64,000 bases of DNA from SAR324 cluster bacterium (GTDB lineage: Bacteria > SAR324 > NAC60-12), in NCBI GenBank assembly GCA_015232315.1, contig JADFZZ010000002.1, forward strand, positions 124,001 to 188,000, in the 5' to 3' direction. Numbering within the stretch: position 1 is the stretch's first letter; each line of letters opens with the position of its first letter. Shown here one piece after another: positions 1 to 64,000 of this stretch. The notes under the pieces were generated by a model. It was not told the origin of the DNA. It saw only the letters and a list, made by a program, of their open reading frames with translations, and did not search any database. The position numbers and the translations under genes were made by a program.

Positions 1-2
1 AT

Positions 3-1109
3 TACGGTCTTTACACGACGATAGATAATTTTGATAAATATTATCTACAGCAACGGGGCTTTACAAAGGGACAGTTATATAAGGCTGAGAATTTTACATT
101 CAACTTGTCAAAGTTTTTAAAGTTAAAGGAAGATCCAGCGTATAATATTGAAGATTTTGAAACGGTTTTGGGAATTGATGGAAATGATGATCACTCAAAG
201 CTGATTCACATGTTGAAAGATATCAATAATTATTCCATCCCCATAAATACCGTAATAGATCGATACTTTAATAAATCAAATTATTTGACATGGTTAGCCA
301 TTAATATTCTGACAGGGAATTTTGATACATTCGCACAGAATTTTTATCTGTACAGTCCTAAAAATTCTCAATACTGGTATTTTTTCCCGTGGGATTATGA
401 TGGGGCCTGGGGCTTTAATTTTCAACCTAACGAGAATGGAAAAAATGTAAAACGATGGAATCTCGGAATTTCAAATTGGTGGAACAGCATATTGCATCAG
501 CGGTTTTTAATGGTTCCGGAAAATATGGGTCTGTTGAATAAAAAAATAGATGAAATTAAAACAAAATATTTGAATCCATCAAAGATTCAAAACCTGTTGG
601 AGCAATATAAAATAATGGTTCGACCAGTTGTCACAGTAAAACCGGATTTATTTTTACTGCCCACAAAAAACGATAATGATCAGATCGGGGAATATGATCA
701 GGAATTTTCCAAATTGGCAGAACAAATTGAAATCCATTATCAACTGTATAAAAATGCGGAAGAACGGCCCATGCCGATTTTTCTAGGCAAACCTGAGTTA
801 CTCAATGGAGAATGGTTTTTTCAATGGGAGGCGTCCTATGATCTTCAGGGGGATGCGATAACCTATGATTTTCAGATCAGTACCAATCCATTGTTCAGTG
901 CTCCGGACATCGTGTTTGCGGCACTGTCTCTGCCTGAGAATGTCTTGTCTTATTCTGTCGCATTGAATCCGGGAACGTATTACTGGAGAATTATTATTCG
1001 GGATACCAAAAATCCTCAGGAAAACTGGCAGATTCCCTATGATTCATATGTCGTAAACAGGGTTAGATATGATGGAATTTTGAAACTGGTTGTGCCTTCA
1101 GTTCCTTAA
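3..1109 (+). CDS. CotH-family protein, C-terminal part (runs off left edge)
   Basis: The frame is open to the left edge, so the TTG at 105 is probably not the true start and the N-terminus lies outside the window. The first visible residues (GLYTTIDNFDKYYL) followed by a QLYKAENF segment, and later the FFPWDYDGAWGF motif, match the CotH kinase-like family; the Asp-x-Asp of the second motif is the expected metal-binding site. After about residue 220 a beta-rich segment with YYWRI resembles a fibronectin type III-like domain. CotH relatives in non-spore-formers are often secreted and linked to surface polymers. Here the gene borders a Pel-type polysaccharide locus, so a surface role is an inference. 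The 3' end overlaps the convergent porin-like gene by 12 bp. Confidence 0.8.
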   Translation, partial: YGLYTTIDNFDKYYLQQRGFTKGQLYKAENFTFNLSKFLKLKEDPAYNIEDFETVLGIDGNDDHSKLIHMLKDINNYSIPINTVIDRYFNKSNYLTWLAINILTGNFDTFAQNFYLYSPKNSQYWYFFPWDYDGAWGFNFQPNENGKNVKRWNLGISNWWNSILHQRFLMVPENMGLLNKKIDEIKTKYLNPSKIQNLLEQYKIMVRPVVTVKPDLFLLPTKNDNDQIGEYDQEFSKLAEQIEIHYQLYKNAEERPMPIFLGKPELLNGEWFFQWEASYDLQGDAITYDFQISTNPLFSAPDIVFAALSLPENVLSYSVALNPGTYYWRIIIRDTKNPQENWQIPYDSYVVNRVRYDGILKLVVPSVP

Positions 1110-2396
1110 GGTCAGACCCAGATTGAATTGATTCGTGGTTTTTCGGGTTAGAAATGTTTTGTTTTCCTCAAACGTGTTGACAAAGTGAATCCGGAACAGT
1201 CCGCTTTTCTTTTCAGGAAACCACTCAACGCCCCATGAGGTTCCACTATTGTTCTGTTTTACTTTAATGTCCTGTTCATAATATTCATCCACCGAATAGC
1301 GAAAGAATAAATCAATTTTAGACGTAATGATCCGCATTCCCGGAATCATCGTCAATATTTGTTGACGAGGATATTGCTTTCTTATTTTGACAGTGCTGAG
1401 ACCTGTGACATCCAGAATCTCATCATCATAGTAGGAATCCCTAGCCCAGCGGTCAATTTCAAATTCTCCCTGTAATTTCTGTTTTCCAAAAGTGGTCACT
1501 GTTCCGGAGATACCGGCACTGGTGTGATAGTCATTGTAGCCCTGGCGATCCAGCATGAAAACAATCCCGCTTTTTTCTTTTTCTTTTATGCGCCGGGATC
1601 CTGTAAAAACGCCAGTAGTGACTAATGTGGTCAACTTTTTTTTAAAAAACTGACCTCTCCATAAACCATTCATGCTTAGTTCGGCCTGTCTGTTGTGCTG
1701 AAAGGGGCTGTTGGTGATCTGAAAAGAAAATTCCTGTTTTTCCCATTCAGTATTGGCTTGAATTCCCATTTCATAAAAACTCAAGTACTCTTTAATTTGG
1801 GATTTCTGGTACAGATCAATACCGCTGTATTCCAGATTTTCAAGCGAACCCGCAAGAATTCGAAGTTTGCCAACCTGAAGATTCCAGTCATTCCATTTTC
1901 TTTGAAGGAACCAGTGCTGTACGGCCTGACCAGTATCATCAATCCTGTCTTGATCACTTAAATCCTCATCCATTCGTAGCCTCAGTCGATAATTCGTATG
2001 TTCGTCCAGTTTTCCGCGAAAGTTGATTCTGGTTCTGGCAGAATCGAATTTCATATTGGATTTTTCCTGAATGTGACCTAATGCTGTTTTTTCAGAGGTG
2101 AATCTACTGACAAGATCTGTTCGAAATTCAATGTCTATGTTGGTTTTTCCATATTTGGGGGACTTACTTTTGGGGAGATTGTTTACAGATAAAACAGATG
2201 GTTTATTTATTTCTTGTATTTGTGGGGGGAGATCTTCTTTTATGGGATCCTTCTCGGGTTCTATCTCTGAATCCTTGTCTTCTGTATTGAACCACTCATT
2301 GATCACTTGCTCCATTTCATCTAATTGGGCATATATCGGGTGTGAATTAAAAACTAATAAAATAATGATGAAACACCTTGTAATTATGGTGAACAT
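1098..2396 (-). CDS. Porin-like outer-membrane beta-barrel protein
   Basis: The 432-aa product has a clear signal peptide (hydrophobic run ending HPIYAQ) and then an acidic, proline-rich linker. From about residue 80 to the end it shows alternating strands typical of a barrel, such as INFRGKLDEHTNYRLRLRMD and FQITNSPFQ. The layout and the segment WNLQVGKLRI resemble phosphate-selective porin O/P-type proteins. The last strand ends FNLGLTLRN, compatible with a C-terminal barrel signal although not ending in Phe. It is transcribed towards the CotH-like gene and divergently from the lipoprotein gene at 2471. The substrate cannot be told. Placement beside a Pel-like locus suggests, but does not show, a role at the cell surface. 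Confidence 0.7.
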   Translation of the reverse strand: MFTIITRCFIIILLVFNSHPIYAQLDEMEQVINEWFNTEDKDSEIEPEKDPIKEDLPPQIQEINKPSVLSVNNLPKSKSPKYGKTNIDIEFRTDLVSRFTSEKTALGHIQEKSNMKFDSARTRINFRGKLDEHTNYRLRLRMDEDLSDQDRIDDTGQAVQHWFLQRKWNDWNLQVGKLRILAGSLENLEYSGIDLYQKSQIKEYLSFYEMGIQANTEWEKQEFSFQITNSPFQHNRQAELSMNGLWRGQFFKKKLTTLVTTGVFTGSRRIKEKEKSGIVFMLDRQGYNDYHTSAGISGTVTTFGKQKLQGEFEIDRWARDSYYDDEILDVTGLSTVKIRKQYPRQQILTMIPGMRIITSKIDLFFRYSVDEYYEQDIKVKQNNSGTSWGVEWFPEKKSGLFRIHFVNTFEENKTFLTRKTTNQFNLGLTLRN

Positions 2397-2470
2397 ACCG
2401 TTATCCGTAGTTAATTTTTGTATGAAACACAGGAAAATATTTGAATAACGATTATCAAACAGAGGAAGTT

Positions 2471-3625
2471 ATGCGCAAATTAATATTTGTTTTAGGTCTG
2501 TCTTTATTGGCACTCATTGTTTCAGGATGTAACCTTTTCAAAAAAGAACAGAAAGCACCAAAAGAACCATTATTGAGACAGACAGGACAAAATGCTGTCG
2601 AATCTTTTTCCTCTGAGGAGCATGTTGATGCCGATGTCTGGGTCGTCACCACTCGTAACGCTGAAAAAAACTCAGACTCAACCTTTTCGTTCAGTACAAA
2701 GGTTTCACCTGAATTAACAATGCTGGCTGTAAATTCACAAACCAGTCAAAATTCTATTTGGTCAGAGCGCGATGACAATGCCTATCAACGTTTAGCTCAA
2801 TATATGGCAGCAAAAAGAAATGTCCAGAACTGTATCATGTATATTCATGGTTACGGGGCCGACATCACAAAGTTGATTGACCAAAGCAGAAAGATCGGGT
2901 TGTTATATCAGTCACGGGTGATCGCATTGGATTGGCCAACATATCAGCAGTGGTTTGAAAATGAAACGGATTCCACCTATGCGCGTTATTGGGAATCAAG
3001 AAAAAACGCAATTGATTCCTCAATGGTGTTCGGACGGTTTCTTAAGGCTTTTTTTCAACAGTATCCTGAAACAGGTTGTGCTTCCATTACCCTGCTTGCG
3101 CAGGGACAAGGTAATATCCTGGTTCAATCCCTGGTAGAAAAAGAGTTGTTTGATTCGGACATGGTCTATTTTGACAGTATTGTGCTCAATGCCGCGGATG
3201 TTAAGCGTTATCAACACCGCAAATGGGTGTCCCGGTTGCTGATCAAGAACATGGAAAAATCCCGGATTTTTGTTGTGTTCAATGAAAAAGATAAAGTCTT
3301 GAACCGGGCAGAGGATGTATTGAGATCAAATGATGATTATGAATCAGAAGATATCAATCGATTAGGTAATATTTTTAAAAAGCATGGTCTGGCGTTAAAC
3401 GCGTTTTATCTGGATGTGAGCAATATGAAACCGATTCATGAAGGTTTTCTGGAACCCGGACAATCAGCAGATGGCGGTTTGTCCTGTCTGGGGAAGATGT
3501 ATTTATCCATATTTCATGCTCAGATTCCTGAATATTCCAAAGAAACAATGAAATTGATAAAAAAAGAAAAGACCGCTTCTGAAGTGTGGGGATATGAACT
3601 CAGAAAAAATTGTAAGGACGCATAA
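2471..3625 (+). CDS. Lipoprotein with DUF900-type alpha/beta-hydrolase fold, catalytic Ser missing
   Basis: An upstream TTG at 2441 is in frame, but the ATG at 2471 is preferred. It has AGAGGAAG just upstream and gives a perfect lipoprotein signal (MRKLIF, hydrophobic core, then lipobox IVSGC). The body matches the DUF900 / alpha-beta hydrolase fold: strand plus oxyanion turn CIMYIHGYG, then RVIALDWP, then the nucleophile elbow. In active members the elbow reads H-S-x-G-N; here it is AQGQGN, so the serine is replaced by glycine and the preceding histidine by glutamine. It is probably a non-catalytic or altered-chemistry outer-membrane lipoprotein. It lies between the porin-like gene and the convergent pelB barrel gene, ending 3 bp from the latter's stop. 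Confidence 0.75.
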   Translation: MRKLIFVLGLSLLALIVSGCNLFKKEQKAPKEPLLRQTGQNAVESFSSEEHVDADVWVVTTRNAEKNSDSTFSFSTKVSPELTMLAVNSQTSQNSIWSERDDNAYQRLAQYMAAKRNVQNCIMYIHGYGADITKLIDQSRKIGLLYQSRVIALDWPTYQQWFENETDSTYARYWESRKNAIDSSMVFGRFLKAFFQQYPETGCASITLLAQGQGNILVQSLVEKELFDSDMVYFDSIVLNAADVKRYQHRKWVSRLLIKNMEKSRIFVVFNEKDKVLNRAEDVLRSNDDYESEDINRLGNIFKKHGLALNAFYLDVSNMKPIHEGFLEPGQSADGGLSCLGKMYLSIFHAQIPEYSKETMKLIKKEKTASEVWGYELRKNCKDA

Positions 3626-3628
3626 AAC

Positions 3629-5119
3629 TCAGAAAAAATGCTGAATCCCCAGCATCACATCATGAGTAATCACAAACCAATATTCGTGGGTATAGTTATA
3701 GGCCGCATAGAAATCGGTTGATTTGGTTGAATGGAACGTGATTCGATCTCCTGCTGTCCAACTGTTGGGGCCAATGAGATTAAGCGTATAGCTATAAAAA
3801 CACAGATTATCCCATGAGCCGGAAAATTTTTTATTGAGAGCCCAGGTGACTTTGTGCGTGTGAACACGCATCGGCCCTGTCAGCGGTGTTTCCTGATCAT
3901 AGTCATAATCAAATGTAAACAAATGATTGGCACCAAACAGAAAACTTAGCAGATGATATTCTGGAAACTGATAATGAAGATTTCCATGGGTTGCGTAAGT
4001 TCTGGAATATTCATAATCACCATTCAATTGATATTTGCGTAAACTGGCATCCAGTGTGATGGTAAAAAAGGGTGTGAATCGATAGTACCTTTCGATTTTA
4101 AGTTGATCTCTGGTGCCATCACCCAGAATGAATGAAAGAGAATCCCAGTAGGGTTTTCTATATTGTAGATGAACGCCCAGAAATCCCTTGAAGTCCCACC
4201 AGTAATAACTCGCACCGATTCCAGGCGTCCGTTGATTCATGAAAATGGAGGCAATTGCCTTGTTACCAGAATCATAATCATGTCTTAAATAAAAGTGCCC
4301 ATAGTATTTGGGGCCTTGCCAGGTGGATAATCCCGCATCCAGACCTTGTTGGACAGTGCCGTCATAAACCAGTTCTTCCGCCAGTTCCATACCCAGGGTA
4401 TTGTCCTGTTCAAGGCCATATTCGGTTTGCAAGTAATAAATATTTTCCGCTAGGTAAGTGCTGGTTTCCTTGAAGCGGATCTCAGCAAGAATCCATGGGC
4501 GGGCAGTTAATGATTCCTGAAATTCTTTAATACTCTGATTCCAGGGTGAGATGGATAATGCCTGATCCGCAAGAGCCTTGCTTTTCATAATCCTGCCAAT
4601 GTTGTATTCGGCCTGGGCATAGCGCATGATGATATCAATATTATCAGATTTTTTTTTGTAAAGGTTCTCTATAAAATCAATATATTCTTCTTCATATCCT
4701 TCCTGCAGACGCAATTCGGATTCCAGTAGTTGGGCCAGTAATGTAAGTTCCTGATCAGGTTCATGCACTTGCCGAATCAAAATCAGGATAAAGCTGTTCT
4801 TTTCAACATGCTTCCAGTTGATCTGCTCAGGAAAACGAAGCAGGATGGAATCATAGCCCAACGAAAAATCTTCGATCCAGCCACTACTTTGCTGATAATA
4901 ACTTTCAGGAATAGTCATGTGAACAGGTTCACGGAAACGTATCAATATTTCTTTGGTGGTAACATCCGCCTGGTAAGAAGCAACAGATTGCCAGGAAAAC
5001 GCGATGATTCCCTTTGATGCCTGAAAATCAGATGTCATCTGAATTTCAACAGCAAACAGCATCCTTGAATTCAGGATAATTAACAGCAACAGAACGGTTC
5101 TTAATGGCTGGGAAGTCAT
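3629..5119 (-). CDS. pelB: PelB-like outer-membrane barrel protein (C-terminal half of PelB)
   Basis: The 496-aa product has a signal peptide (LLLLIILNSRMLFA), an N-terminal soluble part and a short helical TPR-like stretch (about residues 125-200). A long aromatic-rich beta-barrel region follows, with strands such as YGHFYLRHDYD and FFTITLDASLRKY, and the final residue is phenylalanine as in outer-membrane barrels. In Pseudomonas, PelB is one polypeptide with periplasmic TPRs and a C-terminal barrel that exports Pel. Here the barrel is a separate gene whose ATG overlaps the stop of the TPR gene by 4 bp, so the two are translationally coupled. Naming rests on this architecture and the neighbouring pelA and pelG genes. 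It is the last gene of the operon. Confidence 0.65.
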   Translation of the reverse strand: MTSQPLRTVLLLLIILNSRMLFAVEIQMTSDFQASKGIIAFSWQSVASYQADVTTKEILIRFREPVHMTIPESYYQQSSGWIEDFSLGYDSILLRFPEQINWKHVEKNSFILILIRQVHEPDQELTLLAQLLESELRLQEGYEEEYIDFIENLYKKKSDNIDIIMRYAQAEYNIGRIMKSKALADQALSISPWNQSIKEFQESLTARPWILAEIRFKETSTYLAENIYYLQTEYGLEQDNTLGMELAEELVYDGTVQQGLDAGLSTWQGPKYYGHFYLRHDYDSGNKAIASIFMNQRTPGIGASYYWWDFKGFLGVHLQYRKPYWDSLSFILGDGTRDQLKIERYYRFTPFFTITLDASLRKYQLNGDYEYSRTYATHGNLHYQFPEYHLLSFLFGANHLFTFDYDYDQETPLTGPMRVHTHKVTWALNKKFSGSWDNLCFYSYTLNLIGPNSWTAGDRITFHSTKSTDFYAAYNYTHEYWFVITHDVMLGIQHFF

Positions 5120-8100
5120 TGTTTTTTGTTGGCTTCAATTTTTAAAAGAAGAGCTTGAGCTTCTTTATAACGACGGACACTGAGCAGCAAATTGGCTAAA
5201 TCAGCCCGGAGTTGTCGATTATCTGGATTTTTTTCAGCCAGCTCTCTGTAAATATCGATGGCTTTATCTGTTTGTTTGTTTTTATGGTAAATTTGTGCGG
5301 CCATAATTTGCTGATCCATGGGTTTGGCTTTATTTTCGGACAGTTGCTGAAGAATCCTGTCAAAAAATTTGTTGGCTTCCCGATATTTACCTTTTTGCCA
5401 CAGGAGATCCCCATAGGTATAAACAGCGTTCAGATCTTCGGCTTCAGGGGTAACACTGGCGGCCAGATATGTTTCAGCAAGGTCGTATTGACCTCGGGAA
5501 TAATATATTTTGCCTAATTCAGTTTTTGCTGTTTGATGCTCAGGATTCATGGCGACAATTTTGGAAAACGCCGTTTCAGCAATGGCAGGATAATTGTGTT
5601 CCTGAGCCATTTTTGAAAGTTGTTCCAAGCGAACAGGGTTAATTTCATTGGATATTTCAAACGCAAGCATCTGTTTAAATTTTGATTTATTGCGTTGGTC
5701 TTTTAAGAGAGAAAGATAGTAATCTCTGAGGACTACAGAGTTCGGAGTGGATTTTTTTTCAATATATTTAAAAACAAGTTTGGTTTGTCCAATGTTTTGC
5801 AGGATTCTGAACCATTGAATCTTTTCCGCTTCGGGAGCTGATTCTGTGCGGTGCCGCAACCATGCGATTTGTTCAGCATCAGGTCTGGGACCCCACAAAT
5901 ATAACAATTGCTGCACATCCTGACTATCCGGTTTCTGATTTTGGCTCAACCGTAACAAAACTTTTTGTGCTGGACTCTTGCGGCCTTTGTCCAGAAGGAA
6001 ATAGGCGATGTTCCGTTGATCTTCTTCGGGAAGTTCTGTTCTGGAGGTTAATTCACTCCACACATCAAGGGCTGCGGTTTTCTGGTCCATTTTTTCGAGA
6101 AAATCAATCAGTGAAAAACTCCATTCAACCGGGTGTGCGGCTGTTTGTTTGACGAGATACGGAGTGATAGCCTTGGGACTTTTTTGCAAATCTCTGGAAA
6201 AATAAATTAAAAACTCCTTAATGACTCCCCACTGAATCATTTGTTCAATCCACACGGCTCTTTCGCCCATGGAGGCACGATCTATCTGACTGATCAGCCA
6301 GTTCAGGGCATAAGGTTCAGGGTGGTTTCCCCAGAAATAGATCAATTGTTCCAGATCAGGTGATTTCGGACCTTTGCCTGCTGCCAGTTTCATCCAGATA
6401 ATTTCAGCGTCTTTGGGATAGCCTGTTTTCTGAGCGAGATAGGCTAATGAGCGCTGATCCTCAACAGAAAGCTGTTTCTTTGTCATGAGTTGGCGTTGAA
6501 TCAATATGGATTCTTCAGGCATTCCCATTTCTTGCAGAAGCTGAACATAATTGCTGTTCCACGCCACAGTTTTGACAAACGCAACCGTTCGTAACAGTGG
6601 TTTTATAGGCTCATTCTGAACCAGATAATCTTTAAATTCAGCGATGAAATGCTTACTAAGACCCGTTTGAATCAGGGTTTCGTACCACAGTAATTTTTGC
6701 TGTGGAGATGACGTGTTGATTCGCTGATGAATCCAGGCCTTCATGGTGTCGGGGGGTGTTTCAGCCCATAGATAAAAAAGTTGTTCCACATCAGGATGTT
6801 GAGCCTGCTGTTGTTGCGCCAGTTCCAGAAAAATCTGCTCAGCGGCTTTTTTATCGCCGATGTTGATCAAAAGAAAAGCAATATTTCGTTTTTCATCGTC
6901 CGTTAACTGTGGTCGTTGAACCTGATAATTCCATAATACACCCATTTCCTCCTGATATTTCAACTGCGATAAAAAGTCTGAATAACTATAAACCCAGTCC
7001 AACCGCTGATAACGGGATTGATGTCGCAACAACAGCAGTATGTCCGGACGCTCTGCGATCGTGGTTTCAAACAACCGGGGATGTTTACCAATTGTTCCCG
7101 TGCGTATCATGAGTTCAAGCCATAAAATCTTATATTCGAGGGAGGCCGATTCCAATTGATCCTTCAGCCATGTCACCGCATGTTCCGGGATGGTATCGCC
7201 CCATAGATACAGCAGATCTCGAGGGTATGGGGTTTCTGGTGATTGATGGGAACTTAAACGCATGAGTAAGATTTCCACATCCTGTTTGGCCCCAAGTTCA
7301 GAAAGCGCGTATATAATACCTGCCTGATCAGTGTCTGAAATATCCTGGCGGAGTGCCTGAATCTGCCATAATTTTCGGAGTTCATTTTTATCCGTTATTT
7401 GTGTCAGCAGTTCCGCATAGGAGAACACCCAATACAGAGGTTTTGTGGTGGAATGAAGCCGTAGGGAATTCCGCAGTTCGGGAGAATGATAGGCCAGATC
7501 TTCAAATAAAACTGTGAATTGAGAAACATGGTTGTTTTGTATGAGTTGATCAATCCATAAAGTTTGATCCTTGATTTTTGAGTTCCGAATGCGTTCCTCA
7601 ATCCATTTTTTGCCCTGCGCTGATTGAGAAGATCCCCATAAATAAAGAAATTGAACCGTATCCGCATGTTTGGGACTTTTGTTTTGTGCCAGTGTCATAA
7701 ACATGGTTTCAGCGGTGACGGGCTGTTTGTATTGAATCAGAAGGAATGCGACATTTCGTTGATCATTTTCATTGAGGTCTGTCCGGGTTGCCTGATCTTT
7801 CCAAAGTGCGACAATTTCGTCAGGATGTCCTGTCTGTTCCAATAGTTTGTAATAGCTATAGACCCAACCACTTGATTCTTTATGAGCTTTTTTACGTAGC
7901 AGTGTGAGGACTTGGGGATCTTGAGCAACCATTTCATTAAAAACATGGGTATATTGATTGATTAAACCTCCAGCAATCAGTTTTTCAATCCATTCGACTT
8001 TTTGGTTATTATCAGCCTGTTCAATCTGTTCTTTGATCCACTGTTGCTGTTCCGGCGTATGAGCAGGGCCCCAGATATACAACACCTGGTCAAGATCCCT

Positions 8101-9999
8101 GTTTTGCGGTCCACCGTTATATGCCAGTAAAATAAATATGGCTTCAGCGTCCTGAATCTGATTGTATTTCATGAACACAAAGGCAATTTCCCTACGGTCG
8201 TTTTTACTCAGATTGGGTGTTTGAAGCCGTTTTCGCCAGAAAGTAAGCAGTTCATCAGTATAATTTAGTTTTTCCAGAACATCGGTGTAAGAATAAGTCC
8301 ACTTTTTAGGATTATTCGCCACCAGTTCTCTCAAGTGAGGCAGAACCTCTTCATACATTTTGTTTGCCAGCAGTGCGTCTACGAGATAATTACGTGTTTC
8401 CTGGCCGGGAAATTTTTCATATAAACGCCTGGAGATCTCAAGAGCCACCAAATAACGTTTATGCTCTATAGCCGCGAAATAAACATCGGTGAGCAGTGTT
8501 TGTGAGCGTTCACGAGGTTCGTTTAACCATATATGAATCTGTGAAGTTTGTCCCATGGCCAGAGAAAGAGTAGCCCATGCCTGATCCAGTTCATCACCTT
8601 GTGAGGAATTGCTTTCGCCTCGTTTGGCTCTCATGTCTTGCAGAAGTTTCAAACCAACCTTGCCCAGTCCAAGTCTTCTAAAAATTTCAGCGACATCTGT
8701 CAGACTGATCAACACCAGATGATCAAAGGATGTAATTTCGGAGGCCAGTTTCTGTGCCACCTGCGAATGTCCGGCGGATTGATAAAATTTGGCAAGGGTC
8801 AGACGTTGGCGGTCAGAAATGTCATTGTTATTATAAAGCCTGTCTGTTTTTTCCTGAGCATTCGGCGCTTGGGCTACTGTTGACAAAACGGCATCTACCA
8901 CCAAACGCTCCTCTAAATATTCCTGATTCAGTTTGCCCAGAAATATTTTAGCAACACCAAGGGATTTGGTTTCTGCTAAAAAAGTCGCCATATCCAGCAT
9001 GGTTTCAGATTCAATTTGATCCAGCATGGAAGAACGTTCCACAATTTGTTTCAATAAACCCGCGTCTTTGCGTTCAAGCACAATTTTAATCAATTCTTCC
9101 AGCAAATCGGGATCCTTAAGTTTATCCGCATTGAACAATCGGGTTAATCTGGCCAGCGCTTTATCCACTTGTCCCAGAGAAAGCTGGAGCGATACCAATT
9201 GGACGAGAAGGTGTAAATGATCATCGGCAACAGATTCAAAAGGCTCAATGAGCTTAAGCGCGTTAGGCGCCTCGCCTTTCGCCTGAAGTCTTTTTGAAAG
9301 ACGGACAGCCTCATCCAGGTGGTCAGGCATCACAAATTTCCAGGCATAATCAAAGGCTTCCTGACGTTTGTCAGCGTCAATCAGCACACTGACAAGAAAT
9401 TCCATTTCTTTGGCGTCAAGTTTTGAGGTGTGGAGGGTAAGAAGAATCTCAATGGGACCCAGGGCTTCCCTGAATTTATGTTGTACCGCATACAGGTACA
9501 CCAGTTTCATGGTGTCATCCTTGGCTGGCGGAGGATACCTGGTGATCAATTCATGGAGCAGAATGGCTTGTTTGGGGTACCAACCCTGAAAATTGTAAAT
9601 ATCGGCCAGTTCGCGAATCACATTGGCGGTAGGCGCAAGCTTATAGATAATTTCCAGATTGCGGCGGTAATCATCGGGTCGTTGAGTGTATTGGTAAAAA
9701 GTGCCTATGCGGTATCGGGCATCAACATTCTGGGGATTTTTTTCAATGAATTTTTCCAAAACACGAATGGCTTTTTCGAGCTCACCATACTGAAGGTAAA
9801 GATCCGTTAGAGGCTTGACCACATCTTGCGACCAGTCTCCTTCCGCTAATTTTTTTTCATAAACTTCCAGCGCATTGGCGAAATTTTTGTCCTTTAACAT
9901 CACTAACGCCAGTTCGGAATCCGCAGGCAGAATAAGCCAACTGACGAACACACCTGAAATAAACAACAAAATAACAGTGATGTAATATGCGCGGAGCAT
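5116..9999 (-). CDS. pelB: Giant PelB-like TPR protein
   Basis: The 1627-aa product has one N-terminal membrane segment (residues 5-25) and no signal cleavage site, so it should be anchored in the inner membrane and project into the periplasm. Residues 30-550 are ordinary TPR helices. Residues about 560-1400 hold six copies of a unit of about 145 residues, each marked by a (L/F)-x-Y-(L/I/F)-W-(G/A) motif near 640, 786, 931, 1076, 1221 and 1367. Residues 1450-1620 return to classical TPRs (DLAETYLAAS, AIDIYRELAEKNP). In Pseudomonas the TPR part of PelB binds PelA and guides the polymer. Together with the barrel gene it totals about 2120 residues, much larger than the roughly 1200 of Pseudomonas PelB. 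Spacing to the pelA deacetylase gene is 42 bp. Confidence 0.7.
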   Translation of the reverse strand: MLRAYYITVILLFISGVFVSWLILPADSELALVMLKDKNFANALEVYEKKLAEGDWSQDVVKPLTDLYLQYGELEKAIRVLEKFIEKNPQNVDARYRIGTFYQYTQRPDDYRRNLEIIYKLAPTANVIRELADIYNFQGWYPKQAILLHELITRYPPPAKDDTMKLVYLYAVQHKFREALGPIEILLTLHTSKLDAKEMEFLVSVLIDADKRQEAFDYAWKFVMPDHLDEAVRLSKRLQAKGEAPNALKLIEPFESVADDHLHLLVQLVSLQLSLGQVDKALARLTRLFNADKLKDPDLLEELIKIVLERKDAGLLKQIVERSSMLDQIESETMLDMATFLAETKSLGVAKIFLGKLNQEYLEERLVVDAVLSTVAQAPNAQEKTDRLYNNNDISDRQRLTLAKFYQSAGHSQVAQKLASEITSFDHLVLISLTDVAEIFRRLGLGKVGLKLLQDMRAKRGESNSSQGDELDQAWATLSLAMGQTSQIHIWLNEPRERSQTLLTDVYFAAIEHKRYLVALEISRRLYEKFPGQETRNYLVDALLANKMYEEVLPHLRELVANNPKKWTYSYTDVLEKLNYTDELLTFWRKRLQTPNLSKNDRREIAFVFMKYNQIQDAEAIFILLAYNGGPQNRDLDQVLYIWGPAHTPEQQQWIKEQIEQADNNQKVEWIEKLIAGGLINQYTHVFNEMVAQDPQVLTLLRKKAHKESSGWVYSYYKLLEQTGHPDEIVALWKDQATRTDLNENDQRNVAFLLIQYKQPVTAETMFMTLAQNKSPKHADTVQFLYLWGSSQSAQGKKWIEERIRNSKIKDQTLWIDQLIQNNHVSQFTVLFEDLAYHSPELRNSLRLHSTTKPLYWVFSYAELLTQITDKNELRKLWQIQALRQDISDTDQAGIIYALSELGAKQDVEILLMRLSSHQSPETPYPRDLLYLWGDTIPEHAVTWLKDQLESASLEYKILWLELMIRTGTIGKHPRLFETTIAERPDILLLLRHQSRYQRLDWVYSYSDFLSQLKYQEEMGVLWNYQVQRPQLTDDEKRNIAFLLINIGDKKAAEQIFLELAQQQQAQHPDVEQLFYLWAETPPDTMKAWIHQRINTSSPQQKLLWYETLIQTGLSKHFIAEFKDYLVQNEPIKPLLRTVAFVKTVAWNSNYVQLLQEMGMPEESILIQRQLMTKKQLSVEDQRSLAYLAQKTGYPKDAEIIWMKLAAGKGPKSPDLEQLIYFWGNHPEPYALNWLISQIDRASMGERAVWIEQMIQWGVIKEFLIYFSRDLQKSPKAITPYLVKQTAAHPVEWSFSLIDFLEKMDQKTAALDVWSELTSRTELPEEDQRNIAYFLLDKGRKSPAQKVLLRLSQNQKPDSQDVQQLLYLWGPRPDAEQIAWLRHRTESAPEAEKIQWFRILQNIGQTKLVFKYIEKKSTPNSVVLRDYYLSLLKDQRNKSKFKQMLAFEISNEINPVRLEQLSKMAQEHNYPAIAETAFSKIVAMNPEHQTAKTELGKIYYSRGQYDLAETYLAASVTPEAEDLNAVYTYGDLLWQKGKYREANKFFDRILQQLSENKAKPMDQQIMAAQIYHKNKQTDKAIDIYRELAEKNPDNRQLRADLANLLLSVRRYKEAQALLLKIEANKKQ

Positions 10000-10041
10000 T
10001 AAAAACAGCCAACTGATTTATAGGGGAATAAGATCGAAACA

Positions 10042-12390
10042 TCAGGGTGACTTTATTTGGATGGAAACAGAATCAATCGCGTCTAATGTGATTGAAAGAT
10101 TTAAAATACCGTTATGATCCGAACGAGCCTCCTCTATTTCAGGAGGTGTTTTTTCTTCTTTAGTGATGGTCACTGTAAAGAGTGTATCCGGCGATACTTT
10201 CCAGGTCATGTCTCCCGTTCCAAATCCCTGAGCTGTAAATGAAAAATTCTGCATTATTCCTTGCAACCCCCATACCTGCCAGCGGCTTTGAATCAGATAA
10301 GGCACAGAGGCATCGGGTTCCCTGAAATAATCAGCATGGTATTTTACACCTATCACCGGATGTTCTATCTGACTGTCGAGAGCGACATACAGGCTTCCTT
10401 GATGATGCCGTTGTCCAATCACACCTCTGGATCTGGAAAAATCGACGGATTTGAAAGTGGCATGATCAAAGCGAATGGTTTGGAGTTGATGCCGATTTGC
10501 AATGCGCCAGCGATCGGTTCCATCCGGTATCAAACGCGTCGAATAAAAGCTTTGTGCTATTTCCGCGAACTGGTGGGTTGTCACGGGAACAACCTCACTG
10601 GATCGCGCAGTTTCCAGATTTTCAGTCAGAGCCAGAAGACTGGCCAGTTTTTCCCCTGAATACATATGATAATAAACATTAAATGGTTTTAACCGGAAAG
10701 GAGATTCGGTGTTGGCCAAAGTGTGTTTAAGGTAACGGTATCCATGAAAGCGACCACTCCATAAGTCGGTATAGGTATTTTCATTGCTGTTGGATGAATA
10801 GATTTGTCGTTCATTCCCAACAGGTCTGCCAATGGGGGCGACCCACGCATAAGAAGGATATTCACGATCCAGTCGGGTATCACCGCCATTGATATTGGAA
10901 AGGCCGGCCAAACGTGCGGCTCTGATGACTTCTTCGTAAGGTGTTGTGTTTCCTGACCATTGCATGATTTTTGTTTTTTTCCCCGGGGGCGCCAGTTCAT
11001 TAAAATAATTTATGGCGCCTTTAATTTCCTGATCCAGATCGAATTTGCGCGATGCATAGGCCCTGGGAATTTTATAGGGGTCAATGGCAACAGCGGCTTC
11101 CCGGTCTTTATTGGTGAGGATATAATAAAATTGTCTTAAATAATTTTTGTCCCAACCTCGATCAGGATATCTCCGTAATAACGGTTGCTCCTTTTCATCA
11201 GGATTGTGTTCAAAAAAATCCCATTTAAGCATGTGACTGTAAGTATGGTTGCCTATTTCAATATGTTTCAGCAAAAATATTGCCTGCGCGATTTTTTCGC
11301 TTTCTTGAGATCCAGACCAGTTTGCGTCCAGTTCGGCTCCGATGGGGGCAACAGTGGTCGGAAGGTCTGAGTAAGGCAGGAGTATTTTTTCCAGAATCAC
11401 CTGGGATGAAAGAATTTTTTTTTCTTTATATTCCTCTATTTCCGTCACGTTATTCCATCCATCGCCATCAATGTGACTGTAATAAATTCGTCTGCCTGAC
11501 AACGTGTTGGTATCGGGTTTGGGCAAATCATCTGTAGCAAACGCTCGTCTGAAAAACTCAAAAGGGTTGAGATACCATTGGCGGATATCTACGTTGTCAT
11601 CAAACAGGGTGTAAACCCCATAACCCCATGAGACATATCCGCCATTGGGATGGGTGGTCACCAGATGTGCTTCAGACTCGGGATTATTGTATTTTCGAAT
11701 GATTAAATGGGATTGAGTCAATGGGGAGAAGGGAACCATCTGACTGTATTCTGGTTTTATTCCACCAGCCAGTGTGCGTTCAAAGTCATAAGTGTGTTTA
11801 TTTTTATATATTATTTCAACGTTGTAGGTGAGATCTTCCCATTCTCCGGAATAACGTAGTCCTATTCGGTTCATTAACAGATTGATGGAACTGAGAGAAA
11901 GGGCTTGTCCCTTTTTCGTTTCAAAAAAGCCGGGATCTCCCAGAATTACCAGTTTTTTCCCGGCATCAATGGCACGAGAGGCCCAGGTAATGAACGCTTC
12001 AGGATCATCCATACGATCCCCCGCCCGTAACCATGAAAGAATCCCTCTAATGTTCGGATTGTTTTGGATGTCAGGTAATTTTTTCTCCTGAATGTCATGA
12101 TACTCAACCATCAATCCCAGATGATTCAGCGGCATTTCAGCATAAACATGTGTGAACGAATGACGGAGAGCCTCATCGGATTCACTGTTGTAAAGCGCAA
12201 TGATAATACGTGGAATTTCCCCGGATTGTTCTGCCGGCACTTTCATGGAAATTCCGCTTGGTTCAGTTGTTCCTGTCGATTGATAGTTCTGGCCATAGAC
12301 GATCCCGTTATCCCAGACACTCCCTGACAGGAGACATGTCAGAAACATGAGTGAGCAGACTGTGATTTGAAATGATTTAAGGAGGTTCAT
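10042..12390 (-). CDS. pelA: PelA-like polysaccharide deacetylase (C-terminal part of PelA)
   Basis: The frame extends to a TTG at 12432. The ATG at 12390 is preferred because it starts directly with a signal peptide (MNLLKSFQ, hydrophobic core); neither start has a strong ribosome site. With this start the protein has 782 residues. The catalytic domain carries YYSHIDGDGWNN (the Asp pair near residues 308-310) and EIGNHTYSH (metal-binding His 382 and 386). Their spacing matches the Asp528, His600 and His604 set of Pseudomonas PelA. A Rossmann-like segment precedes it and a beta-rich C-terminal domain follows. The expected job is partial de-N-acetylation of Pel polymer in the periplasm. In Pseudomonas PelA this domain is fused to a glycoside hydrolase; here the hydrolase is the separate gene just upstream. 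Confidence 0.85.
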   Translation of the reverse strand: MNLLKSFQITVCSLMFLTCLLSGSVWDNGIVYGQNYQSTGTTEPSGISMKVPAEQSGEIPRIIIALYNSESDEALRHSFTHVYAEMPLNHLGLMVEYHDIQEKKLPDIQNNPNIRGILSWLRAGDRMDDPEAFITWASRAIDAGKKLVILGDPGFFETKKGQALSLSSINLLMNRIGLRYSGEWEDLTYNVEIIYKNKHTYDFERTLAGGIKPEYSQMVPFSPLTQSHLIIRKYNNPESEAHLVTTHPNGGYVSWGYGVYTLFDDNVDIRQWYLNPFEFFRRAFATDDLPKPDTNTLSGRRIYYSHIDGDGWNNVTEIEEYKEKKILSSQVILEKILLPYSDLPTTVAPIGAELDANWSGSQESEKIAQAIFLLKHIEIGNHTYSHMLKWDFFEHNPDEKEQPLLRRYPDRGWDKNYLRQFYYILTNKDREAAVAIDPYKIPRAYASRKFDLDQEIKGAINYFNELAPPGKKTKIMQWSGNTTPYEEVIRAARLAGLSNINGGDTRLDREYPSYAWVAPIGRPVGNERQIYSSNSNENTYTDLWSGRFHGYRYLKHTLANTESPFRLKPFNVYYHMYSGEKLASLLALTENLETARSSEVVPVTTHQFAEIAQSFYSTRLIPDGTDRWRIANRHQLQTIRFDHATFKSVDFSRSRGVIGQRHHQGSLYVALDSQIEHPVIGVKYHADYFREPDASVPYLIQSRWQVWGLQGIMQNFSFTAQGFGTGDMTWKVSPDTLFTVTITKEEKTPPEIEEARSDHNGILNLSITLDAIDSVSIQIKSP

Positions 12391-12439
12391 CGTTGACTTA
12401 TATGGAGTTGATTGTGGTTCAGTGTTTTTCAAAAACTTT

Positions 12440-13279
12440 CTATGGAGTTGTCTGTATTTTCACATGATCCAGTTGAAAATTACCCACATAAGGGATTACT
12501 CCTGATTTTTTTTCTTCCTCAACAATTTTCTCAATCATACTCAGATCATCAGGATTCCAATAATCCAGAGAATAAAGGCCAATATGTGGATTTGTTTTTT
12601 GTATTTCCCGCATTTTTTGAATTCGTATTTTGTACGACTGGTTGGGCTGAAGTTGGTAAGTTTTAGTTTTGGGATCATAAAATGAAAACAGGGATTCACC
12701 CACAATCATATCAGCATAGGGCGCAATGTCATGGATGAGATCGCAGGCACAATTAATCATGAGCATGGTGGAATAATGCATGCGAATTGCCTGGATCAGA
12801 TGAACCGCACTCAGCGACAACCCCTTGTATTTGGGATTGTTCTGTTCAAATCCCATGATTTGCTCTAAAGAATCGAGCATTAAACCCGTGAAACGATCGT
12901 GTAGAATTTCTGGAATAATTTGTTCCAATATCAATTTGGGCCAAAAATCCTGCCTGATATCGACAAACCAGAATCCCGGCTTGTCAGAACTTGGGGCAAT
13001 CAGAATGTTTGCGTCTTTGACTTGTTGAAAATCAGGATCTGATTCATGAATTTGTCCAAGACTGACCCGGGCGAGGATGGTTTTATCCCAGGCCAGCAAT
13101 GCACGAAGCGCAATGTGATTTTTTCCATCCATGACCATCATGTCATAGTCACGAAAGGCTTCTGGAAGGATGTCAGCACCGTTATAAATGATCCAGGAAT
13201 TGGGTTGCTCCGCATGAATGGAAAAAGCGGGCAGTATGATCAGAAAAATAAAAATAGAATGACGGATTGGCAAAAGCAT
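12440..13279 (-). CDS. pelA: PelA-like glycoside hydrolase (GH114/GH166-type domain)
   Basis: The 279-aa product has a signal peptide (IFIFLIILPAFSIHA) and one TIM-barrel domain. Recognisable strands are WIIYNGADI, TILARVSLGQ, GFWFVDIRQDFW, GLMLDSLE and MIVGESLF. The Asp of LDSLE and the Glu of VGESLF are the likely catalytic acids, in line with the endo-alpha-1,4-N-acetylgalactosaminidase domain of PelA. This is the N-terminal half of PelA in other bacteria, encoded here as a free periplasmic enzyme. It is the first gene of the minus-strand pel operon. The 141-bp gap to pelG (13421, plus strand) should hold divergent promoters. Members of this family can cleave Pel and, when released, disperse biofilm; that role is inferred. 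Confidence 0.8.
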   Translation of the reverse strand: MLLPIRHSIFIFLIILPAFSIHAEQPNSWIIYNGADILPEAFRDYDMMVMDGKNHIALRALLAWDKTILARVSLGQIHESDPDFQQVKDANILIAPSSDKPGFWFVDIRQDFWPKLILEQIIPEILHDRFTGLMLDSLEQIMGFEQNNPKYKGLSLSAVHLIQAIRMHYSTMLMINCACDLIHDIAPYADMIVGESLFSFYDPKTKTYQLQPNQSYKIRIQKMREIQKTNPHIGLYSLDYWNPDDLSMIEKIVEEEKKSGVIPYVGNFQLDHVKIQTTP

Positions 13280-13420
13280 ACAATCTCAAAAAAATAATAC
13301 AATAATTCAGAAAATCCGCTGATAAAGTCTTGGGAAATTATCACAGTAAGAATATACAGGTTTCAATTCACATGAAAAGATACATTCTATTGTAATCTAC
13401 CAACATCACTGAAAGATCTC

Positions 13421-14797
13421 ATGGCTGGAATTGGATTTGCTCTGCGAAAACTCACCCGACAGGATAATCTGATGGGGTCCGTACAGGCCTATCTGTATTC
13501 AGCGTTAATCACAACGGGTCCCTGGTTATTCACAATCATCGCGTTGACCAGTATTTTGTATGTTGCGGGGAAGTTTGTCACTATTGATGTGATCAATGAT
13601 TTCCGGCGTATTCTTATCTATAACTTTGCTTTTTCTCTCATCACAACCGGGCCTTTGTATATGGTTGTGACCCGCTTTATGGCAGATTCACTTTATCGAC
13701 GGGATGTGTCAGGCACACCGGGTCTCATGCTGGGTGCTCTGATCGTTTTGTATTTGTTTGAATTGCCATTGTCATGCGCGTTTTATCTGGGTTATGCCAA
13801 CCTCGAATTTGGCACGGCACTGACCGGAATTTTGAATTATATGCTGATTAGTACCGTCTGGATGGTGATTGTGTTCATCTCGGCGTTGCATAATTATGTG
13901 CTGGTGACCGCGGCGTTCGGGGTGGGTATGTTTTCCGGGATTGTTGCCTCATTTTTTTTGGCACAGCGGTTTGGCTCTGCTGGAATTTTGAATAGTTTCA
14001 GTTTTGGACTGGCAGTCATTGTGGCGATTCTGATCAGCCGTATATTTGCTGAATATCCTTATCCTTTCATGAAACCCTTCGAATTTCTGAAATATTTCAA
14101 ACCTTATTATCAACTGGCCTTAAACGGATTGTTTTATAATCTGGCGGCATGGATTGACAAAATTCTAATGTGGTTTGCACCTGAAGCAGATCGTCCTGGC
14201 AGTCTTCTGAATCTTTATCCAAATTATGACACGGCCATGTTTCTGGCATATATTTCAATTATTCCTGCCATGGCCATGTTTACTGTGACGGTAGAAACCA
14301 GTTTTTTTGAAAAATACATTCATTTTTTTCATGGAATTACAGATTATTCCACGCTGGCGCAGATAAGGGATAATCACAAGAACCTGTTGAATAATGTTCT
14401 GCGGAGTTCCAGAAATTTTCTGGTGTTGCAATTGAGTATCTGTGTGTTGGGTATTTTGACCGCACCCCGGATCTTCAGTGCGTTTAACATCAACTTCATG
14501 CAAATTGGTATTTTCAGATTCGGTATCATGGGCGCTTTTTTTCAAATCATGATTATGTTTCTCAGTGTGTTGGTACAATATTTTGATCAGAGAGCCATTG
14601 CACTGCGCATTCAGGTCACCTTTTTTTTAACCAATACCGTGTTTACATTGATCACTTTGAAACTGGGGTTCAAATACTATGGGGCCGGTTATTTTTATGC
14701 GACACTGTTCACGTTTATCATCACCAGTATCCATGTGATGGCATATACAGAAAAATTGATTTTTCATACTTTCGTCACCAACAATATTAAAGATTGA
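13421..14797 (+). CDS. pelG: PelG, membrane component of Pel polysaccharide export
   Basis: The 458-aa product is predicted to have about a dozen transmembrane helices. It begins with the diagnostic MAGIGFALRKL and continues with YLYSALITTGPWLFTI, both typical of PelG, the Wzx/MATE-like inner-membrane protein that works with the PelF glycosyltransferase. Length agrees with the family. It is divergent from the pelA/pelB operon and is followed after 6 bp by a PilZ-domain gene, so both are probably co-transcribed. PelF, PelD and PelE would be needed for a working synthase and are not in the window. Confidence 0.93.
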   Translation: MAGIGFALRKLTRQDNLMGSVQAYLYSALITTGPWLFTIIALTSILYVAGKFVTIDVINDFRRILIYNFAFSLITTGPLYMVVTRFMADSLYRRDVSGTPGLMLGALIVLYLFELPLSCAFYLGYANLEFGTALTGILNYMLISTVWMVIVFISALHNYVLVTAAFGVGMFSGIVASFFLAQRFGSAGILNSFSFGLAVIVAILISRIFAEYPYPFMKPFEFLKYFKPYYQLALNGLFYNLAAWIDKILMWFAPEADRPGSLLNLYPNYDTAMFLAYISIIPAMAMFTVTVETSFFEKYIHFFHGITDYSTLAQIRDNHKNLLNNVLRSSRNFLVLQLSICVLGILTAPRIFSAFNINFMQIGIFRFGIMGAFFQIMIMFLSVLVQYFDQRAIALRIQVTFFLTNTVFTLITLKLGFKYYGAGYFYATLFTFIITSIHVMAYTEKLIFHTFVTNNIKD

Positions 14798-14803
14798 TCA
14801 TGT

Positions 14804-15184
14804 ATGGAAGGGGAACGACATTCTCACCGGGTTCAACAGAAACTGCCATGTCTGATTGTCAATCGTCAAAATCTGCGTTATTGCGAAGGCAAAATAATTG
14901 ATCTGTCCTCTACGGGCATGCTGCTGTCTGGAATGGACTCGCAATTTGCCGTGGTAGGGCATCCTTTGCAGGTAACATTCCTGTTTTTGAGTCTGGATGA
15001 TGAGGAAGAAGAACTGTTTATCAATGCGAATGTGGTGCGGGTGATACCACAGAATGATGATGAGGCCCAACTTGGTGTTCAATTCAAGGATAATACGGAG
15101 CGTATGCGGAAAATGCTGGAAGTATGGTTGACCCTCAAATTTGAACAGGATTGGCGCAAGGAAATACATTACATGTTCAAGTAA
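14804..15184 (+). CDS. PilZ-domain c-di-GMP-binding protein
   Basis: This 126-aa single-domain protein carries both PilZ signature motifs: R-x-x-x-R at the start (GERHSHRV) and D-x-S-x-x-G (IIDLSSTGM). Both are needed for cyclic di-GMP binding, so binding is likely. The remainder is a six-stranded barrel plus a C-terminal helix. It starts 6 bp after pelG. In Pseudomonas, Pel synthesis is switched on by c-di-GMP through PelD; a PilZ protein next to pelG could supply or add to that control. The direct partner is not known. Confidence 0.85.
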   Translation: MEGERHSHRVQQKLPCLIVNRQNLRYCEGKIIDLSSTGMLLSGMDSQFAVVGHPLQVTFLFLSLDDEEEELFINANVVRVIPQNDDEAQLGVQFKDNTERMRKMLEVWLTLKFEQDWRKEIHYMFK

Positions 15185-15323
15185 CAAACAAAAGCATCTT
15201 GTGCCCAGTGCCTGTTATTTGCTATAAATCAAAAAAATGGACGTCTTTAAGACAACCATCTGTCGTTCAACACCGGAAACCGGCATTTTTTCCCTTTCAC
15301 TGATATCAATCCAAAGGAAGACC

Positions 15324-16487
15324 ATGAGTGGCGATCAAGCAACAAAACTGTCCAGTGTGCTATTGGACCAGATGAAACACAGCCTGGACCTGTCGATGGA
15401 GGTTTCTCAGACAGAATTACAGGAAATTGAAGAGGCTACTGATATTATTCAGCGCCACCAGAAAGAATGGGCGGCATTGCGTGAAGATATTGGCACTCGT
15501 CGTCAGGAATTGAAAAAAGATATCCAGATTATGGAAAATCTGCTTCAGGTGAAACGTGAAGAATTGAATCAGCTCAGGATTGAATATGAAAAACGCCGGA
15601 CTCGTCTCGAAGAAAAGCAGATTGAAGAATTGAAACATATGGAAGACCGGCAGCAAGCAAAACGTAATGAGGAAGATGCCCAGATGTCGAATACCCTGAG
15701 CAAGATGCTGGACGATATTGAAAAAAAGCGGGATGAGCGCAGTGTTCAAAAAGAAATTAAGAATAAACGTGAAGAAATGGAGCGCAAACTTCAGGAAGAA
15801 ATGGAACGGTTGCGTCAGGAAAAACTGGCACAACTGGAACAGCAGTTACGCCAGGAAGAAAACCGTTTGACCGAAGAAGCGCATAGAGAAATCAAAACGG
15901 AATCCCTGCTGAGTGTTCCAACGTCTGTTCCTGAAGGGTTGGCTGAGGCCGAGGAGGAAGTGCCCGAAGCGCCTGCCAAAGTTGTCATACCTCCGGCACC
16001 TGTCACAGAAAAAATTGAGACCGTTGCAGAGCCTGTTCCAGTAGTTCCTGTGGTACCAAAAGAAGCTGTGCCTCCGGTCGTTTCTGCGGAAGCAGTGGAC
16101 GAAGAAGGTGAAGAAGGTGAACTGAATTGTAGCCTGGACGATGATATTTTCACACTATACATTGATGAAGGAACTCTGGATGCGGGATCTTACAGTGTGG
16201 TCGGAACACTCCGGGATTTTTTCCAGGAAAATCCGGTGAAGGAATTTCATATTGATCTGGAATCTATAGAATCGTTAACCAGTCGGGTGATTGAACTGGT
16301 ATTAAAGTTGGTGAGCACATTCAGGCATTCTAATTCAATTTCCATCAAAAATGCGTTGGAGCATTTTCTGTCAACGTTTCAGATGTTGGGATTGGATAAA
16401 AATGTAACAATCCACACCATTCCATCGTCTGCTTCAGAAAAGACGACAAAGTCTGAAGAGCAGGATGAAAACGACTGGGATGTTTGA
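15324..16487 (+). CDS. Coiled-coil protein with C-terminal STAS domain
   Basis: The frame opens at an ATG at 15237, but the ATG at 15324 (MSGDQATKLSS) has AAAGGAAG six bases upstream and is preferred. Residues about 10-200 form one long charged coiled coil rich in Glu, Lys, Arg and Gln. A Pro/Val/Glu-rich linker of about 80 residues follows. The last 110 residues form a STAS-like domain (EFHIDLESIESLTSRVIELVLKL) of the anti-sigma-antagonist fold. The usual phosphorylatable serine position reads ESLTS, so it is unclear whether phospho-switching occurs. It is convergent with another STAS gene 3 bp away. STAS proteins act in partner-switching or scaffold complexes; no kinase partner is in the window. 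Confidence 0.6.
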   Translation: MSGDQATKLSSVLLDQMKHSLDLSMEVSQTELQEIEEATDIIQRHQKEWAALREDIGTRRQELKKDIQIMENLLQVKREELNQLRIEYEKRRTRLEEKQIEELKHMEDRQQAKRNEEDAQMSNTLSKMLDDIEKKRDERSVQKEIKNKREEMERKLQEEMERLRQEKLAQLEQQLRQEENRLTEEAHREIKTESLLSVPTSVPEGLAEAEEEVPEAPAKVVIPPAPVTEKIETVAEPVPVVPVVPKEAVPPVVSAEAVDEEGEEGELNCSLDDDIFTLYIDEGTLDAGSYSVVGTLRDFFQENPVKEFHIDLESIESLTSRVIELVLKLVSTFRHSNSISIKNALEHFLSTFQMLGLDKNVTIHTIPSSASEKTTKSEEQDENDWDV

Positions 16488-16490
16488 TGA

Positions 16491-17144
16491 TCAAAAACCC
16501 TTGAATATATTTTTCAGTTCTTCCTGAATGGATTCAAGGGTTTGTTCAGGCTCTTCCGTTGTTTCACGAACCGGCTGGCTTTGTTGTTTAGGCGGGGGAG
16601 GCGGTGTCGGTATGGAGATTGGTTTCTGAGGTTTGGGTGGTTCGGCTTTAACTTCCTGTTTGATTTCCGGTTTTACAGGTGGAACCGGTGCTTCAACTTT
16701 AGCTGGAGCTACAGGTTCTGGCTGCTCAGCTTTGATATTGATTTTAGGAACAAACGATCCCCCCTGACCAGAAAGATGTTTCAGTCCCTCTTCGACACCC
16801 GGAAACTGGCGGCATAATTTGCTGATTCCCACCATGGTAATTACCTTGCCCAGCATGTCATTCACACCTGTGATCACAAAAGGACTTTCCGGTTTTCCAA
16901 ATTCCCGCATGAGTAGAAAAATAAAACCAATGGTCATGCTGGGAAGAAAATTAATTTTTTCCATGTCCAGGATGTAGCCACGGATCGGGTAGTTCGCAAA
17001 CAATTCTTTCAGTTTATCAATAAAGACACCAGTATCCACGGAAACTTTATCTTCCATGAAGTGAAAAACACATATTTCCTGTTCTATTTCACAACTGATT
17101 TCATTGAGCATAGCTTTGGCTTCGGAAAAAGATTTTGTTGACAC
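16491..17144 (-). CDS. STAS-domain protein with proline-rich tail
   Basis: The 217-aa product starts at a GTG at 17144 (a later ATG lies at 17111). Residues about 15-115 form a STAS domain: VFHFMEDKVSVDTG, the helix-forming FIDKLKELF, GYILDMEKINFLPSMTIGFIFLL and FVITGVNDMLGKVITMVGI. The segment NFLPSMTIG occupies the place of the conserved D-x-S-G-x(S/T) phosphosite of anti-anti-sigma factors. The last 90 residues are Pro/Lys/Glu-rich with runs of proline and end in a short amphipathic helix (LESIQEELKNIFKGF), which could be a docking peptide. It faces the coiled-coil STAS gene tail to tail. The two may be functional partners; this is inference. Confidence 0.65.
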   Translation of the reverse strand: MSTKSFSEAKAMLNEISCEIEQEICVFHFMEDKVSVDTGVFIDKLKELFANYPIRGYILDMEKINFLPSMTIGFIFLLMREFGKPESPFVITGVNDMLGKVITMVGISKLCRQFPGVEEGLKHLSGQGGSFVPKINIKAEQPEPVAPAKVEAPVPPVKPEIKQEVKAEPPKPQKPISIPTPPPPPKQQSQPVRETTEEPEQTLESIQEELKNIFKGF

Positions 17145-17377
17145 GTTGCAAATTTATCCTGAGAAAAATAATAAAATTTTATTCCAAAATAATGAAATAT
17201 CTTTATGCAGGTTCATATCTGTGCAGGATCCAAACTACAAGAAAATAAAATAAAATGCTCAATCATCTTGAACTCTGATTATGAATCTATACATTAGCCC
17301 ACCCTCTCAATGAGCGGTTCTATTTTGTTCAGATAAAGATCCAACCTTTTTTCTATCCTTTTTCCCATAAAAAGTCT

Positions 17378-19717
17378 GTGAATATTCAAAAATTATCCAA
17401 TCAAGCCCAACAAATTGTTGAAGAAGAAATTAAATTGCTGGCATTGGTTCGGCAGGGACTTCTGGCTCAATCTGTGCCAGAACAGACCTCCGGCGTTTAT
17501 AATGATATCATAGAATTAAGGAATTCGATCAATGAAGCCCGCACGGAAGACATGCCAACCATTATCGCGGATATGGAGCGCTTGATCCTGCTAACCCAGC
17601 AACAGGAAAAATTAAACACAGTTCAACTGATTAACTCTCAATCTCCGTATTTCGGACATATCAAAATCCGGGAAAAATCAAGAATCCGCAATTTGCTGAT
17701 CGGGGAACAAAACTGCTTTTCATCCCATTTGCCCTGTCCGGTTGTGGATTGGAAGAGTGCGCCAATCAGCATTTTGTATTATCGTTATCGGGAAGAGGAT
17801 GACTATTATGAAGAAATCGGGGATCGCCTCATGGAAGGTGTCATGCTGGCGCGACGGACTCTGTTGTTTCGTAATGGTGAGTTGAGACGTATCACTTCAA
17901 AAGATTATGATCTCATTTGTGATGATGCCGGCGAATGGAACGAAATCCAGGAGCAACACGCAGTTTTGCATGGCGGTAGCGGAACGGCCATTAGAGCAGT
18001 CTCTGCTGTTAAAAAATCCCAAAAAATCAGTGTTGATCGTCATTTGCACCAGATCACCGCATTGCTCGACCCGCATCAATATGACATCATCACTCAACCC
18101 AAAGACGGTGTGATTCTGATTCAGGGAGGTGCCGGTTCAGGAAAAACTACAGTCGCATTGCATCGGTTGGCATATCTGTTGGCACAATACCCCCAGTCGT
18201 TTTTTCCGGAACATGTGATGTGCATGGTGTTCAATACCGCAATTGCCAATTATATTTCGACATTTTTTCCAGCCCTTGGAATTCAGGGGATTAAAACCTG
18301 GACATACCAGCACTGGGCCTCTTCGTTCAGAAAACGATTTTTTCAGGAATTGCCCCATGTCTATTCTCAAAATACACCAGTGAATGTGATTGTCTTCAAG
18401 AAGCATCCGTTTTTAATTCATTGGTTCAAGGAACTGATTCAACGCAGAGAATCAGGCTTTTTAGAGGATGTGCGTGAGAATCTTTCCAAATTCCAGGAAA
18501 CGGAACAGGCCTTTCAATTGTGGGCACGGGTTGATAAAGAACCCTTGATTGATAAAGTGTTGTATCTCAAAGCCTGGCTGGAGAAGAAATCCAGATTTTC
18601 AGACATTCCGCCATGCGAAAATTATGTATTTCAAAAGCGGATGCTGTCAATGTTGGACAATTGGTTTCCCGGAACAGAATCACCCGTTCAGTTGGTCGTT
18701 CAACTTTGGGAAGATGCCTTTATCCATAAAGATACTTTGCAGGAAGCCTGTCAACGCTGGATTCCCGGAGTTTTTTCAGATCAGCAGTTGACTGAAATTG
18801 TGATGTGGGCGGTGAGAAACTATCAGAAACGACAGGCCTCGAAAGGCGATGTCAATCTGGATCCGGATGCGGTGGATTTAAGGTTGTTTGTGGATGACGA
18901 GCCGGCATGTCTGGATGATGAAGACGACACTTTGCTCCTGTTTCTGTACTTGCTCATTATGGGACCTTTTCGGGGTAAACAACAGAAAAGAATCATGTTT
19001 CACCATTTACTGGTGGATGAAGTTCAGGACTTTAGCCCGATGGAATTGCAGGTTCTGGTGTCAATGACTCCGGATCAGCAAAAAAGTATCACCTTTGCGG
19101 GAGACATGGATCAACAGGTCGCAACCGGTTCTGCCTGGAGTAACTGGGATGAACTGTTCAAATATGTGGATTTGCAGGTGAAGCAGTTGACACCGCTGAA
19201 AATTGGTTATCGTTCGACCCATGAAATCATGAATGTGGCAAGAGAGGTGATTGGACCTTACAGTGTCAATGAGGAATGGCAGGCTTATCGGCATGGGGAA
19301 CCAGTATCGCTGTTTTCATTTCAAACCACAGGGCATCTGATCGGCTGGCTTTGTGAAACATTGTTTGATCTCATGATACGGGAACCTGGAGCCAGTGTTG
19401 CGGTGCTGACACGGAATCCTGATTATGCGGACAAGATCTTCATGGGATTGCAAATGGCCGATATTCCTCATTTACGACGCATTGTAGATCAGGAATTTAC
19501 GTTCACACCCGGAATTGAAGTGACGGATATCAAACAGGTGAAAGGACTGGAGTTTGATTATGTGTTGCTGGTGGATGCTGACTCAGGTACTTACGGAATT
19601 GACGTGAAATCAAGAAATTTTATGTATGTTGGCGCGACACGGGCCGCACACCAGTTATGGTTGGCCCATATTGGCAAACCAGCCCCCCTTCTTCCCCTGA
19701 AGATTCTTTCCCAATAA
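17378..19717 (+). CDS. HelD-like superfamily 1 helicase/ATPase
   Basis: The 779-aa product starts at a GTG. An N-terminal coiled coil of about 80 residues precedes the motor, as in HelD (RNA-polymerase-recycling factor) and DNA helicase IV relatives. Walker A GGAGSGKTT lies at residues 250-258 and Walker B/motif II is LLVDEVQDFSP. Motif III-like TFAGDMDQQ and a motif IV-like arginine in YRSTHEIMN are visible. C-terminal motifs are QVKGLEFDYVLLVDAD and YVGATRAAHQLW. The HelD type fits better than UvrD/Rep because of the N-terminal coiled coil and the large insertion between the helicase lobes. It is followed after 10 bp by a YciI-like gene and may lead a short plus-strand operon. Confidence 0.8.
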   Translation: MNIQKLSNQAQQIVEEEIKLLALVRQGLLAQSVPEQTSGVYNDIIELRNSINEARTEDMPTIIADMERLILLTQQQEKLNTVQLINSQSPYFGHIKIREKSRIRNLLIGEQNCFSSHLPCPVVDWKSAPISILYYRYREEDDYYEEIGDRLMEGVMLARRTLLFRNGELRRITSKDYDLICDDAGEWNEIQEQHAVLHGGSGTAIRAVSAVKKSQKISVDRHLHQITALLDPHQYDIITQPKDGVILIQGGAGSGKTTVALHRLAYLLAQYPQSFFPEHVMCMVFNTAIANYISTFFPALGIQGIKTWTYQHWASSFRKRFFQELPHVYSQNTPVNVIVFKKHPFLIHWFKELIQRRESGFLEDVRENLSKFQETEQAFQLWARVDKEPLIDKVLYLKAWLEKKSRFSDIPPCENYVFQKRMLSMLDNWFPGTESPVQLVVQLWEDAFIHKDTLQEACQRWIPGVFSDQQLTEIVMWAVRNYQKRQASKGDVNLDPDAVDLRLFVDDEPACLDDEDDTLLLFLYLLIMGPFRGKQQKRIMFHHLLVDEVQDFSPMELQVLVSMTPDQQKSITFAGDMDQQVATGSAWSNWDELFKYVDLQVKQLTPLKIGYRSTHEIMNVAREVIGPYSVNEEWQAYRHGEPVSLFSFQTTGHLIGWLCETLFDLMIREPGASVAVLTRNPDYADKIFMGLQMADIPHLRRIVDQEFTFTPGIEVTDIKQVKGLEFDYVLLVDADSGTYGIDVKSRNFMYVGATRAAHQLWLAHIGKPAPLLPLKILSQ

Positions 19718-19727
19718 CAGGAGTTTT

Positions 19728-20027
19728 ATGAATGTCTATGTTGTGATACTGACTTACAAGGTCCCTGTGGATAAAATCATGCCTCATGTGCCTGCGCATC
19801 GGGAACACCTGGATGCTTGGTTTGATACCAACAGCATTCTGTTTTCAGGCATGCAGCTTTCGAAAACAGGTGGCGCGATTATCGTGCGTGCGGAATCAGA
19901 AGAGGCCATCCAGCCCTTGATTGAACAAGACCCTTTCTATCTTCATGATGTGGCGGATTATCAGATCATAGGGGTGGATGTCCGTCGTCAGCAACCGGTG
20001 ATTGACGACTGGATCCAGGGACGGTGA
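19728..20027 (+). CDS. YciI-family protein
   Basis: This 99-aa protein has the compact ferredoxin-like fold pattern of the YciI family: opening strand YVVILTYK, a conserved histidine-bearing helix (PAHREHLDAWF), then ILFSGMQLSKTGGAIIVRAES and a closing AIQPLIEQDPFYLHDVADYQIIGVDV. GGAG-like bases (ACAGGAG) lie ahead of the ATG. The family is widespread; biochemical roles are mostly unknown, though some relatives are dehydrochlorinases. It sits 10 bp after the HelD-like gene and 30 bp before a TPR gene. Confidence 0.8.
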   Translation: MNVYVVILTYKVPVDKIMPHVPAHREHLDAWFDTNSILFSGMQLSKTGGAIIVRAESEEAIQPLIEQDPFYLHDVADYQIIGVDVRRQQPVIDDWIQGR

Positions 20028-20057
20028 TCCTGCTTTCACTACCAGGTTGATTCTTCA

Positions 20058-21407
20058 ATGTCACAAGCAAAAACTCATTGGGATCAGGCGCAGCATCTTC
20101 TTTCTCAAAACCTGTTCAATCATGCGATACTCAGCTTGCGTGAAGCCATTGCTCTGGAGGGATCCTACCTTGAGCGGGCAATGGGATTGATGGCGTCATT
20201 CACTCAAAGCAATCAGCCCGAAAAAGCGATTGCTACAGGTCTGGCTGTTTTGGGGAAAACTCCGGAAAATACGGAGCTGATGAATCAGGTTGGTAATCAG
20301 TATCGGCAGTTGGGAATGTATTCAAAGGCTGTCAAAATGTATAGAAATGTTCTCAAGCTCAACCCCAGACATCAATATGCACGGTACAATCTGGCGGCAT
20401 GTACCTTCAACATCAAAGCCGCTGACGAAAACCTGCTGGCACAGACGACACCGCTGTTGAAACTGCGGTGTTTTCGTAAAATCGGATATCAGCAGGCCTA
20501 TGATGAACTGGTTCCCGCGTTTTATGAGGAACCTGTTCTGGAAACCGATGCCGATCTCAAAAAAAATGAGGGACATCCTGAGGATGCCCAGGATATTGAA
20601 TTATGGTTGAATGATTTTGAGCAAAGAGCAAAAGCGGAACCGGAAAACTGGAAAAATCAGTTTGATCTGGCTGTGTTGTATGATGTGGGAAGATTTGGGA
20701 AACTGGCAATCAAATATTACAAAAATGCTCTGTTGTTAAAACCTGATTTGCCGGAAATTTCAAATAATCTGGCTGTTGCCATGGCGTCCTATACAGAAAA
20801 TCTGGCTGAGGCTAAAGCCCTGTTATTAACATTGTTGAAAAATCATCGAACCTACCGGCCAGCCGTGCTGAATCTGGCTATTGTGTATCGTCGCCTGAAG
20901 CAACCCTTCGCATCGTTGAAGTATCTGGTCTATCTGGGAGACTTGTTACAGAAATCCAGAGGGCAATTTGATTTCAACCATGTCAGAAAAAATGCGGACG
21001 ATCTGTATCAAACGGCACAGTATGTGATGGCATTGCCCTTGTATCAGGTGTTGATCGAAGAAGAAAACAAGCCTGAATGGCATTATCGCCTGGGGTTGAT
21101 TTATTATAAACAGAAACAAACTGAAAAAGGGATCAGATGCTGGCTGAAAACGCTGGAACTTCAACCTGATCATCCTCATGCCCGAAATCAGTTGGAACAA
21201 CATGTCTATCGACTGGAGCAAGAGGCACAAATTTTGATGGATGATCATTTCATGCAGGATGCCGTGCTTCTTCTGAAAAAAGCGACTGACTGTTATCCGC
21301 TTGCCAGCACCTGGGAACTTTTGGCAGAAGCCTACGAGGCTTTGGGTGAGGAACAAAACGCGGATGAATGTGCCAGAATATTTCAGAAAATGACAGAAAT
21401 CTCATAA
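20058..21407 (+). CDS. TPR-repeat protein
   Basis: The 449-aa product has no signal peptide and is built of tetratricopeptide repeats. Clear units are at residues about 5-40, 75-110 (QLGMYSKAVKMYRNVLKLNPRHQYARYNLA), 200-270 (FGKLAIKYYKNALLLKPDLPEISNNLA), 280-310 and 340-380 (QTEKGIRCWLKTLELQPDHPHARNQLE). A less regular acidic linker lies near residues 160-190. It probably acts as a cytoplasmic scaffold; no target is evident. It follows the YciI-like gene after 30 bp. The next gene is a PilZ protein. Confidence 0.75.
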   Translation: MSQAKTHWDQAQHLLSQNLFNHAILSLREAIALEGSYLERAMGLMASFTQSNQPEKAIATGLAVLGKTPENTELMNQVGNQYRQLGMYSKAVKMYRNVLKLNPRHQYARYNLAACTFNIKAADENLLAQTTPLLKLRCFRKIGYQQAYDELVPAFYEEPVLETDADLKKNEGHPEDAQDIELWLNDFEQRAKAEPENWKNQFDLAVLYDVGRFGKLAIKYYKNALLLKPDLPEISNNLAVAMASYTENLAEAKALLLTLLKNHRTYRPAVLNLAIVYRRLKQPFASLKYLVYLGDLLQKSRGQFDFNHVRKNADDLYQTAQYVMALPLYQVLIEEENKPEWHYRLGLIYYKQKQTEKGIRCWLKTLELQPDHPHARNQLEQHVYRLEQEAQILMDDHFMQDAVLLLKKATDCYPLASTWELLAEAYEALGEEQNADECARIFQKMTEIS

Positions 21408-21490
21408 CAGCTATTGCATTTTTCCTGCTGAAAATGAAATATATTATAAAATGTTCAATGCTTGCTCCGCTATCATATTTCTGAGTGTTT

Positions 21491-21904
21491 ATGATCAACT
21501 CTGATAAAACCCGCGATCAACGAAAAGAGCCTCGCCATATTTATCGACATCGTTTGTCAATCACGATGCATCGACATTTTACGCGTGGTGAAGTGGTCGA
21601 TTGGTCAAGGCATGGATTGCAAGCCTTTATAATTATCTCGACAGACATCAATCTGCACAATGCACGTATCCGATTTCATGTAGAAAAATATAAAGGATTG
21701 CAGGGAACTCCGGAATTATGGAGTCGTGAGGGAACGGTGAGGTGGTCTGAATCACAGGATGACGGCTGGAATATTGGCATTCAACTGGATCAACCCATTG
21801 ATGATCTGCCGATGGATGATATTGAAAATTTTATCACTGAAGAAGATTTCTGCTATTTGTTTTTTCTCTCTGAAACAGATGATACAGGGTATTTTATCTT
21901 CTGA
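21491..21904 (+). CDS. PilZ-domain protein (second in window)
   Basis: A GTG at 21485 is also in frame; the ATG at 21491 is chosen, with no clear ribosome site for either. The protein (137 aa from the ATG) carries R-x-x-x-R (RKEPRH) and D-x-S-x-x-G (VVDWSRHG), so the c-di-GMP-binding residues are kept. Strand pattern and the closing WNIGIQLDQP segment agree with PilZ. An acidic C-terminal tail (DDIENFITEEDF) follows. It shares no obvious operon with the pel genes 6 kb away, but both PilZ proteins point to c-di-GMP control of surface behaviour. Confidence 0.75.
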   Translation: MINSDKTRDQRKEPRHIYRHRLSITMHRHFTRGEVVDWSRHGLQAFIIISTDINLHNARIRFHVEKYKGLQGTPELWSREGTVRWSESQDDGWNIGIQLDQPIDDLPMDDIENFITEEDFCYLFFLSETDDTGYFIF

Positions 21905-21936
21905 GATTTAGCTCTTTCCTTTATTTTTTTCCTTTC

Positions 21937-22857
21937 ATGAAAATCGTTATTGCGGATTCAGGTTTTGGAGGGTTATCTGTTTGCGCGCCTGTAGTTGAAG
22001 AATTGGTGCGCCAAAACAGCCTGGCCGATGTGATATACATCAACATGGCTCCTCCTGCAACAGGTGGCTTTAACACAATCAGTGATCATGAGCGGAAGGT
22101 GGTTTTTTTCAACAATGCCTTATGCTGGATGCATAAACGCTATGATCCGGATTATGTCTTTATTGCTTGTAATACCCTGTCGGTTCTTTTACCAGAGACT
22201 CCCTGGGCAAAAAAGTATGCCACTAAAATAGAGGGCATTGTCTCTGTAGGGAGTGATTTCTTAATTCAGGCACTGACCGGAGATCCTGATCGGGAAGTCA
22301 TTCTGCTGGCAACTCCCACCACAGTTTCTGCTCAGATTTACCCTTCACGAATCAGGAATGCCGGCTTTCAGCAGAAAATTCACAGCCAGCCCTGTCCTGA
22401 GCTTGCGACAACCATTTCCAATGACTCTGAAGGCAAGAAGATCTCTGCGATGATTCATCAGTTTGCGCAAGAAGTGCTTGGAAATATGGACAAATCTACA
22501 CGGTTGATCATCTTTTTGGGATGCACTCATTATGGCTATCGTGAAGGTCTGTTTGAACAGGTATTTCACGAGTTGGGCTATCCGCATGTTTCCATCATGA
22601 ATCCCAACCCTGTGGCGGTGCAGTCGATACTTTCCAGAGTATCCAGACTTGCTTCCTGTTCAGGAAGTGTGACTGTGGCTTTTGTCACAGGTTATGCTCC
22701 GCCTGAGAATGAAATCCGGACGATTTCAGGATATTTAGCCGGGGTTTCCGGGAAAACCGTGGAAGCTCTGAAAAATTATCAGTTGAATGGTGATATTTTT
22801 CATGATCAGGAGGAGTGTGATTCAGGGGTACCAAAACTTGACTCTGAGTCAGCTTAG
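21937..22857 (+). CDS. Glutamate racemase-like (MurI/Asp-Glu racemase family) protein
   Basis: The 306-aa product shows the signature sites of the Asp/Glu racemase family: DSGFGGLSV near the N-terminus (substrate-binding Asp-Ser), the first catalytic cysteine in IACNTLSVL and the second in LGCTHYG. Both cysteines are present, so racemase or related cofactor-independent chemistry is possible. The region between the first two motifs (MAPPATGGFNTISDHERK) differs from the Y-G-x-K pattern of standard MurI, so the substrate may not be glutamate. It lies 32 bp after the PilZ gene and before a secreted protein and SurA. Confidence 0.75.
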   Translation: MKIVIADSGFGGLSVCAPVVEELVRQNSLADVIYINMAPPATGGFNTISDHERKVVFFNNALCWMHKRYDPDYVFIACNTLSVLLPETPWAKKYATKIEGIVSVGSDFLIQALTGDPDREVILLATPTTVSAQIYPSRIRNAGFQQKIHSQPCPELATTISNDSEGKKISAMIHQFAQEVLGNMDKSTRLIIFLGCTHYGYREGLFEQVFHELGYPHVSIMNPNPVAVQSILSRVSRLASCSGSVTVAFVTGYAPPENEIRTISGYLAGVSGKTVEALKNYQLNGDIFHDQEECDSGVPKLDSESA

Positions 22858-22908
22858 TCATAGAGCATGAACTTTCTGGTAGGAACAATAGACGTTGGAA
22901 TGTTGAAT

Positions 22909-23715
22909 ATGACTCGATGGATCCTTTTACTCATCTTGGTGACACTGTCTAATCCGGGTTATGCTTACAGCCCCACCTGGCAGGATATGGTGTCATGGTT
23001 GAAAGTGGAAAATCAGATTACACGGGCTGTTATGAAGACAACCGTGCAGGTGTTTGATCCCTTTGGAAAGGCGGTTGATGAGAAAGGACAACATCTTGAT
23101 GTTGAAATGGAATCTCGTGGCTTCAAGCAAACAATTTACTGGAAAATGGACACACATCTGGCCGTTGAAACGTATAGCAAGGACGATGTCTTACTTCATT
23201 TCTATTATGAAGAAGAAGGCAATTCCATTGACATTCCTCTAAGTCAGGATCGTATTTTTACAAAAGAAGATGTTTTTCCGCATTATTTACGTTTTTTAAG
23301 CAACAGTCCATTTGTCTGGGGGTACGGACTGAGTGAGATGAACATCACTTCTCGGGATATTCAGATGTATCGCTCGCAGGATAATGATGTTTTTTATCGT
23401 ATCGGTGATCCGGATCTCGAATATTTTGTATTGATTGACAAGGACCACTGGCGTCTCCATTCTATTAATAGCAGCATCAGGTCATTCAGAAAAACTTCGG
23501 ATAAACTTCGCATTGAGTTTAAATCATTCACACAGAGTCGTAGTTTTACTTATCCCGGTGTTACAGAATATTTTGTGAATGACCGGCTTTTCAAAAGAGT
23601 CACATTGGTTGATTTTGAAAAAACATATAAATTGCCCCTTGCACAGTTTTATCAAAAAATTTCAAATGCCCCCCTTCTCTCTGGCAATCCTGTTAACATT
23701 GATTACTCCCGCTAA
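22909..23715 (+). CDS. Secreted protein of unknown function upstream of surA
   Basis: The frame opens at 22867, but the ATG at 22909 gives a clean signal peptide (MTRWILLLILVTL, cleavage near GYAYS) and is preferred. The mature part of about 245 residues is beta-rich with repeated strands (TTVQVFDPFG, LDVEMESRGFKQTIYWKMD, VLLHFYYEEE, YFVLIDKDHWRLHSI) and no cysteine. The pattern resembles periplasmic LolA/outer-membrane-lipoprotein-sorting folds, but no signature motif lets me name it. Its stop lies 6 bp before the surA-like gene, so the two are co-transcribed and a role in envelope biogenesis is plausible. Confidence 0.55.
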   Translation: MTRWILLLILVTLSNPGYAYSPTWQDMVSWLKVENQITRAVMKTTVQVFDPFGKAVDEKGQHLDVEMESRGFKQTIYWKMDTHLAVETYSKDDVLLHFYYEEEGNSIDIPLSQDRIFTKEDVFPHYLRFLSNSPFVWGYGLSEMNITSRDIQMYRSQDNDVFYRIGDPDLEYFVLIDKDHWRLHSINSSIRSFRKTSDKLRIEFKSFTQSRSFTYPGVTEYFVNDRLFKRVTLVDFEKTYKLPLAQFYQKISNAPLLSGNPVNIDYSR

Positions 23716-23721
23716 TTTTAT

Positions 23722-24651
23722 ATGAAATTTCTATTATACCCTCTGGTTTGGCTGTTTTGGATAGCTGTCGCCTACAGTGAGACACAGGTGATTGATTATG
23801 TTCGTATTATCGTGAACAGTCAGATCCTGACCAATAGCGAGGTTGAAGACAGCCTGAAACCTTTGAGAGAGCAGGTTCAACAGGCAATTCCGGAAGGTCC
23901 AGAACGTGACCGTCAAATGCTGGAAATGGAAAAAACTGTTGTTGAGAATCTGGTCAACAAACTTTTATTGCTGGATAGAGCCAGAGAATTGAAACTGGAT
24001 GTTGCTGAAAAAGATATTGAAGAACAGATGGACCGATTGCTTGAACGCAATCCCCAATTGTTGTCACAGTATAATGAATATGAACTGAAGGAACAGATCT
24101 CCAGAGATATTAAGCAACAAAGGGTCATCGGCCATGAAGTTGAATCAAAAATTCATGTGGATGACAGTGAAATTGCATTGATGTGCAAATCAAAAAACAA
24201 AGAGTCCAAGGAGTTGGGAATTGCTCAGATTTTATTAAGAAAATCAATGGAAGAAGCAAAATTGATTGAACAGAAGGTACAGGCCGCGCTGATGGAAGGT
24301 GTTCCGTTTGACACCTTGGTGAGTCAGTATTCTGATGACCCTGGCGCTAAAAAAAATGGTGGGAAACTGGGAGTGTTCAAGAAAGGTCAATTATTGAAAG
24401 AAATTGATGATGCCGCATTCATTCTGCATAAGGGCGAGCTGGGCGCATTGGTTCAATCCTCTTTCGGGTTTCACTTGATTTATATTTATGACGAAATTGT
24501 GAAAGACGGTCCGTCCTGTGACGATCTGAGCGAAGATGTGAGGCAACGGTATACGAATATGTTGTTCAATGAAAAACGAGACCAGATTTTACAACAGTAT
24601 TTGGGACAGCTTCGTTCCAAGGCGAGAGTTGTTATAAAAGATAAACGATGA
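23722..24651 (+). CDS. surA: SurA-like periplasmic chaperone / parvulin peptidyl-prolyl isomerase
   Basis: The 309-aa product has a signal peptide (LLYPLVWLFWIAVAYS) and a SurA N-terminal domain (VRIIVNSQILTNSEVEDSL, then the helix pair ending VVENLVNKLLLLDRARELKLDV). It has one parvulin domain at residues about 165-255 (LGIAQILLRKS, FDTLVSQYSDDPGAKKNGGKLGVFKKGQL, FGFHLIYI). The single isomerase domain makes it shorter than the 428-aa E. coli SurA, a common variant outside gammaproteobacteria. It helps fold outer-membrane barrels, which fits with the two barrel proteins in this window. It is coupled to the secreted protein gene before it and convergent with tsaD. Confidence 0.85.
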   Translation: MKFLLYPLVWLFWIAVAYSETQVIDYVRIIVNSQILTNSEVEDSLKPLREQVQQAIPEGPERDRQMLEMEKTVVENLVNKLLLLDRARELKLDVAEKDIEEQMDRLLERNPQLLSQYNEYELKEQISRDIKQQRVIGHEVESKIHVDDSEIALMCKSKNKESKELGIAQILLRKSMEEAKLIEQKVQAALMEGVPFDTLVSQYSDDPGAKKNGGKLGVFKKGQLLKEIDDAAFILHKGELGALVQSSFGFHLIYIYDEIVKDGPSCDDLSEDVRQRYTNMLFNEKRDQILQQYLGQLRSKARVVIKDKR

Positions 24652-24682
24652 ACCACGACTTTCGGTGTGATCACAATCCTGT

Positions 24683-25675
24683 TCATGTGATATTGGGATA
24701 AGCTTCCAGTCCCATGTCATTCCACTGATTGGCTTCAAAACGATATGCTCCCAGACATGCGACCATTGCCGCATTGTCAGTACAAAGCGATGGTGGGGGA
24801 TAGTGAAGTGTAATATTTTCCTGCTGTGCACGCTGTTCAAAACATGTTCTTAATTTTTTACTCGCCGCCAATCCTCCCGATACAGACAAACTCTTAACCT
24901 GATAGTCCTTGACAGCCTTGAACGTTTTATGCAGGAGAACATCAGTCACACTTTGAAAAAAGGAAGATAAAACATGTTCTTTATGCTGGATTGCGTCCGG
25001 GTGATCTTTTAGGAAATACAACATGGCTGTTTTTAAGCCGCTGAAAGAAAAATTATAATCTGGCTTATGGATCAGCGGACGGGGAAAGTCATAATCCGCA
25101 GACGTAAAATTCATGGCACAGGCATCTACAAAAGGTCCTCCCGGCATCGGTTGTCCAAACATTTTAGCAACTTTGTCCACGCATTCACCCGCGGCGTCAT
25201 CCTGGCTTCGTCCAATGATTTCATAGTCAAAATGATTCCGGGCATACATCAACAGGGTGTGTCCTCCAGCGACAACCAGGTGAATGATCGGAAATTCAGG
25301 CGTGTTTTCTGACAAGAAATTGGCATAGGGATGAGCTTCCACATGATTGACTCCAATGAGTGGAATCCTGAGTGAATACGCCATGGCTTTGGCCGCAATC
25401 ACACCAATCAACAGGGATCCAAGCAGTCCTGGCAAATTTGACACAGTGATATAATTCAGATCCTTGAATTCAAGTTTGGCCTGTACCATGGCATCTTCAA
25501 TCAGAGGATGAATGACTTCGAGATGTTTTCGGGATGCTCGTTCGGGAACAACGCCTCCAAAGCGTTCATGTTCTTTGTATTGAGACAAGGTTACATTTGC
25601 CAGTATCTGCCGCTTGTCTTTCAAAATGGCAATCGACGTGTCATCAAAGGTGGTATCAATTCCTAAACCGATCAT
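24683..25675 (-). CDS. tsaD: TsaD, tRNA threonylcarbamoyladenosine transferase subunit
   Basis: The 330-aa product matches the Kae1/TsaD ASKHA family over its full length: start MIGLGIDTTFDDTS, FGGVVPERASRKH, the metal-binding H-x-E-x-H in NHVEAHP, VVAGGHTLL, DDAAGECVDKVAKMFG and the C-terminal DNAAM loop. With TsaB, TsaC and TsaE it makes the t6A37 modification of ANN-decoding tRNAs. The family-typical ETSCDDT is here DTTFDDT, a mild divergence. It is convergent with surA, leaving only 31 bp between stops, so either may read into the other. Confidence 0.95.
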   Translation of the reverse strand: MIGLGIDTTFDDTSIAILKDKRQILANVTLSQYKEHERFGGVVPERASRKHLEVIHPLIEDAMVQAKLEFKDLNYITVSNLPGLLGSLLIGVIAAKAMAYSLRIPLIGVNHVEAHPYANFLSENTPEFPIIHLVVAGGHTLLMYARNHFDYEIIGRSQDDAAGECVDKVAKMFGQPMPGGPFVDACAMNFTSADYDFPRPLIHKPDYNFSFSGLKTAMLYFLKDHPDAIQHKEHVLSSFFQSVTDVLLHKTFKAVKDYQVKSLSVSGGLAASKKLRTCFEQRAQQENITLHYPPPSLCTDNAAMVACLGAYRFEANQWNDMGLEAYPNIT

Positions 25676-25723
25676 GTGTATTTACCTGAAAAATTGAATG
25701 TGACTGGGGAAGTTCTTTCCGCG

Positions 25724-26173
25724 TTATGGTGCGAACACTGGCGGTTCTGTGATACGACCGTAGGTGACTTTGTATTTTCGGCCCTGCCTGGAAAGATTTC
25801 TTTTGCGCGATGTTTCCAGAATCCGTTGACGTTCATCTTCTGCCTGCTGTATTTTAGCTAACCGTTGTTGTTCCTTGAGGAGTAATTGTTCTTCTTTTTC
25901 GGCCTGTATTTCTTTTTGCTTGGCAACATATTCTTCATAACGTTTAATGTTCTTATCTTGCATATCGATAAAGCATTGATAGCCTTCGGAAAGATTCCGG
26001 GGTTCTTTGCAGTTGACAACAATTGGGCCTGCCGCACCTTGGGCATTTGCCGGAGGGACAGGCTGGTTTTGTGCTAAAATGGGGTTTATGTTGGAACCAA
26101 TCAAGTTAAGAAACAGCCATCCTGCCGCTAGATACTTCCTGATGTCATGGTATCTCTTCAGTGTATGTCTCAT
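25724..26173 (-). CDS. Small secreted coiled-coil protein
   Basis: The 149-aa product has an N-terminal hydrophobic segment (YLAAGWLFLNLIG) with a likely cleavage after ILAQ. A short Pro/Ala/Gly linker, two cysteines (VVNCKEP and GYQCFID) and a charged Gln/Glu/Lys coiled coil follow, ending in a basic tail (RKRNLSRQGRKYKV). Function is not recognised. Its 5' end overlaps the start of the divergent gene at 26142 by 32 bp, and both encode small secreted proteins with charged helices. No other start codon removes the overlap without losing the signal sequence. Confidence 0.55.
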   Translation of the reverse strand: MRHTLKRYHDIRKYLAAGWLFLNLIGSNINPILAQNQPVPPANAQGAAGPIVVNCKEPRNLSEGYQCFIDMQDKNIKRYEEYVAKQKEIQAEKEEQLLLKEQQRLAKIQQAEDERQRILETSRKRNLSRQGRKYKVTYGRITEPPVFAP

Positions 26174-26690
26174 CAGATTTCCTTGCGATATTTACGGAGC
26201 AGAGGCATCTTCTCCAGATTCAAAACCTCAGGCTTCCACAAAAGATGCGGTAACTACGGATAATCAATCAACGGATAATCCGCCTCAGGTTCTTTCAGAA
26301 GAAGAACAAGCACAACAACTTATTGAAGCTCAGAAACGCCAGCAACAGCTTGATATCAGCAGGCGTGTTTTTGAAATGGCCAAAAAACTGTCAGATCAAC
26401 GGGTTCCTCCGCCGACTGCACAGGAAATGAAAATTGCAAATGACATTATAAAATTAGCAAAAGAAGACGCTTCCAAACAGACCTATGAGAAAATGCAGCA
26501 ACGTGTTGTTGACGCTCTTGCAAAAAATAAGGCTGAACGTGAACGTTTGCAGGCTCAGGAAACCGCAAAACTACAAATAAAATATTATGAATTTCTAAAA
26601 AACACCCGGAAAAACTCAGTGCAACAGGGGAAAGCCCCTGATTATTCAAATTACAATCAACAGTTTAAACCAATTGTGCGCAAAAAATAA
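26142..26690 (+). CDS. Small secreted helical protein, divergent partner of the previous gene
   Basis: The frame opens at 26007. The ATG at 26142 is preferred because it begins a short signal-like segment (MSWYLFSVCLIRF, cleavage near YGAEA); earlier starts would run deep into the opposing gene. The mature part of about 160 residues is acidic and Gln-rich, then strongly helical (ISRRVFEMAKKLSDQ, ANDIIKLAKEDASK, KNKAERERLQAQET), ending basic. No family is recognised. It resembles its divergent neighbour in composition and layout. It precedes mnmA by 56 bp. Confidence 0.5.
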   Translation: MSWYLFSVCLIRFPCDIYGAEASSPDSKPQASTKDAVTTDNQSTDNPPQVLSEEEQAQQLIEAQKRQQQLDISRRVFEMAKKLSDQRVPPPTAQEMKIANDIIKLAKEDASKQTYEKMQQRVVDALAKNKAERERLQAQETAKLQIKYYEFLKNTRKNSVQQGKAPDYSNYNQQFKPIVRKK

Positions 26691-26746
26691 TTCTTTTTTC
26701 TCATGAATTCTATGCCATGCAAAAAACATAACATTTCCGGGACAAG

Positions 26747-27838
26747 ATGAAAGGTCGTGTCGCAATGGCCATGAGTGGCGGTGTTGATTCCTCTGTAGCA
26801 GCCACTCTCTTGAAAGAGCAGGGATATGAAATCATCGGTCTGCACATGAAACTTTATCATGGACCTGACAGTCAGCGTCAGAAAAGCTGCTGTTCGCTGG
26901 ATGAAGCCATGGATGCACGAGCTGTTTGCCATCGTCTTGATATTCCGTTTTATGTGATTGATTTTCAGGAAGAATTCCAGACTCATGTGATCGACTATTT
27001 TATTAATGAATATACCAATGGCCGGACACCGAATCCTTGTGTTAAATGCAATCAGAATATCAAAAGCCGATATTTGCTGCAAAAAGCTGATGAACTGGAA
27101 TGTGACTATCTGGCAACCGGTCATTATGCCAAAATTGTGAAAAATCCGGAAAGTGGGCGATTACAATTAGTAAAACCGGCAGATTTGTTGAAAGATCAAA
27201 CCTATTTTTTATATGGAATTCAGTCGAGTGAACTCCATCGTTTGCTATTTCCTCTTCAGGATTACGTCAAAACAGATGTACGAGGGATTGCGGATCAGTG
27301 GAAGCTGGCATCCGCATTCAAGCCTGACAGTCAGGAAATTTGCTTTGTTTCTGACGATTACAGACAATTTCTTCAGAAACATTGGACGACACAGCCTGAA
27401 CCGGGCAATTTTGTCAACACCGAAGGAAAAGTTCTGGGCATCCATAAGGGACTACCTTTTTATACTATCGGGCAACGCCGAGGGCTGGGCGTGAGTGCTG
27501 AAAAACCTTACTATGTGATCCGCCTGGATCAAAAAAACAATCAGGTTGTTTTAGGCCAGGAAAACCAGTTGTATGCGCAGACCGTTCATGTTCAACAGGT
27601 CAATTGGGTTTCTATTGATCCCATACAGGCTCCTGTATGCGCCAATGTCAAATTGAGATATTCTCATCAGGGATCGGAAGCGACGCTGATTCCATTGTCA
27701 GAGGATACCCTCAGAATTGAGTTACATGCTCCTGCTAAATCTGTGACTCCGGGCCAGGCGGCAGTGTTTTATCAAAATGATGTGCTATTGGGGGGAGGAT
27801 GGATCGAACGATCAGAAATGAAGACGGACACAGTTTGA
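26747..27838 (+). CDS. mnmA: MnmA, tRNA-uridine 2-sulfurtransferase
   Basis: The 363-aa product matches MnmA/TrmU along its length: PP-loop AMSGGVDSSVAATLL, GLHMKLY, the first catalytic cysteine in NPCVKCNQNIK, LATGHYAKI, QTYFLYGI, and SQEICFV containing the second cysteine. TIGQRRGLGV follows. It puts sulfur on the wobble uridine of Lys, Glu and Gln tRNAs. Together with mnmE at 60 kb the window holds both branches of wobble-uridine modification. aroK follows after 16 bp, probably in one transcript. Confidence 0.96.
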   Translation: MKGRVAMAMSGGVDSSVAATLLKEQGYEIIGLHMKLYHGPDSQRQKSCCSLDEAMDARAVCHRLDIPFYVIDFQEEFQTHVIDYFINEYTNGRTPNPCVKCNQNIKSRYLLQKADELECDYLATGHYAKIVKNPESGRLQLVKPADLLKDQTYFLYGIQSSELHRLLFPLQDYVKTDVRGIADQWKLASAFKPDSQEICFVSDDYRQFLQKHWTTQPEPGNFVNTEGKVLGIHKGLPFYTIGQRRGLGVSAEKPYYVIRLDQKNNQVVLGQENQLYAQTVHVQQVNWVSIDPIQAPVCANVKLRYSHQGSEATLIPLSEDTLRIELHAPAKSVTPGQAAVFYQNDVLLGGGWIERSEMKTDTV

Positions 27839-27854
27839 ACCTGAAAGGATATGG

Positions 27855-28349
27855 ATGAATATATTTCTGATTGGATTCATGGGAGCTGGAAAAACAACTG
27901 TGGGCAAGCAACTGGCCCGTCGATTGGGATATCATTTTCTGGATATGGATGAGTTTATTGAGTCAGAGCAGGGATGCAGTATTTCTGATATTTTTAAATA
28001 TATGGGGGAAGAATATTTTAGAAACCAGGAAACACAGTTACTCCAGCGACTGAGTAATGTCCAAAATACCGTTGTGTCCACTGGTGGGGGGATTGTTACC
28101 CGGGACGAAAATCTACGATTAATGAAATCCGCAGGGAAAGTGATTTATTTGCAAACACCACTAACCGAATTATCGAATCGACTGAAATTTGATAATAAAA
28201 GACCGCTACTCCAGGCCGATGATGCGGAAGTCCGCATGAAAAACCTGCTGGAAACCAGACAGCCTTTATATGAACAGGCAGACTATATTATTAAAACCGA
28301 GGGCTTGTCTTCTTATGCGGTGGCATCGCTGATTCTTAAATCAATCTGA
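27855..28349 (+). CDS. aroK: Shikimate kinase
   Basis: The 164-aa product starts with the P-loop IGFMGAGKTTVGKQLA. It has the shikimate-binding DMDEFIE (Asp of D-x-D), STGGGIV, and the lid arginine in NKRPLL, and finishes with TRQPLYEQADYII. Length and motif order match AroK. It phosphorylates shikimate in the chorismate pathway in the cytoplasm. An AAAGGAT ribosome site stands before the ATG. It lies directly after mnmA. Confidence 0.95.
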   Translation: MNIFLIGFMGAGKTTVGKQLARRLGYHFLDMDEFIESEQGCSISDIFKYMGEEYFRNQETQLLQRLSNVQNTVVSTGGGIVTRDENLRLMKSAGKVIYLQTPLTELSNRLKFDNKRPLLQADDAEVRMKNLLETRQPLYEQADYIIKTEGLSSYAVASLILKSI

Positions 28350-28400
28350 CCATCCCCAGTGAGTTTGGTGTATCAAATTGTGTGACCTGGACAAATCGAA

Positions 28401-29165
28401 CTATTGTTTTTCTGCCAGGAAAAAACCGATTTTTCGGAATACATCAGGACTGAACAGCAGGGCAATCTGGCTGATCTCAAAGTCTGCAAACCCTTCTGTG
28501 GATAAATGTGGCAAAAGATCTGAGAATCGGTTGCGGTCGAGAGGGGTGCAAATAGTGAATGCAGGCTTGGTCGGGGTTATTTTCATATTTTTTTGAAGTT
28601 CATCCATAATGGAAGCTGAATTGCGATAAACTTTAGGCAAATATCGTTGTGACTTCTCCGTTGCGTTGCGTTGCGGGGTTTTAGGAATTCCGAGATAAAT
28701 GACTTGTTGTACATAATCAGGATAATGAATCACAATATCTCTGGCAAAAATACCACCTTTGCCATGCGCGATAAGGGTAACAGGCCCCTCCATTGCGGCA
28801 ATTTCCTGGACCCGTTGAATCAGGTTTTCACGCAATTGTTCAGTAGAAGCCCATGAGCGTAATTTCAGCAGATGAACACCATACCCCAATCTTTTGAGAA
28901 ATGCGAACAGCAGATGCCCCGAAATATCCCCCCATGGAAATGACGGAAAGAAAACAACGGGTGAGCCGTTACCAGCCGGAATTCCTTCAAACAAATCTTC
29001 TCGTTGAAATAACTCTTTCAGTTCCCGCAAGGACCGTTTCACCATAGCAGGCGACAGGCGAAGTTTGTTACCAAGAGACGGGTCCGGATTGGTTACCTGT
29101 GTGAATGGAATGGAATGTTCAAGACTGTTTACTGAAGGTGACAGCGATAATGAGTTCATATTCAT
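28401..29165 (-). CDS. Alpha/beta-hydrolase-fold protein lacking the nucleophilic serine
   Basis: The 254-aa product has no signal peptide. After a polar N-terminal 60 residues the fold core begins: PVVFFPSFPWGD (oxyanion region), GYGVHLLKLRSWAS, and the elbow VTLIAHGKGGIFARDIV, then VIYLGIPKTP. Lipase/PGAP1-like relatives read H-S-x-G-G at the elbow; here the serine is glycine (codon GGC). The rest of the elbow and the small residues are kept, so the fold is probably intact but classic Ser-His-Asp catalysis is not possible. It is the second such case in the window, after 2471-3625. The gene is convergent with aroK. Confidence 0.65.
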   Translation of the reverse strand: MNMNSLSLSPSVNSLEHSIPFTQVTNPDPSLGNKLRLSPAMVKRSLRELKELFQREDLFEGIPAGNGSPVVFFPSFPWGDISGHLLFAFLKRLGYGVHLLKLRSWASTEQLRENLIQRVQEIAAMEGPVTLIAHGKGGIFARDIVIHYPDYVQQVIYLGIPKTPQRNATEKSQRYLPKVYRNSASIMDELQKNMKITPTKPAFTICTPLDRNRFSDLLPHLSTEGFADFEISQIALLFSPDVFRKIGFFLAEKQ

Positions 29166-29253
29166 TCCTTTTTCACAAGCAGGTTAGCTCCAAATTTTAA
29201 GGCTCGCAAAACTATTACAGACTGTGAAAAAAATCAATGATTTCTTATGGAAG

Positions 29254-30714
29254 CTATTTTATGCTCAATTCGGTAGGAACCCATGCCATGATACTGTCTA
29301 ATGTGAAGCGAACCAGATTGTAGTGAAACAGCATTGCCGTTTTCAAGAGCAAAAATCTGTGAACTTCCCAACTTTCGATCAAGTCGCTGCCCTCTGCCAC
29401 TGAAAACAGTGGGACATGAGGCAACAATATTTTCAGACAATGGGATTTACAGACGTTTTTACTGGTCGAATCCTTCCTTTTCAGAGCATCTTCAATGAGG
29501 TTATCGGTGACATAGGCCAGTTGCAGTAGCTGTTTATCAAGAGCCGCGCCTTCCTGCAAAATATGCTTTTTGAATTGTTCTTCAAAAACCAGGAGATCTC
29601 CTGGTCTCGATAAGAAAATCTGTCGCAATCCTTTCATCTGTTTTTGAAGAACTTTGTCATACTGGTCAAGCAACTGATCTCGAATCCTTTCCGGGGAGAA
29701 CCATCCAATAATTTCTTGAAAGGAGGTGGAAGCTTCGCATTCAAAATATTGAGACAGTTTAATCAACAGGGGTTGAATATATTGGAAACTGAACACATAA
29801 ACATAGTGTCTCAAATGAGATCCAAATATTGCGATGTCATCTTCATTTCTAAAATTATTCCATTTCAGAACCTGATCCAAAGGGTTGTCAGGATGTAAAA
29901 AATGTGATCGGAGATACTTCTGTGAACATCGTTCTTCAAGAGCGATTCCCAAGGCATGTTCCAGTTTGTGTATGAGATCAAGATCACTCAACCGTAAGCG
30001 CTGGTCAACAACCATAACGCGGAGGCAATGCTGATAAATTGTGATTCGAAAATCGTAATCTTCATGTTGTCCCAATCTATTGATCAGTTCCTGTGGATTT
30101 TGTGGATTGGCCAGATAAAGTCTGCATACGCGTTTGTTTTTGTTTTCCTGTAGCAGGGCATCAATGGTCCACTGAATTAATTGTTCTTCTTCATAACTTA
30201 AAATATCATCAGCATAGGCGGCAAGAATCATCATTTTGATGAGATAAACCTTTTGTGCTTCCTGCCACGTATATATTTTTTGATGATTGATCAGTGAAAC
30301 GGCGTTATGTTCAATGCGTATTTCAAACTCATAACTTTTAACCATTTCCGCAAAATACTGAAATATTGAAGGCTTCTGCTGTAGTTTGCTGAGGAGATGC
30401 TTGAATACAGAACAATTTCTGGGATGAAACGATAAATAATTTTCCAGAACCTCGATCAGAATATTGATGCATTCCGCAACAGTCTGGGCGTTCTCAACGC
30501 GTTGCTTGTTTGACCCGAATACAAGTAGATTCCACAGTCGTTTGAACCACAATTCTGTTCTGATATCCGAAACATCAAAAGAATCACAGTTTAATAATTT
30601 CAGACAATCGTCCACAATAATTTGTGACAGATCGTTGTCTTCCAGCAGATGGAAATTAAATTCCATGGAATTGATGGAATGGCGTAATTCCAGATTTTTG
30701 ATTTGTACAACCAT
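29254..30714 (-). CDS. Unknown protein with TerB-like helical region
   Basis: A TTG at 30726 is in frame; the ATG at 30714 (MVVQIKNLEL) is preferred. The product of about 486 residues is soluble and mostly helical. Residues about 160-260 resemble the TerB/DUF533-type tellurite-resistance fold, marked by a helix with acidic pair (KMMILAAYADDILSYEEEQLI) and a second half-repeat (CLRVMVVDQRLRLSDLDLI). No other domain is recognised. It starts 13 bp after the stop of the ABC transporter gene, so the two form an operon; it may be a cytoplasmic partner of the transporter. Function unknown. Confidence 0.55.
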   Translation of the reverse strand: MVVQIKNLELRHSINSMEFNFHLLEDNDLSQIIVDDCLKLLNCDSFDVSDIRTELWFKRLWNLLVFGSNKQRVENAQTVAECINILIEVLENYLSFHPRNCSVFKHLLSKLQQKPSIFQYFAEMVKSYEFEIRIEHNAVSLINHQKIYTWQEAQKVYLIKMMILAAYADDILSYEEEQLIQWTIDALLQENKNKRVCRLYLANPQNPQELINRLGQHEDYDFRITIYQHCLRVMVVDQRLRLSDLDLIHKLEHALGIALEERCSQKYLRSHFLHPDNPLDQVLKWNNFRNEDDIAIFGSHLRHYVYVFSFQYIQPLLIKLSQYFECEASTSFQEIIGWFSPERIRDQLLDQYDKVLQKQMKGLRQIFLSRPGDLLVFEEQFKKHILQEGAALDKQLLQLAYVTDNLIEDALKRKDSTSKNVCKSHCLKILLPHVPLFSVAEGSDLIESWEVHRFLLLKTAMLFHYNLVRFTLDSIMAWVPTELSIK

Positions 30715-30727
30715 GGTGTTTCTCAAA

Positions 30728-33700
30728 TTACATTTTCAGTAAATTCGCGGGATTCTCTTTCAATGCTTTTTTTACCAGTCTGAACGTTGGCAGATACATG
30801 GAAATCATACCTAAAATAACAGGTAACAGATAATGTGGTGTCCAATAGGTGAAGCTCAAGTCCAGATGTGTTTGTTGAATCATTAATGAAATCAATGCGC
30901 TTAAAATTAATGTACTCGCCAAACTTCCTATAAAGGCTACGAAAAACAAAATGGATGTTTCAATAAGAAATATATTCAGAATGGATTGATTGGAGCCACC
31001 AAAAGAAATCAGCAACCCAATGTCTGAATATTTGCGTTCAATATGTATTTTGCATGAAATCCAGAAATTGAACGATGCCAACAAGACCAGTGAGCCAATG
31101 ATGATCGCCGTTACCAACGCAAACAGATTGGTCATTTTCTGCAGATTGGTGATATCAGAAATCACATCTCCAGCCACGTTAAAGTCCAGATCCGGCCTTT
31201 TTAATAACTGAACGACAGGGATCACATCATCAAGCTTGTCCACATAAACCACTAATTGCTGATATTCTCCCGCACTGTAGGGTTGCGGCTCCAGATCCAG
31301 TTCTTCGGGGTATTCCCAGGCGATCCAGAGGGGGTCCAGTTTTCCAGTAAGTGTCTCTATCATCTGAAGAATATCCTGCCAGTATTCTTTCTGAATTAAC
31401 GGAATATCTTCACTGATCCGGCCAATCGTGAGCAGGATTTCATCCTGATTTTCCAAATAATCCATCAGCATGATCTGTGAATTATTGGTTTCCATGGAGC
31501 AATCTGGATGAAGATAACTGTCACATCTGAATTTATGAACAAGATTCCGCAGAATATCTTCATTCCACTTGTCTGACGGAATGGTCAGGGTAATCTGCCC
31601 AAATCGTTGAGGTTTTATGAGAATTTGCCTGTTGTAATCCAGAAAAAACTCTTCAAGAACAATGAAATCCTTATTATCTGGCAGTTCTTCAATCCGGTCC
31701 AGAATAGCCACATAATAGGAATAGCGCTGTATTCGCAATTCGAGTTGTTTAGGGTTTTGGACAACATGAGTGTTCAGAATGTTTTGGAAATTTTGTGATT
31801 CAATAAAAGCCAGGCCTTTCACATAGTCAGTACTATCAGACAGGATTTTAGATAAATTGGTCACAAACTGATACTGGGCATATTGATCAATAAAACGATA
31901 TTCAGGTTCCTGCGTCAGCAATATATTGAGTTCGGGTGTCTTGTTTGAAACTTCCAGTACCCGTCGAACAATTTTGACGATTTCCTGCTCAAAGCGGTCT
32001 GTGGGTTGTTTATGTTGTTTGAATTTTTTAAATGTACTCAACAAGTCCGGGAACGTTTCAGGCAGGATGTATCCTAACCGTGAAGTCAAAAATGAGTTTG
32101 TGACAATCATCTGGTGTGGGTCAACCGGTCGTGGTTTTGCGAACCATTGAGTCAAATGCTGCTGGCGCATCAAGATCCCCTGGATGGGATCTTCGATAGA
32201 AACAGTTTGTCCAACACCCCGGAGTGTTCTCTGATCAGAAGTTAAAAATTGAAGATGAATTTCGTTTTGGCCCTTGACGTTCACCGCCCCTGAATTTTGA
32301 TTCTGCTGAGGATTATTTTGAGAAACTGTGGGCAGTACAAATTCATTTCCACGACGTTGCATCGAATTCAATTGGGTCATTGTTCCTTGTGTGAAGGTCG
32401 GATATTTTTCGCTGGGAGAGACTCTTAACCGTAAAAAACTGGATTTTTCCAGTTCCTCAATCTGGGCTTGTTCAGATCCTTTCAGAAAACCGATCAACAG
32501 GAATGAAATTGTAAAAAACAGCATAAAAGAGATGGTTTGGACCAATGCCTGGTTGGGCAATTTCAATTCCCGATTAGGGAAAATGTCATTTTTCGCATAT
32601 TGATAACAGAAAGATACAGGTGGTTCCTTGATTTTCTGTTCATGGGGATCCTGGTACACCAACTGCTTTTGGTGTTCTTCTGAAAGTCCAATGCTTGCTT
32701 GCTGGCGTTTGGAAAGAGAAATGGCGTGTTGAATCCATTCTTTGAGATTGGGATGGCCATCACTTTTTCTTAAAAACGATAAATGCCGTCCTTGCAGACG
32801 AGATTCCCCTGTGGAGTTTGATTTAGGCCATTCAACAGGAGAGAGCAACCAGAAATTATCTCCATATTTGTAGGCCAGATCAACATCATGACAAATCAGG
32901 ATGACACACCGCTCTTCAGGCAATGCCTGACACCAGTCGCGTAGTCGCTGTAAAATGATATTGGCACTGTAGGTATCCAATGCCGCAGTGGGTTCATCGG
33001 CAAACATGATGGGGGCATTTGCGAGAATAGCGCGTCCTAGTGAGAATCGCTGTCGCTGTCCCCCTGAAATCTGTGTGGGATATTTCTGGAGATACCCTTC
33101 TTCCAGCCGGACAAATTGTTCGAGAACAAAATCAGAATCAATTCCCTGGCCTTTTTCAATGTGGTGGCCTTTGAGCAGGTTAGATAATTCGAAATTATTT
33201 TTATTATTGAAAGTCCGAATCAGATAATCATCCTGAAACATGAAACTGAAGGCGTTTTGCCTTAAAAAAATCTGTTCTTCCTGATTGAGTTTTTCATCAT
33301 ATTCATATTTTTTCCCGCCATATTCCAGATTCAGCGAAGTTTTTTCATGATCATATTGATCCATCATGGCCAGAATGTTCATAAGGGTTGATTTGCCACA
33401 ACCGTTTCCTCCCATCAGCACTGTGACTTCACCAGTGGGAATGATGATGTCTTCCGTTATGTTGCGCTCAACCCATGTAATGATATGATCCAGACTCATG
33501 GGTTCTTGTGAGGGAACTTCAAAGGCTTCTGCCATTTCTTTCAGAATTTGTGGAGAATGGCCTGATGCCTGATGAAACTGTTCAAACAATTGAGGAATAT
33601 CTAATTCCAGATATTCAACTTTTGACAGATATTCTTCAGAAATATCCCGGAGTTTATTAACACAGGTCTCCATTTTGGGATAAACATTCAGCAGAAACTC

Positions 33701-33760
33701 ATTATTTCCTGACTGAAAATGTCTGACAACCTTTTGTATCTGAAATAAATTTTTCGGCAT
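30728..33760 (-). CDS. Large MacB/FtsX-type ABC transporter with fused ATPase
   Basis: The 1010-aa product has a 90-residue N-terminal helical extension and then an ABC ATPase: Walker A GGNGCGKST (117-125), signature ISGGQRQRF (231 on), Walker B IMFADEPTA (251 on) and H-loop LICHDVD. A first membrane helix (TISFMLFFTISFLLIGFL) lies near residue 410. A periplasmic domain of about 450 residues follows, then three C-terminal helices of the FtsX/MacB permease core (LFALVTAIIIGSLVLL and following). This order equals MacB, but MacB has about 650 residues, so the extension and the periplasmic domain are enlarged. Such transporters move no substrate through the membrane but drive export of periplasmic peptides or lipoproteins. 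No MacA or TolC gene is adjacent. Confidence 0.8.
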   Translation of the reverse strand: MPKNLFQIQKVVRHFQSGNNEFLLNVYPKMETCVNKLRDISEEYLSKVEYLELDIPQLFEQFHQASGHSPQILKEMAEAFEVPSQEPMSLDHIITWVERNITEDIIIPTGEVTVLMGGNGCGKSTLMNILAMMDQYDHEKTSLNLEYGGKKYEYDEKLNQEEQIFLRQNAFSFMFQDDYLIRTFNNKNNFELSNLLKGHHIEKGQGIDSDFVLEQFVRLEEGYLQKYPTQISGGQRQRFSLGRAILANAPIMFADEPTAALDTYSANIILQRLRDWCQALPEERCVILICHDVDLAYKYGDNFWLLSPVEWPKSNSTGESRLQGRHLSFLRKSDGHPNLKEWIQHAISLSKRQQASIGLSEEHQKQLVYQDPHEQKIKEPPVSFCYQYAKNDIFPNRELKLPNQALVQTISFMLFFTISFLLIGFLKGSEQAQIEELEKSSFLRLRVSPSEKYPTFTQGTMTQLNSMQRRGNEFVLPTVSQNNPQQNQNSGAVNVKGQNEIHLQFLTSDQRTLRGVGQTVSIEDPIQGILMRQQHLTQWFAKPRPVDPHQMIVTNSFLTSRLGYILPETFPDLLSTFKKFKQHKQPTDRFEQEIVKIVRRVLEVSNKTPELNILLTQEPEYRFIDQYAQYQFVTNLSKILSDSTDYVKGLAFIESQNFQNILNTHVVQNPKQLELRIQRYSYYVAILDRIEELPDNKDFIVLEEFFLDYNRQILIKPQRFGQITLTIPSDKWNEDILRNLVHKFRCDSYLHPDCSMETNNSQIMLMDYLENQDEILLTIGRISEDIPLIQKEYWQDILQMIETLTGKLDPLWIAWEYPEELDLEPQPYSAGEYQQLVVYVDKLDDVIPVVQLLKRPDLDFNVAGDVISDITNLQKMTNLFALVTAIIIGSLVLLASFNFWISCKIHIERKYSDIGLLISFGGSNQSILNIFLIETSILFFVAFIGSLASTLILSALISLMIQQTHLDLSFTYWTPHYLLPVILGMISMYLPTFRLVKKALKENPANLLKM

Positions 33761-33940
33761 ATTTCAACAGAGGCAATGATTCGCAATAAATTTCGAAGGA
33801 TATAAAAATTGGTATTCCCTGTATCAGGTTCTTAACAAGGACAATTCGATATGGAAAGGATTAATTTATTGAGGTGTGAAACTCCGGGGTAAAAACGACC
33901 GGAGTTTGAGGAATGGGCATGGTATTTGAGGGGTTGAGAG

Positions 33941-34078
33941 TTAAATTGGTTTACGTGACATGCGGTCCAAATGGCGTTTCCACGCAATAATGACATCAAT
34001 GCCAACGGATAAATCTTCATAATACTGATGAATACTGCTGATCCATTCATTGGAAAATTTCATTTTATTATATTCCAT
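33941..34078 (-). CDS. 45-residue small protein of unknown function
   Basis: A short frame starts at an ATG at 34078 and ends with TAA at 33941. It reads MEYNKMKFSNEWISSIHQ and continues YYEDLSVGIDVIIAWKRH, ending MSRKPI. A strong purine-rich ribosome site (AAAGGAAAGGAACG) stands just before the ATG, which is why I prefer this frame to an overlapping longer one at 33832-34050. The protein is predicted to be helical and amphipathic with no signal peptide. It lies between the ABC transporter and a lipoprotein gene near an NHLP precursor. I do not recognise a family. Confidence 0.55.
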   Translation of the reverse strand: MEYNKMKFSNEWISSIHQYYEDLSVGIDVIIAWKRHLDRMSRKPI

Positions 34079-34219
34079 AGCGTTCCTTTCCTTTTTTGAT
34101 CATTAGGGGTTATGTTTTGATTGAAGAAAATATACCCGAAACAGAGTCCTCAGCATAAAATTTCAATAGCTCCCTGCACATTGAAATTTTAGTTTTTGAG
34201 AAATGCATACAATCTGCCA

Positions 34220-34843
34220 TTAAAGATCGGTTTGTTCTTCAATGGTGTATAAAAGTTGATAAATGGAATCTACTTTGTCGCATCCATAATTTCTTAAATC
34301 CGTAAAACCTGTCTGTCGTTTATACCCTCCGTCCATTTTTGAAACAGAAAGAATAAACCGAATGTCTGTTCCTGTATCCGTGTTATCAATGAGATTATTG
34401 TCAGGACGATTTGCATTGCTCACGTATTTTGTGCCAGAGACGGTTTTGGTCAGATCGCATCCGGCTGGCGTCCATTGATAATATACTTCTTTGGTGTGTT
34501 GCAATGTGGACCCCTGATTTTTATAAACATTCCTTGTGATGGTAAGCTGGCAGTCAGGATTTGCTAACGTAATGACTTCAACATCATCCTCTAGCGTCAG
34601 AGTGCTTGTGATCAAATCATCAAAGTCCAGAACAGATTCTGATGCTTTTTGTGAACCATCTGTTGCATTGGCATAATCGGGACTCTGGTCGGTTGAATCG
34701 CATTTGGGCTTACTGAGTTCATAAACACCATCTGGGATAGCAATGGCCTGGGAGAAGATATCCGTATTTTTTTCACGCTCTTCACAGCCGGAAATGATGA
34801 TTAAAAAACATATTATTAATGGGCCAGACGATAATTTTTTCAT
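34220..34843 (-). CDS. Lipoprotein of unknown function
   Basis: The 207-aa product has a textbook lipoprotein signal (MKKLSSGPLIICFLII then lipobox ISGC) with Glu-Glu after the cysteine, which suggests outer-membrane sorting. The mature part is acidic, rich in Asp, Thr and Asn, and has four further cysteines (KPKCDS, NPDCQL, AGCDLT, YGCDKV), probably disulfide bonded. No domain is recognised. Spacing to the small gene at 33941 is 141 bp and to the NHLP precursor on the other strand 254 bp. That AT-rich gap should hold divergent promoters. Confidence 0.7.
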   Translation of the reverse strand: MKKLSSGPLIICFLIIISGCEEREKNTDIFSQAIAIPDGVYELSKPKCDSTDQSPDYANATDGSQKASESVLDFDDLITSTLTLEDDVEVITLANPDCQLTITRNVYKNQGSTLQHTKEVYYQWTPAGCDLTKTVSGTKYVSNANRPDNNLIDNTDTGTDIRFILSVSKMDGGYKRQTGFTDLRNYGCDKVDSIYQLLYTIEEQTDL

Positions 34844-35097
34844 GTTTCCTTTTTAAGTAATTGCGGTTAGCAAACTTGAAGCATTATATTTTTATACTTT
34901 GGATTAATTTATAATTAATTGTATTTAATGGATATTTAAAAAAAATTTTAAATACAATAATGCAATTTGCAATTTATTGTGTAGCTATTCTCAACAGGGA
35001 TGATGCAATCATTGTTAGAAAATTCTAGGATTCACACAGATCAAATGATCTAGCACCCGCACCTGATTCAATGTAACTTAAAACAAAGGAGAACACT
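34844..35097. promoter_or_regulatory. AT-rich divergent intergenic region, lipoprotein / NHLP precursor
   Basis: This 254-bp gap separates two divergent genes and is markedly AT-rich, especially 34880-34980, with A/T runs around 34937-34955. No exact sigma-54 or sigma-28 site is seen. A strong ribosome site (AAAGGAGAA) lies just before 35098. Promoters for both genes must be here or very near, but I cannot fix their positions. Confidence 0.4.
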
Positions 35098-35718
35098 ATG
35101 CAACAATATGAATCCATCATTCAAAAAGCCTGGACTGACGCATCTTTCAAATCACGTTTGATGACATCACCTAAAGCAGCGTTTGCTGAAATGGGATATG
35201 ATTTTGGCAACATGGACGTCAAGGTTTTTGATGATGCAGGGGACAATGCTCATTTTGTATTATTGACAAAAGAACAAGCCGCCAGTGTAGATCTGGAAAA
35301 TGATCAGGTTTTGGGACGTGTGACAAAAAAAGCTCTTGAAGACAGCAACTATAAAACACGTCTGATCAGCGATACAACCGCAGCCGTTCGTGAAGTTCTG
35401 GGAGTTGAACCTCCGCTGAACATCCTGGTTCATGAAAATACCGACAAGGTAATCAACCTGGTGATTCCAGCCAATCCTGAAACAGCAGGTGAATTGAGTG
35501 ATACTGATTTGTCCATGGTTGCTGGAGGAAAAGGCCTTGTAATCAACTGTGAAACGATTGCTGGTGCGCTTACAGGTGCGGGCAATCTGACGGCCAAAGT
35601 TGGAAGCTATCTGCCAGGAAATTTTGGCGGATTGTTCAGCTCATTAGGACCTATCATGACTGGTGGTGGTAGCATGGTTGGAAAAACATCAAACTTCCTG
35701 GGTTTTATGGGTGCCTGA
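35098..35718 (+). CDS. NHLP-leader (nitrile hydratase-like leader) peptide precursor
   Basis: The 206-aa product is a ribosomal peptide precursor of the NHLP type. Residues 4-55 resemble the alpha subunit of nitrile hydratase (IIQKAWTDASFKSRLM, SPKAAFAEMGY). Residues 75-125 repeat this module (KKALEDSNYKTRLI, TAAVREVLGV, NLVIPANP). A recognition helix and double-glycine end follow: ELSDTDLSMVAGG, with cleavage expected after Gly144. The core of 62 residues is Gly/Ser/Thr-rich and hydrophobic with one cysteine (Cys151) and G-x-x-x-G-like spacings. The strong ribosome site and its own terminator show a monocistronic, well-expressed gene. No radical SAM, lanthipeptide, YcaO or C39-peptidase gene is in the window, so maturation enzymes, if any, are elsewhere. 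Confidence 0.85.
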   Translation: MQQYESIIQKAWTDASFKSRLMTSPKAAFAEMGYDFGNMDVKVFDDAGDNAHFVLLTKEQAASVDLENDQVLGRVTKKALEDSNYKTRLISDTTAAVREVLGVEPPLNILVHENTDKVINLVIPANPETAGELSDTDLSMVAGGKGLVINCETIAGALTGAGNLTAKVGSYLPGNFGGLFSSLGPIMTGGGSMVGKTSNFLGFMGA

Positions 35719-35748
35719 TTGAGTAACCCCCCGGGTAATTAAATTTCA

Positions 35749-35806
35749 AGAGGTGACTTCCCTGCCTGCCTCCTCATTTCACATTGGGAAGTCACCTCTT
35801 TTTTTA
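35749..35806 (+). terminator. Rho-independent terminator of the NHLP precursor gene
   Basis: A perfect 14-bp stem (AGAGGTGACTTCCC at 35749-35762 with its complement at 35786-35799) is followed by a run of seven T. It lies 31 bp after the stop. The pairing is the strongest terminator hairpin in the window and isolates the precursor gene from the pentapeptide-repeat gene. Confidence 0.93.
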
Positions 35807-35984
35807 TTGTGATGATGTCACATTTTTACGCAGTCCGTCAATATCTCTTCCATAGAATCCATTCTGAAAACATTAAAAAACATAAATCTTCCTTGAGGAA
35901 ACAGAAATACCTCGCTACATTGATAAATCAATATCGTCCAAATATTTTGTATTGGAAATCCCTTCATTTTTCAGGATTTCAGGA

Positions 35985-37805
35985 ATGAACGCAAAAATTG
36001 ATTTATTACCTTCGTTCAAACGCCTTTTGTTATTCGTGACAGTAATTCAGGTGCCTTTTTTTTGCTTGGCGTTTGATTTGCGTGATATGGATAAATTTCG
36101 CCAAACGAAAAGCTGTATCAAATGCGATTTGAGAGAAGCGGGCTTACAAAAACATCAGCTTCCAGGTGTGTTTTTATCCAAATCAGATTTGACTGGAGCC
36201 AATTTCAGTGGTGCCAATCTCTATCAGGCCAATTTTTCAGGAAGTAAACTTTCTCAGGCTGATTTAAGCGATACCATATTGACCAAGGCATATATGGTTA
36301 ATATTGATCTCAGCATGACTAAACTTCAGGACTCACAACTTCAGGGAGCTAATCTGAAAGGAAGTCTGCTGAAAAAAGCAAATCTGAAAAAGGCAAATCT
36401 GTCTGGTGCAAATTTAAGGGATGCGGATTTCTCTGAAGCCGAAATGTCTGAGGCAAACCTGAATTCAAGCCTGATGCAGGGAACAATAGTGGAACGGAGT
36501 AATCTGCGAGGCACATTGCTGAATTACGCACGCCTGGATCAGGCTGTTTTTAAAGACTCAAATCTGGCCAATGCTGATTTATCAAATAGTATCATCAATG
36601 GTTCAGATTTTTCCGGAACGCGGATGGAGCGATCCAAATGGTATGGCGCAAAAATTCAGGGTTCTAATTTTCAATCCGCAGTGTTGAATAATGCGGATAT
36701 GCAGAGAACTGATCTCAAAGAAATAAACTTTTCAGAGGCGCAAATGATTGAAGTCAATTTATCTGAATCACAACTTGAAGCGGTGGTTCTGAAAAACACC
36801 AATCTGTCAAATGCTGATCTTAAAAATACGATATTTATTAAGGTGGTATTCATTTCAGTTCAGTTATCAGGCGCAAATCTGTCTCAGGCTGAAATGAACG
36901 AAGTTATGATGAAAGATACAAATTTATCTGAAGCCAGGCTGGAGGAAGTTCAACTTGAGCGGGCAACTTTGTCAGGCTCCAATTTGATGCATGCCCGGTT
37001 ACACAATGCCAATTTGTCAGGTGCGGATTTGACCGGCGTCGATTTGACCGGAGCAGATCTGGATGGTGCCAATTTGACAGGGGCAAATTTGAGCCAAGCG
37101 ATTTTAAAAGGCGTTCATTGGGGACATGCCAATCTTGAAAATGCTGTATTAGGTAATGCTCAGGTGGTTAATGCTGATTTTTCAAATGTGAATCTTGCGG
37201 GCAGTCAATGGCAAAATGCCAGTTTTACAGGAATTACATGGCCGGATACATTGCAGGACATCAATTTTTCATCAGCCCAAATCATTGGCGGGCATTTTGA
37301 GGGGAAAAGAATTCAACGGGTTCAATGGCAGAATGCCGAGTTGTCATATTCAAACTTTTCAAATGCAAAGCTGGAACAAACAGATTTTTCAAAAGCCATT
37401 CTGACAGGATGTTTGTTTAATCAAACAAAACTGAATCAGGTGTTGTTCAATCAGTCTTCCATGCCTGGCGTCAGTTTTACGTCATCCCGTATACTTCATA
37501 CCGATTTTTCCAAGGCCTATTTACTGAAAAGTATTTTTAAAAAATCTGTTTTGGAGAATGTACTCTTTGTGCAGGCGGATCTTTCCTTTGCTTTGTTCCA
37601 GGAATCTCAATTACCTTCCGCATCTCTAAATCAATCCATACTTCAGGATACTCAGTTTCCGGGGTCGATTCTGGATCAGGCCAATTTTTCTGGTGCGAGA
37701 ATGCTACGGAATAACTTTATGAGATCCTCTTTGAAAAATGCTGTCTGGCATAATGGCAAGATTTGTTCTCCAAATTTTCCAGGTCGATGTGTGACCACTC
37801 CTTAA
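35985..37805 (+). CDS. Secreted pentapeptide-repeat protein
   Basis: The frame opens with a TTG at 35952; the ATG at 35985 is preferred because it leads into a signal peptide (FKRLLLFVTVIQVPFFCLA). Two cysteines follow (SCIKCDL) and then about 110 tandem A(N/D)Lxx-type pentapeptides to the end, for example ANLSGADLTGVDLTGADLDG near the middle. Such repeats fold as a right-handed quadrilateral beta helix. Cytoplasmic relatives protect gyrase (Qnr, McbG); this one is exported, so that role does not apply directly. It sits 179 bp after the NHLP gene terminator. Its stop overlaps the convergent rsmA gene by 4 bp. Confidence 0.85.
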   Translation: MNAKIDLLPSFKRLLLFVTVIQVPFFCLAFDLRDMDKFRQTKSCIKCDLREAGLQKHQLPGVFLSKSDLTGANFSGANLYQANFSGSKLSQADLSDTILTKAYMVNIDLSMTKLQDSQLQGANLKGSLLKKANLKKANLSGANLRDADFSEAEMSEANLNSSLMQGTIVERSNLRGTLLNYARLDQAVFKDSNLANADLSNSIINGSDFSGTRMERSKWYGAKIQGSNFQSAVLNNADMQRTDLKEINFSEAQMIEVNLSESQLEAVVLKNTNLSNADLKNTIFIKVVFISVQLSGANLSQAEMNEVMMKDTNLSEARLEEVQLERATLSGSNLMHARLHNANLSGADLTGVDLTGADLDGANLTGANLSQAILKGVHWGHANLENAVLGNAQVVNADFSNVNLAGSQWQNASFTGITWPDTLQDINFSSAQIIGGHFEGKRIQRVQWQNAELSYSNFSNAKLEQTDFSKAILTGCLFNQTKLNQVLFNQSSMPGVSFTSSRILHTDFSKAYLLKSIFKKSVLENVLFVQADLSFALFQESQLPSASLNQSILQDTQFPGSILDQANFSGARMLRNNFMRSSLKNAVWHNGKICSPNFPGRCVTTP

Positions 37806-38578
37806 TTTTGAGTCAACAGCAAAAACAGGATTTTCCACTCTTGTGTGGAAAGCTGTTCAGGCCTTCTGTTCCCTATCCAAACTTTTTGTTCTTCTTCCAG
37901 TCTAAGCGTTTCTTGCGGATAAGCCCGAAATAAACTGTTCATGAGTGTTTTTCTCCGTTGTTGAAACAAGGGTTTTATCCATTCCAGAAATTGTGCGTCT
38001 TTGTCCCATTCTGATTTTTGGGGAATCAACTGGATGACGGCTGAATCTACTTTGGGAGGTGGCGAAAATGCTTCCGGAGGAACATCAAACAGTTTTTTAC
38101 GGGAACAATGCAAATCCATAGCGATTGAAAGGTATCCATATTTTTTTTTATCTTCTGGCGTCGCACAAATTCTTTCTGCGACTTCTTTTTGCAGCATGAC
38201 TGTGACAGAGCTTATCTGATGCTTGATCTCCATCAGTTTCATCATGATTGGAGTGCCAACATTATACGGCAGGTTTGCCACTACTTTAAAAGGAGTGGCA
38301 TAGAACTGTTCAAGCTGATCCGGGGGAATCGACAGAATATCCTGATTCAATAGATGAAATGATGGGGTTTCGAACTTTTGTAATAAATGCTGGTACAGGT
38401 TCGGATCAATTTCAATGGCAGTGACTTTGGCACCATGTTCCAGTAAATGCCGGGTCAGAACCCCCCTTCCCGGTCCAATTTCCAACACGCAGTCCCCTTC
38501 CTGAATTTGAGCTTCTTTAATCATCCGATGCACATAGCGTTCACGAACTAAAAAATGCTGCCCCCATTTCTGTTTCAT
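37802..38578 (-). CDS. rsmA: RsmA/KsgA, 16S rRNA dimethyladenosine transferase
   Basis: The 258-aa product starts MKQKWGQHFLV and shows the SAM-binding EIGPGRGVLTRHLL, the acidic IEIDPNL, and the catalytic ANLPYNVGTPI. It ends with the PPPKVDSAVIQLIP segment typical of KsgA. It dimethylates A1518 and A1519 in helix 45 of 16S rRNA. Its ATG overlaps the stop of mutY by 4 bp, so translation is coupled. Its stop overlaps that of the pentapeptide-repeat gene. Confidence 0.96.
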   Translation of the reverse strand: MKQKWGQHFLVRERYVHRMIKEAQIQEGDCVLEIGPGRGVLTRHLLEHGAKVTAIEIDPNLYQHLLQKFETPSFHLLNQDILSIPPDQLEQFYATPFKVVANLPYNVGTPIMMKLMEIKHQISSVTVMLQKEVAERICATPEDKKKYGYLSIAMDLHCSRKKLFDVPPEAFSPPPKVDSAVIQLIPQKSEWDKDAQFLEWIKPLFQQRRKTLMNSLFRAYPQETLRLEEEQKVWIGNRRPEQLSTQEWKILFLLLTQN

Positions 38579-39663
38579 GATGAACCTTTTAAGTTTGTCA
38601 AATGTTGAAGAATTTTTTTGTGTGCTGCTGGAAATGATAGTTCTGCTAATTTTTCAAACGGCATCCATACATGGGATTCATTTTGAGGTACAGTTCCTTG
38701 TCCTGTGCAAGAAATTATAAAACTGTGCAGTCTGACCTTGAAGGAAGTGTAGGTGTGTTTAAATGATATCAACGGATCGATTTTTGTCGTTTGTATTCCA
38801 TATTGTTGTTCCAGATGATTGCTGATCTGCTCAGGCATTCTTTCTGGTTGATTGATTCCAACTTCCAGACTGGTAAATTCCCACAAGCCTCCCATCAAGC
38901 CTGTATCCGGACGTTTTCTGACTAAAAATAATTTCTGAAATTCAACGACGCCAGTCAGGACTGTTAATGAAGTGAGTGTTTTCCGCGCCTTTTTTACAGG
39001 AAGTTTATGCGGTTCTCCATGTTTAAATGAATCACAGAACATTTGTACGGGACAAATCAGGCACAATGGCGTTTGTGGTTGGCAAATCATGGCGCCAAGT
39101 TCCATCATTGCCTGGTTAAAATGACGGGCGTTGTGTTCAGGAATCCACGATTGCGCGGTTTCCCATAATAAATGTTGAATGGCTGCTTGGGACGATTCTT
39201 CTGTAATGTTCATAATTCTGCAAATCACTCTGGTCACATTCCCATCAACCACCGGAACCTGCTGATTGAAAGCGATACTGGCAATGGCTCCAGCGGTATA
39301 TCTGCCAATACCGGGCAATTGCATCAGGTGATGATAATCTGAAGGAAAGATTCCACCAAAGTTTTCAAGAATTTTTTTTGCGCTTTTATGAATATTTCTT
39401 GCCCTTGAGTAATATCCCAGGCCTTCCCACAGTTTAAGGATTTGATCTTCTCCGGCAAGGGCTACGGATTCCACTGAGGGCAAGGACGCCATCCATCTTT
39501 TGAAATAGGGAAGCACCGTCTGAACCTGGGTTTGCTGCAACATCATTTCAGAGATCCAGATTTCATAAGGATCATATTTGATCCTCCATGGAAGCAGTCG
39601 TTGTTCTGTTTCAAACCATTTTAGTAAATTTTTTTGAAATATTTTTAATTCGTCATCGTTCAT
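38575..39663 (-). CDS. mutY: MutY, A/G-specific adenine DNA glycosylase
   Basis: The 362-aa product begins LLPWRIKYDPYEIWISEMMLQQT. It has the helix-hairpin-helix LPGIGRYTAGAI with the catalytic Asp in VVDGNVTRV, and the [4Fe-4S] ligands spaced C-x6-C-x2-C-x5-C (CQPQTPLCLICPVQMFC). The C-terminal 130 residues form the Nudix-like 8-oxoG-recognition domain (GLMGGLWEF). It removes adenine paired with 8-oxoguanine. It leads the mutY-rsmA pair and is divergent from the first flagellin gene. Confidence 0.96.
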   Translation of the reverse strand: MNDDELKIFQKNLLKWFETEQRLLPWRIKYDPYEIWISEMMLQQTQVQTVLPYFKRWMASLPSVESVALAGEDQILKLWEGLGYYSRARNIHKSAKKILENFGGIFPSDYHHLMQLPGIGRYTAGAIASIAFNQQVPVVDGNVTRVICRIMNITEESSQAAIQHLLWETAQSWIPEHNARHFNQAMMELGAMICQPQTPLCLICPVQMFCDSFKHGEPHKLPVKKARKTLTSLTVLTGVVEFQKLFLVRKRPDTGLMGGLWEFTSLEVGINQPERMPEQISNHLEQQYGIQTTKIDPLISFKHTYTSFKVRLHSFIISCTGQGTVPQNESHVWMPFEKLAELSFPAAHKKILQHLTNLKGSS

Positions 39664-39789
39664 AGTATTTTGAAATTAAATGATTTTATTCATGGGCGAT
39701 AGGTTTTTTCCGGTTACGACTAAAGATTTTCACTCAAGGACCGATATAAAGCTAGGTTCATCTTACAAACACAAAATTTAAAAAAATAT

Positions 39790-39816
39790 TAAAGAAAAAA
39801 ATGAATGTACCGATAA
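39790..39816 (+). promoter_or_regulatory. Sigma-28 (FliA-type) flagellar promoter
   Basis: TAAA at 39790-39793 and ACCGATAA at 39809-39816 are separated by exactly 15 bp, which fits the FliA consensus TAAA-N15-GCCGATAA with one mismatch. It lies 51 bp before the first flagellin start, the expected distance. I did not find an equally good site before the other flagellin genes. Confidence 0.8.
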
Positions 39817-39867
39817 GGTACTTAACGTCACTAATCACTTTACTGAAACATCTGTGGGAGAATTACC

Positions 39868-41643
39868 ATGGGAATGCGTGTTAATACAAATGTCGCAGCA
39901 TTGAACGCGTTGCGAAATTTGAATCGGACTGAAAGGGATACCAGAAATACTCTGGAACGCCTGTCTTCAGGCCGAAAAATTAATCGCGCCGCTGATGGTC
40001 CCGCAGCTCTGGTAATTTCTGAGCAAATGGGCGCTCAGTTGACTTCAATTCAACAGGCAATGACCAACTCTGAAACATCAATTTCCATGATTCAAACCAC
40101 AGAAGGTGCCTTGAACGAAGTCAGCAGTATTCTGATTAATCTGCGACAATTGGCAGTACACGCCGCGAACGAAGGCGCAAATGACATCAAGATGCTTCAG
40201 GCAGACCAAAGTGAGGTTGACAATTTATTAGGAACTTTGAAACGGATTGCTGATAACACTCAGTTTGGAACATTGTCCTTGTTGGATGGTAGCAATTCAG
40301 TGAATGGTGTGGCTGTTGGTGATGGTTTGGAATTCATCAGTGCCACTGAAAAAACAAAAGCTTCCTCTTCAGAAGGATACAAAGTCAACATCACACAGGT
40401 CGCCACTCGGCCTCTGGTTGTTGCGACCCGAAAACTGGAATTGGAAGATGCTTATGCCAGTTTTGTGATCAATGAAGGCGGTAAGACCGTTGCACTGGAT
40501 CCGAAAAAAAATAGAACATTGAATGGTCAAATTGAAAAGTTATTGAATACGGCATCTGTCACACAAAATTCAGAGCAAAAAGAAAACGCCAGAAACATGA
40601 TACAGCATCTGGTTGCCACTGAATTACAAAGACAGGCTGATGAAGCAGGGATGAATATTGAAGTGTTTGTCTACAAACCCGCTGACAGTTTTGGCGAGCT
40701 GGTTTCCAACTGGGATCCTGAAAATGAAAGTTTGAAAGCGATTGATCAGTATCCCTCACTTTTGAAAGATCTGGATTCAGATGAAGTATTGGTCATTCGT
40801 CATAAAAACTATGGTAGCGAACCCACATTCACCGTAACAACATCGATTGAGGATTTCTTTGGGGAAGATGCCCCTTCCAATCAGGCAATCGCAGCATTGC
40901 CCGGTCGAGATGTTGAGGGAACAATAGGTGGTTTTCCTGAAGTTGGTGCAGGTGAATCCGCTCTTGGAAACGGCCAGATTTTGACTGGCGCTCCCGGAAC
41001 AGAAGCGGAGGGGTTAACACTCAGATATTCCAATAATACAGATGATGTTGTGCATCATGTGTTTGATCGGGTGAATCGTTATTATGCGGGGTTTTTCCTT
41101 GAAGAAAAAAACAACGCGTTTCTGGTAGGCGATGAAAAACCATCAATGGGACTTTTCAGCCCGGTGATTGCTGAAATTGATGGCTATGTTCATTTAACCC
41201 AGAATGCTCTTGCTTTCCAGGTTGGTCCAAATGAAGGACAACAGGTTCGTCTTTCGATTGACAGTGTTAACCCTGAAAACCTGGCCGTAAATATTGAAAA
41301 TGAAAGCAATTTCAGAAGTTTGGTGGACATTGATTTGATGACAGGACAAGGTGCTCAGGATGCCATCAAAATCATAGATGCCGGGGTGGATCAGGTTTCA
41401 TCAATGCGGGCGAAACTTGGAGCATTCCAGAAAAACGCTCTTGAAACAAATTTGAATAATCTGAGAGTCAGTCATGAAAATTTGTCATCCGCTCAGTCTG
41501 AACTGGTGGATACCGATATGGCGGCTGAAATGAGTACTTTTGTTAAAAACCAGATTTTGATGGAGTCTGGCACAGCGATGTTGGCACAGGCAAATCAGGT
41601 TCCCAAGGCTGTCCTGCAGTTGTTGCAGTCAAACGCCGGATAG
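39868..41643 (+). CDS. fliC: Flagellin (large variant, 591 aa)
   Basis: The N-terminus MGMRVNTNVAALNALRNLNR with LSSGRKINRAADGPAALVISEQM and the C-terminus (LGAFQKNALETNLNNLRVSHENL, AMLAQANQVPKAVLQLL) are the conserved D0/D1 flagellin regions. It is about 110 residues longer than its four paralogs. The extra length lies in the centre, around residues 200-340, and is likely exposed on the filament. A shared motif (DVEGTIGG, then GNGQILTG) occurs in the central domain. GGGAG stands ahead of the ATG and a sigma-28 promoter lies 51 bp upstream. It is the first gene of the filament region. Confidence 0.95.
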   Translation: MGMRVNTNVAALNALRNLNRTERDTRNTLERLSSGRKINRAADGPAALVISEQMGAQLTSIQQAMTNSETSISMIQTTEGALNEVSSILINLRQLAVHAANEGANDIKMLQADQSEVDNLLGTLKRIADNTQFGTLSLLDGSNSVNGVAVGDGLEFISATEKTKASSSEGYKVNITQVATRPLVVATRKLELEDAYASFVINEGGKTVALDPKKNRTLNGQIEKLLNTASVTQNSEQKENARNMIQHLVATELQRQADEAGMNIEVFVYKPADSFGELVSNWDPENESLKAIDQYPSLLKDLDSDEVLVIRHKNYGSEPTFTVTTSIEDFFGEDAPSNQAIAALPGRDVEGTIGGFPEVGAGESALGNGQILTGAPGTEAEGLTLRYSNNTDDVVHHVFDRVNRYYAGFFLEEKNNAFLVGDEKPSMGLFSPVIAEIDGYVHLTQNALAFQVGPNEGQQVRLSIDSVNPENLAVNIENESNFRSLVDIDLMTGQGAQDAIKIIDAGVDQVSSMRAKLGAFQKNALETNLNNLRVSHENLSSAQSELVDTDMAAEMSTFVKNQILMESGTAMLAQANQVPKAVLQLLQSNAG

Positions 41644-41660
41644 GTTGGAACATTTCTTGA

Positions 41661-41679
41661 ACACCTTTGAGAAAGGTGT
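41661..41679 (+). promoter_or_regulatory. Hairpin after first flagellin gene
   Basis: A 7-bp stem (ACACCTT with AAGGTGT) lies 17 bp after the flagellin stop and is not followed by a T run. It may slow RNA decay or act as a weak terminator before fliD. Confidence 0.4.
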
Positions 41680-41735
41680 GTAATAATCAGTCTGTTTTTG
41701 GAAAACTCAACAATTTCAATATACTGATTATTTCA

Positions 41736-41758
41736 CAGTGGGTAGAAACTGCCCACTG
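41736..41758 (+). promoter_or_regulatory. Hairpin in the fliD leader
   Basis: CAGTGGG and CCCACTG form a perfect 7-bp stem around the loop TAGAAACTG, 37 bp before the likely fliD start. The loop region sequence GGGTAGAAACTG recurs at 48775 ahead of the second flagellin gene, without the second arm. Shared use may be regulatory. Confidence 0.4.
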
Positions 41759-41794
41759 ACCCAGGAAATATGTTTAACCATCAAAGGAGCAGGA

Positions 41795-44700
41795 TTGTCT
41801 GAAATCAACCCCAATGCGGTGACAGGCCTTGCCACGAATCTGAATACAAAGGATATTATCGGTCGTTTTATTGAAATTGAAAAACGACAGGTGGCACCCA
41901 TTGAGCAACGGAAACAAACAAAAGTTGTCGAGCTGGAATCATGGGATGCCATCAAGACGGAGCTGGAAAAGCTCCAGGAAATTTCCTTGAATCTGACTCA
42001 AGCAGAAGTGTGGGAGGCAAAAAAAGTTGAATCCAGTGATCCGAATGTGATTTCAGCCAAAGCCAAACGCCTGGCGCGTCCCGGAAAGACAACCATTGCG
42101 GTTGATTCAGTGGCGCTGGCACATCAGATCACTTCGCAGGGTTTTGCCGAACCTACAGACAATGTGGGAACTGGTACCATTCGCATTCAGGTCGGCGATG
42201 AGGAAGACCGGACTCCGGTGACTATCCGGATCAACGATGGGAACAACACACTGGAAGGAATCCGGCAGGCGATTAATGATTCAGGCGCTTCGGTAGAAGC
42301 CTTTGTGATTAAAACCGGAAGTGCGGAAAAACCTTATCAGCTCATGTTGACCAGTAAGGAAATCGGTGAACAGGGACGTATCTACATAGAAGTGAAACTG
42401 GAAGGTGGCGCGGTAGATCCGCCTACGTACAAAAGTACCTTTGATACGATTGCGGACTGGGGTGGAACCGATGCGATCGTTCCTGAAACGGTGTTTAGAG
42501 GGATTGGGTCATCCACACCAATTATGGGGGTAGATGGAACCTATACTGGCGAAAATGATGTTAAATTCACGTTCACAGTCGCACAGTCAGGGACAGTCAA
42601 CTCAGAAAGAGGGTTGGAACTGTTATGGACTGATACGGAAGGGCGACAGGGAACACTCAAACTGAACAAATTTAATTATGTCCCGGGAACACCGGTGGAT
42701 GTGATTGATGGCATTGAGTTATTGATCAGTGATGGAGAGGTTGTCGGTGGTGACAGCTTTACGGTCAACGCTCATGCTGAAAAATCTGAGTTGTTGTGGT
42801 GGTTGGGACCGGAAGAACGTGTTTCTCGTATTGATCCTCCCAGTTCATGGGGAAGCAAGGCAACGGAAGGTGGAATCCAGATTTCAGGAAAATACACGGG
42901 GGAAGAAGACCAGTCGGTGGTTTTCCGGGTTGAAGGAAGTGGTCAGGTCGGTGGTCCAAAATCATTGATTTTACATTATGAATTTACCGAAACCGGCGAA
43001 CGTGGCCAATTGAATATTGGTTATCCCTATTTGTCAGAAAACAATCCGGGTGCCTTGAAAGACGCAACGGCGTTTGACGCTCTGGATAATGAAGAATTGT
43101 TTCGACTGGATTTCAGTGTCCAGGGATCATTGCCCAAAAGACTGTCTATCGGGAATGGATTATTTATTGAGATCCCACCGGTAATTCTGAACGATGGTGA
43201 TACGGCTGAACTGGATGTGAATGCTCCTGTGCCGGATTCGTTCTGGTGGAAACCGGAAAAAATCAGGGGCTATGATGGAAAAGTAGATACACAAGTCGCC
43301 TGGAATGCGTATGTGGATGAAGATGGGAATGTTAGCAGACCTGATGTGCAGGATGGAATTCTGGGTGCGGGTAGACAGAAAAGTACTGCTCCCATTGAGA
43401 TAACAGGCTCTTATCTGGAAGATCTGCCTAAAACTTACACATTTGTTGTGAAGAAGGCAGGAACGGTTGGAATCACTCGTGGGGTGATGCTGGAATGGAA
43501 TGATGGTGAAGGCCGGACAGGAAGAATTGATGTGGGTGAAGGTTATCAATTGGGAAGACCCGTTCCCTTTGATTCGGGCCTGGAAGTTGCTCTTGGCAAG
43601 GGGCGACTGGTGGAAGAAGATGAGTTTCTTGTCAACACAAGAACCTCGACAGTGCAACGACCTCAAGATGCGATTCTGAGACTTGGTGCATCGGATCTCG
43701 GGGGTGGAATTGAAATTCGGCGCCCTAGCAATACGATTGATGACATCATTCAGGGCGTAGATCTGGAAATACTTTCAACCAGTGAAAAACCAGTCACAAT
43801 TACTGTTGCAGGAGATACGGAACGTGCAAAAGAACTGGTTCGGGATTTTGTAGAAGCCTATAACACATTCAATAGTACGGTTCTCGAATTTACAAAGTTT
43901 GACAAGCAGACAAACACGGCAGGACCCCTGTTGAGTGATCGGAACATCCGGAATCTGTATAATGATCTTGCCATGGTTGTGACATCTTCAGTGCCTGGAT
44001 TGCCCCAGTCGACCAATATGCTGTTTTCTCTAGGCATCAGGATCAATGATAAGGGTGTTATGAAACTTGATGAATCGAAGCTTGAAGAAAAATTTAATGA
44101 TGATTACGGGGCTGTAGCGAATGTGTTTCGTAGCAATGGCGTTTCGGACAACACAAGCGTTGATTTTGTGGGGCTGACGCAAAAAACAAAAATCAACCCT
44201 AATGGCTATATTATTGATATCACTCAAGCCGCGGCTCAGGGATCTTATATCGGAAGTCCGTTGATGAGCAATGTGATTGAAATCAATGATACCAACAATC
44301 AGTTGTATATCCTTGCGGATGGCAGAAAATCTGATGCGATTGAATTGAGGAATGACGTTTATTCACCTGCCAGCCTGGCAAGGGAACTTCAATCAAAACT
44401 GACAAACGATAAAAAAATCGGAAAACGCCGGGTTCGGGTTGAGGAAGACAATGGCAGATTGAAAATTATTTCCGGTTCCTATGGTAAAAGCAGTGCCATC
44501 TCTGTGGAACCCGGAAAAGACAAAAATCTGATGAGTTTGGGCCTTCACAATGGGGTTACAACAGAAGGTAAAGATGTGATGGGAACAATAGGCGGGGTTG
44601 CGGCGATTGGTCGTGGACAACTACTTGTCGGACCTGATGGCCAGGATTCAGAAGGTCTGAGAGCCTTTGTCTCACTCAATCAGGATCAGCTTCAAGATGG

Positions 44701-45013
44701 CCCGGAAGCGAGAATTGTGGTTACACGGGGAATTGCTTCCATTCTTGAGGATAAATTGAAGAAAATCAATGATGCGGCTGGCGGCGATGTCCGACGGGTG
44801 ACCGATGATATCGGAACTCAGATGAAAAATTTTGATGAACAGATTCGTCGCATTAACAAGCGGATTGATTCCAAACGGGAAGCCTTACAGCTAAAATTTA
44901 CAAAACTGGAAACAACGATGGGTCGCTTGAAATCACAGCAGAGTTATTTGGGACAGCAACTTTCAGCACTCGGCGGTGGCGGTGGCGGCGGAGGCAATAA
45001 ACAGGGTGGGTAA
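41795..45013 (+). CDS. fliD: FliD, flagellar filament cap, unusually large
   Basis: The frame opens at 41738, but the TTG at 41795 follows AAAGGAG by five bases and begins the family start (LSEINPNAVTGLATNLNTKDII); I prefer it, giving about 1072 residues. FliD N-terminal features are the coiled VAPIEQRKQTKVVELESWDAI and IKTELEKLQ; C-terminal ones are VEAYNTFNSTVLEFTKF and the terminal coiled coil before a Gly-rich end. FliD is usually 450-700 residues. The excess is a central insert (about 42500-43660) of three related units with the pattern G-x-Y-(T)-G...F-x-V...G-T-V...R-G-L-x-L-x-W-x-D-x-E-G-R. The gene lies between flagellin and two fliS genes. Confidence 0.9.
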   Translation: MSEINPNAVTGLATNLNTKDIIGRFIEIEKRQVAPIEQRKQTKVVELESWDAIKTELEKLQEISLNLTQAEVWEAKKVESSDPNVISAKAKRLARPGKTTIAVDSVALAHQITSQGFAEPTDNVGTGTIRIQVGDEEDRTPVTIRINDGNNTLEGIRQAINDSGASVEAFVIKTGSAEKPYQLMLTSKEIGEQGRIYIEVKLEGGAVDPPTYKSTFDTIADWGGTDAIVPETVFRGIGSSTPIMGVDGTYTGENDVKFTFTVAQSGTVNSERGLELLWTDTEGRQGTLKLNKFNYVPGTPVDVIDGIELLISDGEVVGGDSFTVNAHAEKSELLWWLGPEERVSRIDPPSSWGSKATEGGIQISGKYTGEEDQSVVFRVEGSGQVGGPKSLILHYEFTETGERGQLNIGYPYLSENNPGALKDATAFDALDNEELFRLDFSVQGSLPKRLSIGNGLFIEIPPVILNDGDTAELDVNAPVPDSFWWKPEKIRGYDGKVDTQVAWNAYVDEDGNVSRPDVQDGILGAGRQKSTAPIEITGSYLEDLPKTYTFVVKKAGTVGITRGVMLEWNDGEGRTGRIDVGEGYQLGRPVPFDSGLEVALGKGRLVEEDEFLVNTRTSTVQRPQDAILRLGASDLGGGIEIRRPSNTIDDIIQGVDLEILSTSEKPVTITVAGDTERAKELVRDFVEAYNTFNSTVLEFTKFDKQTNTAGPLLSDRNIRNLYNDLAMVVTSSVPGLPQSTNMLFSLGIRINDKGVMKLDESKLEEKFNDDYGAVANVFRSNGVSDNTSVDFVGLTQKTKINPNGYIIDITQAAAQGSYIGSPLMSNVIEINDTNNQLYILADGRKSDAIELRNDVYSPASLARELQSKLTNDKKIGKRRVRVEEDNGRLKIISGSYGKSSAISVEPGKDKNLMSLGLHNGVTTEGKDVMGTIGGVAAIGRGQLLVGPDGQDSEGLRAFVSLNQDQLQDGPEARIVVTRGIASILEDKLKKINDAAGGDVRRVTDDIGTQMKNFDEQIRRINKRIDSKREALQLKFTKLETTMGRLKSQQSYLGQQLSALGGGGGGGGNKQGG

Positions 45014-45097
45014 TTGTGACAGGTTTCATTAACAATACAGGAAGCGAAGTGAATCTTTCCTGAAAGCCTGATTTTAACTTAATACTAAGGGTGTACC

Positions 45098-45547
45098 ATG
45101 AATACCTATGGACAGTATCATCGAGCCTATCAAAAAGCTTCGGTCAACACGATGGATCAGCAAAAACTGATCGTCATGCTTTATGATGGCGCGATCAAAT
45201 ATATCAGTATTGCGGTAGAACGGTTGCAACATCGTGAGCTTGAAAAAGCCCATACCAATCTGATCAAGGCCAAAAGTATTGTTTCGGAATTGATGGCCTC
45301 GCTCAACCTCGAACAAGGCGGGGACATCGCCAAAAATTTGCAGTCGTTGTACAATTATATGTTCGGTCTGTTGATTGATGCCAATGTGCAGAAAAATCCT
45401 GAGCCCGCACTGATTGTTCTCAAGCTTATGAAAGAACTCCGTGAAGCCTGGGCCGTTATAGGAAATGCGGGTAAACAGCAACCAACACCGGCTCAAGTGG
45501 GAGCCGGATCAAATCGAACAGCTAAAACGATCAGTCTCAAAGGCTGA
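45098..45547 (+). CDS. fliS: FliS, flagellin export chaperone (copy 1)
   Basis: The 149-aa product matches FliS: start YGQYHRAYQKASVNTMDQQKLIVMLYDGAI, the helix with KAHTNLIKAKSIVSELMASLNLEQGGDIAKNL, and LYNYMFGLLIDAN. The C-terminal 30 residues are a polar extension. FliS binds the C-terminal disordered part of flagellin and keeps it unfolded for export. It follows fliD by 84 bp and has a paralog right after it. Confidence 0.93.
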   Translation: MNTYGQYHRAYQKASVNTMDQQKLIVMLYDGAIKYISIAVERLQHRELEKAHTNLIKAKSIVSELMASLNLEQGGDIAKNLQSLYNYMFGLLIDANVQKNPEPALIVLKLMKELREAWAVIGNAGKQQPTPAQVGAGSNRTAKTISLKG

Positions 45548-45578
45548 CCGGGATGAAGTTTAAACCATGGAGCGCGCT

Positions 45579-46007
45579 ATGAATCGACCATCCACGTATC
45601 AGGCTTATTATAAAACCAATGTACAGACATCGGATCAGCTCAATCTGATCATTATGCTGTATGACGGACTCATTCGCTTTCTCAAAAAAGCGGAGGTCAA
45701 GATCGAAAACAGGGAGTATGAAGAGTCCCATAACTATCTGACTCGTAGCAAGAATATTGTGCAGGAACTCCTGTCCACATTGAAAATGGATCAGGGCGGC
45801 GACATTGCCAAAAATTTGCAGGAATTGTATCTTTACTGTTTTCGGCGCATTGTGGAGGCAAACTTGAAAAAAGATCCGCAGATGGTGGAAGAAGTGATCC
45901 GGATCGTGGACAATTTGCGTCAGGGATGGATTCAGGTCCGTGCTCAGCGCAAACAAACCACGGAGCTGACGCAACAACGCGATAAAAAATTAAGAGTTCA
46001 GGGTTGA
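45579..46007 (+). CDS. fliS: FliS, flagellin export chaperone (copy 2)
   Basis: An ATG at 45567 is in frame; the one at 45579 (MNRPSTYQAYYKTNV) has GGAG at proper distance and is preferred. The rest (QLNLIIMLYDGLIRFL, ESHNYLTRSKNIVQELLSTLKMDQGGDIAKNL) is clearly FliS and related to copy 1, but diverged beyond the core, with a basic C-terminal tail. Two chaperones beside five flagellins and a diverged flagellin-like protein suggest that each may serve different clients; this is inference. Confidence 0.93.
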   Translation: MNRPSTYQAYYKTNVQTSDQLNLIIMLYDGLIRFLKKAEVKIENREYEESHNYLTRSKNIVQELLSTLKMDQGGDIAKNLQELYLYCFRRIVEANLKKDPQMVEEVIRIVDNLRQGWIQVRAQRKQTTELTQQRDKKLRVQG

Positions 46008-46031
46008 TAACTGTTCATTATTGTCAATGTA

Positions 46032-46212
46032 GGGGGTCATAAAGAAATAACCAGTACATAAGGAGGATGTATCGCTCGCTGTTTGTCATTCCATGCGAAG
46101 ACCCGGAATCCAGGGGTACTGGGCGTTTGGTGGGTGCTGGATGCTGGATCAGGTCTGGTATGACACGGTGCCGAAAAAGAAAAGTGTACCACTGATTTTT
46201 TGGCGGATCCTA
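46032..46212. repeat. Miniature inverted-repeat element, family A, copy 1
   Basis: A 181-bp non-coding element. The left end reads GGGTCATAAAGAAATAACC and the right end holds the near complement ending TTTTTTGGCGGATCCTA, giving terminal inverted repeats of about 28 bp. The interior carries a dyad around CCGGAATCC. Copies 2 (51697) and 3 (55850) share ends and interior. It encodes no protein. Confidence 0.8.
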
Positions 46213-46261
46213 AGGAGGAGCGAAAGCTCCAGTAATGCAACTTAGGCGTTGAATATGTTTT

Positions 46262-46295
46262 AAGGGACTTTCCTGAGCAGGATGTCCCTTTTTTT
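46262..46295 (+). terminator. Terminator 1 of a tandem pair
   Basis: AAGGGAC (46262-46268) pairs with GTCCCTT (46284-46290), followed by a T run and ATGCCCA. It ends the fliD-fliS transcript. Confidence 0.8.
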
Positions 46296-46322
46296 ATGCC
46301 CAATGAAAAACAGGTATTGTTG

Positions 46323-46359
46323 AAGGGACTGTCTTGAACAAGACATAGTCCCTTTTTTT
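46323..46359 (+). terminator. Terminator 2 of a tandem pair
   Basis: AAGGGACTGTCTT pairs with AAGACATAGTCCCTT with a one-base bulge, followed by seven T and again ATGCCCA. It closely resembles terminator 1, so the pair probably arose by local duplication. Confidence 0.85.
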
Positions 46360-46432
46360 ATGCCCAAATTCCTGAATGAGGGGCTGGGATTCATAAATCC
46401 CTGGTTGTTTCAGGAAAAATAAGGAGGTGATT

Positions 46433-47746
46433 GTGAGACAGGTATATTCTGAACTCAAAGGAAATACAACATTGCAGAACAGGATCAATCATGGCAGGTC
46501 TTATTCAGATCAATGGATGACCCAGTTAATGACAGTTCCTGAGTTGTCTTATGGCGTCATAGATATCACCCAATTGCTTCAAAACTATGAAATCGGTGTC
46601 TCCTTGCTTCAGATTGCGGTTGAAAATCTGGGGCGTATTGAAAACATTCTGGAATCGATGAGTATCGCTCTGGATAAACAATGGGAACAGTCTCAGGATG
46701 ACAAACCACCTGAGCGGGGAGTCCATGCGTTGCTGGAATTTCAAAAGATGTGTATCAGGGAGATCGCCAGCAATTCCTCCTTTAAAGGGAAATCACTGCT
46801 TGATGGGAATATCGGACTTCAAAGTCGTAATAGTAGGGGCTTTAAGGCTTTAGCTGGTGCTCAAGGTGAAAAATATACCCGGAATGAGAATCTGGATATA
46901 GTGATGACCCGTAAAGCTACTCATAGTGAAGTGATAGGGGTTGTTCCGCTCACGCCTGATTTGATCAGACAGGAAAGTATGATTCTTATCCGGGAAGGTG
47001 ATGTCGAAATCAGGTATGAAATTGCAGTGGATGAAACAGAACAGACTCTGGTGCGACATATCCAGGATGCCTGTTTGAAACAGGATATGGATCTGACCAT
47101 ATTTCTTTCTGAGGATCATCGCCTGGGCATACGTCATAATCAGTGGGGAAGCATGCATCGCTTTACGGCCATGAGTCAAAATACGGCTATTGTTTCGATT
47201 CCTTTTCACTGGGCTCATGTTCATCTTGGGCATGATTGCGCGGGGTTGATCAACGGCCAGCCTGTGGATGGAAATGGACGTGTACTGATTTATGAACCAT
47301 CAGACAATCAGTATCTGATTTTATGGGAAGGCGAGCATGATCAGGGAACTGTGGAAATCATGTATATGCCTGTATTTATTCAGACGGGATTGGATATTCA
47401 TGATGTGATTCCTGTGTATATCCGCTCTTGTTTGCCTCAGGATCTTGGCTGTGGTGTGGAAAATCATAATCAATTTTCCTCGTTGGATTCTGTCAGGATT
47501 GATTCCTGGCAATCCGTTTATGATGCGCGGCTATTGGTGGCATACAGCCAGGTTGAAGTGCGGAATCAGATGCGGATACTGCAAAAGCAAAAGCATACTT
47601 TCCAGGAATTGGCCATGATGGTGCTGGATGGCGTCAAACTGGAGCAATTGCTTCATACGAATCCATTTCCAGTGAGTCATTATTTTGAAATTCATCAAGC
47701 AGATGCGATGAACCAGATTCTGAATAACGTTTTTCATCAAAAGTAG
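46433..47746 (+). CDS. Strongly diverged flagellin-like protein
   Basis: AAGGAGG precedes the GTG at 46433, preferred over the GTG at 46427. The 437-aa product can be aligned with the neighbouring flagellins over most of its length. LLQNYEIGVSLLQIAVENL answers SENGISMIQTAEGALNEV, FKGKSLLDGNIGL answers FGSKRLLDGSRG, DLIRQESMILIREGD answers DLIQSGETLTVREGG, and LINGQPVDGNGRVLI answers the GTINGE...GRGQIL motif. It lacks the highly conserved N-terminal LSSGxKIN segment and the C-terminal AMLAQANQ. It probably cannot polymerise as a normal filament subunit. A junction, cap-related or regulatory role is possible. It lies between fliS and the flagellin cluster with terminators on the upstream side. 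Confidence 0.7.
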   Translation: MRQVYSELKGNTTLQNRINHGRSYSDQWMTQLMTVPELSYGVIDITQLLQNYEIGVSLLQIAVENLGRIENILESMSIALDKQWEQSQDDKPPERGVHALLEFQKMCIREIASNSSFKGKSLLDGNIGLQSRNSRGFKALAGAQGEKYTRNENLDIVMTRKATHSEVIGVVPLTPDLIRQESMILIREGDVEIRYEIAVDETEQTLVRHIQDACLKQDMDLTIFLSEDHRLGIRHNQWGSMHRFTAMSQNTAIVSIPFHWAHVHLGHDCAGLINGQPVDGNGRVLIYEPSDNQYLILWEGEHDQGTVEIMYMPVFIQTGLDIHDVIPVYIRSCLPQDLGCGVENHNQFSSLDSVRIDSWQSVYDARLLVAYSQVEVRNQMRILQKQKHTFQELAMMVLDGVKLEQLLHTNPFPVSHYFEIHQADAMNQILNNVFHQK

Positions 47747-47823
47747 CTTTGACAGGAAATGCTAGACTGTAGGGGCAGACCTGTCTGTCTGCACGGGTGC
47801 TGAATGAACACAGGTTCCCCTCT

Positions 47824-48077
47824 AGGAACGGCAAAAGATAAGTTGTAAAAGTTTGCTCTTGCCCTACGTCCCGTGGGGCACGTTATCCATCAATGGCGTC
47901 AACTTCAGGGGTTCTTCGCCGGGGAATCCCCCTTTTCAAAGGGGGCATGGGGGATTTAACGCTCAGAATTACATCCCCCTAACCCCCTTGAATCAAGGGG
48001 GAATTGAAACACAGCACCATTCAGAATGCTTAAGTTGATGACATTGCGTTATTCATCATTATTTTTTGAACGTTCCC
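47824..48077. repeat. Family D element, copy 1, interrupted by a family C element
   Basis: Left end AGGAACGGCAAAAGATAAG; right end TTATTTTTTGAACGTTCC. The ends are imperfect inverted repeats of about 19 bp. The uninterrupted copy at 56031-56199 is 169 bp. Here the family C element lies inside, flanked by CGTTATCCAT and CGTTATTCAT, which look like a 10-bp target duplication with one mismatch. Confidence 0.7.
47891..48046. repeat. Family C element, copy 1 (nested in family D)
   Basis: A 156-bp element with ends CAATGGCGTCAACTTCAG and CTTAAGTTGATGACATTG. The interior has two dyads of the CCCCCTT...AAGGGGG type. Copy 2 at 54732 has nearly perfect 27-bp ends. Confidence 0.75.
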
Positions 48078-48120
48078 TATGTTTTGTGGACGACAATATG
48101 ACCAACCACGGGAAGTGGTA

Positions 48121-48207
48121 TCACCTCGACCATCGGGAGAGATCTTGAATATTGTAAAATCAGTATCTTAAAAAGTTAAAGATCCCTCACATGTGTTCGG
48201 GATGACA
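48121..48207. repeat. Short GAGAGATCTT-type repeat
   Basis: ACCTCGACCATCGGGAGAGA then about 50 bp and AAAGATCCCTCACATG with GGGATGACA. A similar segment lies at 50499-50562, and the same words form the interior of two family B elements, so it is likely a remnant of family B. Confidence 0.5.
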
Positions 48208-48349
48208 CAAAAACAAAATTTCGCGAGAGCGACTAATCGGTCTAAACCAGGCCCTTTTAATATGGAGGTGATTTATGCCAGGTGCGTTTATTGTCACTGT
48301 AATATTGGTTTATCCATTATTGGCATACCTTTTTTAATACTCGACAGTG

Positions 48350-48509
48350 GTAAGTTCTCAGCTTTCAGTTCTCAGTTTTTTTGAACTGATTGAAGTTATT
48401 ATAATTTTTATATAAGCCCAAAAGTTTCTTTGAAAGTTTGATATTTAGAAAAATTTTAATTTCAATGACTTTCAAAAAGCTGAAGGCTGATAACTGAAAA
48501 CTTATAACT
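48350..48509. repeat. Inverted-repeat element F
   Basis: A 160-bp AT-rich segment with arms GTAAGTTCTCAGCTTTCAGT and, at the other end, CTGATAACTGAAAACTTATAAC, which pair imperfectly over about 35 bp including the central TTTTTTGAA. Only one copy is seen in the window. It could be a solo miniature element. Confidence 0.5.
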
Positions 48510-48549
48510 CTTGAGTTTTAATAATACGAATCATGTGTTGAAATACCGG

Positions 48550-48621
48550 GTCATTCCGGGCGTGCTCCGGAATCCAGTGGCATGAGGCGATTTTCTGGTT
48601 GTCGGATCACGTCCGGCATGA
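48550..48621. repeat. CCGGAATCC dyad repeat, copy 1
   Basis: GTCATTCCGGGC...CCGGAATCCAGTGGC followed by CGGATCACGTCCGGCATGA. The same order of words occurs inside the family A elements and at 51413, 55146, 55792 and 56240. Confidence 0.6.
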
Positions 48622-48816
48622 GAAAGCTTCTCGTTTTCAACGGACCTAATGTGTATATTTTTGTATTAAAAATAATATTTTTAATATGCACGGGGTGTCT
48701 CATTACGCCTCGCTATCAGGGATTAACAGGATGAAATTCCAGTGTTTTAATAAAGCACGGATAAACTCTGTTATGGGTAGAAACTGTCATGAAGATGGTT
48801 TCTGTTTTTTATTATA

Positions 48817-48837
48817 GGTAATCAAGGAATGATTACC
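48817..48837 (+). promoter_or_regulatory. Leader hairpin of second flagellin gene
   Basis: GGTAATCA and TGATTACC form a perfect 8-bp stem around AGGAA, 26 bp before the ATG. A related sequence (TAATCAAGGATGATTGCC) stands at the same place before the third flagellin gene, so the leader is conserved between paralogs. It may be an operator or an RNA structure near the ribosome site. Confidence 0.5.
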
Positions 48838-48862
48838 TTCACTTGGCAAAACGGAGGTTGCT

Positions 48863-50308
48863 ATGTCTATGCGAATTAATCACAATATCAGTTCATTGAA
48901 TACCCAACGACAGTTGGAGAGTGTAAATCGTGCGAGTTCCCAGACTTTGGAGCATTTGTCTTCAGGAATGAAAATTAACAAGGGATCTGATGGTCCCGCT
49001 CAGTTGGTTATTTCAGAAAACATGCGGGCTCAGGTAGCAGGCTTGAATCAGGCTGCCGAGAACTCTGAAACCGGCATTTCCATGGTTCAAACCGCAGAGG
49101 GCGCTTTGAATGAGGTGAACAGACTGCTGACGGATGTCCGTCAATTAGCGATTCACGCATCCAACGAAGGTGTTAATGATGAAAAAATGTTGCAGGCTGA
49201 TCAGGCTGAAATCAAAAACGCTCTGGAAACTATTGACCGGATCGCGAATGTAACTCAATTTGGCACCAAACGTCTTCTCGATGGGAGCCGGGGTGCCAAT
49301 GGAGTGGCCAATGGGGATGGACTTCAGTTTGTTGATGCTGAACCCACCACCGGAACATCTCCAGTCAGTGGTTATGAAGTCAGGATTTCTCAGGTTGCGA
49401 CTAAAAGTAAATTTGAAGGAAAAGCAGCTCTAACCCAGGAAATTGTGGATGCCGGTGAAACCCTGACATTGCGTGAGGGTGGAAAAACGGTCACTTTTAC
49501 TACTAAAAAAGGTGAAAGTGTTGAAACCACCATGAACGAATTTGCCCGTACCATTGAACAGGCTGGTCTCAAAGCCCGAATGGTTAGAGGCAATGACAAC
49601 ATCATTCGTCTGGAGCATACGGAATTCGGAAGTGAGCATAATTTTTCTGTATCCAGTTCCACCGCGGGTGTCTTGTCCTCTGTGGCTAATGTGACTGAAG
49701 ACTCTGAAGCCGGGCAGGATGTGAAAGGCACCATCAATGGTGAGGAAGGTTCTGGACGTGGTCAGATTTTGACTGGAAAACGTGCCAATCCGACCACTGC
49801 GGGTCTGTCAGTTCGCTTTTCAGGAGAAACGTTGTCTGAACCGGGTGCTGTGGTTGGAACCGTTTCTGTTGCCCAGAATTCACTGGTGTTTCAGATTGGT
49901 GCCAATGAAAAGCAGACAGTGGCTGTTTCGCTTAAAAACATGGGGTCAAGAGCACTGGCTGTTGGAGTGGATAATGACAGTGGGTTCAAAGCCTTGGAAG
50001 ATATCAATGTCACGAATTTCAAAGGTGCTCAGGATGCTATCCAGTTGATTGACAAAGCCATTGAAGAAACCAGTCAGACCAGAGCAAAACTTGGGGCTTT
50101 CCAGAAAAACACCCTGCAAAGTAACTTGAATAACTTGAGAGTCGCGTCTGAAAACTTGACTGCTGCGGAATCAACCATTCGTGATGCGGATATGGCGTCT
50201 GAAATGGCAAATTTCACACGCAATCAGATCATGACGCAGTCTGCTACTGCCATGTTGGCACAGGCTAATCAACAACCTCAGTCAGTTTTAAGACTGCTGG
50301 GTCAGTAA
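48863..50308 (+). CDS. fliC: Flagellin (481 aa), near twin of the gene at 52937
   Basis: D0/D1 regions are complete: MSMRINHNISSLNTQRQLES, LEHLSSGMKINKGSDGPAQLV and the C-terminal AMLAQANQQPQSVLRLLGQ. The central domain has the flagellin-IN-like motif (DVKGTINGEEGSGRGQILTG). ACGGAGG gives a strong ribosome site. It differs from the gene at 52937 only by scattered residues and is clearly a recent duplicate or kept alike by gene conversion. No consensus sigma-28 site was found in its leader. Confidence 0.96.
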   Translation: MSMRINHNISSLNTQRQLESVNRASSQTLEHLSSGMKINKGSDGPAQLVISENMRAQVAGLNQAAENSETGISMVQTAEGALNEVNRLLTDVRQLAIHASNEGVNDEKMLQADQAEIKNALETIDRIANVTQFGTKRLLDGSRGANGVANGDGLQFVDAEPTTGTSPVSGYEVRISQVATKSKFEGKAALTQEIVDAGETLTLREGGKTVTFTTKKGESVETTMNEFARTIEQAGLKARMVRGNDNIIRLEHTEFGSEHNFSVSSSTAGVLSSVANVTEDSEAGQDVKGTINGEEGSGRGQILTGKRANPTTAGLSVRFSGETLSEPGAVVGTVSVAQNSLVFQIGANEKQTVAVSLKNMGSRALAVGVDNDSGFKALEDINVTNFKGAQDAIQLIDKAIEETSQTRAKLGAFQKNTLQSNLNNLRVASENLTAAESTIRDADMASEMANFTRNQIMTQSATAMLAQANQQPQSVLRLLGQ

Positions 50309-50323
50309 TAGTAGTGATTATCA

Positions 50324-50353
50324 GGCACAGATTTACCAGGAGGAATCTGTGCC
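50324..50353 (+). terminator. Hairpin after second flagellin gene
   Basis: GGCACAGATT and AATCTGTGCC form a perfect 10-bp stem 16 bp after the stop. There is no T run, so it may act as an RNA-stabilising 3' end or a factor-dependent terminator. Confidence 0.55.
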
Positions 50354-50404
50354 GTGCTTATGAGATTGTTGAAAAACAAGTGTTCGAAAAATATAATTTT
50401 TATG

Positions 50405-50436
50405 AAATACAGGGGCGTTAGAAGGCCCCTGTATTT
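50405..50436. terminator. Second hairpin after second flagellin gene
   Basis: AAATACAGGGGC and GCCCCTGTATTT form a perfect 12-bp stem with an 8-base loop. A- and T-rich ends on both sides could allow termination in either direction. Confidence 0.65.
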
Positions 50437-50584
50437 GATGAAACTTAATGATATTTTTAATGTTAGTTAGTAGCTGTCGTATTCTTCAAAAGAAGTGTCA
50501 TCTCGACAAACAGGAGAGATCTTGAGTATGATCAAATCAGCAACTTAAGGTTAAGATCCCTGACCCACCGGAGGTGGGTGCGAA

Positions 50585-50690
50585 GCTCTGCTTCGCCTAA
50601 GGAATGTCATGTCCCACGGGACGTAGGGCACGAGCAAACTTTTACAACATATTCTTTTGCCGTCCCTGAGGGATCGGGCCTGTTTCAGAA
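50585..50690. repeat. Family D remnant, inverted
   Basis: CACGGGACGTAGGGCACGAG, the complement of AGTTTGCTCGTGCCCTACG in copies at 47840 and 56060, and the end ATTCTTTTGCCGTCCCT are in the opposite direction. The other end is missing. Confidence 0.6.
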
Positions 50691-50911
50691 CAGGGTAGTG
50701 GTGTCCTCTCGACCGAAGGGAGAGATATTCACTTGAATCCAGGATCGGGATGACAGGGATACTTGAATAGCTGAAATAGGGAACCATGTCAGGGATCGTC
50801 AATGAAGGTGGGAATCCATTCAAATATCAAATGGATGTTGGTTGCAAAGGCAAGACATACGCCAGATTTGTACATGTGCTGAATCGATTGGAAACAAGTC
50901 ATCATAACATT

Positions 50912-51046
50912 GGCACCTTTTAGAATTGTGACAAGTAGTGACTGTTTGAATGTGTCATTCAGGGAGACGAAGGATCTTACAGCGTGGTGTAAAAGATCTC
51001 TCCTTTGTCGAGATGACAAACTGTAACTTTGAAAATGAAAGGTGCC
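50912..51046. repeat. Miniature element family B, copy 1
   Basis: A 135-bp element with ends GGCACCTTT and AAAGGTGCC. The interior contains AGGATCTTACAGCGTGG and GATCTCTCCTTTGTCGAGATG, shared with copy 2. No target duplication is visible at this copy. Confidence 0.75.
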
Positions 51047-51097
51047 GGATTACCTGTGATAAAATCCCTCTTAAATGAAGGGAGGGTGGGGCACAGT

Positions 51098-51254
51098 AAC
51101 TCATTCAGATTAAGCACTCTGTATGATGGTGTGTTTCAATTCCCCCTTGGTTCAAGGGGGAGCGGGGGATGTAATTCCGAGCGTTAAATCCCCCATGCCC
51201 CCCCTTTTGAAAAAGGGGGGGCATGGCAAAGAACGCCTTAAGTTGATGACATTG
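51098..51254. repeat. Family C element, degenerate copy
   Basis: The right end CTTAAGTTGATGACATTG is intact; the left end (ACTCATTCAGATTAAG) is diverged. The interior CCCCCTTGGTTCAAGGGGG and CCCCCATGCCCCCC dyads match copies 1 and 2 in reverse orientation. Confidence 0.55.
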
Positions 51255-51412
51255 GGATCAGGGTGAATACACAGGTTCACCCCTACAATTTGTGGCTGAA
51301 AATATGATCAACCCCGGGGTCGGCAGGATAAGTGGATGAAATGATAATTCATCTCATGATCAACCCTGGAAAATCACAGGATACTTCTGTGAATCCGGGG
51401 TTGGGGTTCTGT

Positions 51413-51513
51413 GTCATTTCGGCTCCGAATCAAGTTCGGGAGTGACATTACTTGCTCCGGAATACAGTGGTTTGCGAAGATTTTATGGATGCCGGATCGT
51501 GTCAGGTATGACA
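51413..51513. repeat. CCGGAATCC-type dyad repeat, copy 2
   Basis: GTCATTTCGGCTCCGAATCA, then TGCTCCGGAATACAGTGG and GCCGGATCGTGTCAGGTATG, a diverged member of the dyad repeat at 48550. Confidence 0.5.
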
Positions 51514-51696
51514 GATTTTTTCAATTTAAACATTGATTTTATAATATAAAAATATCGTGAGGACAGTGAACGGTAGCTTGGGATACGTACCCGAGAATGA
51601 ACCGGAACGTAATCCGGCTCTACCAATCATCCCGGGATAGTATCTTTTGGGGGGGGCATTCCTGAAAGTTGGTATGTTGTTTATTTTGATGTCCCC

Positions 51697-52038
51697 TAAG
51701 GGGCCATAAAGAAATAACCGGTACATAGTCGGGTGTGATGTTCGCTGTTTGTCATTCTGGGCGAATACCCGGAATTCGGGGTCACTGGGTGCTTGGTGGA
51801 ATTTGGATACCGGATCAGGTCCGGTATGACATTGTGCCGAAAAAGAAAAGTGGGCACCTTTCAAAAACAGTCAAAAGTACTTTACTGTTTGCCTGTGTCA
51901 TCCCGACAGAGCGAGGTACGAGCAACGAGGGATCTTAAAGCGTGGCGAACCGGATCTCTCCTTCGTCGAGAGGACAAACTGTCAACCGGGATTTAAAAGG
52001 TGCAGAAAAGTGTACCATTTATTTCTTGGCGGACCCTA
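51697..52038. repeat. Family A element, copy 2, interrupted by a family B element
   Basis: Ends TAAGGGGCCATAAAGAAATA and TTTATTTCTTGGCGGACCCTA are the family A inverted repeats. The 342-bp length is explained by a family B element at 51853-52003. Removing it and one duplicate restores the 180-bp family A sequence seen in copies 1 and 3. Confidence 0.85.
51853..52003. repeat. Family B element, copy 2, with 9-bp target duplication
   Basis: A 151-bp element with ends GGCACCTTTCAAAA and TTTAAAAGGTGC. It is flanked directly by AGAAAAGTG at 51844-51852 and AGAAAAGTG at 52004-52012. The intact family A copies have this 9-mer once, so this is direct evidence of a transposition event. Confidence 0.9.
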
Positions 52039-52085
52039 ACTCAAGTTATGAGCTACCTGGAGTCGCTAATTTTAAAAGATTTTTA

Positions 52086-52236
52086 GGCACCTTTCAAAAA
52101 AGCTGAATTTTAGTTTACAGTTTGTCCTTCAAGGTCATACCTGCGTAGGCTTGTATCCAGTCTGTTGTCCAAGAGTTGAACTGGATTCCCGTCTGTGGGA
52201 ACGACAGCAATGTGTCAACTGCTTTTGAAAGGTGCC
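52086..52236. repeat. Family B element, copy 3, with 8-bp target duplication
   Basis: A 151-bp element with a perfect 14-bp inverted repeat (GGCACCTTTCAAAA and TTTTGAAAGGTGCC). It is flanked by GATTTTTA on both sides (52078-52085 and 52237-52244). The interior differs from copies 1 and 2, containing a TGGATTCCCGTCTGTGGGAA dyad. Confidence 0.88.
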
Positions 52237-52406
52237 GATTTTTACCTGGATTCTGTGTCATCCCGAAAGAAACGAGGGATCTTTAACACCTTTTGCGCCA
52301 AGATTTCTCGATTTTGTCGAAAGGACACAAACTCAACTCAGGATTCACATGATACAGATGTGTGCGGGAGTTCACCGGGGCTGTTTAATTTTCCAAAAAA
52401 GGATGC

Positions 52407-52475
52407 GTAGGAGGGGGTGAGCGTTAGCGAAACCCATCGAGTTTTGTTGGGTTTCATTTGTTCTACCCAACCTAC
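52407..52475. repeat. Long imperfect palindrome
   Basis: Arms of about 28 bp pair around TCGAGTTTTGT: GTAGG...GCGAAACCCA on the left and TGGGTTTC...CCTAC on the right. This GTAGG-AAACCCA type of palindrome is a common intergenic repeat in unrelated bacteria. Only one copy is in the window. Confidence 0.6.
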
Positions 52476-52936
52476 TCACCATGCCAAACTGAAAATTCAA
52501 CAGTGCGGGAGTCCCTCCGTAAAAGGATTATATGTTTAGGCTACCAGGGAAAGGTTCGATCAGTCGATCTGTGCTGGGAGACCAGCCATAAAAGGATTGT
52601 GTTGGGCTATCTGGAAAAATGCCATCAGTTTTTTTTAGTAAAATTTCAGGATCATGACGATGCTGAAGACAATCAATGTAACCATGTTCTGTTCGGTCAG
52701 GATGATGATGAATCATACAAAACAGGAGGTTAATTTCATGAGAACATAAAATTTAATTCAGTTTTCGGGTCTTGTAAAAGAGGCCTTTTGCTGAACCCTT
52801 AGCATGATCTGGCAGAATGGATTTCTGTGTTGTTTCGGGAATCTTGTGATTTTGATTCCCCCAGAAGGTCGTGAGATTGGTTCATTTTCGTTGAGTAATA
52901 ATCAAGGATGATTGCCACAATAATAAGGAGGTTACC

Positions 52937-54379
52937 ATGTCTATGCGAATTAATCATAACATTAGTTCAATCAATACCCAACGACAGTTGGAAAGCGTAA
53001 ATCGTGCGAGTGCACAAACTTTGGAGCATTTATCTTCAGGAATGAAAATCAACAAGGGGGCTGATGGTCCCGCACAGTTGGTTATTTCAGAAAATATGCG
53101 TGCCCAGATCGGTGGCTTGAATCAGGCGGTCGAGAACTCTGAAAATGGTATTTCCATGATTCAGACTGCGGAAGGCGCCTTGAATGAGGTGAACCGTCTG
53201 CTCACAGATGTTCGTCAATTGGCGATTCATGCTTCCAACGAAGGGGTCAATGACGAAAAAATGCTGCAAGCGGATCAGGCAGAGATTAAAAACGCACTGG
53301 AAACCATTGACCGGATTTCAGCCATGACACAGTTTGGCAGCAAACGTCTGCTGGATGGAAGTCGTGGTGCCAATGGTGTTGCCAATGGGGATGGACTTCA
53401 GTTTGTAGGTGCAGAACCCACAACAGGAACTTCTCCTGTCAGTGGCTATGAAGTCCGGATTTCACAGGTTGCGACCAAAAGCAATTTTGCGGGAAGTGCC
53501 GCCTTGACCCAGGAAGTTGTGGATGCCGGTGAGACTTTGACGGTTCGTGAGGGTGGAAAAACCGTCACTTTCACCACAAGAAAAGGTGAAAGTGTTGAGA
53601 CCACCATGAACGAATTCGCCCGAACCATTGAACAAGCTGGCCTCAAAGTTCGTATGAACCGGGGAGATGATAACATCATTCGTCTGGAACATACTGAATA
53701 TGGAAGTGAACACAGTTTTTCCGTATCCAGCTCGACTGCCGGCGTTTTGTCATCTGTTGCGAATGTGACAGAAGACTCTGTGGCAGGGCAGGATGTGAAA
53801 GGGACGATCAATGGTGAAGAAGGCACAGGTCGAGGTCAGATTTTGACTGGCAAAAGAGCCAATCCTACTACGGCGGGTTTATCCGTTCGTTTTACCGGTT
53901 CCACTCTTGCGGAACCGGGGGCTGTGGTTGGAACGGTTTCTGTTGCCCAGAATTCACTGGTCTTTCAGATTGGTGCCAATGAAAACCAGACTGTCGCTGT
54001 TTCACTCAAGAACATGGCCTCACGCGCACTGGCGGTTGGTGTGGATAATGACAGCGGTTTCAAGGCATTGGAGGATGTGGATGTGACAACTTTCAAGGGG
54101 GCTCAAAATGCGTTGCGACTGGTGGACAAAGCCATTGAAGAAACCAGTCAGACACGGGCCAAACTCGGAGCTTTCCAGAAAAACACCCTGCAAAGCAACT
54201 TGAATAACTTGAGGGTTACGTCTGAAAACTTGACGTCGGCGGAATCAACCATTCGTGATTCAGATATGGCCTCTGAAATGGCAAATTTCACACGAAACCA
54301 GATCATGATGCAGTCTGCGACTGCCATGCTGGCTCAAGCAAATCAGCAACCCCAGTCTGTGTTAAGACTGCTTCAGTAG
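52937..54379 (+). CDS. fliC: Flagellin (480 aa), near twin of the gene at 48863
   Basis: Complete D0/D1 regions: MSMRINHNISSINTQRQLES, LSSGMKINKGADGPAQLV, and AMLAQANQQPQSVLRLLQ. AAGGAGG precedes the ATG. The leader keeps the AATCAAGG-ATGATT sequence of the twin gene. Differences from the twin are scattered single residues; the central domain is equally long. The two copies are separated by 2.6 kb of mobile-element debris rather than being a simple tandem repeat. Confidence 0.96.
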   Translation: MSMRINHNISSINTQRQLESVNRASAQTLEHLSSGMKINKGADGPAQLVISENMRAQIGGLNQAVENSENGISMIQTAEGALNEVNRLLTDVRQLAIHASNEGVNDEKMLQADQAEIKNALETIDRISAMTQFGSKRLLDGSRGANGVANGDGLQFVGAEPTTGTSPVSGYEVRISQVATKSNFAGSAALTQEVVDAGETLTVREGGKTVTFTTRKGESVETTMNEFARTIEQAGLKVRMNRGDDNIIRLEHTEYGSEHSFSVSSSTAGVLSSVANVTEDSVAGQDVKGTINGEEGTGRGQILTGKRANPTTAGLSVRFTGSTLAEPGAVVGTVSVAQNSLVFQIGANENQTVAVSLKNMASRALAVGVDNDSGFKALEDVDVTTFKGAQNALRLVDKAIEETSQTRAKLGAFQKNTLQSNLNNLRVTSENLTSAESTIRDSDMASEMANFTRNQIMMQSATAMLAQANQQPQSVLRLLQ

Positions 54380-54731
54380 GTCCTCATGACATCACAGGTT
54401 TATGTGGAACAGTGATCTTCAGTTTGTTCTCTCAGTTCCGGTTATTCTTTTTTCGGATAATCATCTACCTGTTGTTTTGAGTCAAAGATGTGTCCCCTCA
54501 AAAATGGGGGGACCTGGGAGCATCACAATCAATGAATGTCATTCATTCTAAGTTGTTACCCTGACATTTTGGGGGTTGATCATATTTTCGTATACAAATT
54601 GTAGGGGGGAATCTGTGTGTTCACCCTGATCTTTAATCTGGTTCCTGACGTCTCGTCGGGAACCGTTCCATAAGGCACCAGAGGTGCCCTTCCAAGGCTC
54701 TTTGGCAAGCGCCGGAGGTGGGAATGGTTCA

Positions 54732-54882
54732 CAATGTCATCAACTTAAGTCTTCGCTGAAAAATTCCCCTATACAAAGGGGGCATGGGGGATTTAACGCT
54801 CAGAATTACATCACCCCTAACCCCCTTGAACCAAGGGGGAATTGGTGCCGGTACCTTCAGCGGGCTTAAGTTGATGATATTG
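54732..54882. repeat. Family C element, copy 2 (best preserved)
   Basis: A 151-bp element with inverted ends CAATGTCATCAACTTAAG and CTTAAGTTGATGATATTG, extended inwards by TCGCTGA and TCAGCG. The flanks share ATGGTTC (54724-54730 and 54885-54891), a likely target duplication with one changed position. It has no coding capacity. Confidence 0.85.
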
Positions 54883-55145
54883 GGATGGTTCCCCGGCAGA
54901 GGTAGGGAACCAGAAAAATGGTTAAAATTTAGCGTCGGATGCTTATACGCCCGATCAAAAGTTTTCCTGCTGTAAATAATTTGGTGATGAAATCCTGTGG
55001 CTCGCCACGATGTCATCCCCGTGAAAACGGGGATCCAGGAGCGCGCCGACCGTGCGAGGGCTTGAAGCGGTTGCCGTCACTGGAAAATTCACAGCAAAAA
55101 AGTTTTTTAACATAAATAGAGGTGACTCTGGAGTTGGGTTTCAGT

Positions 55146-55218
55146 GTCATTCCGGGCTTGCCCACGAATCCAGTGGCTTGCAAAGTTTTCTGGTTGCCGG
55201 ATCGAGGTCAGCATGACC
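55146..55218. repeat. CCGGAATCC-type dyad repeat, copy 3
   Basis: GTCATTCCGGGCTTGCCCAC, ATCCAGTGGCTTGCAAAG and GCCGGATCGAGGTCAGCATGA; diverged at one arm. Confidence 0.5.
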
Positions 55219-55348
55219 AAGTCATTGAAATAACAGTTCATCATAGGATGAAATCAAGAAAATTACAGGATACTGCCTGGATCATTCAATATGCGGTCAC
55301 ATGGATTATTTCAGTGTGACTACATATTAAATGCCTGAGGTGAGACCA

Positions 55349-55732
55349 ATGGACATCAAAAAATGGACAGAATGGGTGAGTGCCCTGAAATCTCAAATAT
55401 ACGCGTTAACTCTTGCGGCGAAAGACCCGGAAACGCCATTGCTGTCAAAAATATTGATCATGAGTGTGGTGGCATATGCCCTGAGTCCAATTGATCTTAT
55501 CCCGGATTTTATTCCGATTCTGGGTTATCTGGATGATTTAATTTTATTGCCGTTGGGAATTGTGCTGGCCATAAAACTCATTCCAGATGAAGTATGGAAA
55601 AGATGTTGTGATCAGGCAAAATTTAAAACAGAAACGTTAAAACACAGTCGGATTGCAGGATTTTTAATCGTATGTGTCTGGATTATCGGCGTCGTATGGA
55701 GTGTCCGGTTTGTGTTGGATCGGATGTTGTGA
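55349..55732 (+). CDS. YkvA-like DUF1232 membrane protein
   Basis: An ATG at 55331 is in frame, but the ATG at 55349 (MDIKKWTEW) follows GAGGTGAGA and is preferred. The product of about 127 residues has the DUF1232 core: LSKILIMSVVAYALSPIDLI, PDFIPILGYLDDLILLPLG and IKLIPDEVWKRC. The Asp-x-Ile-Pro-Asp and Leu-Asp-Asp acids are conserved. A third membrane segment (IVCVWIIGVVWSVRFVL) ends the protein. Function of the family is unknown. It is an isolated gene amid repeats in the flagellin region and may have arrived by chance. Confidence 0.85.
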   Translation: MDIKKWTEWVSALKSQIYALTLAAKDPETPLLSKILIMSVVAYALSPIDLIPDFIPILGYLDDLILLPLGIVLAIKLIPDEVWKRCCDQAKFKTETLKHSRIAGFLIVCVWIIGVVWSVRFVLDRML

Positions 55733-55791
55733 CTTTGTGTTGATCCGCTGCGCAAAAATTTTTTTAGGCGAATCAGGAGTTGAAATAGCGT

Positions 55792-55846
55792 GCCATTCCG
55801 GGGTTGTCCCGGAATCCAGAGGCATGCCGGGATTTACTGGATGACG
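55792..55846. repeat. CCGGAATCC dyad repeat, copy 4
   Basis: CCATTCCGGGGTTGTCCCGG then AATCCAGAGGCATGC and TTTACTGGATGACGA; one end is cut by the family A element that follows. Confidence 0.5.
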
Positions 55847-55849
55847 AAC

Positions 55850-56030
55850 TAAGGGTCCATAAAGAAATAACCGGTACATAGTCGGGTGTGATGTTCGCGG
55901 TTTGTCATTCCGGGCAAAGACCCGGAATCCAGTGGCATCGACGCTTTGTGGTTTCTGGATACCGGATCAAGTCCGGTATGACACGGTGCAGAAAAAGAAA
56001 AGTGTACCATTTATTTCTTGGCGGCCCCTA
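55850..56030. repeat. Family A element, copy 3
   Basis: A 181-bp uninterrupted copy with ends TAAGGGTCCATAAAGAAATA and TTTATTTCTTGGCGGCCCCTA. The site AAGAAAAGTGTACC, which is split by the family B element in copy 2, is intact here. It abuts a family D element. Confidence 0.85.
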
Positions 56031-56199
56031 AGGAACGGCAAAAGAATAAGTTGTAAAAGTTTGCTCGTGCCCTACCCGTGGGGCACGTTATCCATCAGGC
56101 GAAGCAGAGCTTCGCACCCACCGGAGGTGGGTCATGGAACGGTTACGAACGTCCCGTTCGTAACAAGAAAGTTTTCCATGTTATTTTTTGAATGTTCCT
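56031..56199. repeat. Family D element, complete copy
   Basis: A 169-bp element with ends AGGAACGGCAAAAGAATAAG and TTATTTTTTGAATGTTCCT. Interior dyads are GCGAAGCAGAGCTTCGC, CCCACCGGAGGTGGG and GTTACGAACG...CGTTCGTAAC. The left part is shared with 47824 and, inverted, 50690. Confidence 0.75.
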
Positions 56200-56239
56200 A
56201 AAAATTTATGCTCGGGTACATCCTGTGGTTTTCTTCTTT

Positions 56240-56320
56240 GTCATTCCGGGCAAAGAGCCGAAATCCAGAGGCACGCAACGGTTGGTGGAATCTGGATGCA
56301 GGCTCAAGTTGTGTGTTACA
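56240..56320. repeat. CCGGAATCC-type dyad repeat, copy 5
   Basis: GTCATTCCGGGCAAAGAGCC, AAATCCAGAGGCACGCAACG and TCTGGATGCAGGCTCAAG; a diverged member resembling the interior of family A. Confidence 0.5.
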
Positions 56321-56982
56321 AGTGGCTGAAATAACAAGTCATCGCCTCACAAACATGAGAAAAATAGATGACAAAAAATATAGGATTCACCCGTGGAAAG
56401 TAGATCGACGGACAAGAGTTTTGTAGTCTGGAAAATAATTTGTCGGGGTGCTCACAATTCTCGATTCATGGAGAATTGTATGAGGCAATCCGGTGGAAGG
56501 TTTTCCATAGCGCGGAAAGACCGTGTTCAGGTGTGATGTAATCCTCCATTCATAACAGGGGGATACTGAATCAGAGACGGGATTTCCTTATCTTGGCAGG
56601 TCCGGCGTTGAGCCGGAGGTGTCAGGAATTTACCCGCAACTCAGGATGAACGGGGTATAGTTTCATGAAAATAACCTTTTTATCGTGAATTGGGGCATCA
56701 GTTTCTGGAAAGTTATCAGGACGGGATCTTTATTCCAGGAGTGGAATGTCATTCCGATAATCCTGTTTTCCAGAATATTCTGATAGTTCGTAATTCCTGA
56801 TTGGAGAACGGATCAATGCTGATTGTTTACAGCAGGGACGCGGTATCCGGCAGGGAGTGAAGTTGTTACAAGGAAAATGCGCTTTTTATGGTGAAATGCG
56901 CAGTAACATTTGTCTGGCTCACTATGGAAGTGTGCTAAGAATTCCAAGAGGTATGAGCCATATTTAACACAGGGAGGTAGCC

Positions 56983-58440
56983 ATGGGGTTACGAATCAAC
57001 ACTAATATTGATGCGTTGAAATCGCATCGGTTTTTAACGAATAATGATACAAAACTCAGTAAATCACTGGAACAGTTGTCATCTGGACTGAAAATCAATT
57101 CAGCGGCGGATGGTCCTGCGTCATTGGTGATTTCGGAAAATATGCGTGCCCAGATCAGTGGTCTGGATCAGGCCATCAGCAATAACGAGTCGGCGGTGTC
57201 GCTGGTGCAGACGGCTGAAGGCGCTCTCACAGAAGTGAGCCGCTTGTTGATTGATGTCCGTCAGCGTGCTGTTCACGCGGCGAACGAAGGCATCAATGAC
57301 AATGCCATGCTCGATGCGGATCAGTCTGAAATTGAACAGGCCCTGGCCGCTGTCGACCGGATTGCTCAAACGACCCAGTTCGGACAGAAAAAACTGTTGG
57401 ATGGCAGCAAATCCGCACGGGGAAACGCGACTGGAACCGGTCTGGAATTTGTGTCAGCCAATACGGCGACACAGGATTCTGGTGATGATGGTTTTGAGGT
57501 GAAAGTGTCACAACTTGCCTCACAAGCCACATTCACCAGCGGTATTCTGAATAATGATCTGATTCAGTCCGGTGAAACTCTGACGGTTCGGGAAGGTGGG
57601 AAAGTGGCAACTTATACCACCAACAAAACTGACACCGTTCAGGGGGCTATCGGGGCGTTTGCCGCCGCGGCCAAAAGATCAGGATTGGATGTGAAGATTG
57701 AAGCCAATGATGATGGCAGCATGAGCATCACCCACCTGAATTATGGAAGTGAAAATAACTTTCAGGTTCAGAGTTCTTCTGCGGGAGTCCTCAGTCAGGC
57801 CGCAAATCAGGAACTCAATGTGGATAATGGTCTGGATATCAAAGGCACGATCAATGGTGAAAGTGCGGAAGGACGGGGGCAGATTCTGATGGGACGGCGT
57901 GGAAATTCAATCACGGATGGTCTGTCTGTCAGGTATGTGGGCAACCCTGAACTTCCGGTTGATGCCAATGAAGGAACGGTGGTTGGAAAAGTCAATGTGA
58001 AGCAAAACGCGTTGAAATTTCAGGTTGGTGCCAATCGGGGGCAGTTGGTTTCGGTAAACTTGCTGGATACCAGTTCCACGCAGATGGCTCGAGGGGTACG
58101 TAATGAAAGCGGGTTCAATGCCTTGGCTGATATTGATGTGAGATCCTCCCAGGGAGCTCAGGATGCGATTCTTCTGGTGGATAAATCCATTGAGGAACTG
58201 GCCTCGAATCGTGGCGCACTTGGAGCGTTCCAGCGTAATACTCTGGAAAGTAACCTGTCCAGCTTGCGTGTGGCCTCTGAGAACCTGGCTGCTGCTGAAT
58301 CAAGTATCAGGGATGTGGATATGGCAGAGGAATTGACCGCCTTTACCAAAAACCAGATCCTGACTCAGTCTGCGACAGCTCAATTAGCTCAGGCCAATGC
58401 AATACCGCAGAATGTTCTCCGGTTGATTGAGAGATCATAA
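56983..58440 (+). CDS. fliC: Flagellin (485 aa)
   Basis: Conserved ends: MGLRINTNIDALKSHRFLTN, LEQLSSGLKINSAADGPASLV and the C-terminal AQLAQANAIPQNVLRLIERS. The central domain carries DIKGTINGESAEGRGQILMG. It is clearly diverged from the twin pair and from the 591-aa flagellin. GGGAGG provides the ribosome site. The next flagellin follows after 118 bp without a terminator, so both are probably one transcript. Confidence 0.96.
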   Translation: MGLRINTNIDALKSHRFLTNNDTKLSKSLEQLSSGLKINSAADGPASLVISENMRAQISGLDQAISNNESAVSLVQTAEGALTEVSRLLIDVRQRAVHAANEGINDNAMLDADQSEIEQALAAVDRIAQTTQFGQKKLLDGSKSARGNATGTGLEFVSANTATQDSGDDGFEVKVSQLASQATFTSGILNNDLIQSGETLTVREGGKVATYTTNKTDTVQGAIGAFAAAAKRSGLDVKIEANDDGSMSITHLNYGSENNFQVQSSSAGVLSQAANQELNVDNGLDIKGTINGESAEGRGQILMGRRGNSITDGLSVRYVGNPELPVDANEGTVVGKVNVKQNALKFQVGANRGQLVSVNLLDTSSTQMARGVRNESGFNALADIDVRSSQGAQDAILLVDKSIEELASNRGALGAFQRNTLESNLSSLRVASENLAAAESSIRDVDMAEELTAFTKNQILTQSATAQLAQANAIPQNVLRLIERS

Positions 58441-58558
58441 GCCGAATATTTCAGGAATTTTTTCAGGAAGATATTCAATGATTCTATCCGAATATTGTTT
58501 TCTGAGAGTTTCCTGATACGGGATTTCGGTAATAATTTTAGACAGAGAAGGGGGTGTT

Positions 58559-59989
58559 ATGACACTTAGTATCAAATCAAGCCCGGCCTCTGTCAACTCT
58601 TTACGCCACCTATCCAAAGCACAGTTCGCTTTGAGCAAATCGCTGGAACGGTTGTCGTCCGGAGAACGGATCAATCGTGGTGCGGATGATCCGGCAGGAT
58701 TGATTATTTCAGAAAATTTAAGGTCTCAGATAGCGGGCCTGGAACAGGCGATTGAAAACTCGGAGTTTTCGGTTTCAATGGTTCAAACCGCGGAAGGAGC
58801 CCTGACTGAAGTGAACAACCTGCTGATTGAAGCCCGTCAGCTTTCGGTGGCTGCAGCCAATGAAGGGGCAAATGATCTGAACTCATTATTGGCAATACAA
58901 TCACAGTTGGACAATGCGTTAAAGAGTATTGACAGAGTGTCTTCATATACTCAGTTTGGAAATAAAAAATTGCTGGACGGGAGCCATGGAATCTCAGGGG
59001 TGTCGAATAATGAAAACCTGCATTTCATTTCTGCGACCGCCAATACACGCAGTTCTCCTGTTCAGGGGTACAGTGTGAAGGTGACACAGGCTCCAACCAG
59101 AGCCATGTTTGCCGGTGAATTGAATGATGATATGATCAAGGATCTCAATTTGTCGGTCAGTGAAGGAAAAAACGCAATTACGGTTCGTGCCACCGCTAAT
59201 GAAAAGGCTTCCACGTTAGCTTCCAGGTTGCAGGAAGAGGTGAAACAGGCTGGACTTAATCTGGACGTTTCTTATGATGCGGAAACAAAACAATTGCGTA
59301 TCGAACACAACGACTATGGTTCCAATGCGTCATTCAAGATCAACACTTCCAAAGGTGGGGTTCTCGGGATTGGTGCTGCTGGAGAAATGGAGGTCAACAA
59401 CGGAAAGGATATTCAAGGCTCAATCGGTGGTGAAAACGCCGTGGGGCATGGAAATATTCTTTCCGGTACTCTTGGAAACAGGAATACGGATGGGTTGGCT
59501 GTTCAGGTTACCAATCCTGTAGTGGGTGAGGTTGGAAGTGTCAGTGTGGTGCAAAACGCGCTGGTGTTTCAGATTGGTGGAAACGCCGGTCAGAGGGTCA
59601 GTGTGACTTTGGAGAATACCAACACGTCAGCGTTGGCTAAAAATGTGGAAAATGAAAGCGGATTCAAAAATTTATCCGAACTCAATGTTACCACAGCCCA
59701 GGGAGCACAGGATGCTATCCATATGCTGGATAAGGCGATCAACCAGATTTCCGCAACTCGTGGGAAATTGGGATCGTTCCAGAAGAACACCCTGGAGAGC
59801 AACATTGCGACTCTCCAGGTCACCGCAGAAAACCTGATTGCGGCGGAATCGAGTATCCGTGATACCGATGTTGCGTATGAACTGGCAGAATTTACCAAAA
59901 ATAAAATTCTGACAGAAACGTCATCAGCGTCTCTGGCTCAGGCTGGAGATCTTCATCGGAACTCTATTCTGAAGCTGATTCGGGAATAA
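58559..59989 (+). CDS. fliC: Flagellin (476 aa), most diverged of the five
   Basis: D0/D1 ends are present but altered: MTLSIKSSPASVNSLRHLSK replaces the usual INxN start; LERLSSGERINRGADDPAGLI and the C-terminal ASLAQAGDLHRNSILKLIRE follow. ADDPAG is the form seen in flagellins of many bacteria, while the other four here have ADGPA or SDGPA. The central domain keeps DIQGSIGGENAVGHGNILSG. A terminator follows at once. It may be a minor filament component or form a different filament section. Confidence 0.93.
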   Translation: MTLSIKSSPASVNSLRHLSKAQFALSKSLERLSSGERINRGADDPAGLIISENLRSQIAGLEQAIENSEFSVSMVQTAEGALTEVNNLLIEARQLSVAAANEGANDLNSLLAIQSQLDNALKSIDRVSSYTQFGNKKLLDGSHGISGVSNNENLHFISATANTRSSPVQGYSVKVTQAPTRAMFAGELNDDMIKDLNLSVSEGKNAITVRATANEKASTLASRLQEEVKQAGLNLDVSYDAETKQLRIEHNDYGSNASFKINTSKGGVLGIGAAGEMEVNNGKDIQGSIGGENAVGHGNILSGTLGNRNTDGLAVQVTNPVVGEVGSVSVVQNALVFQIGGNAGQRVSVTLENTNTSALAKNVENESGFKNLSELNVTTAQGAQDAIHMLDKAINQISATRGKLGSFQKNTLESNIATLQVTAENLIAAESSIRDTDVAYELAEFTKNKILTETSSASLAQAGDLHRNSILKLIRE

Positions 59990-59998
59990 GTCATCGAA

Positions 59999-60027
59999 AA
60001 CCTGGTTCTGCGGAGCCGGGTTTTTTT
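59999..60027 (+). terminator. Terminator after the last flagellin gene
   Basis: AACCTGGTTC and GAGCCGGGTT pair with two G-U pairs around TGCG and are followed by seven T, 10 bp after the stop. Confidence 0.88.
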
Positions 60028-60049
60028 CTGTTTGAACAGGAAATTCCTG

Positions 60050-60072
60050 CCTTGAACATGCTTTGTTCAAGG
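60050..60072. terminator. Hairpin upstream of mnmE
   Basis: CCTTGAACA and TGTTCAAGG form a perfect 9-bp stem with a five-base loop. No T run follows. A second dyad, GACGCACGATCGCGCGTC (60123-60140), stands between it and mnmE. Confidence 0.5.
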
Positions 60073-60170
60073 CTGTTGAACACTAGAATTTCAGAATAAC
60101 CATGAAACATGGAGTTCGTAGAGACGCACGATCGCGCGTCATGCCATGAATCAAACATTTGAAACACGCC

Positions 60171-61550
60171 ATGCGACTTGATGATACCATTGCTACCATT
60201 TCTACTGCGCTTGCGCCTTCGGGCATCGGTGTTGTCCGTGTTAGTGGCATGCAGGCGGTGGCTTGCGTCAGGCCCTTGTTTCAGCCGGATAAAAAGAGCT
60301 TCAACTGGGATCATGCAGAGTCTCACAAATTGTATCATGGCTGGCTGTTTGATGGTGAGATTCCTTTGGATGAAGTGCTGGTTGTGTTGATGCGGGCTCC
60401 TCATTCTTACACGACAGAGGACCTGATTGAAATACAGTGCCATGGCAGTATTGTTGTTCTTGAAACCTTGTTGAAATTACTGATGCGCCATGGCGCACGT
60501 CTGGCTCAACCGGGGGAGTTCACCCAGCGTGCGTTTATCCACGGACGACTTGATTTGACACGGGTTGAGGCCATTTCAGATTTGATTCATGCCAGATCCA
60601 GTGTTTCCATGCAGATTGCGGTCAATCAGTTGCGTGGAAAATTGTTTCAGAAAATTGAGGCTTTGCGGGAAATCGTGGCGGCATTGACCGCATTGGTCAA
60701 TGCCCGGATTGATTTTTCAGAGGAAGAAGAGGAATTCACAGATCGGGAACACTGTCTCATTCAGGTTGCGCACATTCAGGATTCCTTGAAAGAAATGCTC
60801 CGAACCGCAGAGCAGGGAAAATTGCTGCGTTCCGGGATTGGGGTGGCACTGATTGGCCGACCGAATGTGGGAAAATCAAGTTTACTCAATTGTCTGTTGA
60901 AAGAAGAACGGGCGATTGTCACCGATATTCCCGGTACAACACGGGATGTCATTGAGGAAGCCGTCCAGATTCAGGGAGTGCTGGTTCGTTTGATTGACAC
61001 CGCCGGGATCCGGCAGACAGATAATGAAGTGGAACGTGAAGGAATCCGTCGAAGTCATGACGCGCGTTCTCTGGCTGATGTGGTGTTGCTGTTGCTCGAT
61101 GCCGCATCCCCCTTGACCGTGGAGGATCGTGGATTGCTGGAAATCGCTTCCCCTGAAAACACACTGGTTCTACTCAACAAAGGAGATCTGGTTCAATATA
61201 AAAAACCGGACTGGCTCCATGAAATATCACAATTTCCTCATTTGATGATGTCAACTCGATCGAAAGAGGATATTCAGAAACTTGAAAATTTTCTGATAAC
61301 CTCTGTGTTGAGAGGTGTCAGTGACCATCAGGAACAGGTGATGATCACCAATCTGCGTCAGCAACAGGCGGCACAGAAAGCTCTTGAGGCAATAAGGTGG
61401 GCTGAAAAAGACCTGTTGGAACAGGCGGGTGAAGAATGTGTCGCAGTGGATCTTGACCGTTGCTTGAAAGCGTTGGGTGAAATTGTGGGTGAAACCACGG
61501 TGGATGATTTGCTGGACCGGATTTTTTCGGAGTTTTGTATTGGGAAATAA
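60171..61550 (+). CDS. mnmE: MnmE (TrmE), tRNA-modifying GTPase
   Basis: The frame opens at a TTG at 60159; the ATG at 60171 gives the usual start (MRLDDTIATISTALAPSGIG). The tetrahydrofolate-binding N-domain (HGSIVVLETLLKLL, GEFTQRAFIHGRLDLTRVEAI) is followed by the G domain: GRPNVGKSSLLN, DIPGTTRD, DTAGIR and the NKGD motif (LLNKGDL). The C-terminal CIGK motif is present. With MnmG it adds the 5-carboxymethylaminomethyl group at U34. The stop overlaps the start region of the next gene. Confidence 0.96.
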   Translation: MRLDDTIATISTALAPSGIGVVRVSGMQAVACVRPLFQPDKKSFNWDHAESHKLYHGWLFDGEIPLDEVLVVLMRAPHSYTTEDLIEIQCHGSIVVLETLLKLLMRHGARLAQPGEFTQRAFIHGRLDLTRVEAISDLIHARSSVSMQIAVNQLRGKLFQKIEALREIVAALTALVNARIDFSEEEEEFTDREHCLIQVAHIQDSLKEMLRTAEQGKLLRSGIGVALIGRPNVGKSSLLNCLLKEERAIVTDIPGTTRDVIEEAVQIQGVLVRLIDTAGIRQTDNEVEREGIRRSHDARSLADVVLLLLDAASPLTVEDRGLLEIASPENTLVLLNKGDLVQYKKPDWLHEISQFPHLMMSTRSKEDIQKLENFLITSVLRGVSDHQEQVMITNLRQQQAAQKALEAIRWAEKDLLEQAGEECVAVDLDRCLKALGEIVGETTVDDLLDRIFSEFCIGK

Positions 61551-61554
61551 CAAG

Positions 61555-61944
61555 TTGTCAGAAGATGATCTGATTCTGATTCTTAAAAAAAAGTTGTCGA
61601 TTCTCCATGAGTGGCTCCAGCTTTCACAGCGACAGTTGGTCACAATCGAAGATATGGATGCGTTGTTGTTGCAGAAAGATCAGTGCCTGGAGGCGCTGAT
61701 ACGTGTCGATGGTCTGACAGAAACCTGGCAGAAACAAAATCCGCGTACCTGGAATGAAAAGGAAGTTCAGCTTCAGGATCAGATACGCCAGAAACTTCAG
61801 GAAATTCTTGATTCAGAACAGGCGACTGAGGAAAAACTGATGCTGGAACGAGGCCAGTTGAGTCTGGAATTGAAGCAACTGAGAGAGCAGTCATCATTAA
61901 AAAATTACCTCAATTCCGCCAAAAAAGTGCCTCGCAGAAAATAA
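61555..61944 (+). CDS. FlgN-like coiled-coil protein, probable flagellar export chaperone
   Basis: The frame extends into mnmE. The most likely starts are TTG codons at 61540 or 61555; I give the latter (SEDDLILILKKKLSIL), just after the mnmE stop. The product of about 130 residues is all helix: LHEWLQLSQRQLV, DALLLQKDQCLEALI, VQLQDQIRQKLQEIL and a tail with KNYLNSAKK. The pattern of two long helices and a short third is that of FlgN/FliT-type chaperones, and flaG follows. Assignment rests on pattern and context, not on a diagnostic motif. Confidence 0.55.
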   Translation: MSEDDLILILKKKLSILHEWLQLSQRQLVTIEDMDALLLQKDQCLEALIRVDGLTETWQKQNPRTWNEKEVQLQDQIRQKLQEILDSEQATEEKLMLERGQLSLELKQLREQSSLKNYLNSAKKVPRRK

Positions 61945-61969
61945 TGTTTTTTTGATTTGAAGAGGAATA

Positions 61970-62347
61970 ATGAAAATTGAACGTCCTTTATATCCCCGGA
62001 AAATAACGCCACCCAAGTTTGGCTATCATTCGCTGAAACCCCATGTCGTCAATAATCCGGCCTTGGATGCCGCTTTGGATAAGGTATCACCCTATGGTCC
62101 GAAAAAAGCGTTTATGCGAACAAAACAAGATATGGATTCACGACTGGAAATGATGAATCGGCGTTTGGCTCAGAGTGTCAAAAATAATCGGCTTGAATTT
62201 GAAAAACATGAAATAACCGGACGAATGATTATCCGTCTGGTGGATAGAGATACAGGCAATGTCATTCGTGAATACCCTGATGAACAGTCACTGGCGAATA
62301 TTGAAACGCTCCAGTCTGCAGGATCTGTAAAAAGTGTGATAGGCTAA
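61970..62347 (+). CDS. flaG: FlaG-family flagellar protein
   Basis: The 125-aa product has a variable N-terminus and the FlaG core in its second half: LEFEKHEITGRMIIRLVDRDTGNVIREYPDEQSLA, which matches the FlaG consensus (L-x-F...V-D-x-x-T-G-x-V-I-R-x-I-P-x-E-x-L). FlaG affects filament length in several bacteria. GAGGAAT gives the ribosome site. It sits between the FlgN-like gene and the unknown gene at 62352, 4 bp apart from the latter. Confidence 0.85.
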   Translation: MKIERPLYPRKITPPKFGYHSLKPHVVNNPALDAALDKVSPYGPKKAFMRTKQDMDSRLEMMNRRLAQSVKNNRLEFEKHEITGRMIIRLVDRDTGNVIREYPDEQSLANIETLQSAGSVKSVIG

Positions 62348-62351
62348 AATT

Positions 62352-63215
62352 ATGATTTCCGGATATCAGCTTGAATCGTTGCTCAATGCCTATCGTAGAG
62401 TTTCCGGCGTTTCTGTTCAGGAAACTCCGGGGGATCCATTGAACATTTCTGAAGAAGCCCGGGAACAGTTGTTGAATCGTATCCGTCAGGATAAAGTTCC
62501 TCAATTGACAGAATGGGTGACACCCAAAAATATTCTTGCTTTCATACAGGATAATACGGTTGCCGCGGCTGAAGTGGAATATGAGCTTCAACGTCGTGCC
62601 GGATTGTTTCTGAATCCCCCTTTTATTCCTCCCAATCCACTTCTCGCCATTAAACTGGTAAAAGCTCCGGGAACAAAAGGAAATACGGCGGAAGAAATTT
62701 CAGCATCTCATACATTGCCCGCTTCAGCACAGATTTCAGTTGAACCGGAACAGCCCAAGGTTGTGCAACCCCTCTTTACACAGACTCTGGTTGAGCCTGA
62801 ACAGATGGAGGATGAACTGCAACAGATTGTTGAAGAACCTGAAGAAGAATTGTTTGAAACGGATCGCGGCACAATGAGCGACGATGATACCAGCGTGGTT
62901 TACGGGACCGGGCCAATTGCCGATAAAGCGATTATAGATTTTATTGAACAGTATCCAGACAGTGCCCTGAAATTTGTCTTCCGCAAAGATCTTGATGAAA
63001 AAACTGTCAAGGCTGAGATGCTCAAAATGTATGAGTCATGGCAAAAACGTGGAATGACCAAAGGCAAGGTCATTGCTGGTATTAAAATGTTAATGGAATG
63101 GGACGAAATTCCGGCACAACCCATTGCAGATCTGTATTCCAGTATGCAAAGCCGGATTTATGACATCAAGCATGGATTAGTTCATGAGATGAATGAAGTT
63201 GAAGAAGAAGGTTGA
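62352..63215 (+). CDS. Unknown protein in flagellar operon
   Basis: The 287-aa product has no signal peptide. Its first 40 residues (QLESLLNAYRRVSG, then GDPLNISEEAREQLLNRI) recall short anti-sigma FlgM-like or FlgM-associated proteins, which carry an IS-x-x-A-R helix. The centre (about residues 110-190) is low-complexity, rich in Glu and Pro. The C-terminal 100 residues form a helical domain (DKAIIDFIEQYPDSALKFVFRKD, WQKRGMTKGKVIAGIKMLMEW). I do not recognise a family. It is the last gene of the mnmE-flaG row, 4 bp after flaG, so a flagellar role is likely. Confidence 0.6.
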   Translation: MISGYQLESLLNAYRRVSGVSVQETPGDPLNISEEAREQLLNRIRQDKVPQLTEWVTPKNILAFIQDNTVAAAEVEYELQRRAGLFLNPPFIPPNPLLAIKLVKAPGTKGNTAEEISASHTLPASAQISVEPEQPKVVQPLFTQTLVEPEQMEDELQQIVEEPEEELFETDRGTMSDDDTSVVYGTGPIADKAIIDFIEQYPDSALKFVFRKDLDEKTVKAEMLKMYESWQKRGMTKGKVIAGIKMLMEWDEIPAQPIADLYSSMQSRIYDIKHGLVHEMNEVEEEG

Positions 63216-63251
63216 ATGGAGGGAAACGAGGCTTCCAACCCCCATAACGGG

Positions 63252-63380
63252 TTATTTGGCTGTTTTTCGAGCGTGTTCCCAAGCAATCGCAATTGCCTGG
63301 TTTCTTGTTTTTCCTGATGAAATCAAATCACGGATATTTTCGTGAATTATTTTAATATCTGCGCCTTTTTTCAATGGCAT
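63252..63380 (-). CDS. 42-residue small basic protein
   Basis: A short frame from the ATG at 63380 reads MPLKKGADIKIIHENIRDLI then SSGKTRNQAIAIAWEHARK. AAAGGAG lies six bases before the ATG. The pattern MPLKxG, then xNIxxLxxxGxxxxQAxAIAxxxAR, matches a widespread small protein family found in phages and bacterial chromosomes, with no known function. It is convergent with the unknown flagellar-row gene and lies 160 bp downstream of fliE on the same strand. Confidence 0.75.
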   Translation of the reverse strand: MPLKKGADIKIIHENIRDLISSGKTRNQAIAIAWEHARKTAK

Positions 63381-63539
63381 GAAAAACTCCTTTGTATTAA
63401 GTAATGGAATGTTTATTATATAGATAAAGTGACCTTATTCATGAAATACACCACATGCAAGTAGTTTTTTGTTAGATTTGAATTTGGGAAATTTGCATTA
63501 TGGCTGGATTCACAAATAAACAGGTCTGCATGAATCGAA

Positions 63540-63857
63540 TCAGATTTGCATTCGCATGACTTCTTCATAGGCGGAAACTACCTTGTTGCGAACCTGCATC
63601 ATCAATCGTAGTGACAAATCCGCTTTTTCCATCGCGATGATTGTTCCATGAAGGTCTTTTTTCTGGGATGTCATGAATTCCGTCTGTTTTTTCTCTGCTT
63701 CCATCTGCGTCTGATTGACTTCTGTCAACATATCCTCAAACGTTTTGCCCAGTCCGTTGCTTTCAGTGGAAACGCTCTCCGTCATTTTTCTGTTGGCAAG
63801 ATTACCGGTAATCTTACTGGTTAAGTTCATTGACGGTGATGTCATCGGTAATTTCAT
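63540..63857 (-). CDS. fliE: FliE, flagellar hook-basal body protein
   Basis: The 105-aa product ends with the diagnostic FliE helix (IIAMEKADLSLRLMMQVRNKVVSAYEEVMRMQI) and has GKTFEDMLTEVNQTQMEAEKK in the centre. FliE links the MS ring to the rod. It is transcribed away from the filament genes and follows the partial gene at the right edge by 11 bp; its neighbours in that operon are beyond the window. Confidence 0.93.
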   Translation of the reverse strand: MKLPMTSPSMNLTSKITGNLANRKMTESVSTESNGLGKTFEDMLTEVNQTQMEAEKKQTEFMTSQKKDLHGTIIAMEKADLSLRLMMQVRNKVVSAYEEVMRMQI

Positions 63858-63868
63858 GATTCCTCGTG

Positions 63869-64000
63869 TCAGGACTTTGTCTCAATTTTTATTTTTTTAT
63901 ACAATGCGGTCAGGCTATGCTGTACCTCCATCATACGTTTATGAATCAATGTGGCCTGATGAATTTCTGCATCCAGTGCCTGTGTATTCGAAGTGTTCAA
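63869..64000 (-). CDS. C-terminal end of a gene upstream of fliE (runs off right edge), perhaps rod-protein-like
   Basis: An open frame enters from the right edge and ends with TGA at 63869. The visible 43 residues include ALDAEIHQATLIHKRMMEV and SLTALYKKIKIETKS. The L-D-x-E followed by a helix and about 35 residues to the end resembles the C-terminus of FlgB-type rod proteins, and rod genes normally precede fliE. The fit to FlgC is poorer. Too little is visible to name it. Confidence 0.45.
   Translation of the reverse strand: MNTSNTQALDAEIHQATLIHKRMMEVQHSLTALYKKIKIETKS

What the first reader, a model, noticed from the sequence alone, without database searches (positions are those of the whole stretch)
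35098..35718. Orphan NHLP-type precursor with a doubled leader and a large glycine-rich core
The sequence shows two nitrile-hydratase-like leader modules in tandem, a double-glycine site (VAGG, Gly143-144) and a 62-residue core with a single cysteine. It has a strong ribosome site and a dedicated terminator. NHLP leaders are known to guide modification enzymes and peptidase-ABC exporters, but none of these is within 35 kb upstream or 28 kb downstream. The core has too few cysteines for a usual lanthipeptide. It may be an unmodified bacteriocin-like peptide or use enzymes encoded elsewhere.
Basis: partly seen in the sequence, partly recalled or inferred. Interest (0 to 1): 0.75.

Follow-up and report, generated by a model that had tools for sequence, protein, structure and literature searches.

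The report
Scattered lipopeptide precursor family, SAR324 bacterium
The gene makes one of seven scattered copies of a secreted peptide precursor whose cutting-and-export machine and two likely modifying enzymes (one expected to add a fatty acid, one a thioether ring) lie elsewhere in the same genome, so it is not a true orphan, and its product is kept nearly unchanged in four of the copies.

Summary
In detail: window 35098-35718 encodes a 206-residue NHLP precursor (TIGR03793 88.9 bits, cutoff 50.9) with two leader modules, a GG site at 143-144 and a 62-residue, one-cysteine core. The "orphan" reading holds only locally. The genome (a relative of SAR324) carries seven such genes at six places among unrelated genes. 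Elsewhere it has one NHLM-type peptidase-ABC exporter, in an operon with a tandem GNAT, TolC and HlyD, and one unlinked LanM with a CCG zinc motif. A SAR324 genome of the same family has LanM, a homologous GNAT, a doubled NHLP precursor, HlyD and the exporter in one cluster.

All seven cores begin with Lys right after GG, the position that the tandem GNAT NpuN acylates in nostolysamides; all have one Cys. Across 80 exporter loci, Lys1 cores occur only in loci with the GNAT. I infer a dispersed selidamide-like lipo-RiPP: acylation at Lys1, possibly one thioether ring, then cleavage and export. Unlike prochlorosins, the core is conserved: in p1-p4 it changes less than the leader (core dN/dS 0.06-0.13). 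Chemistry and function are untested. This is a new variant of a known kind.

The parts
35098..35718 (+). NHLP-family RiPP precursor gene (206 aa), paralog p1 of 7
   Evidence: TIGR03793 88.9 bits; 7 paralogs
35098..35301 (+). leader module A (residues 1-68), alpha3-beta2
   Evidence: TIGR03793 match to residues 4-68; AF2 model
35302..35529 (+). leader module B (residues 69-144), alpha3-beta2, ends at the GG site
   Evidence: TIGR03793 residues 69-144; AF2 model
35494..35511 (+). L(X)4L enzyme-docking motif L133-L138, at -12 to -7 from the cleavage site; both Leu invariant in the 7 paralogs
   Evidence: the same -12 to -7 position is described for proteusin leaders in PMC10858898
35530..35715 (+). 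62-residue core (residues 145-206), Gly-rich and hydrophobic
   Evidence: disordered in the AF2 model
35530..35532 (+). Lys145 = core position 1, invariant in 7/7 paralogs; predicted acylation site
   Evidence: NpuN acylates Lys1 (PMC13060382)
35548..35550 (+). Cys151, the only core Cys, invariant in 7/7; predicted ring partner of a nearby Ser/Thr
35038..35057 (+). inverted repeat AGATCAAATGATCT + AGCACC, 40 nt before the ATG; shared only with p2 and p3 (candidate operator or mRNA hairpin)
   Evidence: exactly 3 matches in the 5.25-Mb genome, each before a paralog; reversed-pattern control 0
35085..35091 (+). ribosome-binding site AAAGGAG
35748..35807 (+). intrinsic terminator: 15-bp stem, 23-nt loop, then T run
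   Evidence: z -5.9

Best explanation
The gene encodes the precursor of a secreted, probably lipidated RiPP of the NHLP/proteusin class (selidamide-like), made by a dispersed pathway. Shown by sequence: seven precursors with a doubled leader, an L(X)4L docking motif at -12/-7, GG, Lys1 and a single Cys; one NHLM exporter with C39, membrane and ATPase domains, in an operon with a tandem GNAT, TolC and HlyD; one unlinked CCG-type LanM. Inferred: (1) the leader docks the enzymes in trans; (2) the tandem GNAT attaches a fatty acyl chain to Lys1; (3) the LanM dehydrates a nearby Ser/Thr and joins it to the single Cys, giving one ring (CxT in p1-p5, CxxxS in p6 and p7); (4) the exporter's C39 domain cuts after GG and sends the acylated core out through HlyD and TolC. 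The product is a long, Gly-rich, hydrophobic, membrane-associating peptide whose sequence is under purifying selection, so the copies most likely serve dosage or differential expression of nearly the same product, not combinatorial diversity. Step likelihoods (my estimates): step 4, 0.9; step 2, 0.65; step 3, 0.5.
For: NHLP leader above cutoff. Only one exporter in the genome passes the NHLM ABC1 cutoff (1094 bits, cutoff 853). HlyD of NHLM type 391.8 bits, LanM 746 bits, C39 domain 7e-36. The GNAT overlaps tolC by 4 bp and is the only full-length match to its model in the genome. In a same-family SAR324 genome, LanM, GNAT, doubled NHLP precursor, HlyD and exporter are clustered; the GNATs are homologous over the whole length (E 2e-25) and the exporters 58% identical. 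The GNAT model hits 13 of 80 exporter loci across several phyla. Lys1 cores: 6/23 precursors in GNAT+ loci against 0/54 in GNAT- loci; 3/10 against 0/20 loci, Fisher p 0.03. NpuN is a tandem GNAT that acylates core Lys1, and gene clusters with its relatives carry NHLP or Nif11 precursors (PMC13060382). Phaeornamide combines an NHLP precursor, LanM, GNAT and exporter (PMC9505594). Invariant K145 and C151. No Nif11 precursor or YcaO in the genome.
Against: In this genome the LanM is linked neither to the precursors nor to the exporter, and the precursors' inverted repeat is not upstream of the LanM or the GNAT operon. The core of the clustered SAR324 precursor starts with Ser, not Lys. The Lys1 test is post hoc and its loci are not independent. 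p1 and p3 have no Ser/Thr before the Cys, so a ring would need the less usual C-to-N direction, although ProcM-clade enzymes do both (PMC13060382). A radical SAM/SPASM gene beside the exporter could be a further or alternative modifier. No chemistry was measured.
Confidence: 0.62

Rival explanations
1. Unmodified, bacteriocin-like peptide: only the exporter acts, cutting after GG and releasing a linear Gly-rich hydrophobic 62-mer, much like a class II bacteriocin.
For: Long Gly-rich hydrophobic core with a single Cys; in this genome neither LanM nor GNAT adjoins a precursor.
Against: Invariant Lys1 and Cys151; the tandem GNAT lies in the exporter operon and a homologous one lies beside a doubled NHLP precursor in a relative; no immunity-like small gene was noticed beside the copies.
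Confidence: 0.15
2. Acylated but not lanthionine-bridged: the GNAT lipidates Lys1, the LanM has other (unfound) substrates, and the single Cys stays free or forms a disulfide dimer.
For: GNAT+ loci with Lys1 cores lacking Cys and with no LanM in the fetched stretch exist (L091, L100); here the GNAT is tied to the exporter and the LanM is not; core size and a single Cys are atypical for lanthipeptides.
Against: The Cys is invariant with Ser/Thr at +2 or +4 in all seven; no other LanM substrate family was found (NHLP only, no Nif11); LanM is clustered with a single-Cys doubled precursor in the relative.
Confidence: 0.2
3. Prochlorosin-like combinatorial library: one promiscuous CCG LanM modifies many diverging cores to give diverse cyclic peptides.
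For: Scattered precursors and a single unlinked CCG LanM, the layout described for prochlorosins (PMC10783134).
Against: p1-p4 cores are more conserved than leaders (76-90% against 50-78% identity) and core dN/dS is 0.06-0.13 with near-saturated dS, the reverse of hypervariable cores; the leader is NHLP, not Nif11.
Confidence: 0.07
4. A non-secreted nitrile-hydratase-like protein or pseudoenzyme, not a precursor.
For: Pfam NHase_alpha spans both modules and true NHase alpha chains of relatives also match the leader model twice.
Against: The CTLCSC metal motif seen in the relatives' NHases is absent; the GG site, the L(X)4L motif and a matching NHLM exporter are present.
Confidence: 0.02

Closest known systems
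Selidamides: phaeornamide (PMC9505594), nostolysamides (PMC13060382), kamptornamide
   Same: Leader ending in GG, tandem GNAT of the RiPP-associated kind, LanM and peptidase-ABC exporter encoded; Lys at core position 1 as in NpuA; a Cys with a Ser/Thr a few residues on near the core N-terminus
   Different: Genes dispersed; seven precursors; doubled leader; core of 43-65 residues with one Cys instead of 25 residues with four (NpuA); acylation not shown; NpuA leader is Nif11, not NHLP
Prochlorosins / synechococsins (ProcM, SyncM)
   Same: One unlinked LanM with a CCG motif and precursors scattered singly over the genome
   Different: NHLP instead of Nif11 leaders; core conserved by purifying selection in four copies; a GNAT is present
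NHLP/NHLM export systems (Haft et al. 2010, PMC2887384)
   Same: TIGR03793 leader, TIGR03794 HlyD, TIGR03796 exporter; precursors away from the enzymes were already noted there
   Different: Two leader modules instead of one; long core instead of about 26 residues; no TIGR03797-type second ABC gene noticed beside the exporter
Doubled-NHLP precursors in other phyla (L099 Selenomonadales, L100 Wallbacteria, L086 Gemmatimonadota, L151 cyanobacterium)
   Same: Two leader modules and a GG site; L100 also has the GNAT and two Lys1 cores
   Different: Unrelated cores; precursors lie near the exporter

Membership tests
NHLP leader family (TIGR03793) | leader domain above the curated cutoff | tested here: met
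   88.9 bits, cutoff 50.9
NHLP leader family (TIGR03793) | GG-type cleavage site closing the leader and L(X)4L at -12/-7 | tested here: met
   G143-G144, L133, L138 invariant in 7/7
NHLP leader family (TIGR03793) | NHLM peptidase-ABC exporter in the genome | tested here: met
   TIGR03796 1094 bits; C39, membrane and ATPase domains
Selidamide | tandem GNAT linked to an NHLP/Nif11 export or biosynthesis locus | tested here: met
   GNAT-TolC-HlyD-exporter operon; clustered homolog in a SAR324 relative
Selidamide | GNAT belongs to the NpuN/PhaN clade | not testable with these tools
   NpuN and PhaN sequences were not at hand; only domain layout and P-loop-like stretches (RGQGLA, QHFGLG) could be compared with the published description
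Selidamide | acylatable Lys/Orn in the core | tested here: met
   Lys1 in 7/7
Selidamide | fatty acyl group on that side chain | not testable with these tools
   needs mass spectrometry
Class II lanthipeptide | LanM in the genome | tested here: met
   one, TIGR03897 746 bits
Class II lanthipeptide | core with Cys and Ser/Thr | tested here: met
   one Cys, 8-13 Ser/Thr
Class II lanthipeptide | LanM clustered with the precursor | tested here: not met
   unlinked in this genome; clustered in the relative
Class II lanthipeptide | lanthionine ring present | not testable with these tools
   needs mass spectrometry
Prochlorosin-like system | single CCG LanM with scattered precursors | tested here: met
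Prochlorosin-like system | Nif11 leader | tested here: not met
Prochlorosin-like system | hypervariable core behind a conserved leader | tested here: not met
   reverse pattern in p1-p4
TOMM (thiazole/oxazole) | YcaO cyclodehydratase | tested here: not met
   no YcaO in the genome

The most novel reading that the evidence does not exclude
A dispersed lipo-RiPP system that works as a multi-copy, single-product family: four anciently diverged precursor genes at separate places make almost the same 62-residue, Lys1-lipidated, single-ring, Gly-rich membrane peptide, kept by purifying selection, with three of the copies under a private inverted-repeat element. This would be the opposite of the diversity-oriented logic of other scattered RiPP families and would suggest a structural or signalling role.
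Probability: 0.35. Interest if true: 0.7.

Novelty: new variant of a known kind. Interest (0 to 1): 0.56.

Why it matters
It gives a SAR324 bacterium, from a little-studied lineage, a testable dispersed lipopeptide pathway and turns an apparent orphan into a complete parts list: seven precursors, one GNAT, one LanM, one exporter. Scattered RiPP precursor families are usually explained as libraries of diverse products; here four copies keep the same core, which calls for another explanation. The link between the tandem GNAT and Lys1 across phyla is a simple predictor of lipidation sites in NHLP precursors. For genome mining, cluster-based tools would miss this system.

Tried and rejected
Shared promoter motif between precursors, LanM and GNAT operon: not found; the inverted repeat occurs only before p1-p3. 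Origin of the doubled leader, whole NHase alpha (itself a two-fold pseudo-repeat around CTLCSC) against tandem duplication of one NHLP module: inconclusive; both halves score highest with the single-NHLP model (A 33-53 bits, B 61-72), and half B is not closer to the NHase C-half, which mildly favours duplication. Close relatives of the precursor in genome contigs: none confirmed; none at E <= 1e-12 in the other 51 genomes of the phylum; the weaker hits in relatives are mostly true NHase alpha chains. YcaO and Nif11 in this genome: none. Solved relatives of the GNAT: only one weak hit. SAR324 together with proteusin in the paper library: none. Gene conversion as the reason for the alike cores: disfavoured, since synonymous sites in the cores are as diverged as in the leaders.

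Full report
THE OBSERVATION. The ORF at 35098-35718 encodes 206 residues. It matches the NHLP leader model TIGR03793 at 88.9 bits (cutoff 50.9) with two stretches, and Pfam NHase_alpha over residues 6-140. AAAGGAG stands 6 nt before the ATG. The downstream hairpin is real (15 bp, dG -26.5 kcal/mol, z -5.9). An AlphaFold2 model built with doubled precursors from other phyla shows two alpha3-beta2 modules with good confidence and a disordered core; its best PDB matches are nitrile hydratase alpha chains. The leader carries an L(X)4L motif at -12 to -7, the position described for proteusin leaders (PMC10858898), and both Leu are invariant in the paralogs.

NOT AN ORPHAN. The genome (5.25 Mb, 88 contigs, 95% complete) holds seven precursors: p1 (the window gene), p2 (C2:323669-324286), p3 (C35:2466-3074), p4 (C48:8815-9435), the tandem pair p6-p5 (C2:246942-248175) and p7 (C4:50029-50583). 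Their neighbours are unrelated genes at each place. One exporter in the genome passes the NHLM cutoff (TIGR03796, 1094 bits against 853). It sits on contig C16 in the order GNAT, TolC, HlyD (TIGR03794, 392 bits), exporter, with the GNAT and tolC reading frames overlapping by 4 bp. It has C39, membrane and ATPase domains. One LanM (1079 aa, TIGR03897 746 bits) lies alone on C29; its zinc motif reads CCG, as in the ProcM group (PMC10027976). No YcaO and no Nif11 precursor was found.

WHY THESE PARTS BELONG TOGETHER. Among 115 other genomes searched, only G005, of the same family, has a LanM, and it also has a doubled NHLP precursor above the cutoff. There the order is S41 peptidase-like gene, LanM, GNAT, doubled precursor (25-residue core with one Cys), M48 peptidase, a cyclic-nucleotide-binding-like gene, HlyD, exporter, all on one strand of one contig. 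The exporters are 58% identical, the LanMs 25%, and the GNATs are homologous end to end (26%, E 2e-25). The GNAT model has one full-length match in the window's genome, which makes its place in the exporter operon unlikely to be chance. It also hits 13 of 80 NHLM-exporter loci from several phyla.

THE LYS1 CLUE. In nostolysamides the tandem GNAT NpuN acylates Lys at core position 1; relatives of NpuN lie in clusters with NHLP or Nif11 precursors, not always with a lanthionine synthetase; and the first ring there joins Cys5 and Thr9, made by a ProcM-clade enzyme working in both directions (PMC13060382). All seven cores here start with Lys right after GG and have a single Cys at position 7-11 with Thr at +2 (p1-p5) or Ser at +4 (p6, p7). 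Across the 80 exporter loci, Lys1 occurs in 6 of 23 precursors (3 of 10 loci) where the GNAT is present and in 0 of 54 (0 of 20 loci) where it is not (Fisher 0.03 by loci). This test was thought of after the Lys was seen, and related loci are not independent, so it is supporting evidence only. Phaeornamide gives a precedent for NHLP precursor, LanM, GNAT and exporter in one pathway (PMC9505594).

MECHANISM. Shown: the gene set, the leader, the cleavage motif, the conserved residues. Inferred: docking of the enzymes on the doubled leader in trans, acylation of Lys1, formation of one ring at Cys151, cleavage after Gly144 and export through HlyD-TolC. I consider cleavage and export very likely, acylation likely, and the ring about even, because the LanM is unlinked here and GNAT+ loci with Lys1 cores lacking Cys exist (L091, L100).

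CONSERVED CORE. In p1-p4 the cores are 76-90% identical and the leaders 50-78%. Synonymous sites are near saturation in both parts, while core dN/dS is 0.06-0.13 (Nei-Gojobori, rough at such distances). So the copies are old, not recent duplicates or obvious products of gene conversion, and the core is what selection holds. Prochlorosins show conserved leaders and variable cores (PMC10783134). The cores of p5-p7 diverge but keep Lys1, Cys and a PL(L/M)TGG stretch. An inverted repeat (AGATCA-N3/4-GATCT-N-GCACC) lies 36-40 nt before p1, p2 and p3 and nowhere else in the genome; since the pattern was drawn from these sites, only its absence elsewhere is informative.

THE DOUBLED LEADER. True nitrile hydratase alpha chains in relatives also match the NHLP model twice, on either side of CTLCSC, so a doubled NHLP could be a whole NHase alpha that lost its metal site. 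Half-by-half scoring did not decide; it mildly favours duplication of one NHLP module. Doubled precursors also occur in Selenomonadales, Wallbacteria, Gemmatimonadota and cyanobacteria, so the doubling is unusual but not unique.

VERDICT. A real, well-conserved precursor family with its machinery elsewhere in the genome; a dispersed, selidamide-like system and a new variant of a known kind. The chemistry and the biological role remain untested.

Noticed in passing
35952-37805 (+): A 617-aa pentapeptide-repeat protein directly downstream of the precursor; another pentapeptide-repeat-like protein lies near the LanM (L019:12933-13922). Possibly coincidence.
   Followed up: partly
30728-33760 (-): 1010-aa protein with an ABC ATPase domain near the N-terminus and an FtsX-type permease at the C-terminus in one chain.
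   Followed up: partly
39868-59989: Five flagellin-like genes (39868, 48863, 52937, 56983, 58559) together with a FliD-like and two FliS-like ORFs, judged from the N-terminal sequences only.
   Followed up: no
L019:10509-12626: 705-aa ORF 73 nt downstream of the LanM, with no Pfam match; a possible partner of the LanM.
   Followed up: partly
L018:11765-12871 (-): Radical SAM/SPASM protein convergent with the exporter gene; below every curated NCBIfam cutoff seen, could belong to the neighbouring sugar/polysaccharide genes or be a further modifier.
   Followed up: partly
L076:6053-14515: SAR324 cluster with S41 and M48 peptidase genes beside LanM, GNAT and a doubled NHLP precursor; the peptidases' role is unknown.
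   Followed up: partly
L091 and L100: GNAT with Lys1 cores that lack Cys and with no LanM in the fetched stretch (Bacillota, Wallbacteria): candidate lipidated, non-lanthionine NHLP peptides.
   Followed up: partly
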